NCBI GenBank assembly: GCA_029262005.1
Contig: JAJDAG010000074.1
Coordinates: 1-36,505, forward strand
DNA from: Candidatus Zhuqueibacterota bacterium
Lineage (GTDB): Bacteria; Zhuqueibacterota; Zhuqueibacteria; Oceanimicrobiales; Oceanimicrobiaceae
Length of the DNA stretch: 36,505 bases
Direction of reading: 5' to 3'
Below are positions 1 to 36,505 of the stretch, piece after piece. The first letter of the stretch is position 1. Each line of letters opens with the position of its first letter. The notes below the pieces were generated by a model that did not search any database, was not told the origin of the DNA, and saw nothing but the letters and a program-made list of their open reading frames with translations. Both the position numbers and the translations under genes were made by a program.

Positions 1-1
1 A

Positions 2-247
2 ATAAAGAAAATAACCAAGGGCAAACAACGGATTGTTGACATCCGGCCTTTGGTGCGCGAGATCGAAGTTGTGCAATCGACCGACGCGCTGCAATTGCGC
101 ATGATCCTCGGTGCAGGTGATCGGGGAAGTGCCCGTCCGGATGTTGTCGTCGAGGAAATATATGGCGCCCCGAAAGATTTTTTCGAGATTCGGCGGGAGC
201 GATTGTTGCAGGAATGCAAGGGAGAACTGGTTTCTCCGCTTGATTGA
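2..247 (+). CDS. C-terminal end of a DUF2344 (radical SAM-linked) protein, partial
   Basis: The reading frame is already open at the left edge and gives 81 residues before the stop, so the start lies outside the window. The pattern of a basic start, 'VDIRPLVREIEV', a hydrophobic 'LQLRMILG' strand and then 'GSARPDVVVEEIYG' matches the end of the DUF2344 domain, as I remember that family. This domain occurs alone or fused to a B12-binding radical SAM protein and often sits near rng and rplU in other genomes. Which form this is cannot be seen here. The role is probably RNA-related but not established. The family call rests on a short stretch, so confidence is moderate. Confidence 0.55.
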   Translation: MKKITKGKQRIVDIRPLVREIEVVQSTDALQLRMILGAGDRGSARPDVVVEEIYGAPKDFFEIRRERLLQECKGELVSPLD

Positions 248-399
248 TGGAGTGAAGAAGCGGACTTCGGGCGTTTTGTTTCAGGTAGAAATGAGAAATG
301 CAGCGAGACCGTTACAAAATGTCTTGCTTTGGCTTTGGGATTTTATACCTTGCTAGGATATGAATAATAAGTGAAAGGTTTTAGAAAGTCAGTATTACT

Positions 400-1206
400 A
401 TGCGCCTGTTTTTTAAATCGATTGTTGTGCTTTTGAGTTTATCGATAAGTTGGATTGTCGTTACTTTGCCCAAAGGGCAATCAAAAAAAAATCCTAAACA
501 TATCAGAATAGCAGTGCTAAATTTGCACTACCAAAACCCCAATGGTGACATTTTACCGAAGTTAGTTGCAGACATTGATGCCGACATAGCGGTTTTACTG
601 GAGTACTCCGGCGAAAATTTCAACAAACAACAAACCCACTCATTGGGCTATCGGTTTATTGATTCTAAGGCTAAAAACAGCCCATTCGGCATTGCACTTA
701 TTGCAAAGTCACATATTAGGGGAGAATTCAGAGTGATGCCTGAACTAGGCGAAAGCGCCTGTCCTTTCCCGTCAATTGCTGGAAGGCTCGATTACAATGG
801 CTTTGAATTCAGCCTGTTGGGGATTCACGTGCCACCACCCGTACCTACCTGCGAATTTGCCACATCTTCCACAATACTTGATTACGCAGACATTATCAAA
901 GACGGAAAACTCAAAATGGATATCGGTCCAGCAAAAAAGGGAGGCTTGGTGGTTGTTGCAGGTGACCTGAACGTATTCCCGTTTGATGAATCTCTAAACG
1001 CAATTAAAGCTGCAGGAATGGTTGATAGTTACGCAGCAGCGAATTGGCGCCCTGGTCCAACATGGTCACCCTTTAGCTTTACACCGGCGGTCGCACGGAT
1101 CGATTATATTTTTGCATCGAAGTACATAACGATCGCCGATTCTTTCACAGTCACAATTCCAGGCTCAGACCACCGTGGGGTCGTGACAGACGTGGTTATA
1201 TTATGA
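400..1206 (+). CDS. Exported or membrane-anchored endonuclease/exonuclease/phosphatase (EEP) family protein
   Basis: This 268-residue protein starts with a hydrophobic segment at about residues 8-23, which could be an uncleaved anchor or a signal peptide. The EEP (DNase I-like) fold is indicated by the ordered motifs. They are Asn41 in 'AVLNLHY', Glu68 in 'IAVLLEYS' (metal ligand), His143 in 'LGIHVP', Asp189/Asn191 in 'VAGDLNVFP', Asp235 in 'RIDYIFAS' and Asp257/His258 in 'GSDHRGV'. All usual catalytic residues are present, so it should be an active metal-dependent phosphodiesterase. Substrates in this family range from DNA to phosphoinositides and cannot be told from sequence. The N-terminal segment suggests it acts outside the cytoplasm. 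It is followed by a separate lipoprotein gene after 112 bases. Confidence 0.85.
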   Translation: MRLFFKSIVVLLSLSISWIVVTLPKGQSKKNPKHIRIAVLNLHYQNPNGDILPKLVADIDADIAVLLEYSGENFNKQQTHSLGYRFIDSKAKNSPFGIALIAKSHIRGEFRVMPELGESACPFPSIAGRLDYNGFEFSLLGIHVPPPVPTCEFATSSTILDYADIIKDGKLKMDIGPAKKGGLVVVAGDLNVFPFDESLNAIKAAGMVDSYAAANWRPGPTWSPFSFTPAVARIDYIFASKYITIADSFTVTIPGSDHRGVVTDVVIL

Positions 1207-1318
1207 AGGTATTTTGTCTGAATTTCAAAGTTTGTGAATTAAAATCAATTTTTGTAAATTCAATGTTGCGACGTGCTAAGCACCAATCGAAAATGAAACC
1301 GCGTGAGGATAAAAAATC

Positions 1319-1744
1319 ATGAGACAATCACTGCTGTTCATTTCTGTCATCGTGTTTTTCGTACTACTAGTTGGGTGTGACGATAATTCGGTGGATTTTA
1401 ATTCCCCGATAATTACGGCATTTGATAACACGCCGGTGGTCGCTAACACTTTGAACGCCTACACTTTTACGGTCAGTGCAAATGACTTCGCACTGACCAG
1501 AGTTGACTCATTATCTTTTGATACGGATTCACTGGTGGTTACGCTCACTTTGGCAAGTCATTCTTCAGGTGGAGGGGATATCTCTGTTGTTACAGCCAAT
1601 TCTACAACAATATTCTCTGAATCCTTGAACGCAAACAAAGTGTTGGTCAAAACCGATGTTATTGGAAATATTCCGAAGGCTGTTTCGGTACAAATGTCGG
1701 ATTTCACCGGGAGTGTATCCTTTGTTCTGGCAAAGCAGGAGTAA
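1319..1744 (+). CDS. Small lipoprotein of unknown function
   Basis: The 141-residue protein has a textbook lipoprotein signal: a short basic start (MRQ), a hydrophobic run and the lipobox LVGC, with Cys20 as the lipidated residue. The next residues are Asp-Asp, which in enterobacteria would favour inner-membrane retention; whether that rule holds here is unknown. The remaining roughly 120 residues are rich in Ser, Thr, Val and Asn with alternating hydrophobic positions, as in a beta-sandwich. I recognise no family. The start codon follows 'gaggataaaaaatc', a plausible ribosome binding site. The gene stands alone between the EEP-family gene and mtaB. Confidence 0.7.
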   Translation: MRQSLLFISVIVFFVLLVGCDDNSVDFNSPIITAFDNTPVVANTLNAYTFTVSANDFALTRVDSLSFDTDSLVVTLTLASHSSGGGDISVVTANSTTIFSESLNANKVLVKTDVIGNIPKAVSVQMSDFTGSVSFVLAKQE

Positions 1745-1896
1745 ATAAAAAACCGAACAAGGAAAATATAACTCGTACGTTAACCTGATGTGAAATGTTG
1801 TAAGCATGATTTTATCATTGGTAGCTTAACAAAACTAACCTTGAAAAAGGGGATGATTACGGTATTGTTTAGCTGTAATTGCTTTTATAAAACAAA

Positions 1897-3246
1897 ATGA
1901 ACAATAATAATTACCGGGCATCATTCTACACCCTTGGCTGCCGCTTAAATCAAGCCGAAACTTCCTTGATCTGCAACACTTTCAAGGAGAAAGGTTATGC
2001 TATCGTCAATTTTGGCGCGGCAACGGATGTTTGTGTCATTAACACTTGCACGGTCACAGAGCAGGCAGACGCAAAATGCCGTCAGCTTGTGCGCCAGGTG
2101 CTGAAAAAATCACCCGATGCATTTGTGGCTGTAGTTGGTTGTTACTCGCAAATGGGGGCGGAAGCGCTCCGCCGCATCAATGGCATTGATTTGATTTTAG
2201 GCACTGAAGATAAAATGCGGGTTGCAGAGTTCATTGATGTGCCGCACAAGCTGCCGCAGGCGCTCGTGCACAACGGCCGCATCAGCCGTGAAGCGTTTAC
2301 CATCAGCTCGGTTGGCAATTATGAAAACGCCACGCGCGCCAATTTGAAGGTGCAGGACGGTTGCGATTTTATGTGTACATTTTGTGTCATCCCTTTTGCT
2401 CGTGGCCGTTCCCGCAGCCGCGCTTTCTGGGATATTCAGCGCGAGGCCCTGGCATTGGTCGAGCGCGGCCACAAGGAACTGGTTCTCAGCGGCGTCAATA
2501 TCGGTACCTATGAGTTTGAAGGCAAGCGCCTGTTGGATGTTATCAAAATGCTCGAAAGCATCGATGGACTTGAGCGTATCCGCATCAGCTCCATTGAGCC
2601 AACAACGATTCCGGAAGCGTTGGTTAACCACATGGCTGAATCGGAGAAGCTGTGTAATCATTTTCATATTCCGCTGCAACATGGGGATGATGCGGTTTTG
2701 AAAAATATGCGGCGTTTTTACAGCATCAATGAATACGTTGATTTTTTAGAATATGTGCAAAAACGCGTTCCTGATGTCTGCCTGGGTACGGACGTCATGG
2801 TTGGCTTTCCGGGTGAAGATGAGCAGGCGTTCGAAAACACGCGCCGTTTGCTGGATGCGCTGCCGTTTGCCTATTTTCATGTATTTTCATTTTCGGAACG
2901 CGGCGGTACCCCGGCGGTGCGAATGGCGGATAAAGTGGAGCACAAAATCAAAAAACTGCGTAGTGAAACTTTGCGGGTTTTATCCAGTGAAAAGAAGCAA
3001 CGTTTTTTTACAGCGCAGCTTGGCAAGCGGATGCGGGTCTTGATGGAAGAGCGCAACGCGTCCGGCCTGTATCAGGGTTTTACAGATAATTATGTGAGGG
3101 TTGCTGTTGAATCGGAGTCGGACCTTGACAATTGTTTGCTGGATGTGACCCTGCTTGGCATGGCTGAAAAACATGTTGTTTCCGGAAGAATTTATAACAG
3201 GCAGCCAGCAGAATACATGCGAGACTCAGTAACAGTATCTGTTTAG
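1897..3246 (+). CDS. mtaB: tRNA (t6A37) methylthiotransferase MtaB
   Basis: This enzyme adds a methylthio group to N6-threonylcarbamoyladenosine at tRNA position 37, giving ms2t6A. It is a radical SAM enzyme with two [4Fe-4S] clusters. The 449-residue length is normal. The N-terminal UPF0004 domain carries Cys15 ('TLGCRLNQAE'), Cys51 ('NTCTVT') and Cys82 ('VVGCYSQ'). The radical SAM cluster is Cys156/Cys160/Cys163 in 'GCDFMCTFC'. The opening 'LGCRLNQAET' is the MtaB form, unlike the 'YGCQMN' of MiaB next door, and this separates the two paralogs. A C-terminal TRAM-like region (about 370-435) should bind RNA. No strong ribosome binding site is visible before the ATG. The gene depends on Fe-S assembly, which the SUF operon in this window could provide. 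Confidence 0.93.
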   Translation: MNNNNYRASFYTLGCRLNQAETSLICNTFKEKGYAIVNFGAATDVCVINTCTVTEQADAKCRQLVRQVLKKSPDAFVAVVGCYSQMGAEALRRINGIDLILGTEDKMRVAEFIDVPHKLPQALVHNGRISREAFTISSVGNYENATRANLKVQDGCDFMCTFCVIPFARGRSRSRAFWDIQREALALVERGHKELVLSGVNIGTYEFEGKRLLDVIKMLESIDGLERIRISSIEPTTIPEALVNHMAESEKLCNHFHIPLQHGDDAVLKNMRRFYSINEYVDFLEYVQKRVPDVCLGTDVMVGFPGEDEQAFENTRRLLDALPFAYFHVFSFSERGGTPAVRMADKVEHKIKKLRSETLRVLSSEKKQRFFTAQLGKRMRVLMEERNASGLYQGFTDNYVRVAVESESDLDNCLLDVTLLGMAEKHVVSGRIYNRQPAEYMRDSVTVSV

Positions 3247-3331
3247 AAGAGGTTATTTGCGAGTTTATTTAACCAAGTTTTTGGCTTTCGGTCTGTGCTA
3301 TTAAACCCGGTTGCTTAATATAAAGCGAATT

Positions 3332-4645
3332 ATGAAAAAAGTATACATAGAAACATACGGCTGCCAGATGAATGAATATGACACCGAGTTGCTCAAAAGC
3401 ATTCTGGTAAGCAAAGATTATGAGTTTACAACCAGCGAAGATGAGGCGGAAGTTATTTTTCTTAACACTTGTGCTGTGCGTGAGAATGCACATTCCAAAA
3501 TTTATGGACGCCTTGGCGAGCTGAAACATTTAAAACAGAAGAACAAGAAGTTGGTCGTGGGCCTGCTGGGTTGCATGTCGCAAAACTTGCGGGGTGATCT
3601 GGATCGAAGCGGCCAGTTAATCGATATTTTTGCCGGTCCGGACAGCTATAAGCGCATACCCGGCATGATCGATTCTGTGCTGGACACAGGCAAGCGTGCC
3701 TACGATTTCAGCCTTTCTGAGTTCGAAGATTATGGTGATGTTTACCCGAAACGTGTGCCCGGCATCAATGCCTGGATTGCCGTGATGCGCGGCTGCGACA
3801 ATTTTTGTAGCTTTTGTGTGGTGCCCTACACACGCGGTCGCGAGCGCAGCCGCTCGGTGGAAAATGTGGTAGGGGAAACTCAAAAACTTGTGGAAGATGG
3901 CTTTCGACAAGTCACACTTCTGGGACAAAATGTCAACTCTTATCGCACAAACGGGGGCGATTTTGCTGATCTCATGCAGGCTGTGGCAGCAGTCGATGGT
4001 ATTGAGCGCGTGCGCTATACTTCGCCGCACCCCAAGGACTTTCCGGAAAAATTTCTTAAAGTGATGGCTGAGAATCCTAAGATTTGCAACCATGTTCACT
4101 TGCCCCTACAGGCAGGCAACAATCGTGTACTTGACCTGATGGCGCGTACTTACACCAAAGAGAGCTTTCTTGCTCTGGTCGAACAGATTAAACGAACCGT
4201 GCCCAATGTGACATTAACCACCGACGTTATCGTCGGCTTCCCCACTGAAACCGATGCTGAGTTTGAAGAAACGCTCGATGTGATGCAAGCGGTTGAATTC
4301 GACTCTGCTTTCATGTTTAAATATTCAGAACGCAAAAACACCATCGCGTACAAGAATCTCGCAGACGATGTACCTGCAGAGAAAAAGACAGAGCGTATTG
4401 TGCGTCTTTTCGATTTGCAGAAGGCCAACTCATTAAAGCGCAATCAGGCTGATATTGGCAAGGAAGAAGTGGTTCTAATTGAGGGGCCAAGCCGGAAGAA
4501 TGAGGACGAATGGATGGGCCGTACAGATGGAAACAAGATTGTTGTTTTAGATAAAGGCGACTTCAATCGGGGTGATTTGGTTGAAGTGAGCATCAGTGGA
4601 GCGAGCGCAAACACGCTTTTTGGCACAGAATCAACTGCGAATTGA
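3332..4645 (+). CDS. miaB: tRNA-2-methylthio-N6-dimethylallyladenosine synthase MiaB
   Basis: MiaB converts i6A37 to ms2i6A37 in tRNAs that read codons starting with U. The ATG at 3332 gives the standard opening 'MKKVYIETYGCQMNEYD' and 437 residues; the frame extends 7 codons upstream to a TTG that has no family support. Cys11, Cys47 and Cys81 bind the auxiliary cluster. Cys155/Cys159/Cys162 ('GCDNFCSFC') bind the radical SAM cluster, followed by 'VVPYTRGRERSRS'. The last about 65 residues are the TRAM domain. It follows mtaB by 85 bases and comes 21 bases before the acyl-CoA dehydrogenase gene, so the three may be co-transcribed. Both enzymes act on position 37 of the anticodon loop. Confidence 0.95.
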   Translation: MKKVYIETYGCQMNEYDTELLKSILVSKDYEFTTSEDEAEVIFLNTCAVRENAHSKIYGRLGELKHLKQKNKKLVVGLLGCMSQNLRGDLDRSGQLIDIFAGPDSYKRIPGMIDSVLDTGKRAYDFSLSEFEDYGDVYPKRVPGINAWIAVMRGCDNFCSFCVVPYTRGRERSRSVENVVGETQKLVEDGFRQVTLLGQNVNSYRTNGGDFADLMQAVAAVDGIERVRYTSPHPKDFPEKFLKVMAENPKICNHVHLPLQAGNNRVLDLMARTYTKESFLALVEQIKRTVPNVTLTTDVIVGFPTETDAEFEETLDVMQAVEFDSAFMFKYSERKNTIAYKNLADDVPAEKKTERIVRLFDLQKANSLKRNQADIGKEEVVLIEGPSRKNEDEWMGRTDGNKIVVLDKGDFNRGDLVEVSISGASANTLFGTESTAN

Positions 4646-4666
4646 TAAACTTGAGGACTTGTTGAA

Positions 4667-5836
4667 ATGGCAAAATTTCAGAGTTTGGATTTTTATGATA
4701 TTGATTCATCACTTTCGGATGAGGACCGTCTTATTCGTAATACCGTCAGAGAATTTGTTGACAATGAGTTTATGCCTTTGGTACGGGAATATTATCGTAA
4801 AGGCGAATTCCCTGACCAGTTGATCCCACGCATCGGCGAATTGGGTTTGCTCGGTTCAAACCTCAATGGCTATGGTTGTGCCGGACTCGGTGCCATCGCT
4901 TACGGATTAATTAATCAAGAATTGGAACGCGGCGACAGCGGGCTGCGGAGTTTTGCTTCAGTTCAGGGCAGTTTGGTAATGTACCCAATTCATGCGTTTG
5001 GCTCTGAAGAGCAGAAAGAAGCATGGCTGCCTCGTTTGGCTGCCGGTGATGCCGTTGGTTGCTTTGGCCTGACAGAACCTGATTTTGGCAGTAACCCTGG
5101 TGGCATGCGGACGCGCGCCGAAAAAACAAGCGATGGCTGGTTATTGAATGGTGCCAAAATGTGGATCACGAATGGGACGCTTTCTGACATCGCAGTTGTT
5201 TGGGCGCGTACGGAAGACGGTATTCGAGGCTTTCTTGTTGAGAAGGGAACAGAAGGTTTTGAGACAAAAGCCATGCATGGCAAACTCTCTTTGCGCGCTT
5301 CCGCCACATCAGAACTGCTTTTTGAAAATTGTCTGATTCCGGAAAGCAATATGCTACCCAAAACCACTGGTTTGGGCAGTGCTTTGAAATGTCTGACGCA
5401 AGCGCGTTATGGAATAGCCTGGGGTGTATTGGGTGCTGCGATGGCATGCTACGACGAGGCTTTGAATTATGCAAAAGGCCGTGTTCAGTTTTCAGGAAAA
5501 CCTATTGCCTCCCATCAACTTGTACAGGAAAAATTGGTTTATATGCTAAATGAAATCACAAAGGCCCAATTGCTGGCGTTGCAATTGGGCAAACTGAAAG
5601 ATGCTGGTAAGGCAAACAACGCACAGGTTTCACTGGCAAAACGAAATAATGTTCACATTGCGCTTGAAACCGCAAGGCTTGCCAGACAAATCCTCGGAGC
5701 CAATGGTATTTTGGATGACTATCAGGCCATGCGCCACCTCTGTAATCTTGAGACAGTTATCACATACGAAGGGACGCATGATATTCACACGCTCATTTTG
5801 GGTTCAGAAATCACAGGATTGCCTGCATTTTCCTGA
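4667..5836 (+). CDS. gcdH: Glutaryl-CoA dehydrogenase-like acyl-CoA dehydrogenase
   Basis: The 389-residue protein is an FAD-dependent acyl-CoA dehydrogenase and resembles glutaryl-CoA dehydrogenase closely. The shared stretches are 'GYGCAGLGAIAYGLI', 'QELERGDSGLRSFASVQGSL', 'CFGLTEPDFGSNPGGMRTRA', 'GAKMWITNG', 'SLRASAT' and the end 'TYEGTHDIHTLILG'. Glu368 in 'YEGTHD' is the catalytic base. The Arg in 'SGLRS' corresponds to the residue that holds the distal carboxylate of glutaryl-CoA in GCDH. Such enzymes oxidise and decarboxylate glutaryl-CoA to crotonyl-CoA in lysine, tryptophan and anaerobic benzoate breakdown. A non-decarboxylating variant cannot be ruled out from sequence. It starts 21 bases after miaB. 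Confidence 0.88.
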   Translation: MAKFQSLDFYDIDSSLSDEDRLIRNTVREFVDNEFMPLVREYYRKGEFPDQLIPRIGELGLLGSNLNGYGCAGLGAIAYGLINQELERGDSGLRSFASVQGSLVMYPIHAFGSEEQKEAWLPRLAAGDAVGCFGLTEPDFGSNPGGMRTRAEKTSDGWLLNGAKMWITNGTLSDIAVVWARTEDGIRGFLVEKGTEGFETKAMHGKLSLRASATSELLFENCLIPESNMLPKTTGLGSALKCLTQARYGIAWGVLGAAMACYDEALNYAKGRVQFSGKPIASHQLVQEKLVYMLNEITKAQLLALQLGKLKDAGKANNAQVSLAKRNNVHIALETARLARQILGANGILDDYQAMRHLCNLETVITYEGTHDIHTLILGSEITGLPAFS

Positions 5837-5886
5837 TAAATTGATATGAAAATCACAAGTGGACCAATGCTCAATGCGGGGAAAAT

Positions 5887-6297
5887 ATGATGAACCTTTA
5901 CGATAAAGATGATGGTTTCAAGCGGTTTACTTTGGAAGAAGCCAATGCTGCATTAATAGGGGTGATCGCTATTACTGAAAGAGCGGTTGCGGCCCTTGAG
6001 TCGGTACGAGTCCGTTTTGGTGTTGATAGGGATACATTTGTTGATCACGAGGAACCTGAGTTTGAGAAAGAGGCCAAAAGTATACTCGAAAATTGGTCAA
6101 ACGAAATCATGGCATTGGGTTGTTATCCAAAAGGATATTTTACAGTGGACTTCAAGTCACCCATTCCAGATACACTTTTGTGCTGGACTTTTGGTGAGCA
6201 ACAGATTACCCACACTCACAAAATTCATGAGGGTTTTAAGGATCGCCACCCTATTCAGGGGGAAGCTCAAATCGGATTTGAGCAAGCACTTAATTAG
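5887..6297 (+). CDS. DUF2203 family protein
   Basis: This 136-residue protein fits DUF2203. It has 'RFTLEEANAAL' near the start, a central helical part, and then 'PDTLLCWTFGEQQITHTHKIHEGFKDRHPI', which is the family's typical end where a Trp/Gly-Glu strand is followed by His and an 'F..R.P' motif. The function of the family is unknown. A purine-rich 'ggggaaaat' stands just before the ATG-ATG pair; either ATG could be the start. It lies 50 bases after the acyl-CoA dehydrogenase gene and probably belongs to the same transcript. No signal peptide or membrane segment is present, so it should be cytoplasmic. Confidence 0.75.
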   Translation: MMNLYDKDDGFKRFTLEEANAALIGVIAITERAVAALESVRVRFGVDRDTFVDHEEPEFEKEAKSILENWSNEIMALGCYPKGYFTVDFKSPIPDTLLCWTFGEQQITHTHKIHEGFKDRHPIQGEAQIGFEQALN

Positions 6298-6389
6298 AGT
6301 TACGCAACGCTAATACCGAAGTGTATATTGCATGTTGGCGGCATCTGTTTCGCTGTAAATGTAAGCCGGTGTAACTGTTGTGATTTGCC

Positions 6390-6418
6390 TTGATTTTTCA
6401 TGGATGAGTGAGTATATT
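6390..6418 (+). promoter_or_regulatory. Candidate sigma70-type promoter
   Basis: TTGATT at 6390-6395 and TATATT at 6413-6418 are separated by exactly 17 bases. Transcription would begin near 6425, after the upstream in-frame GTG at 6421, and this argues for the ATG at 6442 as the start of the next gene. Confidence 0.45.
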
Positions 6419-6441
6419 CTGTGGCATTAAGAGCAGGTGTT

Positions 6442-6873
6442 ATGGAAAGTTCTAAAAAAAGTGGACTAAAAGTTAGTCAGAAATTGGAGTTGATACTGGC
6501 ACTTTTTAGCCGGAAGTCTATTCGACCTGTGCTCGACAGTTTGACTGTTCAGCAGTTGGTTGAAGCACACTCCTTTGTATGGGATAAACTGGTTGAAGTG
6601 CACTATTTGATCCGGAATCGAGATTTTTCCAGAGAAGTCATTACCAAGCAAATGGTGCCTTCCGCCGAGTATCAACGGCAACAAGGCTGTGACTTGAGGC
6701 TTGACTATTGCAAAGGTGTTGAGTGTATCTGGTCAAATCCAGGATGCGCAGGCAATAAGGTCAAAAATAACATGGAAGTTATGGCCGTCACTATCAACGG
6801 TTATATTGCGGACTGTGCGTCAAAGCAACGCAATGGGATTGAAGACAATAAGGAGATTAAGGCCTGGCACTAG
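6442..6873 (+). CDS. Unknown small protein with a cysteine cluster
   Basis: I do not recognise this 143-residue protein. The first 75 residues look helical and charged, with 'KLELILALFS' and 'QQLVEAHSFVWDKLVEVHYLI'. A Cys cluster follows: Cys83, Cys90, Cys95 and Cys102, spaced x6, x4 and x6, with Cys125 further on. Such spacing could bind zinc or an Fe-S cluster, but this is only a suggestion. An in-frame GTG at 6421 would add 7 residues, but it lies immediately after a likely -10 box, so the ATG at 6442 is preferred. The gene sits 61 bases before rny, where many bacteria have zapA; the sequence shows no likeness to ZapA. Confidence 0.65.
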   Translation: MESSKKSGLKVSQKLELILALFSRKSIRPVLDSLTVQQLVEAHSFVWDKLVEVHYLIRNRDFSREVITKQMVPSAEYQRQQGCDLRLDYCKGVECIWSNPGCAGNKVKNNMEVMAVTINGYIADCASKQRNGIEDNKEIKAWH

Positions 6874-6934
6874 CTTGATATTTGGCGCCGTTTATATGTA
6901 GGCGGGAAATCAGGCAGGAAAGTGGTCGCATATC

Positions 6935-8494
6935 ATGAATTTATTTGAAAATTTACCATTACTCATTGCGCTGGCTGTAGGCTTTATGGGTTTAGGATGG
7001 ATGGCAGCATATTTGATTTCTGCAAGTAAGATTCGTGACGCCCGGAGTCAAGCGGAGATTATTGAATCTGATGCTGTTAAAAGCGCTGAGCGAGTAAAAC
7101 AAAAGTACGTTCTTCAGGCTAAAGAGGCCTGGTTCAAAAAACGAGATGAACAAGAAGGTCAGTTAAAGGCACGGCTGCGCAAAGTTGAACAAACCGAACG
7201 AGAATTCGATCAAAAGACGAAAAAACTCCTGCGTAGTGAAAATGAGTTGGGGCAGAGAGAGAGTAGTTTAAAGGCAAGAGACCGTGAGTTCATAGAGCAG
7301 CGTGAGGCGTTAAACACCAAGGAAGAACAGTTGCGCCGTATCATTCAGGAGCAGAACGCAGTGCTTTCGCGTATCGCACAAGTGAGTGTGGAAGATGCGA
7401 AAACGCGACTTCTGGAAAACCTTAGAAATGAGTATAAAGCCGAGGCTGCTCAAATTTACAAAGAGCATGTAGAAAAAGCCAAGGACAATGCCAATCGGGA
7501 TGCCAAGAAAATTGTCACGATGGCCATTGAAAGAAATGCCGCGGATCATTGTGTCGAGACCACGGTTTCGGTTGTTCCGCTTCCTTCTGAAGAATTAAAA
7601 GGCCGAATTATCGGGCGGGATGGCCGCAATATTAAGGCGTTCGAAATGGCAACCGGTGTGAAAGTGATTGTCGATGATACACCTGAGGCGGTGGTGCTCT
7701 CTGCCTTTGATCCTGTGCGCCGGGAAGTTGCGCGGTTGGCACTGCTTAAGATCATCGGCAGCAATCGAATCCATCCGCAAAGGATTGAAGAATTTGTACG
7801 AAACTGCGAAAAAGAAGTTGATCGTGTTATTTGGCGGTCTGGTAATGAGTTGGTTGCCAGAGTTGGAGTCGGCCGTGTTCATCCGGACTTGATTCGTGTT
7901 CTTGGCCGACTTAAATTTCGCAGCAGTTATGGGCAAAATGTGCTCCGACATTCAGAGGAGGTCGCGACTTTGGCCGGCGCAATGGCGGCTGAATTTGATT
8001 TGGATATAAAATTGGCAAAACGTGCCGGCTTATTGCATGACATCGGCAAGGCGACCAGCCAGGAGGCCGAAGGCACCCATGTGCAGATCGGTATTGAAAT
8101 CGCCAAAAAATTTAAAGAAGGCCCGGTTGTAACTAATGCCATCGCATCGCACCATGAAGATGAACCAAAAACATCGCTCATTTCTGTGTTGGTTGCTTGC
8201 GCTGATTCTATTTCCGGTGCCCGTCCAGGCGCCCGCCGCGATACACTCGATGGTTACATAAGGCGCATCGATAGTTTGGAGAAAGTCGCTGATTCATTTG
8301 ATCTTGTGCGGAAGGCTTATGCGATCTCTGCTGGCAGAGAGGTGCGTGTGATGGTTCAGTCCGATAAGGTTGATGATGCGCAAGCCAACCTATTGGCCAG
8401 GGACATCGCCAAAAAAATTGAGTCTGACCTTGAATATCCTGGACAAATAAAGGTAACAGTTATTCGTGAAATCAAGGCTGTGAGTTACGCTTAG
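6935..8494 (+). CDS. rny: Ribonuclease Y
   Basis: RNase Y is a membrane-bound endoribonuclease that starts mRNA decay. The 519-residue protein has the standard layout. A single N-terminal membrane helix lies at about 8-29. A long charged coiled coil follows (about 35-200, rich in Lys, Glu, Arg and Gln). The KH RNA-binding domain contains 'GRIIGRDGRNIKAFE' (about 225-240). The HD phosphohydrolase domain has its metal-binding pair at His368-Asp369 in 'AGLLHDIGKA' and a second 'SHHEDEP' motif. Length and motifs agree with the family. The gene lies between an unknown Cys-rich gene and dxs, 37 bases before the latter. Confidence 0.96.
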   Translation: MNLFENLPLLIALAVGFMGLGWMAAYLISASKIRDARSQAEIIESDAVKSAERVKQKYVLQAKEAWFKKRDEQEGQLKARLRKVEQTEREFDQKTKKLLRSENELGQRESSLKARDREFIEQREALNTKEEQLRRIIQEQNAVLSRIAQVSVEDAKTRLLENLRNEYKAEAAQIYKEHVEKAKDNANRDAKKIVTMAIERNAADHCVETTVSVVPLPSEELKGRIIGRDGRNIKAFEMATGVKVIVDDTPEAVVLSAFDPVRREVARLALLKIIGSNRIHPQRIEEFVRNCEKEVDRVIWRSGNELVARVGVGRVHPDLIRVLGRLKFRSSYGQNVLRHSEEVATLAGAMAAEFDLDIKLAKRAGLLHDIGKATSQEAEGTHVQIGIEIAKKFKEGPVVTNAIASHHEDEPKTSLISVLVACADSISGARPGARRDTLDGYIRRIDSLEKVADSFDLVRKAYAISAGREVRVMVQSDKVDDAQANLLARDIAKKIESDLEYPGQIKVTVIREIKAVSYA

Positions 8495-8531
8495 TCAGTC
8501 TGCTGGAAATTGAATTTAACCGGATTTTTGA

Positions 8532-10442
8532 ATGAAAGAATTTTTACCCAAGATAAATTCACCTGCTGATCTGAATAAGCTTTCTGTCGAAGAGCTGGGG
8601 CAGTTGTGTAACGAAATAAGAGAATATTTTGTTAATGTTGTGACCAGTGTTGGTGGACATTTTGCTTCAAGTCTTGGGGTGGTGGAATTGACTACCGCCC
8701 TACATTATGTTTATGATACACCCAATGATAAAATCGTTTGGGATGTCGGCCATCAAGGGTACGTACATAAAATACTAACCGGGCGTCGTGAAGAACTGAA
8801 GACCATTCGTCAATACAAAGGCATCAGTGGTTTTCTGAAAAGAACTGAAAGCAAATATGATGTGTTTGGTGCCGGCCATGCAAGTACATCTATTTCAGCA
8901 GCTCTGGGTTTCGCAGTGGCCCGCGACTTGAATGGAAAGGACAACAAAGTCATTGCGGTAATCGGCGATGGCGCGTTGACAGGTGGCTTGGCATATGAGG
9001 CGCTCAACAATGCGGGCAGTATGAACAAAGATATTTTGGTTGTCCTTAATGACAACCAGATGTCCATTTCCCCTAACGTTGGCGGCATCTCCCGGTATTT
9101 AACCGAAGTCACAACACACCCGCGTTACAATAAAATTAAGGATGAGATTTGGCGGCTCACCGAAAAGATGCCATTTGGCAAACGGCGATTGCGCAGATTT
9201 GTCCGAACGATAGAAGAAAGTTTGAAAAACCTCATCGTTCCAGGTATATTTTTTGAAGAATTGGGCTTTCGCTATTTTGGGCCAATCGATGGTCACGACT
9301 TACCCGAATTGGTTTTGACTCTCCGTAACCTGAGGGAAATCAAGGGGCCGAAAGTCTTGCATGTTTTGACCAAAAAAGGGAAGGGAGTAGACTATGCTGA
9401 GGAGGATTCGGTAAAATTTCATGCTGTATCACCGCCGGCGAATCAATCTGCAGGCGACAAAAAGGCTGTTCTTAAACCACCTTCGTATAATCAGGTTTTT
9501 ACAGATACGTTGATTGAGCTTGCATCCGAGAATAATCGCATTGTTGCTATTACCGCCGCCATGGCAGAAGGTACCGGACTTGTCAATTACCAGAAACAAA
9601 TTCCCAAGCGTTTCTTTGATGTTGGCATTGCCGAAGGGCATGGGGTAACTTACGCCGCCGGGCTTGCAGCAGAAAATTTCAGACCTTGCGTGGCAATTTA
9701 TTCGACATTTTTGCAGCGGGCCTATGATCACATTATTCATGATGTTTCGATTCAACACTTGCCGGTTGTATTCGCGCTCGACCGCGCCGGACTTTGCGGA
9801 GCAGATGGTCCGACACATCATGGCGCTTTTGATTTGTCTTATCTATGCACTGTGCCGGACATGATTGTGACTGCCCCAAAAGATGGGGATGAGCTTCGAA
9901 ATTTGCTCTACACGGCCTTTGCTCAGGAAACGAATTCATTTGCAGTTCGGTTTCCCAAGGACAGTTGCATAACATTAACAGAGGGACATGCGTTTTCCGA
10001 ACTCCCAATCGGTTCATGGGAAGTTTTACGTGCGGGGCAAGGAATCGTATTGCTGGCGGTGGGCAGCATGGTGGCCCCAGCGATGAATGCTGCTGATAAG
10101 TTAGAAAAATTGGGCCATGCTGTTGGGGTTGTAAATTGTAGATTCATAAAACCACTTGACCAACCGTTGCTGAATAAATTGGTCAAAAAGTATGAACATA
10201 TAGTGACCATTGAGGAGAATGTTTTAAGTGGCGGCTTTGGTAGTCAGGTTGGTCAATTCCTGACGCAAAGCAAGCTGAATGTAGGTTCTTTGTCGCAACT
10301 GGGTCTTCCTGATGGCTTTGTGGAGCATGGCTCACGTTCAATTTTGCTGGAGAATGTCGGATTGGCGCCTGATAAAATTAAAGGCACTTGTCTGGAAATA
10401 TTAGACGTAAACAATAAAGTGAAGTCAATTTCAATTAGTTAA
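8532..10442 (+). CDS. dxs: 1-deoxy-D-xylulose-5-phosphate synthase
   Basis: Dxs joins pyruvate and glyceraldehyde 3-phosphate to make 1-deoxyxylulose 5-phosphate, the first step of the methylerythritol phosphate route to isoprenoids. It needs thiamine diphosphate. The 636 residues show 'VWDVGHQGYVHKILTGR' and the ThDP/Mg motif 'GDGALTGGLAYEALNNAG...LNDNQMSIS'. They also show 'FGPIDGHDLPELV', 'FDVGIAEGHGVTYAAGLA' with the catalytic Glu, and 'DRAGLCGADGPTHHGAFDLSYL'. All three domains (N-terminal ThDP, pyrimidine-binding, C-terminal transketolase-like) are present, so it appears intact. It ends 10 bases before ccmE and probably shares a transcript with it. Confidence 0.97.
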   Translation: MKEFLPKINSPADLNKLSVEELGQLCNEIREYFVNVVTSVGGHFASSLGVVELTTALHYVYDTPNDKIVWDVGHQGYVHKILTGRREELKTIRQYKGISGFLKRTESKYDVFGAGHASTSISAALGFAVARDLNGKDNKVIAVIGDGALTGGLAYEALNNAGSMNKDILVVLNDNQMSISPNVGGISRYLTEVTTHPRYNKIKDEIWRLTEKMPFGKRRLRRFVRTIEESLKNLIVPGIFFEELGFRYFGPIDGHDLPELVLTLRNLREIKGPKVLHVLTKKGKGVDYAEEDSVKFHAVSPPANQSAGDKKAVLKPPSYNQVFTDTLIELASENNRIVAITAAMAEGTGLVNYQKQIPKRFFDVGIAEGHGVTYAAGLAAENFRPCVAIYSTFLQRAYDHIIHDVSIQHLPVVFALDRAGLCGADGPTHHGAFDLSYLCTVPDMIVTAPKDGDELRNLLYTAFAQETNSFAVRFPKDSCITLTEGHAFSELPIGSWEVLRAGQGIVLLAVGSMVAPAMNAADKLEKLGHAVGVVNCRFIKPLDQPLLNKLVKKYEHIVTIEENVLSGGFGSQVGQFLTQSKLNVGSLSQLGLPDGFVEHGSRSILLENVGLAPDKIKGTCLEILDVNNKVKSISIS

Positions 10443-10452
10443 GGAGTTCAAT

Positions 10453-10905
10453 ATGGTTGCAAAGAAAACCAGAGTTGCTTTTGCCATCACTCTGATTGTG
10501 GGTGCGTTACTGTGGCTTACAATTGGTAGTTTTGGTGATAACATGCAATATTTTGTCACTGTCAATGATGTCAGCTCCATGAGTCAGGAAGAGCTTGAGC
10601 AGGGTGTTCGTGTGAAGGGATATTTGGTCCCCGGGTCCATAGAAGAAACACCGAATAGTCTGGAAATATTCTTTACGTTAATCGAGAGTGGTGAAACCAT
10701 GCGCGTCCGTTTCGATCAGGAACGGCCCGATACTTTTGTAGATAGTTCAGAAGTGCTGGTTGAAGGAAAATTTACAGATGCCGGCTATTTTGAGGCGAAA
10801 ATGTTGATGGCCAAGTGTCCGTCAAAATATGAAACAACAGATAATTATGATATTAAGGATTATGACCCGACGACGCACCAAACGGCGACAGAGGGCACAG
10901 ACTAA
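10453..10905 (+). CDS. ccmE: Cytochrome c maturation heme chaperone CcmE, Cys-type
   Basis: CcmE binds heme covalently in the periplasm and passes it to CcmF for attachment to apocytochrome c (System I). The 150-residue protein has an N-terminal membrane helix at about 9-25 and then an OB-fold beta-barrel ('VRVKGYLVPGSIEE', 'SSEVLVEGKF'). At the heme-attachment site, where most CcmE proteins have HxxxY, this one has Cys122-Pro-Ser-Lys-Tyr126. This CxxxY form is known from Desulfovibrio and some archaea. A good ribosome binding site (aaggag, 10441-10446) precedes the ATG. The gene is 230 bases before ccmF. No ccmA, B, C, G or H is present in the window. Confidence 0.9.
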   Translation: MVAKKTRVAFAITLIVGALLWLTIGSFGDNMQYFVTVNDVSSMSQEELEQGVRVKGYLVPGSIEETPNSLEIFFTLIESGETMRVRFDQERPDTFVDSSEVLVEGKFTDAGYFEAKMLMAKCPSKYETTDNYDIKDYDPTTHQTATEGTD

Positions 10906-11135
10906 CTTCAGCTAACTTGAATTATTTATCAACCGAAACGAACGCTGAGTTCACAAGGAGTTTTCAAAAAAACAGAGCAAGTAAAATAATACAAGCGGGT
11001 GTTATCTGTATTCTCCGCGTTTAAAAACCGGCTTTGGGTTTGACTATTTGCTTAGGTGCTGTAAATATATAAGATCACAACATAATTTGTCTGGATTTGC
11101 GACTTATTCAGGCAAAAACCAATCAGGAGTAATTT

Positions 11136-13181
11136 ATGGCTGACATTGGACACCTTATCCTGGTGCTTGCTCTTGCATGCGCTAGTTTTTCCATACTGGC
11201 CGCCCTCACCGGTGCGTATAAAGAACGTCTGGATTTGATTCAATCCGGAGAGAACGCAGCAATTGCGGTGACAGGGCTCTTAACTTTGGCAGCGTTGCTG
11301 CTTTGGCAACAGATATTGGGCCATGATTTTCACAATGATTATGTTGCCAGTTATTCTAACCGTGCAATGCCTGTTTTTTATGTTTTCTCTGCATTTTGGG
11401 GAGGGCAAAAAGGCTCTTTGCTGTTCTGGGGATGGCTGCTATCACTTTATTCCGGCCTGACCATTTATTTGAATCGTAACAAGCACAGGGAGTTGATGCC
11501 CTATGTAGTGGCAACCTTGATGCTTGGAGCCGGCTTTTTCATTTTGCTCAATGTTTTTGTTTCGCCGCCCTTTGAGAAACTATGGCAAATGGCCGATGGT
11601 CGTGTGATTCGTGCCCTCGTCAAACCACTTGGCGGGATAGCATTTGCACCAGCAGATGGACGCGGTCTCAATCCTTTGCTCCAGCACCCGGCCATGGCAA
11701 TTCACCCGCCGGTTCTTTACCTTGGTTTTGTCGGTTTTAGTGTACCATTTGCGTTTGCTATTGCTTCGTTAATTACGGGTCGTTTGGATAGCCAGTGGTT
11801 GCACACCATCCGTCGTTGGACCCTGGTACCCTGGTTTTTCCTCGGTATCGGCATGTTGCTGGGTGGCAAGTGGGCATACATGGAATTGGGTTGGGGCGGT
11901 TACTGGGCCTGGGACCCGGTTGAAAATGCAGCGCTGATGCCATGGCTTGCCGGCACAGCCTTTATTCATTCGGTTATGATTCAGGAAAAGAAAAACATGC
12001 TTCGTGTCTGGAACATGGTTCTTATTCTATTAACTTATTTTTTATGTGTTTTCGGGACCTTTTTGACGCGAAGTGGCGTCATTTCTTCGGTGCATTCATT
12101 TGCCAAATCCAGTATTGGTGCCTGGTTTGTGGCTTACATGGCACTTTTGATTATTGGTCCAGGGATTCTGCTTTTCAAGCGCTTGCCTGAATTGAAAACA
12201 AAACACCATTTTGATTCAGTAATTTCTCGGGAATCAGCATTTTTGATAAATAATCTCGTCTTCCTTGGTGCGTTGTTTGCCGTCTTTTGGGGAACGATTT
12301 TTCCTCTTGTTACCGAAGCAATCAGAGGGGTAAAAGTAACGGTGGCTGAGCCGTTTTTCAATACGGTTATTACGCCAATGGGATTGTTTTTGTTGTTTCT
12401 TACAGGTGCAGGGCCGCTTGTTGCATGGCGCAAGACTTCGACAAAACTCTTGAAAAAGATCTTTTTACCGCCGACAATTGTTTCCTTGCTTGGCTTAATC
12501 GTGTTCCTGGTTGCCGGCATAAGACATGTTTATGCACTCATTTCTTTGACCATGTCAATTTTTGTTGTAGCAACAATTGTTATTGAATTCCATCGCGGGG
12601 CCCGGGCCCGTATGCGTAATGGCGCAGAGGGGTATTTTCAGGCCATAATTCGACTGTTTCTGCGCAACAAGCGCCGATACGGGGGGTATGTTGTGCATTT
12701 TGGTATGGTTGTTATGTTTGTTGGATTCACCGGCAAGGCCTTTGACATTGAAAAGGAAAGTCACCTGAAGATTGGTGAAACCATGCAGATTCGCGGATAT
12801 GAGCTAAAGTATATCGACGCCAATACCACGGAAGATGCAAACAAAATTATTTGGCAAACAGAGATGGATGTTTACAAGAACGGGGAAAAGGTTAAGACAA
12901 TCTACCCAAATAAACATTTCTACAAAGTTCAGGAACAACCAACAACGGAGGTCGTTCTGCGCTCGACATTGTTGGAAGATTTGTACGTTGTGCTGGCCCA
13001 ACCAAACGAGGACAGAAGTGCTGTTTTTAAAGTCTACATCAATCCACTTGTCAATCTCGTTTGGCTTTCCGGCTTGATTGTCACACTTGGTACCTTTGTT
13101 ATTTTGCTACCCGCGCAAACGGAAAAACGCGCAGCGCGAGTCCAGGTTAAAAAATCACAGCCACTTGAGACTCCGGCATAA
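11136..13181 (+). CDS. ccmF: Cytochrome c heme lyase subunit CcmF
   Basis: CcmF takes heme from CcmE and attaches it to the CxxCH motifs of cytochromes c outside the inner membrane. The 681-residue protein has many membrane helices across its length. The WWD domain reads 'GGKWAYMELGWGGYWAWDP' and then 'VENAALMPWL'. It is followed by 'GTFLTRSGVISSVHSFA', the usual CcmF signature. A soluble periplasmic region lies at about 535-640 before the last helix. The ATG follows a clear 'caggag' ribosome binding site. The 230-base gap after ccmE contains no convincing gene; I found no ccmD. A strong terminator follows. Confidence 0.95.
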   Translation: MADIGHLILVLALACASFSILAALTGAYKERLDLIQSGENAAIAVTGLLTLAALLLWQQILGHDFHNDYVASYSNRAMPVFYVFSAFWGGQKGSLLFWGWLLSLYSGLTIYLNRNKHRELMPYVVATLMLGAGFFILLNVFVSPPFEKLWQMADGRVIRALVKPLGGIAFAPADGRGLNPLLQHPAMAIHPPVLYLGFVGFSVPFAFAIASLITGRLDSQWLHTIRRWTLVPWFFLGIGMLLGGKWAYMELGWGGYWAWDPVENAALMPWLAGTAFIHSVMIQEKKNMLRVWNMVLILLTYFLCVFGTFLTRSGVISSVHSFAKSSIGAWFVAYMALLIIGPGILLFKRLPELKTKHHFDSVISRESAFLINNLVFLGALFAVFWGTIFPLVTEAIRGVKVTVAEPFFNTVITPMGLFLLFLTGAGPLVAWRKTSTKLLKKIFLPPTIVSLLGLIVFLVAGIRHVYALISLTMSIFVVATIVIEFHRGARARMRNGAEGYFQAIIRLFLRNKRRYGGYVVHFGMVVMFVGFTGKAFDIEKESHLKIGETMQIRGYELKYIDANTTEDANKIIWQTEMDVYKNGEKVKTIYPNKHFYKVQEQPTTEVVLRSTLLEDLYVVLAQPNEDRSAVFKVYINPLVNLVWLSGLIVTLGTFVILLPAQTEKRAARVQVKKSQPLETPA

Positions 13182-13205
13182 GAAGTGTGTATAAAAACTA
13201 GCGAC

Positions 13206-13241
13206 AAAAAAAGCCCGGCCTCTATCAGCCGGGCTTTTTTT
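13206..13241 (+). terminator. Intrinsic terminator after ccmF
   Basis: The stem pairs aaaaaaagcccggc (13206-13219) with gccgggcttttttt (13228-13241), with an 8-base loop. The U-tract follows the GC-rich core, and the A-tract on the left could make it work in both directions. It closes the dxs-ccmE-ccmF transcript and insulates the SUF operon. Confidence 0.9.
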
Positions 13242-13370
13242 GTTAATTCCCTCCATATTCTTCAAGACCATTTTTACAACAAATGTCTGCCTGCACACAT
13301 CCCAACTGCTCAGGCAATTTGACTGCCGTCTGCCCACAGTAAAGTTTTGAAAAAGTAATAAAATTTAGGC

Positions 13371-13399
13371 TTGACAAAGAGATGTTGCTTGTCTATATT
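13371..13399 (+). promoter_or_regulatory. Sigma70-type promoter of the SUF operon
   Basis: A perfect -35 box TTGACA (13371-13376) and a -10 box TATATT (13394-13399) are separated by exactly 17 bases. Transcription should begin at about 13406, inside the palindrome described next, and about 30 bases before the Rrf2 start codon. Confidence 0.82.
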
Positions 13400-13424
13400 A
13401 AACCCGACTAAATTGGTCGTGTTT
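13400..13424 (+). promoter_or_regulatory. IscR/Rrf2-type operator palindrome
   Basis: This 25-base imperfect palindrome directly follows the -10 box. The left arm AAACCCGACTAA pairs with TTGGTCGTGTTT, with two mismatched positions per arm. The core CCGACT...GGTCG resembles the type 1 IscR site consensus, which has YYGACT and AGTCRR arms. Bound regulator would overlap the transcription start and block it. The first gene of the operon encodes an Rrf2 protein with cysteines, so autoregulation by cluster status is the simplest reading; that step is inference. Confidence 0.7.
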
Positions 13425-13436
13425 AGGAGCCATTGG

Positions 13437-13871
13437 ATGTTAAGAATTTCAAAAAAGTCCGAATACGGAATTATGGCGTTGAAGCATTTGCTGAATCAAC
13501 CTGCCGGTACGTTTGGCAGAGCAAAGGAAATCGCTGACATATACAGCATTCCATCTGAGGCACTTGCAAAAATATTACAAACGCTGGCTCGAAAAGGCAT
13601 CTTGAAGTCAATTCAGGGAGCGCGTGGTGGCTATGTGTTGGCCAAATCAGGCGACAACATCAAACTTTCTGAAATTATTGAGTGCATTGAAGGGCCGGTT
13701 GGGATTGTTGATTGCGTAACATCCGAGCCGTGCGGATGTGTACAAATTGACAATTGCACAATTAGTGATCCGTTCAGGGTGATTCAGGAGCAGTTTATGA
13801 TTTTTCTGTCAAGGATTTCGTTATTGGACATTAACAATGAAATGGAAATGCGGCAAGTAAGCTGGCAATAG
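13437..13871 (+). CDS. Rrf2-family transcriptional regulator with probable Fe-S cluster (IscR/SufR-like)
   Basis: The ATG at 13437 gives 144 residues, preceded by aggag at 13425-13429. The frame runs upstream to 13371, but that stretch is the promoter itself. The winged-helix domain is typical: 'LRISKKSEYGIMALKHL', then 'IADIYSIPSEALAKILQTL' and 'GILKSIQGARGGYVLA'. Four cysteines (93, 99, 101, 107) in 'DCVTSEPCGCVQIDNC' are placed where IscR-like proteins bind a [2Fe-2S] or [4Fe-4S] cluster. As the first gene of the SUF operon it probably represses the operon when its cluster is loaded, acting on the palindrome at 13400-13424. Whether its cluster behaviour is like IscR or like cyanobacterial SufR cannot be told here. 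Confidence 0.9.
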   Translation: MLRISKKSEYGIMALKHLLNQPAGTFGRAKEIADIYSIPSEALAKILQTLARKGILKSIQGARGGYVLAKSGDNIKLSEIIECIEGPVGIVDCVTSEPCGCVQIDNCTISDPFRVIQEQFMIFLSRISLLDINNEMEMRQVSWQ

Positions 13872-13899
13872 TGAATTACTAAGTTTGTGGAGATCTCAG

Positions 13900-14226
13900 A
13901 TGATTACAGTCACTGAAAAAGCAATTGGCGAAGTAAAACGACTCATGACCGCTGAGGGGCCGGAATCGAAATCGGGCTTGAGAGTGGGCGTTAAGGGCGG
14001 CGGCTGCTCCGGACTCAGTTATGTTTTGGATTTTGTCAAAGAGGCGCGGCCGGACGACAAAATGTTGGAATTTGACGGCATCAGAGTATTCATTGATCCT
14101 AAAAGCGCAATTTATCTGCGAGGCACGCAACTTGATTTTTCTGATGGATTGAACGGAACTGGGTTCAATTTTGTCAATCCCAATGCACAACGAACGTGTG
14201 GTTGCGGCAGCAGTTTCAGCATGTAG
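13900..14226 (+). CDS. sufA: A-type iron-sulfur carrier protein (SufA/IscA/ErpA family)
   Basis: The 108-residue protein carries the three family cysteines: Cys36 in 'GGGCSGLSY', and Cys100 and Cys102 in the C-terminal 'TCGCGSSF'. These carry an Fe-S cluster or iron between the SufBCD scaffold and target enzymes. The ATG at 13900 is preceded by 'gtggaga'. A TTG start 15 bases upstream would add 5 residues without family support. It lies 28 bases after the regulator and 51 bases before sufB. The SufA name is by position; sequence alone does not separate SufA, IscA and ErpA. Confidence 0.92.
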   Translation: MITVTEKAIGEVKRLMTAEGPESKSGLRVGVKGGGCSGLSYVLDFVKEARPDDKMLEFDGIRVFIDPKSAIYLRGTQLDFSDGLNGTGFNFVNPNAQRTCGCGSSFSM

Positions 14227-14277
14227 GTTTGTTTAAATGAAGTCTGGCTTGGAGTTTGTTGGTTTAAGGAGTTTTTG

Positions 14278-15720
14278 ATGAGCACAGAACAAGAGACAAT
14301 AGAAGAATTTACTAATAGCGAATACAAGTGGGGCTTCACCAGCGATCTCGACACTGAGCTTGCTCCCAAAGGGCTCAATGAAGATACCGTTCGATTTATT
14401 TCTGCCCAAAAAAATGAACCTGAATTTTTGCTTGAATGGCGCCTTAAAGCCTTTCGCTATTGGCAAGATATGCAGGAGCCAAAGTGGCCCAACGTTAAGT
14501 ATGCAGAAATTGATTTTCAAGATGCTTATTACTATGCGGCGCCAAAGGAACAAAAAAAGCTCAACAGTCTTGACGAAGTTGACCCCAAGATTCGGGAGAC
14601 ATTTGACAAGCTTGGCATCTCACTGGATGAGCAAAAACGTCTGAGCGGTGTTGCCGTGGATGCCGTCATTGACAGCGTTTCCGTGGCAACGACTTTCAAA
14701 GATGAGTTGATCAAACAGGGCATCATTTTTTCTTCGTTTTCGGAGGCCGTGCATGAGCACCCAGAACTAATAAAGAAATATCTGGGTTCGGTTGTGCCAT
14801 ACACTGACAATTTTTACGCTGCCTTGAATTCGGCTGTTTTCAGTGATGGCTCTTTTTGCTTCGTGCCCAAAGGCGTTCGCTGTCCAATGGAATTGTCCAC
14901 CTATTTTCGCATCAACGCTGCCAATACAGGCCAGTTTGAACGCACCTTGATTGTTGTTGAGGAAGGCGCCCATGTCAGCTATCTCGAAGGCTGCACCGCA
15001 CCCATGCGAGATGAAAATCAATTGCACGCTGCAGTCGTCGAAATTGTGGCGCATAAAGACGGCGAGGTGAAATACTCAACGGTGCAAAACTGGTATCCAG
15101 GGGATGAAAACGGCAAGGGTGGCATCTACCATTTTGTTACGAAGCGTGGCATTTGTCATGAAAATGCCAAGATTTCCTGGACTCAAGGAGAGACAGGCTC
15201 GGCCATCACCTGGAAGTATCCGAGCGTAATTTTAAAGGGTGATAATTCAATAGGCGAGTTTTACTCTGTTGCCTTGACGAATAATTTTCAACAGGCTGAC
15301 ACCGGCACAAAGATGGTTCACCTTGGCAAAAACACAAAAAGTACCATCATTTCAAAAGGCATTTCCGCCGGTAAAAGCCAGAACTCCTACCGTGGTTTGG
15401 TGCGGGTGGCAAAAAATGCAGACAAGGCCCGTAACTTTTCACAATGTGACTCATTGCTTATTGGCGACCGCTGCGGTGCACACACATTTCCTTATTTGGA
15501 AATTCACAACAAGAATGCCCGTATTGAGCATGAGGCTACGACTACCAAGATTGGCGAAGATCAGATTTTTTACTGTAACCAGCGCGGTATTGACACTGAA
15601 ACTGCCATTGGTTTGATTGTCAATGGCTACTGCAAGGAGGTGTTCCGCGAACTGCCAATGGAGTTTGCCGTCGAGGCACAGAAGCTACTGGAAGTCAGTT
15701 TGGAAGGCAGCGTAGGTTGA
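14278..15720 (+). CDS. sufB: Fe-S cluster assembly scaffold subunit SufB
   Basis: SufB is the cluster-building subunit of the SufBC2D complex. The 480-residue length is normal. Family stretches include '[10 protein letters not shown]'-like '[20 protein letters not shown]', '[11 protein letters not shown]', '[20 protein letters not shown]', 'SAITWKYPS' and '[12 protein letters not shown]'. The Cys in '[17 protein letters not shown]' is the one implicated in cluster assembly, and '[17 protein letters not shown]' near the end has the conserved Glu/His. The ATG at 14278 follows 'taagga' at good spacing. sufC begins 50 bases later. Confidence 0.97.
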
Positions 15721-15770
15721 GGGACTGCTGCCACGTAAATTTTAAAGTGAAGTAAGGAGAATGTGCGTCA

Positions 15771-16535
15771 ATGTTAAGTATAAAAAATCTTGAAGTGGAA
15801 GTAGCAGGTAGCCGGATTCTTAAAGGTTTGAATTTTGAAGTCAAGCCCGGCGAAGTACACGCAATCATGGGACCCAACGGCGGTGGTAAGAGCACTTTGG
15901 CAAGTGTATTGGCCGGCCGTGAAGAATACGAAGTGCTGGCCGGCAGTGTTGAGTATAATGGAAAAGATCTGCTCGAAATGGCGCCCGAAGAACGAGCGCG
16001 GGCGGGCGTATTTTTGGCATTTCAATATCCCGTTGAAATCCCCGGTGTCAGCATGTCCAATTTTATGAAAACTGCTTTGAATGATGCGCGTGAAGCACGC
16101 GGAGAGGCCGCGCTGGATGCCATGGAATTTTTTGCTTTGATCCGTGAGAAATTGAAAATAGTGAATATGAATGAAAAATTTCTCAGCCGTTCAATTAATC
16201 AAGGATTTTCCGGTGGGGAGAAAAAGCGAAATGAGGTTTTTCAGATGGCCGTGCTGCAACCACAGTTGGCAATTCTGGATGAAACTGATTCCGGACTCGA
16301 TATCGATGCGTTGCGAATTGTATCTACCGGTGTAAACACACTGCGCAGTAAGGACAATGCGTTTGTTTTGATAACGCACTACCAACGGCTACTGAACTAT
16401 ATTGTCCCTGACTTTGTGCACGTGCTGGTGGATGGAAAGATTGTTAAATCCGGAGATAAGAGCCTGGCTTTGAAACTAGAGGATCAAGGCTACGACTGGC
16501 TCACAGACGAACTCGACGCGCCGGTTACCATCTGA
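15771..16535 (+). CDS. sufC: SUF ABC-type ATPase SufC
   Basis: SufC is the cytoplasmic ATPase that drives shape changes in SufB-SufD during cluster assembly; it is not a transporter. The 254 residues show Walker A 'GPNGGGKST' (34-42), the Q-loop region 'FLAFQYPVEIPGV' that marks SufC, the signature 'FSGGEKKRNE' and Walker B with 'LAILDETDSGLDIDAL'. A switch His is present in 'ITHYQRLL'. AAGGAG precedes the start. A 120-base GC-rich gap without a gene separates it from sufD. Confidence 0.97.
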   Translation: MLSIKNLEVEVAGSRILKGLNFEVKPGEVHAIMGPNGGGKSTLASVLAGREEYEVLAGSVEYNGKDLLEMAPEERARAGVFLAFQYPVEIPGVSMSNFMKTALNDAREARGEAALDAMEFFALIREKLKIVNMNEKFLSRSINQGFSGGEKKRNEVFQMAVLQPQLAILDETDSGLDIDALRIVSTGVNTLRSKDNAFVLITHYQRLLNYIVPDFVHVLVDGKIVKSGDKSLALKLEDQGYDWLTDELDAPVTI

Positions 16536-16655
16536 GAGATGTCGTTCTGGCGGATGGTGCAGCAAGATGCGGATGCGACAAAGCCGCTGCTGCGAGCCGG
16601 GCGGAATGCATTACCTCAATAATAAAATGCCTAAGGTAAAAAACGATAAGAATCT

Positions 16656-18011
16656 ATGAAAAAGGTAAAAATAAATCGGGAAGAACAGATTAAGTGGTAT
16701 CTGTCGGATTTCGCCAGATTTGCAGAACGTTTGAATGGCGGCAGCCAATCAACACTGCACGGGACCCGCAAACAAGCCATTAAGCAATTCTCGAAACTTG
16801 GGTTCCCCACGACTCGCGACGAAGATTGGAAATACACAAGTGTTGACTCTCTTTTAGCAGAGCGTTTTAATTTATCAACAGCAGCAAGCAATGTTTCAGA
16901 CAGCTTCATCAAACCCTTGATGTTTGAAAAAAGCGCTGAGAATACCCTTGTGTTCATTAATGGGCATTACAGCGAAGCGTTGTCAAACTTGCAGTTGAAT
17001 ATACCGGGTTTGGTGGTTTCAAGCTTGGCTGCAGCAGCAGAAAAACACAGTGAACTGGTGTCCCGCTATTTAGGCAGATATGCCGATTGCGAAGCTCAGG
17101 CTTTTGTTGCTTTGAATACCGGCTTTGTTTTGGATGGCCTCTTTATTTATGTTCCGGACAACATCAGTGTTGAACAATCAGTTCATGTGATTCATCTCGC
17201 TGATCCGGATGCGGGGCCCTTTATTTCACATCCGCGTTCGCTTGTTGTTATCGGCAAAAACAGCGAGCTGAAGTTGACTGAGAGTTACCACAGCAAAGGG
17301 GACGGCAGCTACTTTAACAACGCTGTGAGCGAGTTTGTTGTCGATGAAAATGCCAGGCTTGACCATGTGAAAATACAGGAAGAAAGCGAGGCTGCATTTC
17401 ATGTTTCTTACACGCAGTTTCAGCAGGAACGCCACAGCGTGATTTCGACGGTGAATGTTGATTTGGGCGGTTCTCTGGTCCGCAACAATTTACATGTTTT
17501 ATTGAATGACGAAAATTGCGAAACGCATCTTATGGGCTATTATATGGGCCGGGGTCGGCAGCTTATTGATAACCACACATTCGTGGATCACGCTATGCCG
17601 AACTGTTTCAGCAACGAATTGTACAAAGGAATTCTCGACGATAAGGCGCAGGGTGTGTTTAATGGCCGGATTCTCGTGCGCCAGGATGCCCAGAAAACCA
17701 ATGCGTTGCAGTCCAACAAGTCTTTGCTTTTGACCGATGATGCCGTTGTCAATGCCAAGCCGCAGCTTGAAATCTTTGCCGATGACGTAAAATGCACGCA
17801 TGGTGCTACAATTGGTCAATTGGATGAGGAGGCGCTGTTTTACTTGCGCGCCCGCGGCATCAGCGAAGAAATGGCCGGGGCCATGCTCAGACACGCATTC
17901 GTCGCTGATGTCCTGCAGAGTGTAAAAGACGAGGATGTACGCGAACGCCTCGATGCAAAAATAATTGAGAGATTCACACTTGCGAAAAAAACGAATACTA
18001 ACTGCGAATAA
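16656..18011 (+). CDS. sufD: Fe-S cluster assembly subunit SufD
   Basis: SufD pairs with SufB in the SufBC2D scaffold. The 451-residue protein has the N-terminal helical part with 'LGFPTTRDEDWKYTSV', which is typical of SufD. The beta-helix core follows ('VVIGKNSELKLTESYHS'). The end reads 'NALQSNKSLLLTDDAVVNAKPQLEIFADDVKCTHGATIG', with the conserved Cys-Thr-His. The gene order B-C-D and the 2-base gap to sufS support the call. No clear ribosome binding site is visible before the ATG. Confidence 0.96.
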   Translation: MKKVKINREEQIKWYLSDFARFAERLNGGSQSTLHGTRKQAIKQFSKLGFPTTRDEDWKYTSVDSLLAERFNLSTAASNVSDSFIKPLMFEKSAENTLVFINGHYSEALSNLQLNIPGLVVSSLAAAAEKHSELVSRYLGRYADCEAQAFVALNTGFVLDGLFIYVPDNISVEQSVHVIHLADPDAGPFISHPRSLVVIGKNSELKLTESYHSKGDGSYFNNAVSEFVVDENARLDHVKIQEESEAAFHVSYTQFQQERHSVISTVNVDLGGSLVRNNLHVLLNDENCETHLMGYYMGRGRQLIDNHTFVDHAMPNCFSNELYKGILDDKAQGVFNGRILVRQDAQKTNALQSNKSLLLTDDAVVNAKPQLEIFADDVKCTHGATIGQLDEEALFYLRARGISEEMAGAMLRHAFVADVLQSVKDEDVRERLDAKIIERFTLAKKTNTNCE

Positions 18012-18013
18012 TT

Positions 18014-19288
18014 ATGTCCGACTTGCTTGAAGATCATGCGGTGGCTGAAGCCGTTTTTTGCCCCATTGATGTTTTTGACGTAGATGTGATCAGGGATGAT
18101 TTTCCTATACTGCGCCGGCGCATTCACGGCAAGCATCTGGTGTATTTGGACAATGCAGCCACGACGCAAAAACCGCAAGTGGTGATCGATGCTGTGCAGG
18201 AATACTATGAACAGCAAAATGCGAATATCCATCGTGGCGTTCACTATCTAAGTGAACTTGCTACGCATTTGTATGAAGAAACCCGGCAAAAGATTCGTCA
18301 ATTTATCAACGCCGGATCTGATAAAGAAATTGTTTTCACCCGTGGGACCACCGAATCAATTAACCTCATCGCTTCGTCTTATGGGAAGGCCAAGATGGGT
18401 CCCGGAGATGAAATTATTATTTCTACTATGGAGCACCACTCCAATATTGTTCCATGGCAACTGTTGTGTGAGCAGGTTGGCGCTAAACTTCGGGTTATTC
18501 CCATTGACAACGATGGCGATCTTGTTCTGGAAGAATACTACAAGTTGCTTTCAGAAAAAACCAAGCTGGTTTCCATTGTCCACATTTCCAATACTTTAGG
18601 CACAATTAATCCAATCAAGGAAGTCATTTCTGCAGCACATAAACATGATGTGCCGGTCGTCGTGGATGCCGCCCAATCGATGGCGCATTTGCGCGTGGAT
18701 GTGCGTGAACTGGATTGTGATTTTCTGGCATTTTCCGGACACAAAATGCTCGGGCCCACCGGCATTGGCGTGCTTTATGGTAAAGAAGCGTTGTTGAATG
18801 CAATGCCTCCGTATCAGGGCGGCGGTGATATGATTCTCTCCGTCTCGTTTGAGAAAACCACTTTCAACGAACTTCCTCATAAGTTCGAGGCGGGCACCCC
18901 CAATATTGCGGCTACCATCGGACTTGGCAAGGCCATCGATTATTTGCTGAGAGTCGGCCATGAGAAGATAGCAGTACATGAAGACAATTTGCTTGAGTAT
19001 GCAAACGAAGCGCTTGCAGCTATTCCGGAAGTCAGAGTAATAGGCCAGGCTCGGCAAAAGACGTCGGTGATTTCATTTGTGGTCGATGGCGTGCACCCAC
19101 ACGATATCGGTACCATACTGGATCAGAATGGTGTTGCGGTGCGAACGGGCCATCACTGCACACAGCCATTGATGCAGCGGTTCAACGTGCCTGCAACAAC
19201 ACGTGCATCTTTTGCACTTTACAACACGCGTGAAGAAATCAACCATTTCATTGAAGCCATTTATGGCGTAATCAGGTTGTTCAAATGA
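18014..19288 (+). CDS. sufS: Cysteine desulfurase SufS
   Basis: SufS is a pyridoxal-phosphate enzyme that takes sulfur from L-cysteine and supplies it, through SufU, to the SufBCD scaffold. The 424 residues show 'VYLDNAATTQKPQ', 'TRGTTESINLIA', 'MEHHSNIVPWQ', 'VVDAAQSMAHL' and the PLP lysine Lys244 in 'FSGHKMLGPTGIG'. The active-site cysteine is Cys382 in 'VRTGHHCTQPL', the type II (SufS-like) arrangement. Its 3' end overlaps sufU by four bases (ATGA), which suggests translational coupling. Confidence 0.97.
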   Translation: MSDLLEDHAVAEAVFCPIDVFDVDVIRDDFPILRRRIHGKHLVYLDNAATTQKPQVVIDAVQEYYEQQNANIHRGVHYLSELATHLYEETRQKIRQFINAGSDKEIVFTRGTTESINLIASSYGKAKMGPGDEIIISTMEHHSNIVPWQLLCEQVGAKLRVIPIDNDGDLVLEEYYKLLSEKTKLVSIVHISNTLGTINPIKEVISAAHKHDVPVVVDAAQSMAHLRVDVRELDCDFLAFSGHKMLGPTGIGVLYGKEALLNAMPPYQGGGDMILSVSFEKTTFNELPHKFEAGTPNIAATIGLGKAIDYLLRVGHEKIAVHEDNLLEYANEALAAIPEVRVIGQARQKTSVISFVVDGVHPHDIGTILDQNGVAVRTGHHCTQPLMQRFNVPATTRASFALYNTREEINHFIEAIYGVIRLFK

Positions 19289-19731
19289 GCGAAGAGCTTC
19301 GCGAACTCTATCAGCAAGTCATTTTGGATCACAATCGGCATCCAAACAATTATAAACAATTGCCTTGTCCCACGCACACGGCCGAAGGCTACAATCCGTT
19401 GTGTGGTGACCGAATTGTGCTTGCAATGGCGTTGTGCGGAGACATCATAAAAGAGATTGGCTTTCAGGGTTCAGGCTGTGCCATTTCAAAAGCGTCTGCT
19501 TCAATTATGACGTCTGCCGTGAACGGCAAAACAGTAGGTGAAGCAAACATTCTTTTTCAGAAATTTCAGACCATGATTACCAGCGATCTTGGCACTCGGC
19601 TTGACCGGGTTGCATTGGGGAAGTTGGCTATTTTTGCCGGCGTGCGTGAATTTCCTTCCCGGGTAAAATGCGCTTCTTTGGCATGGCACACATTGTTATC
19701 TGCTTTAAACGAGCCGGTCTCGACTCAATAA
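19285..19731 (+). CDS. sufU: SufU sulfur-transfer protein
   Basis: SufU accepts the persulfide from SufS by a zinc-ligand exchange. The 148-residue protein begins 'LYQQVILDHNRHPNNYKQL', the shared SufU/IscU opening. It has Cys40 and Asp42 in 'NPLCGDRI', Cys65 in 'GSGCAISKASAS' and Cys129 in 'RVKCASLAWHTL'. These four are the zinc ligands of SufU. The extra segment between the second and last cysteine, the 'SGCAISKASAS' wording and the coupling to sufS favour SufU over IscU. Confidence 0.95.
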   Translation: MSEELRELYQQVILDHNRHPNNYKQLPCPTHTAEGYNPLCGDRIVLAMALCGDIIKEIGFQGSGCAISKASASIMTSAVNGKTVGEANILFQKFQTMITSDLGTRLDRVALGKLAIFAGVREFPSRVKCASLAWHTLLSALNEPVSTQ

Positions 19732-19900
19732 CTGCTCTTTTGGCCGGTGTTAATTTGTTTAATGTTACTCAGAGGCACAGTTATTCAATTTCAAACCGAA
19801 CAGTTTTAATCGTCTTTTGCTATCCAGGGAAGTGGGTTCTGATAACAGACACTGACCGTCGTAATCAATCATTCATAAAGAAATTTCAGGCATAGTGCAA

Positions 19901-20224
19901 ATGGAAATACAAAACCCGGAAAATGAACTTCAAAAGAAAGTAATTGATACAATCAAAACATGCTATGATCCGGAAATACCGGTGAACATTTATGAGCTTG
20001 GCCTTATTTACGAAATTGATATTAACAAAGAAAACCATGCACATGTCAAAATGAGCTTAACCTCACCGGCATGCCCGGTTGCCGGCAGTCTCCCTGGTGA
20101 AATTGAAGCCAAAATTCTCGGGATCGATGAAATTAAAAAGGCGCGCGTTGAAGTGGTCTGGGAACCGCAGTGGACGCCGGATATGATGAGTGAAGTCGCC
20201 AGATATGAGCTTGGCATGATGTAG
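19901..20224 (+). CDS. sufT: SufT-like protein (MIP18/DUF59 family)
   Basis: The 107-residue protein belongs to the DUF59/MIP18 family, which helps mature Fe-S proteins and is often the last gene of SUF operons. Motifs are 'CYDPEIPVNIYELGLIYEI', 'MSLTSPACPVAGSLPGEI' with the conserved Cys, and 'VEVVWEPQWTPDMMSEVA'. The ATG at 19901 is used; a GTG two codons upstream (19895) is also possible and lies closer to a weak 'agg'. The 169-base gap after sufU holds no recognised gene, so it may have its own start or be read through from the operon. Confidence 0.9.
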   Translation: MEIQNPENELQKKVIDTIKTCYDPEIPVNIYELGLIYEIDINKENHAHVKMSLTSPACPVAGSLPGEIEAKILGIDEIKKARVEVVWEPQWTPDMMSEVARYELGMM

Positions 20225-20619
20225 GTACATTTTTGCGACAAGTTACATATAGCAGAAGACAATCGTCAAGCATGCAAAGCACCCGCACAATTGCGGCACA
20301 GTATCCTCCGAAACAGCTACCGGAGTCACGGATTTTCCCTTCCCAATCACTGAAATCTATGCTTCATTCTTCACTTATAGGGTTGAATAGCAAGTGCGAA
20401 ACTTGAGCAAATCACAATTGGCAAATGCAGAGCATCATTATTGTATTTTCATGGCATGAACCACTGCAAAATTGTCTTGAATTTTCCGCAGTAAATCCCT
20501 ATTATTTTAATTCAGGCCGAAATACTGAACAGCCTTTGTTTAATGAGAATATCCATGATTATCAAGTAGTGTAGCAAAGATGTTCTGTTTACGTTTCAAC
20601 CAAACTTAAGGACAGTGCA
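20225..20619 (+). other. Intergenic region, no gene seen
   Basis: No credible reading frame, terminator or repeat was found in these 395 bases. A weak promoter-like pair (TTGTTT at 20536-20541 and an imperfect -10 near 20559) could serve the next gene. AAGGA at 20608-20612 is its ribosome binding site. Confidence 0.5.
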
Positions 20620-21762
20620 ATGATTGATTTCAGCTTAAGCGACGAGCAAAAGCAATTGCGTGATCTGGCGAAAGAATTTACTGACAACGAAATCAGGCCG
20701 GTTGCGGCTGCATGCGACAAGAATTCTGAATTCCCGACTGATCTTTTCCGCACGGCCTGGGAAATTGGTTTGGTGAATGTCCAGATTCCGGAAAAGTTCG
20801 GCGGCCTTGGTCTGGGCGCGCTTGATGATTGTCTTATCGCTGAAGAACTTGGAGTGGGTTGCACCGGCATCAGTACTTCGATGATGTCGAATATGCTGGC
20901 CGAAGGGCCGCTACTTGTTGCCGGCACGGATGCCCAGAATAAAAAATATCTTGGCGGCATGGTGGATGAGTTTTCTTTCTGTGCCTACGCAGTAACGGAG
21001 CCGGATGCCGGTTCTGATGTCGCCGGCATTAAGACAATCGCCAAAAAAATGGGTGATGATTATGTTATCAACGGTCAGAAAATGTGGATCACCAATGCCG
21101 CACAGTCTAAATGGTTTTTTGTACTGACATATACTGATCCACAGGCCGGTTACCGCGGCATGACAGCTTTTATTGTGGACGCAGATTCGCCTGGAGTTAG
21201 TTTCGGTAAACATGAAGAGAAGATGGGGCAGCGTGCCTCAGACACGCGTGGTATCACCTTTGAAGATGTAAAAGTGCCTGCGGCCAACCGGCTCGGCAAT
21301 GAAGGTGATGGCTGGAAAATTGCCATGGCTGCATTTGACCATTCACGTCCGGTAGTGGCTGCCTCTGCGGTGGGGCTGGCCCGCGGGGCCACGGAAGTCT
21401 CGATTGAATATGCCAAAGAGCGCAAGGCCTTTGGCGCGCCAATCGCCAAACTTCAGGCGGTTAGTTTTATGATTGCTGATATGGCGATGAGCACCGAAGC
21501 TGCGCGGCACCTCGTGTGGAAATCGGCGTGGAAGGCTGACAATGGCCAACGCAACACTTTAGAAGCTGCTTACGCCAAAGCGTTTGCAGCAGACACGGCC
21601 ATGAAAGTTGCCACGGACGCGGTGCAGGTTTTTGGCGGTTACGGCTATTCAGCCGAGTACCCGGTTGAGAAAATGATGCGGGACGCCAAGATATTTCAAA
21701 TTTATGAAGGAACCAGTCAGATTCAGCGTGTGATTATCGCGCGGGAATTGCTTGCAAAGTAA
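20620..21762 (+). CDS. Medium-chain-like acyl-CoA dehydrogenase
   Basis: This 380-residue FAD enzyme introduces a trans-2 double bond in an acyl-CoA. It resembles medium-chain acyl-CoA dehydrogenase throughout: 'AWEIGLVNVQIPEKFGGLGL', 'LIAEELGVGCTGIST', 'CAYAVTEPDAGSDVAGIKT', 'GQKMWITNA', 'MGQRASDTRGITFEDVKVP', 'DHSRPVVAASAVGLA' and 'AVQVFGGYGYSAEYPVEKMM'. The catalytic base is Glu363 in 'IYEGTSQIQR'. It is distinct from the glutaryl-type paralog at 4667-5836. It ends 10 bases before the hydroxylase small subunit, so the two are probably co-transcribed. Chain-length preference is an inference from similarity. Confidence 0.9.
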   Translation: MIDFSLSDEQKQLRDLAKEFTDNEIRPVAAACDKNSEFPTDLFRTAWEIGLVNVQIPEKFGGLGLGALDDCLIAEELGVGCTGISTSMMSNMLAEGPLLVAGTDAQNKKYLGGMVDEFSFCAYAVTEPDAGSDVAGIKTIAKKMGDDYVINGQKMWITNAAQSKWFFVLTYTDPQAGYRGMTAFIVDADSPGVSFGKHEEKMGQRASDTRGITFEDVKVPAANRLGNEGDGWKIAMAAFDHSRPVVAASAVGLARGATEVSIEYAKERKAFGAPIAKLQAVSFMIADMAMSTEAARHLVWKSAWKADNGQRNTLEAAYAKAFAADTAMKVATDAVQVFGGYGYSAEYPVEKMMRDAKIFQIYEGTSQIQRVIIARELLAK

Positions 21763-21772
21763 AGGCACATTA

Positions 21773-22246
21773 ATGGCTAAAAAACTCATCACATTGAAGG
21801 TGAACGGCTCGCCTCACGAAGTGGCTGTTCGTGAATACGACGTTTTGCTGGATGTTATTCGTGAACACTTAAACTTAACGGGCACCAAACGCGGTTGTGA
21901 TTTGGGCACTTGTGGCTGCTGCGCCGTGCTGGTTGAGGGCCGGGCCAAATTGGCTTGCCTGACTTTGGCGCTTGAATGCGTTGGCCGGGAGATAACAACT
22001 ATTGAGGGGCTGAAGTCGCAGGTGATTCACCCTTTGCAAAAAACATTTGCTGAGGCCGGTGGTTCTCAGTGTGGCTTTTGCACTCAGGGTTTTATTATGA
22101 CAGCCAAGGCATTGCTGGATGAAAAACCAAATCCGAGCAGGGCTGAAATTGAAGAAGCCATTTCCGGAAATCTTTGTCGCTGCACGGGGTATATTAAAAT
22201 TGTCGATGCAATTGAGATGGCTGCAACTGAGATGCGCGGCAGTTGA
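21773..22246 (+). CDS. hcrC: Molybdenum hydroxylase small [2Fe-2S] subunit (HcrC-like)
   Basis: The 157-residue protein passes electrons between molybdenum and FAD in xanthine-oxidase-family enzymes. The plant-ferredoxin-like domain binds one cluster through Cys42, Cys47, Cys50 and Cys62 ('GCDLGTCGCC'). The helical C-terminal domain binds the second through Cys100, Cys103, Cys135 and Cys137 ('CGFCTQG' and 'NLCRCTGY'). The ATG at 21773 is used; upstream codons overlap the previous gene. The name follows the FAD subunit at 26031-26999, whose extra cluster marks a 4-hydroxybenzoyl-CoA-reductase-like enzyme. The true substrate is unproven. Confidence 0.9.
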   Translation: MAKKLITLKVNGSPHEVAVREYDVLLDVIREHLNLTGTKRGCDLGTCGCCAVLVEGRAKLACLTLALECVGREITTIEGLKSQVIHPLQKTFAEAGGSQCGFCTQGFIMTAKALLDEKPNPSRAEIEEAISGNLCRCTGYIKIVDAIEMAATEMRGS

Positions 22247-22617
22247 AACAGCATTCGTTGAGCGAATACTCACGGGAAGAATTTTGCCGTAATTGACTTT
22301 GGGAACGGGTGGCAACCGTATCGAGCGGAGGGCGACCCCGCACACCGTTGCCCCGCCGCAATGCGGGCACATTTTTTGGGCGCGATTCCGGTTGGCTGCG
22401 CGGTGAATTTTTTGATGCTGTTCAACGCGGGACAACGGGGGAGGAGGCGCACGCAGCCCGCGAAGGACCCCGCAGCCCCAAGCACGCCATAGCAATTCCA
22501 ATCGTTGAGGTTGGGGCGAGGAGGCCGTAGCGGTTGCAAAAAATAAACAGGCATTTTAGGAAAGGGCAGATTGTGAAGGCGCTTGGGTTTAGTGTTTCAA
22601 AGCGAGGAGAAGAATAA
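22247..22617 (+). other. GC-rich spacer between hydroxylase subunit genes
   Basis: These 371 bases separate two subunits of one enzyme, where a few bases would be usual. The centre (about 22310-22540) is visibly richer in G and C than the flanking genes. It begins with 'tggcaaccgta' and ends with 'tagcggttgca', a short imperfect inverted pair. Open frames on both strands look like chance products of the GC content. A small hairpin attcg/cgaat lies at about 22253-22267. It may be an inserted repeat or a structured spacer. Confidence 0.4.
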
Positions 22618-24960
22618 ATGAGCAGCAATTCAGCGAACGGGAATGGCATTGTTGGCACGCGGGTGCCGCTGATTGACGCACTCAAGAAAACCACCGGCGA
22701 GGGTTTTTACACCGATGATATTAAATTGCCGGGCATGATTGTGGGTAAGATTTTGCGCAGTCCGCACCCACACGCACGCGTGAAACGGATTGATGTGAGC
22801 AAGGCTGAGGCGCTGACCGGAGTGCATGCGGTCTTGACCGGTGACGAGCCGGGCGCGCAGAATCGATTTGGCGTGCTGCCTATTTCCAGGGACGAGATCG
22901 CGCTGCCAAAGCCGGGTGCTGCTGGTAGGGCTGGCCGGGTTTTGTATGTCGGCGATTGTGTTGCGGCTGTTGCTGCTGACAACGAAGAAATTGCGCTTCA
23001 GGCTTTAGCGCTGCTTGACGTTGAATATGAGATTGTGCCGGCAATTATCCGGGTTGAAAAAGGGCTTGAGAAAACCACAGAACCGATTCAGGATCGCACC
23101 AAAGACGGCACGAATGTACATAAAACTGTTGAACAGCAATTTGGCGATGTTGCCGGTGTTCTCGATAATTCTGCACATGTGCGCACCAATGAATTTGAAT
23201 TTATCGGTGTGAATCATGCTTTCACCGAGCCGATGGCGACCATCGCGCATTATGATGCAGACGACCGGTTGGTGTTATGGTCGGCGCAGCAAGTGCCGCA
23301 TTATTTACACCGGGCGCTGGCGGATGTCATGGAAATGCCGATGCACCGCATCCGAGTGATTCGGCCCATGGTTGGTGGTGGTTTTGGCGGCAAGAGTGAC
23401 CCATTTCCGCATGAAATGATCGCGTCGCTGCTTTCAAGAAAATGTCGCAGACCGGTGAAAATTTTGTTTGATCGTGAAGAAGTTTTTTACAATAATCACG
23501 GCAGGCATCCCACCAAGACTCGTATTATTGTGGCTGCGGATAAAGACGGCATGCTTACGGCATTGGATGTTGACGCGACCATAGATGGCGGCGCCTGGGG
23601 CAGTTTCGGTGTGGTTACAACTTACTACAATGGCGTTTTGGCAATGGGGCCCTACCGGATAGACAATTTTAATTATGCCGGCCGTCGGGTTTACACCAAC
23701 AAAGCACCGTGTGGCGCCATGCGCGGCCACGGTGCGGTGAATACCCGGTTTTCATTTGAAGTGACACTGGATCAACTTGCCGACGACTTGAAAATGGATC
23801 CATGTGATTTGCGCCTCAAAAATCTGCTGCCGGCCAACACAGAGACGATTAACGGTTTTCGGATTACGAGTAATGGCACGCGTGAATGTATTGAGCGCGC
23901 CCGTGAACGCTCAGGTTGGGACCAAAAATACGGACAGCTTCCATTTGGCCAGGGCATTGGTCTCTCTTGCGGATTTTATATCAGTGGCAGCGCCCACCGG
24001 ATTCATTTCAATGAGCTGCCGCATTCTACTGTGCACATTAAAATTGATATGGATGGGGGGGTTACCGTGCATTGCATGGCTGCTGAAATCGGTCAGGGCA
24101 GCGATACCATGCTGGCGCAGTGTGTGGCTGAGTCGCTCGGTATAAAAATGGAACGAATTCGAATCTTTTCTGCAGATTCGGATACGGACCCTGTTGATCT
24201 CGGTTCTTATTCCAGCCGTGTAACGTTTATGGCCGGCAATGCGGCTGTGCGGGCGGCTGAAAAGATTCGTGAAAAACTGATTCAGGCTGCGGCTCGCAAA
24301 ACCGGTTACCCTGCCGGCGGCTTTGTTTTGACGAATGAAAAAGTGGTTTACAAGCCCAATCCGGATATCTTCCTGACTTTTGACGAGGCGCTTACGGCGG
24401 CGCTGGCAAAGAGTGGCGCTCTGATCGCCAAGGGCGCATACCTCGATCCACCGCCGATTGGCAAACGCAATGAGTTTAAGGGGTGGCGGGCCGGCTTATC
24501 GCCAACTTACAGTTTTCAGGCTTATATGGCGCAGGTGCATGTTGATCCTGAGACTTTTGAGGTGCGAGTACAAAAAGTGTGGGCAGCGCATGATTGTGGA
24601 AAGGCGCTGAATCCACTAGCGGTTGAAGGCCAGATTGAAGGTTGCGTCCACATGGGGCTGGGCCAGGTTTTGATGGAGGACATGTCGTATTTACACGGCA
24701 CAATTCAAGGGCCGAATTTTCTGGATTATCGCACGCTTACACCGATGCAGATGCCGGATGTGGATGTTATCATCGTGGAAAGTGGTGACCCGGAAGGGCC
24801 GTTTGGCGCCAAAGAGGCAGGAGAGGGGCCGCTGCTGCCGATTCTTCCTGCTGTTGCTAACGCCATTTACGATGCAGTTGGTGTGCGTGTGTTTTCATTG
24901 CCGATTACGCCTGACAAGTTGTGGAAAGCAGCCCAGCGACAAGGTGTTAAGATTGACTAA
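22618..24960 (+). CDS. hcrA: Molybdenum hydroxylase large (molybdopterin-binding) subunit, HcrA-like
   Basis: The 780-residue subunit carries the molybdenum cofactor and the active site. The N-terminal 'RVPLIDALKKTTGEGFYTDD' and 'GKILRSPHPHARV' are typical of the aldehyde oxidase/xanthine dehydrogenase large-subunit domain. 'RPMVGGGFGGKSD', 'CGAMRGHGAVNTRFSFE' and 'AAEIGQGSDTM' are cofactor-binding stretches. The catalytic Glu is Glu736 in 'KEAGEGPLLP'. 'MRGHGAVNTRF' resembles 4-hydroxybenzoyl-CoA reductase more than CO dehydrogenase, and there is no CO-dehydrogenase 'AYRCSFR' motif. The substrate is probably an aromatic or heterocyclic compound, but this is inference. Confidence 0.9.
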   Translation: MSSNSANGNGIVGTRVPLIDALKKTTGEGFYTDDIKLPGMIVGKILRSPHPHARVKRIDVSKAEALTGVHAVLTGDEPGAQNRFGVLPISRDEIALPKPGAAGRAGRVLYVGDCVAAVAADNEEIALQALALLDVEYEIVPAIIRVEKGLEKTTEPIQDRTKDGTNVHKTVEQQFGDVAGVLDNSAHVRTNEFEFIGVNHAFTEPMATIAHYDADDRLVLWSAQQVPHYLHRALADVMEMPMHRIRVIRPMVGGGFGGKSDPFPHEMIASLLSRKCRRPVKILFDREEVFYNNHGRHPTKTRIIVAADKDGMLTALDVDATIDGGAWGSFGVVTTYYNGVLAMGPYRIDNFNYAGRRVYTNKAPCGAMRGHGAVNTRFSFEVTLDQLADDLKMDPCDLRLKNLLPANTETINGFRITSNGTRECIERARERSGWDQKYGQLPFGQGIGLSCGFYISGSAHRIHFNELPHSTVHIKIDMDGGVTVHCMAAEIGQGSDTMLAQCVAESLGIKMERIRIFSADSDTDPVDLGSYSSRVTFMAGNAAVRAAEKIREKLIQAAARKTGYPAGGFVLTNEKVVYKPNPDIFLTFDEALTAALAKSGALIAKGAYLDPPPIGKRNEFKGWRAGLSPTYSFQAYMAQVHVDPETFEVRVQKVWAAHDCGKALNPLAVEGQIEGCVHMGLGQVLMEDMSYLHGTIQGPNFLDYRTLTPMQMPDVDVIIVESGDPEGPFGAKEAGEGPLLPILPAVANAIYDAVGVRVFSLPITPDKLWKAAQRQGVKID

Positions 24961-24988
24961 AAAGATAATGACTTTCGGAGGGATTGAG

Positions 24989-26026
24989 ATGAGACTGTTT
25001 GCAAAGATTCTAACATTAAGTTTGTTTGGCGCTTCTTTGTTTGCATCACTCGCCTTTGCACAAAATAAAGAAAGCAGTCAGTTGCGGCGGGGCAGACCGG
25101 TACACACATATTCCATTGTCGCGCGTGATCCGCAAACCGGAGATATGGGCGTGGCAGTACAGTCCCACTGGTTTTCGGTTGGGTCGCTTGTGACCTGGGC
25201 CGAGGCTGGTGTCGGCGCCGTGGCCACGCAGTCGTTTGTCGATCCGTCATACGGACCACTTGGTCTTGAACTCATGCGCGCCGGCCGAAGCGCCGATCAA
25301 GCATTGCATGCGCTCACTGTTTCAGACAAACATCCTGAAGTTCGCCAGGTCGCGATGATTGACGCCAACGGCACTGTTGCCGCGCACACGGGTGAAAAGT
25401 GTATTCCAGGAGCAGGCCATATTGTCGGTGATAACTTTTCTGTGCAGGCCAACCTAATGCTGGATGATACGATTTGGCCGGCCATGAAAAAAGCTTATGA
25501 AGCCGCGGAAGGTGATCTTGCTGCAAAAATGCTGGCCGCTCTGGAAGCAGCACAAAATGCCGGTGGCGATATTCGTGGCAAGCAGTCTGCCGCCATTCTT
25601 ATTGTTAAGGGCGAGTCCACCGGAAAACCGTGGGCAGATAAAGTCATGGAATTGCGCATAGAGGATCATCCGGCGCCGATCAAAGAACTCAAAAGACTGG
25701 TGAAAATGCATCGGGCTTATGACCACATGAATAGTGGCGATCTTGCTATCGAACATAACGATGTCGATGGCGCTTTACGCGAATATGCAGCCGCCGAAGC
25801 CATGTTTCCTGACAATTTGGAGATGAAATTCTGGCATGCGCAGTCGCTGGTTACTGCCGGACGAGTTGATGAGTCTTTACCGCTTTTTAAGGAAGTTTTC
25901 AGCAAGGACAGCAATTGGGCCACGCTGATACCGAGGTTGCCCGGAGTGAATCTTCTGCCTGATGATGACGCTGTAATAAAAAAAATATTATCTGTTGCGC
26001 CGGCCCATAAGGAAACCAGGAAATGA
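24989..26026 (+). CDS. Exported DUF1028 (Ntn-hydrolase-like) protein with TPR-like C-terminus
   Basis: The ATG at 24989 follows a strong 'cggaggga' site and gives 345 residues; the open frame extending into hcrA upstream is not used. A signal peptide (about 1-24, ending 'ASLAFA') indicates export. The DUF1028 domain (about 35-215) reads 'YSIVARDPQTGDMGVAVQSH', 'WAEAGVGAVATQS' and 'GPLGLELMRAG'. A helical tail (about 235-320) resembles one or two TPR units ('ALREYAAAEAMFPDNLEMKF', 'GRVDESLPLFKEVFSKDSNW'). DUF1028 is related to Ntn hydrolases, but its reaction is not known. The gene lies between two subunits of a cytoplasmic enzyme, which is odd for an exported protein. Confidence 0.88.
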   Translation: MRLFAKILTLSLFGASLFASLAFAQNKESSQLRRGRPVHTYSIVARDPQTGDMGVAVQSHWFSVGSLVTWAEAGVGAVATQSFVDPSYGPLGLELMRAGRSADQALHALTVSDKHPEVRQVAMIDANGTVAAHTGEKCIPGAGHIVGDNFSVQANLMLDDTIWPAMKKAYEAAEGDLAAKMLAALEAAQNAGGDIRGKQSAAILIVKGESTGKPWADKVMELRIEDHPAPIKELKRLVKMHRAYDHMNSGDLAIEHNDVDGALREYAAAEAMFPDNLEMKFWHAQSLVTAGRVDESLPLFKEVFSKDSNWATLIPRLPGVNLLPDDDAVIKKILSVAPAHKETRK

Positions 26027-26030
26027 GTTT

Positions 26031-26999
26031 ATGATTTTACCTAGCTTTAAATATCATCAGCCGACAACGCTCAATGAAGCCTTTGCTGTCGCCAAAACAT
26101 GCAACGGTGATTTCGATTTTATTGCTGGTGGCACCGATGTCTTGCCGAACTACAAGAATCGCCTGAACAATCGCAGTCATGTTATCAGTCTCTCCGCGAT
26201 TAAGGAGTTGTTTGAACTTGGGGATAGTAAGATTGGCGCGATGGTGACGCTGGTGCAACTGGAAAAAAACGAATGGCTTCTGCAAAATCATCCCGCGATT
26301 GCACAGGCGGCTCATTTAATTGCCACACCGCCTCTGCGGGAATCTGCCACTGTTGGCGGCAACATCTTGCTGGACACGCGGTGCTGGTTTTTCAACCAAT
26401 CCCATTTGTGGCGGGAATCCAAGGGCTTCTGCTTAAAGGCCGATGGCAATGACTGCCTGGTCGTACCGCAAAAGGATATTTGTTATGCGACTTATTCAGG
26501 GGATCTGGCGCCGGTCTTCATGGTTCTTGGAGCCTCTTTTCACCTTGCCGGTCCGGCAGGGCGCCGCGAAGTTGCGGCGGCTGATTTTTTTAGACATGAT
26601 GGTATTACGCGCTACGTAAAGCAGCCTGAAGAGATTTTGACCCACATTTCCTTGCCGGAGAATGCCGGCGAGCTTCGGGCAAGTTACCGCAAGCTGCGTC
26701 TGCGCGATAGCATGGATTACCCGGTGATGGGTGCAGCAGTTGCGCTGCGATTGAACGGCAAAATCGTTGATGAGTTGCGCATCGCTATCACCGGCATTGA
26801 CACCACACCTTTCCTATATGATGATATTACCAAGGGTGTTTCAGGACGTGAGCTAAATTCGGCGCTCACTGCTCAAATTGCCAATGACGTTATGGAAGCG
26901 GTGAAACCTTATCGTAACGTGCATTTCACGCCGCAATATCGCAAAGCCATGGTTGGCGTTTATCTCAAACGCTTGCTGCAGGAACTGTCCGGGGACTGA
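26031..26999 (+). CDS. hcrB: Molybdenum hydroxylase FAD subunit with [4Fe-4S] loop (HcrB-like)
   Basis: The 322-residue subunit binds FAD through 'IAGGTDVLP' (31-39) and 'TVGGN' (107-111). Between these and 'YSGDLAPVFMVLGA' is an inserted loop with Cys118, Cys134, Cys142 and Cys151. The steps of 16, 8 and 9 residues are identical to those of the four cysteines I recall for the [4Fe-4S] cluster of Thauera HcrB (122, 138, 146, 155). The wording 'LDTRCWFFNQSHLWRESKGF' also matches HcrB. In that enzyme the loop lets electrons run towards the molybdenum for reductive dehydroxylation. The start at 26031 comes 4 bases after the previous stop. Confidence 0.92.
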   Translation: MILPSFKYHQPTTLNEAFAVAKTCNGDFDFIAGGTDVLPNYKNRLNNRSHVISLSAIKELFELGDSKIGAMVTLVQLEKNEWLLQNHPAIAQAAHLIATPPLRESATVGGNILLDTRCWFFNQSHLWRESKGFCLKADGNDCLVVPQKDICYATYSGDLAPVFMVLGASFHLAGPAGRREVAAADFFRHDGITRYVKQPEEILTHISLPENAGELRASYRKLRLRDSMDYPVMGAAVALRLNGKIVDELRIAITGIDTTPFLYDDITKGVSGRELNSALTAQIANDVMEAVKPYRNVHFTPQYRKAMVGVYLKRLLQELSGD

Positions 27000-27104
27000 T
27001 AGTTTCTGCAACCACAGCCTGGTTAAAATTAAAAACCCGGGTACCTGCACGCATTCTGATCTGTTCAGGATAGGTTCAGCAGCCGGATAAAAGCAAAGAA
27101 TAAA

Positions 27105-28148
27105 ATGCCCAAAAGCATGAAAGCCGTCGTCATTAACGAACATGGCGGCGTTGAAAAACTCAGCTACCAGGACCATCCGCTGCCTGAAATCACAGCAAAT
27201 GAGGTGCTTGTCCAGGTTAGAGCCATTGCTCTAAATCACCTTGACCTCTGGACGCGCCAGGGTTTGCCCGGTTCGACATTGCCAATGCCGCATATTCTCG
27301 GTTCCGATGCTGCCGGCGTTATCGCGGCACAAGGGGAACTGGTGAAAGGCTTAAACACAGGCGATAAGGTCGTTTTGGCGCCCGGCTATTCAAATTGTCA
27401 TACCTGTCCTGCCTGCCTTGCTGGTAATGACCACCTTTGTTCGCAGTACAAAGTGCTCGGTGCCGGCATTCAGGGTGTCTATGCTGAGTTTGTTAAGATA
27501 CCGGCAGAGAATGTCTTTCCCATGCCGGTCGGGCTCAGCTTTGCGGAGGCTGCCGCGATTCCCCTTGTTTTTCTCACTGCGTGGAATATGCTGGTGCATC
27601 AGGCTCAGGTGCGGCCGGGTGAAGATGTGCTGATTCTGGCCGCCGGTAGTGGTGTTGGCAGCGCCGGAATTCAAATTGCCAAATTGTTTGGGGCGCGGGT
27701 TATCGCCACGGCTAGCACAGATGCCAAACTGGCCAGGGCCAAAGAGTTGGGCGCTGATGAATGCATCAATTATGCGGAAAAGGACTTTTTAGCCGAGGCC
27801 AAACGCCTGACAAATAAGACAGGTGTTGACATTGTTTTTGAGCATGTGGGCAAAGCAACCTGGGATAAGAGCATCCGTGCGCTCAAAAATGGCGGCCGAT
27901 TGGTCACCTGTGGCGCCACAACCGGTTACGATCCCACACTTGATTTACGTCATGTTTTCTTTCGGGGCCTCAAAATATTCGGTAATTTCATGGGGCGCAA
28001 AAGCGGCCTGGCTGAGGCCCTGCGGTTCTTCCCGCATAAGTTGAAGCCGGTTATTGATACCACCTTTCCTTTACAAAATGCCGCGGACGCACACCGGCTC
28101 CTGATGAATCGTCAACAATTTGGCAAAGTGATTCTGACCATCGATTAG
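27105..28148 (+). CDS. Zinc-type NAD(P)-dependent dehydrogenase/quinone reductase-like (MDR superfamily)
   Basis: The 347-residue protein is a medium-chain dehydrogenase/reductase. It has the structural zinc site Cys98, Cys101, Cys104 and Cys112 in 'NCHTCPACLAGNDHLC'. At the catalytic-zinc position the usual first Cys is missing: the region reads 'ALNHLDLWTRQG', as in quinone-reductase-like members. The Rossmann motif is 'LAAGSGVGSAGIQIAKLFGA'. The protein therefore may keep a structural but not a catalytic zinc. It follows the hydroxylase operon after 105 bases. Substrate unknown; an enone, quinone or acyl-CoA-derived compound would suit the neighbourhood. An alternative ATG is at 27117. Confidence 0.85.
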   Translation: MPKSMKAVVINEHGGVEKLSYQDHPLPEITANEVLVQVRAIALNHLDLWTRQGLPGSTLPMPHILGSDAAGVIAAQGELVKGLNTGDKVVLAPGYSNCHTCPACLAGNDHLCSQYKVLGAGIQGVYAEFVKIPAENVFPMPVGLSFAEAAAIPLVFLTAWNMLVHQAQVRPGEDVLILAAGSGVGSAGIQIAKLFGARVIATASTDAKLARAKELGADECINYAEKDFLAEAKRLTNKTGVDIVFEHVGKATWDKSIRALKNGGRLVTCGATTGYDPTLDLRHVFFRGLKIFGNFMGRKSGLAEALRFFPHKLKPVIDTTFPLQNAADAHRLLMNRQQFGKVILTID

Positions 28149-28184
28149 CCGGATTGTGTCTGACCCGGAAGCAGCAGGAACAGG

Positions 28185-28453
28185 TTAGCCACGAATTTAC
28201 ATCGATACCCACGGATTCTTTTACACGACAAAGCGCTTGAAATCACCTTTCCACTCTCAATGAGCGTTCCGGCTTTGATTCCCACCGGCCTCTATTCATA
28301 CAGCAACCGGGGTTCATTTTGTAAACAATATCTGTTTAAACTTTTAGCGCACAATGATTTTACCATCAGCGAAGAGCCCTGCTGCATATTCACCAACAAT
28401 GACACCGCTAAACGTCACTCTTAGTTTCATTATCCGTGTTTATTCGTGGCTAA
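28185..28453. repeat. Intergenic inverted-repeat element upstream of the HU-like gene
   Basis: TTAGCCACGAAT (28185-28196) is the exact inverted copy of ATTCGTGGCTAA (28442-28453). Just inside, CACGGAT (28210-28216) faces ATCCGTG (28432-28438). The unit is 269 bases, has no gene, and looks like a MITE-type or other mobile intergenic repeat. It fills most of the gap 28149-28605. Confidence 0.6.
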
Positions 28454-28549
28454 AATTCCCCTTCGTCATAAGCATTCATGCTCAATAGCGGCGAGCCTTT
28501 GTTTTTATGAGCGCGGTATTTTAACCGGCGCACCTTTAGAATTGCCGCT

Positions 28550-28578
28550 TTGCCTCCGATAAATCAAATAATTATCAT
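28550..28578 (+). promoter_or_regulatory. Candidate promoter of the HU-like gene
   Basis: TTGCCT (28550-28555) and TATCAT (28573-28578) are 17 bases apart, 27 bases before the start codon. The region around the -10 box is AT-rich. Confidence 0.45.
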
Positions 28579-28605
28579 ACTATTCACAAAAGATTGGAGG
28601 CTATT

Positions 28606-28989
28606 ATGCCGGTTTCGTATGTTGTAGTTCCAAAGAAAAACCCCAGCGATCCAATCCAGCCGCAGAAGTACTACACTCAGGCCAAAAACTCCGGACGCAT
28701 CGATGTCCGCCAGCTCGCAAGCGACATCTCGGAGATGTCTACCATCAGCTCGGCGGATACCATGGCGGTGCTTGAGGTTTTGTTGCAGCTGCTGCCGAAG
28801 CATATTGCCCAGGGCAAGATTGTTAGTCTCGGTGATTTCGGCGACTTCCGTCTCAGCCTCAAGAGCAATGGCTCTGAAACAGCGGACAAGGTGACATCCG
28901 ATAATATCCAATCGAATCACCTGCGCTTTCGGCCGGGCAAGGAAATCCGCAAAGTCCTCAATAACGTGGATTATATCAAAGTGGTTTAG
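28606..28989 (+). CDS. HU-related DNA-binding protein
   Basis: The 127-residue protein opens 'MPVSYVVVPKKNPSDPIQPQ', the start typical of the HU-like family common in Bacteroidetes and relatives (TIGR01201). It continues with 'IDVRQLASDISEMSTISSAD', 'AVLEVLLQLLPKHIAQGKIV', 'LGDFGDFRLSLKSNG' and a basic end. Such proteins are thought to bind and bend DNA as nucleoid proteins. The ATG at 28606 is preceded by GGAGG at 28596-28600. A terminator follows at once, so this is probably a single-gene transcript. It forms the border between the ordinary genes and the repeat-rich region. Confidence 0.9.
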   Translation: MPVSYVVVPKKNPSDPIQPQKYYTQAKNSGRIDVRQLASDISEMSTISSADTMAVLEVLLQLLPKHIAQGKIVSLGDFGDFRLSLKSNGSETADKVTSDNIQSNHLRFRPGKEIRKVLNNVDYIKVV

Positions 28990-29001
28990 CTTGTTGACAG
29001 G

Positions 29002-29033
29002 GGTCGTCACCGTCCGGTGGCGGCCTTTTTTTT
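29002..29033 (+). terminator. Intrinsic terminator of the HU-like gene
   Basis: ggtcgtcaccg (29002-29012) pairs fully with cggtggcggcc (29015-29025) if two G-U pairs are allowed, and eight T follow (29026-29033). It starts 12 bases after the stop codon. Confidence 0.85.
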
Positions 29034-29062
29034 CCTGACTTTCTCCTTAAAAATGACACCTG

Positions 29063-29094
29063 CTTAACAAAAATCCTTCGGGCTTTTTGTTAAG
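29063..29094. terminator. Hairpin with UUCG loop, possible bidirectional terminator
   Basis: CTTAACAAAAA (29063-29073) and TTTTTGTTAAG (29084-29094) are a perfect inverted pair. The inner part closes as CC-TTCG-GG, the very stable UUCG tetraloop. The A/T-rich outer stem could end transcripts from either side. It lies 29 bases after the terminator of the HU-like gene. Confidence 0.6.
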
Positions 29095-29103
29095 TCCTCC
29101 TAC

Positions 29104-29139
29104 CACTTGACCAAAAGCTCAAGGGCTTTTTAACAAGTG
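29104..29139. repeat. Second hairpin beside the UUCG hairpin
   Basis: CACTTG (29104-29109) faces CAAGTG (29134-29139), with AAAAGC (29113-29118) facing GCTTTT (29125-29130) inside. The inner 'gggcttttt' run repeats that of the preceding hairpin, so the two may be related copies. Confidence 0.5.
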
Positions 29140-29155
29140 ATACTAAGTACCTGCA

Positions 29156-29630
29156 AACACCCTCCTTTGCTTTTTCCCACAACCCCAACGACTCATAAAT
29201 CGGCCCTGTGCCGCAAAGGCTTGCGGGTTTTGTACGGTGTGCACACTTAAGCCTGTTGTTTCATTAAATCCACAAATCTCAGCAAAGCAAAGACCGGATT
29301 AGAAAGAAAAGGTTGTATGGTATTTAAGGCTGATGTTTCGGGAAAGAACCCACCCCTGGCCCCTCCGGGGAGGGGAATTTCTCGGGGCTTTGCCCCTTTG
29401 GACTTATGAAGACGAAACCAGAATACGTGACACCTTAACCTTCATTCCGAATAACCCACAAAAGCAATCCCCTCCTCGGAGGGGCCAGGGGTGGGTACAA
29501 AAGGTGTCCACCTGGAAGCATATCACTGCCGTGGAGCACACACCAAACAATAGGAAACTGTCATTTCGAACCCGGTGTTATGTGCCGGTGTGAGAACTCC
29601 GTCGAAGAATGAATGCCGTTGTTCAAATCA
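29156..29630. repeat. 475-bp direct repeat, copy A
   Basis: This block matches 32575-33049 base for base at a constant offset of 3,419, without a gap in my hand alignment. I count roughly 22 differences, about 95% identity, with most in the last 60 bases. It contains the 149-bp inverted-repeat unit at 29348-29496 and the left end of a second unit (TGTCATTTCGAAC at 29559-29571). A frame at 29333-29593 is open, but nothing marks it as a gene. Confidence 0.9.
29348..29496. repeat. MITE-like element with 28-bp terminal inverted repeats, copy A
   Basis: The left arm (29348-29375, starting ACCCACCCCTGGCCCCTCC) is the inverted copy of the right arm (29469-29496, ending GGCCAGGGGTGGGT) with one mismatch in 28. 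The 93-base middle holds a small GGGGC/GCCCC hairpin and no gene. The second copy is at 32767-32915. Confidence 0.8.
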
Positions 29631-29647
29631 AATTAAAACAAAATTGG

Positions 29648-29778
29648 CTTGTCATTCCCGCATGCTCTTGGCCGGAATCCGGAAAGAAGAACCTATTCTG
29701 GTCTTTAGCACAAAACGTTTTAGTCCATAATTTGTGCTATGACCCGGATGCCCGACTAAAGATTCCGGGCATGACAAG
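29648..29778. repeat. MITE-like element, present in copy A only
   Basis: CTTGTCATTCCCG (29648-29660) and CGGGCATGACAAG (29766-29778) match in inverted orientation at 12 of 13 positions. It begins 18 bases after the 475-bp repeat ends and has no counterpart beside copy B. It looks like a later insertion that lengthened this side. Confidence 0.65.
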
Positions 29779-29884
29779 AGCTAAGTCGTGACGTGGAGAC
29801 CGCAACCTTGTAAGGGTTGCACAAACCATACAGGTCGGCTAAAATGAGACGCTGTTTTGTTGGCCCAATCGTTTTGTTGAACCC

Positions 29885-29927
29885 TTTGCTGATAACCGTT
29901 CATGTGTAATGACGGTTTGTGGTTTTG
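29885..29927 (+). repeat. Short direct repeat, first copy
   Basis: The run TTTGCTGATAACCGTTCATG and following bases (29885-29927) recur at 30217-30259, with differences only in the last third. Each copy ends just before a GCACGCT-type palindromic arm. Confidence 0.65.
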
Positions 29928-29967
29928 AATAAACAGGCACGCTTCAGTCATGGACGGGTTTCCGGTC

Positions 29968-30117
29968 TGTCATTGCGAACAGCGCGTTTCTCAGCGATGG
30001 CGGAATCTGCCTGAGAACGGCTGCAGAAGTTCAGTGCCAACCCGTGAAATTGCACTGAATTACTGATTCCCTGGCAGATTTCTCACACCAGCAAAGAACG
30101 CCGGGTTCGAAATGACA
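29968..30117. repeat. MITE-like element with TGTCATT ends
   Basis: TGTCATTGCGAAC (29968-29980) and GTTCGAAATGACA (30105-30117) form imperfect terminal inverted repeats around 124 bases with no gene. The same end sequence occurs in the unit at 32978-33126, in the opposite orientation. Confidence 0.65.
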
Positions 30118-30160
30118 TGGTTGGGTTGGTGCGCATTTACTGCGTTACGGCTTCTGTACG

Positions 30161-30289
30161 GTGTGCACGCTTAAGTGTGCGCCTGCTCCCATGGTTAAAA
30201 TCACCACTGCATTTTCTTTGCTGATAACCGTTCATGTGTAATGGGGATTTGTGGTTTTAACAAAAAGCGACACGCTGAAGCGTGCACAA
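30161..30289. repeat. Palindrome-flanked element, copy A
   Basis: GTGTGCACGCTTAAGTGTGC (30161-30180) faces CACGCTGAAGCGTGCACAAC (30270-30290) in inverted orientation; each arm is itself nearly palindromic. It includes the second copy of the 43-base direct repeat (30217-30259). The related unit is at 33173-33308. Confidence 0.6.
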
Positions 30290-30518
30290 CATATCTTTTT
30301 TGTTGCTTTGTGTGGGAAATGTTGCTATTATGATACACCTTGTCTCTCACGAACTCAATATTCAATAAGACATGGAAAGGTCAATGAGAATATTTCCTGG
30401 TTTGTCCTAAAATACTGCAGTACATAGATTTTCTGTCGATCGCATGGATATTTTTCTTATAGAACAAATAGTTACAGTTAACGTGACATCTGGTAGTTTT
30501 TAAACTATGTGAGGAAAA
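30290..30518 (+). repeat. Promoter-and-leader module, copy A
   Basis: About 200 bases here resemble 33309-33502 closely (roughly 75% by eye), and both copies run up to the ribosome binding site of a different gene. Conserved parts are the promoter, a 'TCTCACG...TCAATATTCAA' stretch and 'GGAAA.GTCAATGAGAATATT'. A short frame beginning ATG at 30372 encodes 12 residues (MERSMRIFPGLS) before TAA. Confidence 0.7.
30303..30331 (+). promoter_or_regulatory. Promoter in module copy A
   Basis: TTGCTT (30303-30308) and TATTAT (30326-30331) are 17 bases apart. The same pair at the same spacing occurs in module copy B, which supports both. Confidence 0.65.
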
Positions 30519-30743
30519 ATGAATTCAAAACAACGAATAACTTTGATAATTGGTTGCTGCGCTCTGGCTTTTGCTCTGCACACCACTCCACGTTACCAAG
30601 TTTACAAGGATATGAGACTAAAAGGTGGAGAAGTCACTAACTTTGCAAATCGTTATGATTTTGAAGTGGCCGTAATAAGAATGCTGATCGTCGGTGGGTT
30701 GACTGTTGCTGGCTACTTATATTTTGCTAAGAAAACAGACTAA
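30519..30743 (+). CDS. Small membrane protein of unknown function
   Basis: The 74-residue protein has two likely membrane helices, at about 7-22 ('ITLIIGCCALAFAL') and 50-68 ('VAVIRMLIVGGLTVAGYLYF'). A charged loop between them contains 'RYQVYKDMRLKGGEVTNFAN'. GAGGA at 30511-30515 precedes the ATG. It is the first gene after the promoter-and-leader module and lies 51 bases before the P-loop gene. I recognise no family. With a P-loop gene behind it, it could be part of a small accessory unit, but that is speculative. Confidence 0.6.
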   Translation: MNSKQRITLIIGCCALAFALHTTPRYQVYKDMRLKGGEVTNFANRYDFEVAVIRMLIVGGLTVAGYLYFAKKTD

Positions 30744-30794
30744 GGTAGTTCTATTAATTATAATTGTAGCAATTGCTAAAGCTGACATAGTTAA

Positions 30795-31397
30795 ATGGTT
30801 GTTTTTCAGGATTCAAAAAATCTTAAACAGTATTTTCAATCGCTATTAAGCTCATACAATGTTAGAATAGTATCAATCGATGGAGAAGATGGAAGTGGGA
30901 AGTCTACCCTTGCTGAGGAAATTTTTTCTATTGTGGATGGCTTTCACTTAAATGTTGATAATAATAGATATCTCGATAAAAATAAAGGTGGGTATGTAAA
31001 GCACTTAAAGTATGATATAATAAGATCAGATTTCGATGACTACTTATCAAATGGGCAAATAGTAATTTTCGACGGCGTTTGTAACTTGAAAATACTCCAA
31101 AAACTCAACTTCAAGGCAGATTTAAGAATATATGTCAAGAAATTAGTATATGGAATTTGGGGCTATGAGGAGAAACTGGAATATTCTAAAGACATCAAGG
31201 AAGTCGTTAAAGAACAGAAGGGCAAACTCAGATGCTTCATGGAGGTTGCGGCGAAGGTCGAGGGTAAAGAATTAGGCTCGTCTGAATCAGGTGAGGAGCC
31301 TCTGGCGGAGGAAATTTTGCGATATCATTTCGAGTATAAGCCCAATTTGAATGCTGATATTATTTTTGAGAGAGAGAAGAGTGTGGCGGCATGGTGA
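30795..31397 (+). CDS. P-loop NTPase resembling uridine/nucleoside kinases
   Basis: The 200-residue protein has a Walker A motif, Gly30-Glu-Asp-Gly-Ser-Gly-Lys36-Ser-Thr38, after 'VRIVSIDG', the usual position in uridine-kinase-like enzymes. 'EIFSIVDGFHLN' resembles the substrate-binding Asp-Gly-Phe-His motif of that family, and 'GQIVIFDGVC' could be the Walker B strand. The end has a charged region and does not match housekeeping Udk. The gene is clearly more AT-rich than the window's core genes, a sign of transfer. Its substrate is unknown. No good ribosome binding site is seen; translation may be coupled to the gene before. Confidence 0.7.
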   Translation: MVVFQDSKNLKQYFQSLLSSYNVRIVSIDGEDGSGKSTLAEEIFSIVDGFHLNVDNNRYLDKNKGGYVKHLKYDIIRSDFDDYLSNGQIVIFDGVCNLKILQKLNFKADLRIYVKKLVYGIWGYEEKLEYSKDIKEVVKEQKGKLRCFMEVAAKVEGKELGSSESGEEPLAEEILRYHFEYKPNLNADIIFEREKSVAAW

Positions 31398-31427
31398 ATC
31401 GCAGGATGAATCAACAGTAATTAAACA

Positions 31428-31485
31428 GGGTACCCGCAAATGAAATCTTAGAGTTGGCTGGCAAATGGCTTTAACCCGTGCCTGC
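31428..31485 (+). repeat. 60-bp gene-flanking repeat, copy 1 (degenerate)
   Basis: The sequence from 'gggtacccgcaaatgaaat' to 'ggctttaacccgtgcct' follows the P-loop gene by 30 bases. It aligns with copy 3 at 35593-35652 over its whole length, with one small gap and scattered changes. It is the least well preserved of the three. Confidence 0.5.
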
Positions 31486-31606
31486 CTGGCCAGCGCAGTG
31501 GCAGCAAACACTGGAGCGCCGCCGGACATCCTGTGCAGGTATAAGAGTTGCTCGCCCATAGGAAATTAGCATTGTCTTAGAAGAACAGGGTTTGTATATT
31601 ATTGAT

Positions 31607-31957
31607 ATGGTCAATGAGAATAAAATAAAAAACGTTGCAAGAAACATGGCCATTGCCGCTAATGCAGAACGCGTCATTTTATTCGGCTCTTATGCACGTG
31701 GCGATGCCACGGAACAAAGCGACGTGGATCTCATGATTATCGCGCAAAGTGATTTGCCTCGGTTTAAAAGAAGTCGGGAATTGTATAAACTTCTAAGACC
31801 TCACCCCTTTGCTATGGATATTATTGTTTATACTCCTCAGGAAATCGAAAAGGGGAGAAAAACAAAGGTATCATTTGTATCAACCGTTTTGAAAGAAGGC
31901 AAGACAGTTTATGTCAGAAGAAATCGAAGTCAGCAAGCAATGGCTAGCGAAAGCTAA
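31607..31957 (+). CDS. MNT-type nucleotidyltransferase, antitoxin of a HEPN/MNT pair
   Basis: The 116-residue protein is a minimal nucleotidyltransferase. The motif Gly27-Ser28 ... Asp39-Val-Asp41 fits GSx10DxD exactly ('GSYARGDATEQSDVDLMII'). A third acidic residue is likely Asp in 'AMDIIVY'. In known MntA/HepT pairs the enzyme attaches AMP units to a tyrosine of the HEPN toxin and silences it. The gene overlaps the HEPN gene by 47 bases, the usual arrangement. The frame extends to a TTG at 31592, but the 'aacaggg' there is too close to serve it; ATG 31607 is the choice, with some doubt. Confidence 0.88.
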   Translation: MVNENKIKNVARNMAIAANAERVILFGSYARGDATEQSDVDLMIIAQSDLPRFKRSRELYKLLRPHPFAMDIIVYTPQEIEKGRKTKVSFVSTVLKEGKTVYVRRNRSQQAMASES

Positions 31958-32330
31958 AAATGACCTGCTTAATGCCGACAACAATCTAAAGGCGGAAGAA
32001 ATTCCTTTTGATACGGTTTGCTTCCATTGTCAGCAGGCCGCGGAAAAGCTTCTCAAGGCATACCTGGTTGCCAATAGCGACTCATATCCGACTTCACATG
32101 ACCTTGTCCTTATTCTTGAAAAAATTCTTCCCCTGAATGCCGGTGCTGAAGTGCTGCGTGACGATCTTGCACTTCTGATGCCGTATGCTGTTGAAATTCG
32201 CTATCCAGACGATTGGTTTATGCCAACAGCCGGAGATGCAAAAGAAGCGAGAGAGGCTGTATCACGTGTTTTGTCATGGCTGCAAACGGCTATGCCGGAA
32301 GTTTTTGAAACACCCCCCACCGCAAAGTGA
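31911..32330 (+). CDS. HEPN-domain protein, partner of the MNT nucleotidyltransferase
   Basis: The 139-residue helical protein fits the HEPN family (PF05168): 'WLAKAKNDLLNAD', 'FDTVCFHCQQAAEKLLKAYL', 'SHDLVLIL' and 'YAVEIRYPDDWFMPT'. No Arg-x(4-6)-His ribonuclease motif is present. The 'YxxxxRYPD' segment near residues 94-104 is the hallmark of a subgroup that pairs with MNT proteins and lacks that motif. It may therefore not be an RNase, or may act with its partner in another way. The Tyr of that segment is a possible AMPylation site. The start lies inside the MNT gene, so the two are co-translated. Confidence 0.88.
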   Translation: MSEEIEVSKQWLAKAKNDLLNADNNLKAEEIPFDTVCFHCQQAAEKLLKAYLVANSDSYPTSHDLVLILEKILPLNAGAEVLRDDLALLMPYAVEIRYPDDWFMPTAGDAKEAREAVSRVLSWLQTAMPEVFETPPTAK

Positions 32331-32404
32331 CGGCGAATCAGGCGCCGCAGCAGAGCGCTAAAAGTGTTGTTGAATTCTGGAAAACCCTGCTCCGCAATGT
32401 TAGC

Positions 32405-32463
32405 GCCGGATGCCCCGGACATGAGACAAAAGATTTTAGTGGTATTTGGTTTTAGCTCGCAGT
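32405..32463 (+). repeat. 60-bp gene-flanking repeat, copy 2
   Basis: 'GCCGGATGCCCCGGACATGA' and the following bases through 'ggttttagctcgc' lie 75 bases after the HEPN gene. About 46 of 58 positions match copy 3 at 35593-35652, with no gap. Confidence 0.7.
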
Positions 32464-32574
32464 TTCCTAACGGTCTGTGCCGGTTTGCGTTTTTGCATCA
32501 GTCCCCCTGGCAAGAGACTATCTGCTATTGCAACAAACTGAAGGATTGTGCAAACAAATGGTTGGTTTCTTAAT

Positions 32575-33049
32575 AACATCCTCCTTTGCTTTTTCCCATA
32601 ATCCCAACGACTCATAAACCGGCCCTCTGCCGCAAAGACTTGCGGGCTTTGTACGGTGTGCACGCTTAAGCCTGTTGTTTCATTAAATCCACAAATCTCA
32701 GCAAAGCAAAGACCGGATTAGAAAGAAAAGGTTGTGTGGTATTTAAGGCTGATGTTTCGGGAAAGAACCCACCCCTGACCCCTCCGGGGAGGGGAATTTC
32801 TCGGGGCTTTGCCCCTTTGGACTTATGAAGACGAAACCAGAATACGTGACACCTTAATCTTCATTCCGAATAACCCACAAAAGCAATCCCCTCCTCGGAG
32901 GGGCCAGGGGTGTGTACAAAACGTGTCCACCTGGAAGCATATCACTGCCGTGGAGCACACACCAAACAATAGGAAACTGTCATTTCGAACCCGGCGCTCT
33001 TTGCCGGTGTGAGAAATCTTTCGAAGAATGAATGCCGCTGTTCAAACCA
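32575..33049. repeat. 475-bp direct repeat, copy B
   Basis: This is the second copy of the block at 29156-29630, in the same orientation. After it, copy B continues into a complete TGTCATT-ended unit (32978-33126), whereas copy A is cut off there. No gene is supported inside it. Confidence 0.9.
32767..32915. repeat. MITE-like element with 28-bp terminal inverted repeats, copy B
   Basis: Same unit as 29348-29496. Its inverted ends carry one extra change on each side relative to copy A (gac for ggc on the left, gtgtgt for gtgggt on the right), so pairing of the arms has weakened. Confidence 0.78.
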
Positions 33050-33126
33050 AAACATAATTGCAGAAACTCCACTCATGGGCCTTGACGGATTCCTCCGCCG
33101 CTGAGAAAGGCGCCGTTCGGAATGAC
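32978..33126. repeat. MITE-like element with TGTCATT ends, complete copy
   Basis: TGTCATTTCGAAC (32978-32990) faces GTTCGGAATGAC (33115-33126). Inner parts 'gagaaatct' and 'gattcctccg' also resemble the unit at 29968-30117 read on the other strand. The left 70 bases overlap the end of the 475-bp repeat. Confidence 0.6.
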
Positions 33127-33172
33127 TATTATGGTCTGTGCATTCTTCCCACGCCAAATCAAACCCGCACCA

Positions 33173-33308
33173 GTACGTAGTGCACGCTTGAGCGTGCCCC
33201 TGCACCGATGGTGCAACATAGACTGAAATCCGTTTAAAACCCGGCCTCATTGTGCTGCACAGATTTGTTCTTTGAATGAAAAGGCACGCTGAAGCGTGCA
33301 CTACATAC
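33173..33308. repeat. Palindrome-flanked element, copy B
   Basis: The 26-base left arm (33173-33198, containing GTGCACGCTTGAGCGTGCC) matches the inverted right arm (33283-33308, containing GGCACGCTGAAGCGTGCAC) at 24 of 26 positions. Each arm can also fold alone. The 84-base middle has no gene. The module with the promoter starts directly after the right arm. Confidence 0.72.
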
Positions 33309-33502
33309 GTCTTTCTTGTTGCTTTGTAAGCGAAATGTTGCTATAATAATACACGCACTCTCTCACGTATCAATATTCAAACAGGACATATGGAAACGTC
33401 AATGAGAATATTCCTTGGTTTATCTCAAAATATAGCTATACAGAGACAAATGATCACATGGGTATTTTTCATGAGTTTTCATATAGTTCGTGTAGGAAAT
33501 AG
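33309..33502 (+). repeat. Promoter-and-leader module, copy B
   Basis: This is the counterpart of 30290-30518. It begins after the palindromic arm and ends at the start codon of the next gene. The leader of about 150 bases is conserved beyond the promoter itself, which suggests a role as a 5' untranslated region or leader peptide, or a recent duplication. Confidence 0.7.
33319..33347 (+). promoter_or_regulatory. Promoter in module copy B
   Basis: TTGCTT (33319-33324) and a perfect TATAAT (33342-33347) are 17 bases apart, the same layout as in copy A. Transcription should start near 33354, leaving a leader of about 149 bases before the gene. Confidence 0.75.
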
Positions 33503-33506
33503 ATGA
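33390..33506 (+). CDS. Possible 38-residue leader peptide
   Basis: An ATG at 33390, with AGGA three bases before it, opens a 38-codon frame (METSMRIFLGLSQN...). Its TGA stop overlaps the ATG of the next gene as ATGA, the arrangement of translationally coupled genes. In module copy A the first 12 residues are similar (MERSMRIFPGLS), then a TAA ends the frame. Substitutions between the copies are a mix of silent and changing ones, so selection for a peptide is not shown. It may be a chance frame in a conserved leader. Confidence 0.3.
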   Translation: METSMRIFLGLSQNIAIQRQMITWVFFMSFHIVRVGNR

Positions 33507-34264
33507 GTACATCGCGAAACATCTTGCATTTGCTTGGGGGACACGAGAAAACTTTCTCCCAGAGTTTTACGTTCTACCTTGATGCTATAGATGAGGTCAT
33601 GACTCTTCAGGGTCAAATTGGACTTGACGCCGACAAGATGATAGCTTTACCCGAACATGACCAAGCCCTTATCAAGACCTACGTATTCCTCGTGGAGTCT
33701 GGCAATACGACATGGGCGGCTGCCCTGCGTCTGTTGTCTTCTGGTTTTGCTGCGGATTCGTACGGATTGATTCGTATACTCTACGAGACTTCAGCCCTTC
33801 TTCACTATGGTAACTCATCCCCGCCTGAGACGAGAACTGAACTGTACAATGCAATGTTCAAATCAAGGATTCACGAGAGGGAACACCGTAAGAATGAGTG
33901 GAATTTTACCCAGATGTGTATTTGTTCCTTTGAAAAAGACAAGCCAGAACTTGCGACTGTTCGTCGGGAACTCAATAATTTTGGTGGACACATATCTCGA
34001 GCGAAGATCCTGATGGGCAACCTCACTATCACCGAAAATGTCTCTGCATCTAGTGTTTTCACTCCAAACTGGCGTGACAATAGGTACTTGGCCGGTCTTG
34101 ACTTCCTCTACTCATTGAACGCACTTATAATTGAAGAGTACGCAATAATGCAAAGGTCCTATGGTGGCCTGCCAGCAGGGACTCAGGAACAACTCACCAG
34201 GTTGACCAAAGCCTTCATATCGTCAGTGCGACCGAAGCTTCAAGCAATGATGAAAACGAGTTGA
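33503..34264 (+). CDS. Helical protein of unknown function
   Basis: I do not recognise this 253-residue protein with certainty. It looks almost fully helical and cytoplasmic. 'WAAALRLLSSGFAADSYGLI' followed by 'RILYETSALLHYG' is a pattern seen in uncharacterised families such as DUF5677, where an Arg-Glu or Tyr-Glu pair follows a helix of 'llrsGf..eAl.l.R'. 'RIHEREH' in the middle has an Arg and His six residues apart, loosely like a HEPN RNase motif; I give this little weight. AGGA (33494-33497) precedes the ATG, and the promoter-and-leader module lies directly upstream. Its stop codon is part of the next inverted repeat. Confidence 0.7.
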   Translation: MSTSRNILHLLGGHEKTFSQSFTFYLDAIDEVMTLQGQIGLDADKMIALPEHDQALIKTYVFLVESGNTTWAAALRLLSSGFAADSYGLIRILYETSALLHYGNSSPPETRTELYNAMFKSRIHEREHRKNEWNFTQMCICSFEKDKPELATVRRELNNFGGHISRAKILMGNLTITENVSASSVFTPNWRDNRYLAGLDFLYSLNALIIEEYAIMQRSYGGLPAGTQEQLTRLTKAFISSVRPKLQAMMKTS

Positions 34265-34384
34265 TTGGGCTCGTCTTTTTGAACCCAGCATTTGAGCTGA
34301 AGAGTGGCGTTGTTAGGATGAGTGTCCTGCCAACAAAATCACAAATGAGAAAGGAATGCCGGGTTCGAGAAGATGAACCCAATC
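34263..34384. repeat. 122-bp element with 30-bp inverted ends
   Basis: The left arm (34263-34292, with GGGCTCGTCTTTTTGAACCC) and the inverted right arm (34355-34384) agree at 25 of 30 positions. All five differences keep G-U or A-C type pairing, so the two could still fold. Each arm is itself a small hairpin. The left arm overlaps the stop codon of the gene before. A lone left-arm copy is at 35711-35747. Confidence 0.72.
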
Positions 34385-34414
34385 TATTTGACTTAACTGA
34401 AGAGGTAGGCAACC

Positions 34415-34900
34415 GTGCCAAATGCTGAGCACATAAAAATTCTTAAAAAAGGCGTAAGAGTTTGGAACAAGTTTTATAAGAGGAACTGGGAAGTTGCGCC
34501 AAGATTCTATGAAGCAGACCTTAGTGGCCTCTATCTGCCCAAAGTAAACCTTCGAGGTGCAGATCTTCGTAAAGCAACTCTATCTAATGCGGAACTTACA
34601 GAGGCCAATTTTTTTTGTGCAACACTGTACGAAGCAAATCTTAGCAATGCCTTGTTATCAAAAGCGGATCTTAGTATGACAAATATGGATCAGGCTGATC
34701 TGAGCAGTGCTAATTTGAGTGAGGCAAATCTGAGAGAGGCAAATCTCGTGGGTGCCAATCTTAGGGGGGCTGACCTTTTTGGTGCTGACCTTAGCCGAGC
34801 TAATCTCAGCGGCGCTGATCTTCGGGATGCTAATCTAACGGCAGCCACTTTAATAGGTACAAATCTTGAACACGCTAATCTTTCCGGCTCCGCGATTTAG
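34415..34900 (+). CDS. Pentapeptide-repeat protein, N-terminal part of a frameshifted gene
   Basis: A GTG start (after gagg at 34402-34405) gives 161 residues. The opening 'MPNAEHIKILKKGVRVWNK' is the usual start of a large pentapeptide-repeat family. From about residue 33 to the end there are some 25 tandem A(D/N)Lxx units ('ADLSGANLSEANL' type), which should fold as a right-handed square beta-helix. The stop TAG at 34898 cuts the protein where family members continue with '(V/I)YGISAW' and a C-terminal domain. That continuation is found in the next frame. I therefore read this as the first half of a broken gene; the helix alone may still be stable. Confidence 0.85.
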   Translation: MPNAEHIKILKKGVRVWNKFYKRNWEVAPRFYEADLSGLYLPKVNLRGADLRKATLSNAELTEANFFCATLYEANLSNALLSKADLSMTNMDQADLSSANLSEANLREANLVGANLRGADLFGADLSRANLSGADLRDANLTAATLIGTNLEHANLSGSAI

Positions 34901-34902
34901 GG
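34895..34902 (+). other. One-base frameshift site
   Basis: The sequence 'att tag gg' ends the pentapeptide frame. Adding one pyrimidine after 'ta' gives 'att taY ggg att tct gcc tgg', that is Ile-Tyr-Gly-Ile-Ser-Ala-Trp, exactly the joint expected in the fused family. No slippery heptamer is visible, so a real mutation or a sequence error is likelier than programmed shifting. Confidence 0.75.
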
Positions 34903-34917
34903 ATTTCTGCCTGGAAC

Positions 34918-35508
34918 TTGAAACTCAAGAATGCCACAGAGACAAATCTTATTATTTCTGATATTCAAGATGGTGAACCGGAACTTACAGTTGATGGAAT
35001 AGAGGTTGCTCAGTTCATTCATCTGTTACTTCGTAACGACAAGATTCGAGGTGTGATTGATACGATTACTGCCAAGGTCATATTGATTTTGGGGCGGTTT
35101 GATCCGAGCAGAAAGTCGGTATTAGATGCAATGCGGCGGGAGCTTCGAAGTCGAGATTACTTGCCGATTATATTCGATTTTGAGAAGCCAACAAGTCGAG
35201 ATACCGTAGAAACCATTTCAACATTGGCCCATATGTCACGCTTTGTGATCGCAGATCTTACCGAAGCAAAAAGTGTGCTCCAAGAGTTACAGCGTGTTGT
35301 GCCTAGTCTTCCATCTGTGCCGGTGCAACCGCTTTTGTTAGATTCTGATTATGAACCTGGTATGTTAGACCACTTCAAGAATTTTCATTCTTTTCTACAA
35401 ATATATCGATATCGTGATTTGGACGAGTTGGTGAGAGGGCTCTCACAATATGTGATTGAACCTGCTGAGATGAGGGTGAAAAAAGTAAAGGCCATAGTGG
35501 CAGAATAG
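34918..35508 (+). CDS. TIR-like C-terminal domain, second part of the frameshifted gene
   Basis: The coordinates give the 196-residue frame from a TTG, but the homologous frame really begins at 34900 ('GISAWNLKLKNATETNLII'). A linker 'VDGIEVAQFIHLLLRND' leads to an alpha/beta domain: 'KVILILGRFDPSRKSVLDAM', 'LPIIFDFEKPTSRDTVETIS' and 'SRFVIADLTEAKSVLQEL'. The order strand-helix-strand with 'DF.KP.SRD' and 'ADLT' resembles TIR and nucleoside deoxyribosyltransferase-like folds, which can act on NAD or nucleotides. A catalytic role is inference. As a separate product it lacks a normal start and ribosome binding site, so it is probably not made by itself. Confidence 0.75.
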   Translation: MKLKNATETNLIISDIQDGEPELTVDGIEVAQFIHLLLRNDKIRGVIDTITAKVILILGRFDPSRKSVLDAMRRELRSRDYLPIIFDFEKPTSRDTVETISTLAHMSRFVIADLTEAKSVLQELQRVVPSLPSVPVQPLLLDSDYEPGMLDHFKNFHSFLQIYRYRDLDELVRGLSQYVIEPAEMRVKKVKAIVAE

Positions 35509-35592
35509 AGCAGTACACTTTTTTGAAAGGCACAATCATTGGTATATATAAACTGTAGAACCCCATTGCACAAATCAGTTGCCGGGTGCCCC

Positions 35593-35652
35593 GCCGGGTG
35601 CCCCGGACATGAAATAAAAGACTTGTGTGGCACTTGGCTTTAGCCAGTGCCT
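35593..35652 (+). repeat. 60-bp gene-flanking repeat, copy 3, with tandem 12-mer
   Basis: It begins GCCGGGTGCCCCGGACATGA and ends in 'ggctttagccagtgcct', 84 bases after the TIR-like frame. Directly before it the 12-mer GCCGGGTGCCCC (35581-35592) is repeated, so the left end is duplicated in tandem. Confidence 0.72.
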
Positions 35653-35710
35653 ATACACTCATCGGGGGGGCGCCCACTTGCACTGCTAACCCCGTTGGAT
35701 AAGCTGGTAA

Positions 35711-35747
35711 GGTGGGTTCGTCTTTTTGAACCCACCATTTGAGCTGA
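35711..35747. repeat. Lone arm of the 122-bp inverted-repeat element
   Basis: GGTGGGTTCGTCTTTTTGAA and the following bases match 34266-34301 at about 33 of 36 positions. It is an almost perfect hairpin (GGTGGGTTC/GAACCCACC). The opposite arm is missing. It lies 16 bases before the next start codon. Confidence 0.7.
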
Positions 35748-35763
35748 TTTCAAGGAACCTAAC

Positions 35764-36505
35764 GTGGACAACATACCCTATCAAGTCATAAGCCTTGGCA
35801 CCTACCTCGCAATCTGCGGCTTTATCTATAAGCTGTTCGAAAAAGGCGACAACTTAATAAATGATGAAGCCAAAGAGCAGCTAAAAGCCTGGATTCTACG
35901 CCTCAAGCCAACTGCAAAGATGCAGAATTGGCCGACCACTTTTGCCCACTGGTTTGACCGGGTATTTGGTGAGAAGCATCTGTCCTGGAGATGTTTCCTG
36001 CGTTCGTGTTTGGCGTCTCTGGCGGCTGTGGTTTTGGTGACTTTGGTATGGGCAGCCGTGCGGCCTGAAGAACTCGGGTTGATTCTGCGCGGTTTCTGGT
36101 ATGCGCCTTCCGGGCCGGAACTGATTGGGAATATACTCCTGTACTTCTTTCTTCTTAATTTGCTGCCGGACTATGTCTCGCTATTGGAAACCAGGTACAT
36201 TATCAAGCTTATGGCTAAGAACAAATCGTTTTTCAGGCAAATGCTGTTGCTGGGCCTGGATGCGCTTGTAACCTTGTTCATTGCTGCGGCGCTGCCGCTC
36301 AGTTTGGCTCTGTTTTCCGTTAATATCATTTCTGAACAACCGATATCACTGCAGACGTATTTAGCGGAAGTGTTGCCGCTGACCGGCAATTCCCTAATCC
36401 TGCGCGGGGTTGGCGCGCCATTCCTTTCCATCTGTTTTTACACTGCATTTCTGACATCTGCCTGGATATGGGTTTATGCGTTATCCGGCTTTTTGCTGAA
36501 AATAG
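35764..36505 (+). CDS. Multi-spanning membrane protein, cut by the right edge
   Basis: An open frame from GTG at 35764 runs 247 codons to the end of the window without a stop. 'aagga' at 35752-35756 stands 7 bases before the GTG and supports this start. The first about 80 residues include a weak hydrophobic segment (8-23) and an amphipathic part with 'EKGDNLINDEAKEQLKAWIL' and 'HWFDRVFGEKHLSWRCF'. Four stronger membrane helices follow at about 84-104, 121-140, 161-188 and 218-245. I recognise no family. It is GC-richer than the preceding accessory genes. It follows the lone inverted-repeat arm, which may carry regulatory or recombination function. Confidence 0.8.
   Translation, partial: MDNIPYQVISLGTYLAICGFIYKLFEKGDNLINDEAKEQLKAWILRLKPTAKMQNWPTTFAHWFDRVFGEKHLSWRCFLRSCLASLAAVVLVTLVWAAVRPEELGLILRGFWYAPSGPELIGNILLYFFLLNLLPDYVSLLETRYIIKLMAKNKSFFRQMLLLGLDALVTLFIAAALPLSLALFSVNIISEQPISLQTYLAEVLPLTGNSLILRGVGAPFLSICFYTAFLTSAWIWVYALSGFLLKI

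Follow-up and report, generated by a model that had tools for sequence, protein, structure and literature searches.

Among the systems described so far, the closest to the DNA considered here is the attI1 site of class 1 integrons with its cassette promoter (Pc). This 65-bp site comprises L, R and two direct repeats, and its Pc lies 223-252 bp from the core (PMC8876359, PMC12901181). In general, attI sites are described as poorly known and as undetected outside class 1 integrons (PMC9024848), and also as one per integron and as less conserved than attC (PMC3607928). Incomplete integrons fall into two IntegronFinder classes, CALIN, where attC occurs without intI, and In0, where intI occurs without attC (PMC9024848), whereas the Delta-attI gene cassettes of mobile integrons carry a partial attI in place of attC (PMC12901181). 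There is also a precedent for misreading such DNA: the leader preceding aminoglycoside resistance genes, which had been proposed as a riboswitch, is attI1, and experiments saw no such regulation (PMC9410878).

The two modules analysed here, A and B, belong to a family of sites that shares with attI1 and Pc the location upstream of intI, a GTTRRRY-like core as the presumed point of cassette insertion, the promoter reading into the first cassette and the short frames that may cross the core (PMC8876359, PMC12901181). In contrast to attI1, the family has about 120 bp of ATGGAAAA-box palindromes, its Pc, which overlaps the start of intI, is separated from the core by about 140-155 bp, and many of its copies have no intI. 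Like CALIN and In0, the orphan copies are integrons made incomplete by the loss of a part (PMC9024848), but here Pc-attI is the part that is left; intI is missing, as is, at A and B, any recognisable attC. IntegronFinder does not report such a remnant, because attI goes undetected outside class 1 (PMC9024848). As in the Delta-attI cassettes, attI copies flank a gene (PMC12901181), although here they are nearly whole Pc-attI units, 2.7-3.3 kb apart in direct orientation. The parallel with the attI1 riboswitch is that a conserved attI leader before different genes was mistaken for a regulatory RNA; that proposal was refuted by experiment, while the present case is settled by comparison only.

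Both a conserved attI family and the presence of several orphan attI platforms per genome appear to be undescribed in the open-licence literature searched. The family is conserved enough across phyla to be detected with a covariance model, with the integrase present or absent, which provides a means of tallying integrons that have been lost, of spotting first-position cassettes that carry no attC, and of asking whether several sites can be served by one integrase. It also carries a warning, namely that a leader common to unrelated genes may be a recombination site.

Modules A and B and their surroundings

The window, that is, the whole stretch of 36,505 nucleotides analysed, contains module A at 30290-30518 and module B at 33309-33502. 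Their common sequence, which an earlier sequence-only reading had pointed out, is confirmed by BLASTN (128/166 identities, 77%, E=3e-32; E=9e-28 for the same match in a search of the host genome). The common block starts before the -35 box and stops at about 30456 in A and 33471 in B, some 15 bases ahead of a GTT core (at 30471 and 33486, respectively). The final bases ahead of the gene are unrelated in A and B, and so are the two genes to each other. The earlier description of modules that each end at the start codon of a different gene is thus right about the unrelated genes and wrong about the end, since the common part stops before the GTT core. The promoter boxes it had proposed (TTGCTT, 17 bases, TATWAT) were found in both modules as described (Table 1). 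Against composition shuffles the hexamer score is significant for neither promoter (p=0.57 for A, p=0.14 for B), and being insufficient it leaves the two calls to rest on conservation at that place.

Table 1. Features of modules A and B (positions in the window)
Feature	Position	Strand	Remark
Dispersed palindromic repeat end, CACGCTGAAGCGTGCAC	30271-30300	+	Adjoins promoter A, where intact relatives would begin intI
Module A cassette promoter, Pc-like	TTGCTT 30303-30308, 17-base spacer, TATTAT 30326-30331	+	Same place as in relatives
Module A, putative attI relic	30358-30477	+	R2 E=0.0033; match ends exactly at core GTTACAG, 30471-30477
Module A, 12-codon frame MERSMRIFPGLS	30372-30410	+	By-product of ATGGAAA box
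Gene first in line after attI A, coding for a small membrane-type protein (74 aa); probably once a cassette gene	30519-30743	+	Position after core
Same dispersed repeat, module B	33285-33314	+	Repeat also at other promoter copies
Module B cassette promoter, Pc-like	TTGCTT 33319-33324, 17-base spacer, TATAAT 33342-33347	+	Same place as in relatives
Module B, putative attI relic	33376-33492	+	R2 E=0.036; match ends exactly at core GTTCGTG, 33486-33492
Module B, 38-codon frame	33390-33506	+	Crosses core, ATGA overlap with gene start; position like ORF-11 of attI1
Gene first in line after attI B, coding for 253 aa, family unknown; probably once a cassette gene	33503-34264	+	

The surroundings of the modules show further repetition. 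The 477 bases ahead of A (29156-29632) and of B (32575-33051) are duplicated with 95% identity, compared with 77% for the modules, and parts of this region are dispersed repeats found across the host genome. Between A and B lie overlapping genes for an MNT nucleotidyltransferase and a HEPN protein (31592-32330), a probable toxin-antitoxin system.

The same site at intact integron integrases

A search with TIGR02249 showed that the host genome encodes an intact integron integrase (contig C106, 442 bits for a cut-off of 265) and that relatives have several more. The module layout is present upstream of the intI start at C106, and at the integrase of G007:C117 (457 bits) the module starts no more than about 50 bp away from the intI match, on the opposite strand. 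Two covariance models recognise this last module, R1 (E=1.7e-4), which contained A and B, and R2 (E=3e-15), which was made from 31 sites that include neither. Seven of these 31 are orphans of related genomes, among them G003, a genome of another genus in the host's family (hereafter the sister genus), and had first been found with R1. Searching GTDB genomes with the C106 and G007 integrases gave 48 loci in Desulfobacterota, Kiritimatiellota, Auribacterota, Planctomycetes and others. The module stands at the intI start codon, in divergent orientation, once in the host (C106), once in G007 and at about 30 loci in the four phyla just named.

Most intI starts share a common layout upstream, formed by a hairpin H1 (ACATGGAAAA...TTTTCCATGT), a palindrome H2 (ATGGAAAATTTTCCAT) and a palindrome H3 (ATAGATGGAAAATTTTCCATCTAT), after which comes ACTGTT or similar. 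The 22 of the 48 integrase loci taken into alignment A5 have sites of about 133 bases ending in GTT, nearly all of 131-135 when cut at identical marks, and the attI site proper is about 120 bp of palindromes of ATGGAAAA boxes with a GTTRRRY-like core at its end. Pairing holds in 76.7% of the cells of the alignment, compared with 39-55% when the arms are slid. On 11 held-out integrase loci, one of which (L083) is almost identical in sequence to a row used for training, R2 found the site upstream of intI on the opposite strand, mostly within about 400 bp of the start. It gave no match at integrases of other types from the same family of genomes (L047, L048, L050-L052, L056, L057, L063, L071). 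In the Kiritimatiellota sites (L089, L092, L093, L095) the common boxes are preceded by extra ones of ATGGAAAA type.

The position next to the intI start, the palindromic boxes, the GTTRRRY-like end and the variable sequence beyond it together identify the module as the primary site of an integron, attI, with its Pc. Since sequence conservation exceeds covariation, palindromes bound by a protein as DNA would fit better than an RNA structure, and IntI would presumably be the protein that binds the ATGGAAAA boxes.

In the window R2 matches A and B only, both with modest E-values. H1 is partly kept in them, the H2 palindrome is lost and H3 is worn, so the three palindromes are no longer complete, and of GTTRRRY both cores retain GTT alone. 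Neither A nor B has a recognisable intI remnant next to it, and the window holds no complete integron; a contig break does not account for this, as both modules lie more than 30 kb from the left contig end. Nor did a home-made scan find any convincing attC in the window, although it retrieves attC in G007:C117, L078, L103 and G003:C9 (this is its third version, two stricter ones having been blind even to intact integrons). Within the limits of that scan, the window lacks the two or more attC without intI that make a CALIN. With intI absent, the middle palindrome lost and no attC seen, A and B are relics. The sequence comparison shows their homology to the attI sites that adjoin intact integrases, as well as the position of the core, and by descent they are best described as orphan, worn attI sites with a cassette promoter. 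They probably no longer recombine, and their Pc is probably active.

Orphan copies and the genes behind them

The sequence-only reading had called for further copies, and these bear out its view that promoter and leader travel together: both are present, and most of the first genes start in sense 15-65 bases past the core. There are at least nine copies in the host genome, eight in the sister genus and others nearby. R1 detects copies in the host genome (five), G003 (eight) and G005 (three), and within the class R2 has matches in only 9 of 63 genomes. When the host genome and 60 relatives were searched at the DNA level, two strong matches and some weak ones came up, and inspection by eye revealed true diverged copies in host contigs C93, C157 and C183 and in G003; weak matches in G022, G028, G034 and G011 (L014, L016-L019) were set aside, as they resemble chance stretches and lie mostly inside open frames. 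Most G003 copies extend to ...CCATGGATCCAGATCGTTA(G) and diverge completely beyond it, and this constant 3' end at GTTAG ahead of different genes is what suggested an integron attI. Many orphan cores conform to GTTRRRY (GTTAGGC, GTTAGAT), the intI-linked sites also have GTTCGAC and GTTCTAC, and the sequence beyond the core is different in every copy.

Moreover, decayed N-termini of intI lie on the other strand beside orphan promoters, with 56 codons at G003:C51, 34-46 at G003:C59 and C61, 22-26 at host C42 and C93, and about 15 at G003:C18. Such remnants of 15-56 codons are retained at most orphans of the sister genus. At G003:C9 an attI (10201-10334) is followed by a methyltransferase gene and an OLD gene ending at 13459, and then by an attC (13491-13549), a canonical one that begins 31 bases past the stop of the OLD-type gene at this second site. 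G003:C9 is a cassette structure without intI.

In a tree of 22 modules the copies for the most part cluster with others of their own genome: one host group (support 0.99) comprises A, B, C93, C157 and C183, and a second (0.985) joins C65, C176 and C198 to the intI-linked C106 site. This grouping indicates that the orphans multiplied, or were repeatedly copied, within lineages. Four cases of pairs in direct orientation, 2.7-3.3 kb apart, are found (A/B, G003:C9, G003:C51 and G007:C269). Some host orphans, though not A and B, lie at contig ends, so that part of their context is missing.

The genes downstream of the copies have no common function. The gene after A has no match in Pfam or NCBIfam, and the gene after B none in Pfam, NCBIfam or PADLOC; searches of 194 related genomes and of plasmids gave no relative of the B gene either. 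Most likely, both are former cassettes still transcribed from the old Pc. Outside the window, PADLOC models match seven of the eight attI-downstream genes scanned, a share that does not estimate a frequency because the genes were picked partly for looking like defence genes. These candidate phage-defence first genes, at orphan and intI-linked attI alike (L149, L151, L153, L154, L147, L141 and L125:11249-13459), include SIR2 of pAgo type, ThsA-like SIR2, OLD/GajA type, AAA_13 (PDC-S06), DUF3800 (PDC-M04A), PLD-SNF2 and DUF4062 (PDC-S60). An exception to the usual arrangement is G007:C269 (L146), which has no cassette-like gene, an ammonium transporter lying 322 bases on and a second module 2.7 kb on.

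Origin of the modules and alternative explanations

Very probably, A and B descend from an integron platform, Pc followed by attI, from which intI was lost and whose downstream genes are likely former cassettes. The integrase of such an integron would insert circular gene cassettes at the GTT core of attI, and Pc would drive whichever cassette occupies the site. In the intact relatives intI starts nearby on the other strand, so that Pc overlaps its start, whereas at A and B intI is gone and a dispersed repeat lies against the promoter. The same upstream DNA thus precedes different genes because it is a stranded integron landing site. The idea of a portable unit holds insofar as a reusable promoter and leader, conserved past the promoter, precede unrelated genes; the translational control or coupled peptide once attached to it finds no support. 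It is rather unlikely that the better-kept orphans (host C65 and C176, and several in G003) are still substrates, one integrase in trans filling dispersed docks. If this were true, the integron would be distributed and not one array, each gene would stand behind its own promoter and often be anti-phage, and A and B would be worn docks.

The conservation of the leader had suggested some function, such as translational regulation; it is accounted for by the attI site, which stands at integrase start codons in several phyla. A conserved regulatory RNA, riboswitch-like or attenuator, that controls the translation of different genes seems highly improbable, even though H1-H3 would form hairpins in the transcript, the outer H1 pairs covary (pair 25-55: CG 16, UA 4, UG 3, GU 2) and, by eye, CTCTCAC looks able to base-pair with the Shine-Dalgarno of either gene. 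That Shine-Dalgarno lies beyond the core and differs in each copy, the hairpin arms are mostly invariant ATGGAAAA boxes, and H2 and H3 are loopless, as expected for protein sites in DNA. Moreover, the module adjoins integrase genes in several phyla, the genes downstream share no function, an Rfam search of 29.8-33.8 kb matched no family, folding the RNA of A, B and four relatives one sequence at a time gave no common fold beyond H1 in some, and the equivalent claim for attI1 failed by experiment (PMC9410878). A coupled leader peptide boosting translation of the first gene, like ORF-11 of attI1, is improbable as well. The short frames are as first described, including the terminal ATGA overlap of B, and at L042 the TAG that closes the corresponding frame belongs to the core GTTAG, which is also how ORF-11 ends (PMC8876359). 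However, they are not conserved elsewhere: the frame starts at the ATGGAAA box of the site, stops early in A, and in relatives ends after 5, 12, 13, 16, 24, 25, 26, 37 or 49 codons or has no ATG, while single-base indels shift it between the G003 copies. A length of 5-49 codons, or none, points to no common constraint. A possible analogy remains for B, whose frame could couple to its gene as ORF-11 does for the first cassette (PMC8876359). The reading of MRIF... as a fragment of a coding gene was dropped, as the frame is not kept.

That the module is instead the end of another mobile element, of REP/RAYT or MITE type, moving a promoter around the genome, would agree with the dispersed palindromic repeat found right next to the promoter in A, B and further copies, with the promoter-only copies in C164 and C42 and with the clustering of copies by genome. 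It is nonetheless very improbable, since the 3' boundary is always the core, whereas the left boundary falls at varying points within intI, the repeat is absent from the G003 copies inspected, and the same site stands at intact integrases in other phyla. For a module that originated as attI, the repeat may have helped copying in the host genome without being its source.

Two host copies show other rearrangements. In C157 (L026 and L023, G000:C157:5321-5730) about 300 bp lie between a promoter copy and its attI. This segment has inverted ends (CGTGAGTTCGA...) and is flanked on either side by TAATATA, suggestive of a small mobile element that inserted into the -10 region. In C93 (L003) a leader copy that has lost the middle of H1 precedes a decayed frame that, by eye, reads like the C-terminus of a REP-associated transposase.
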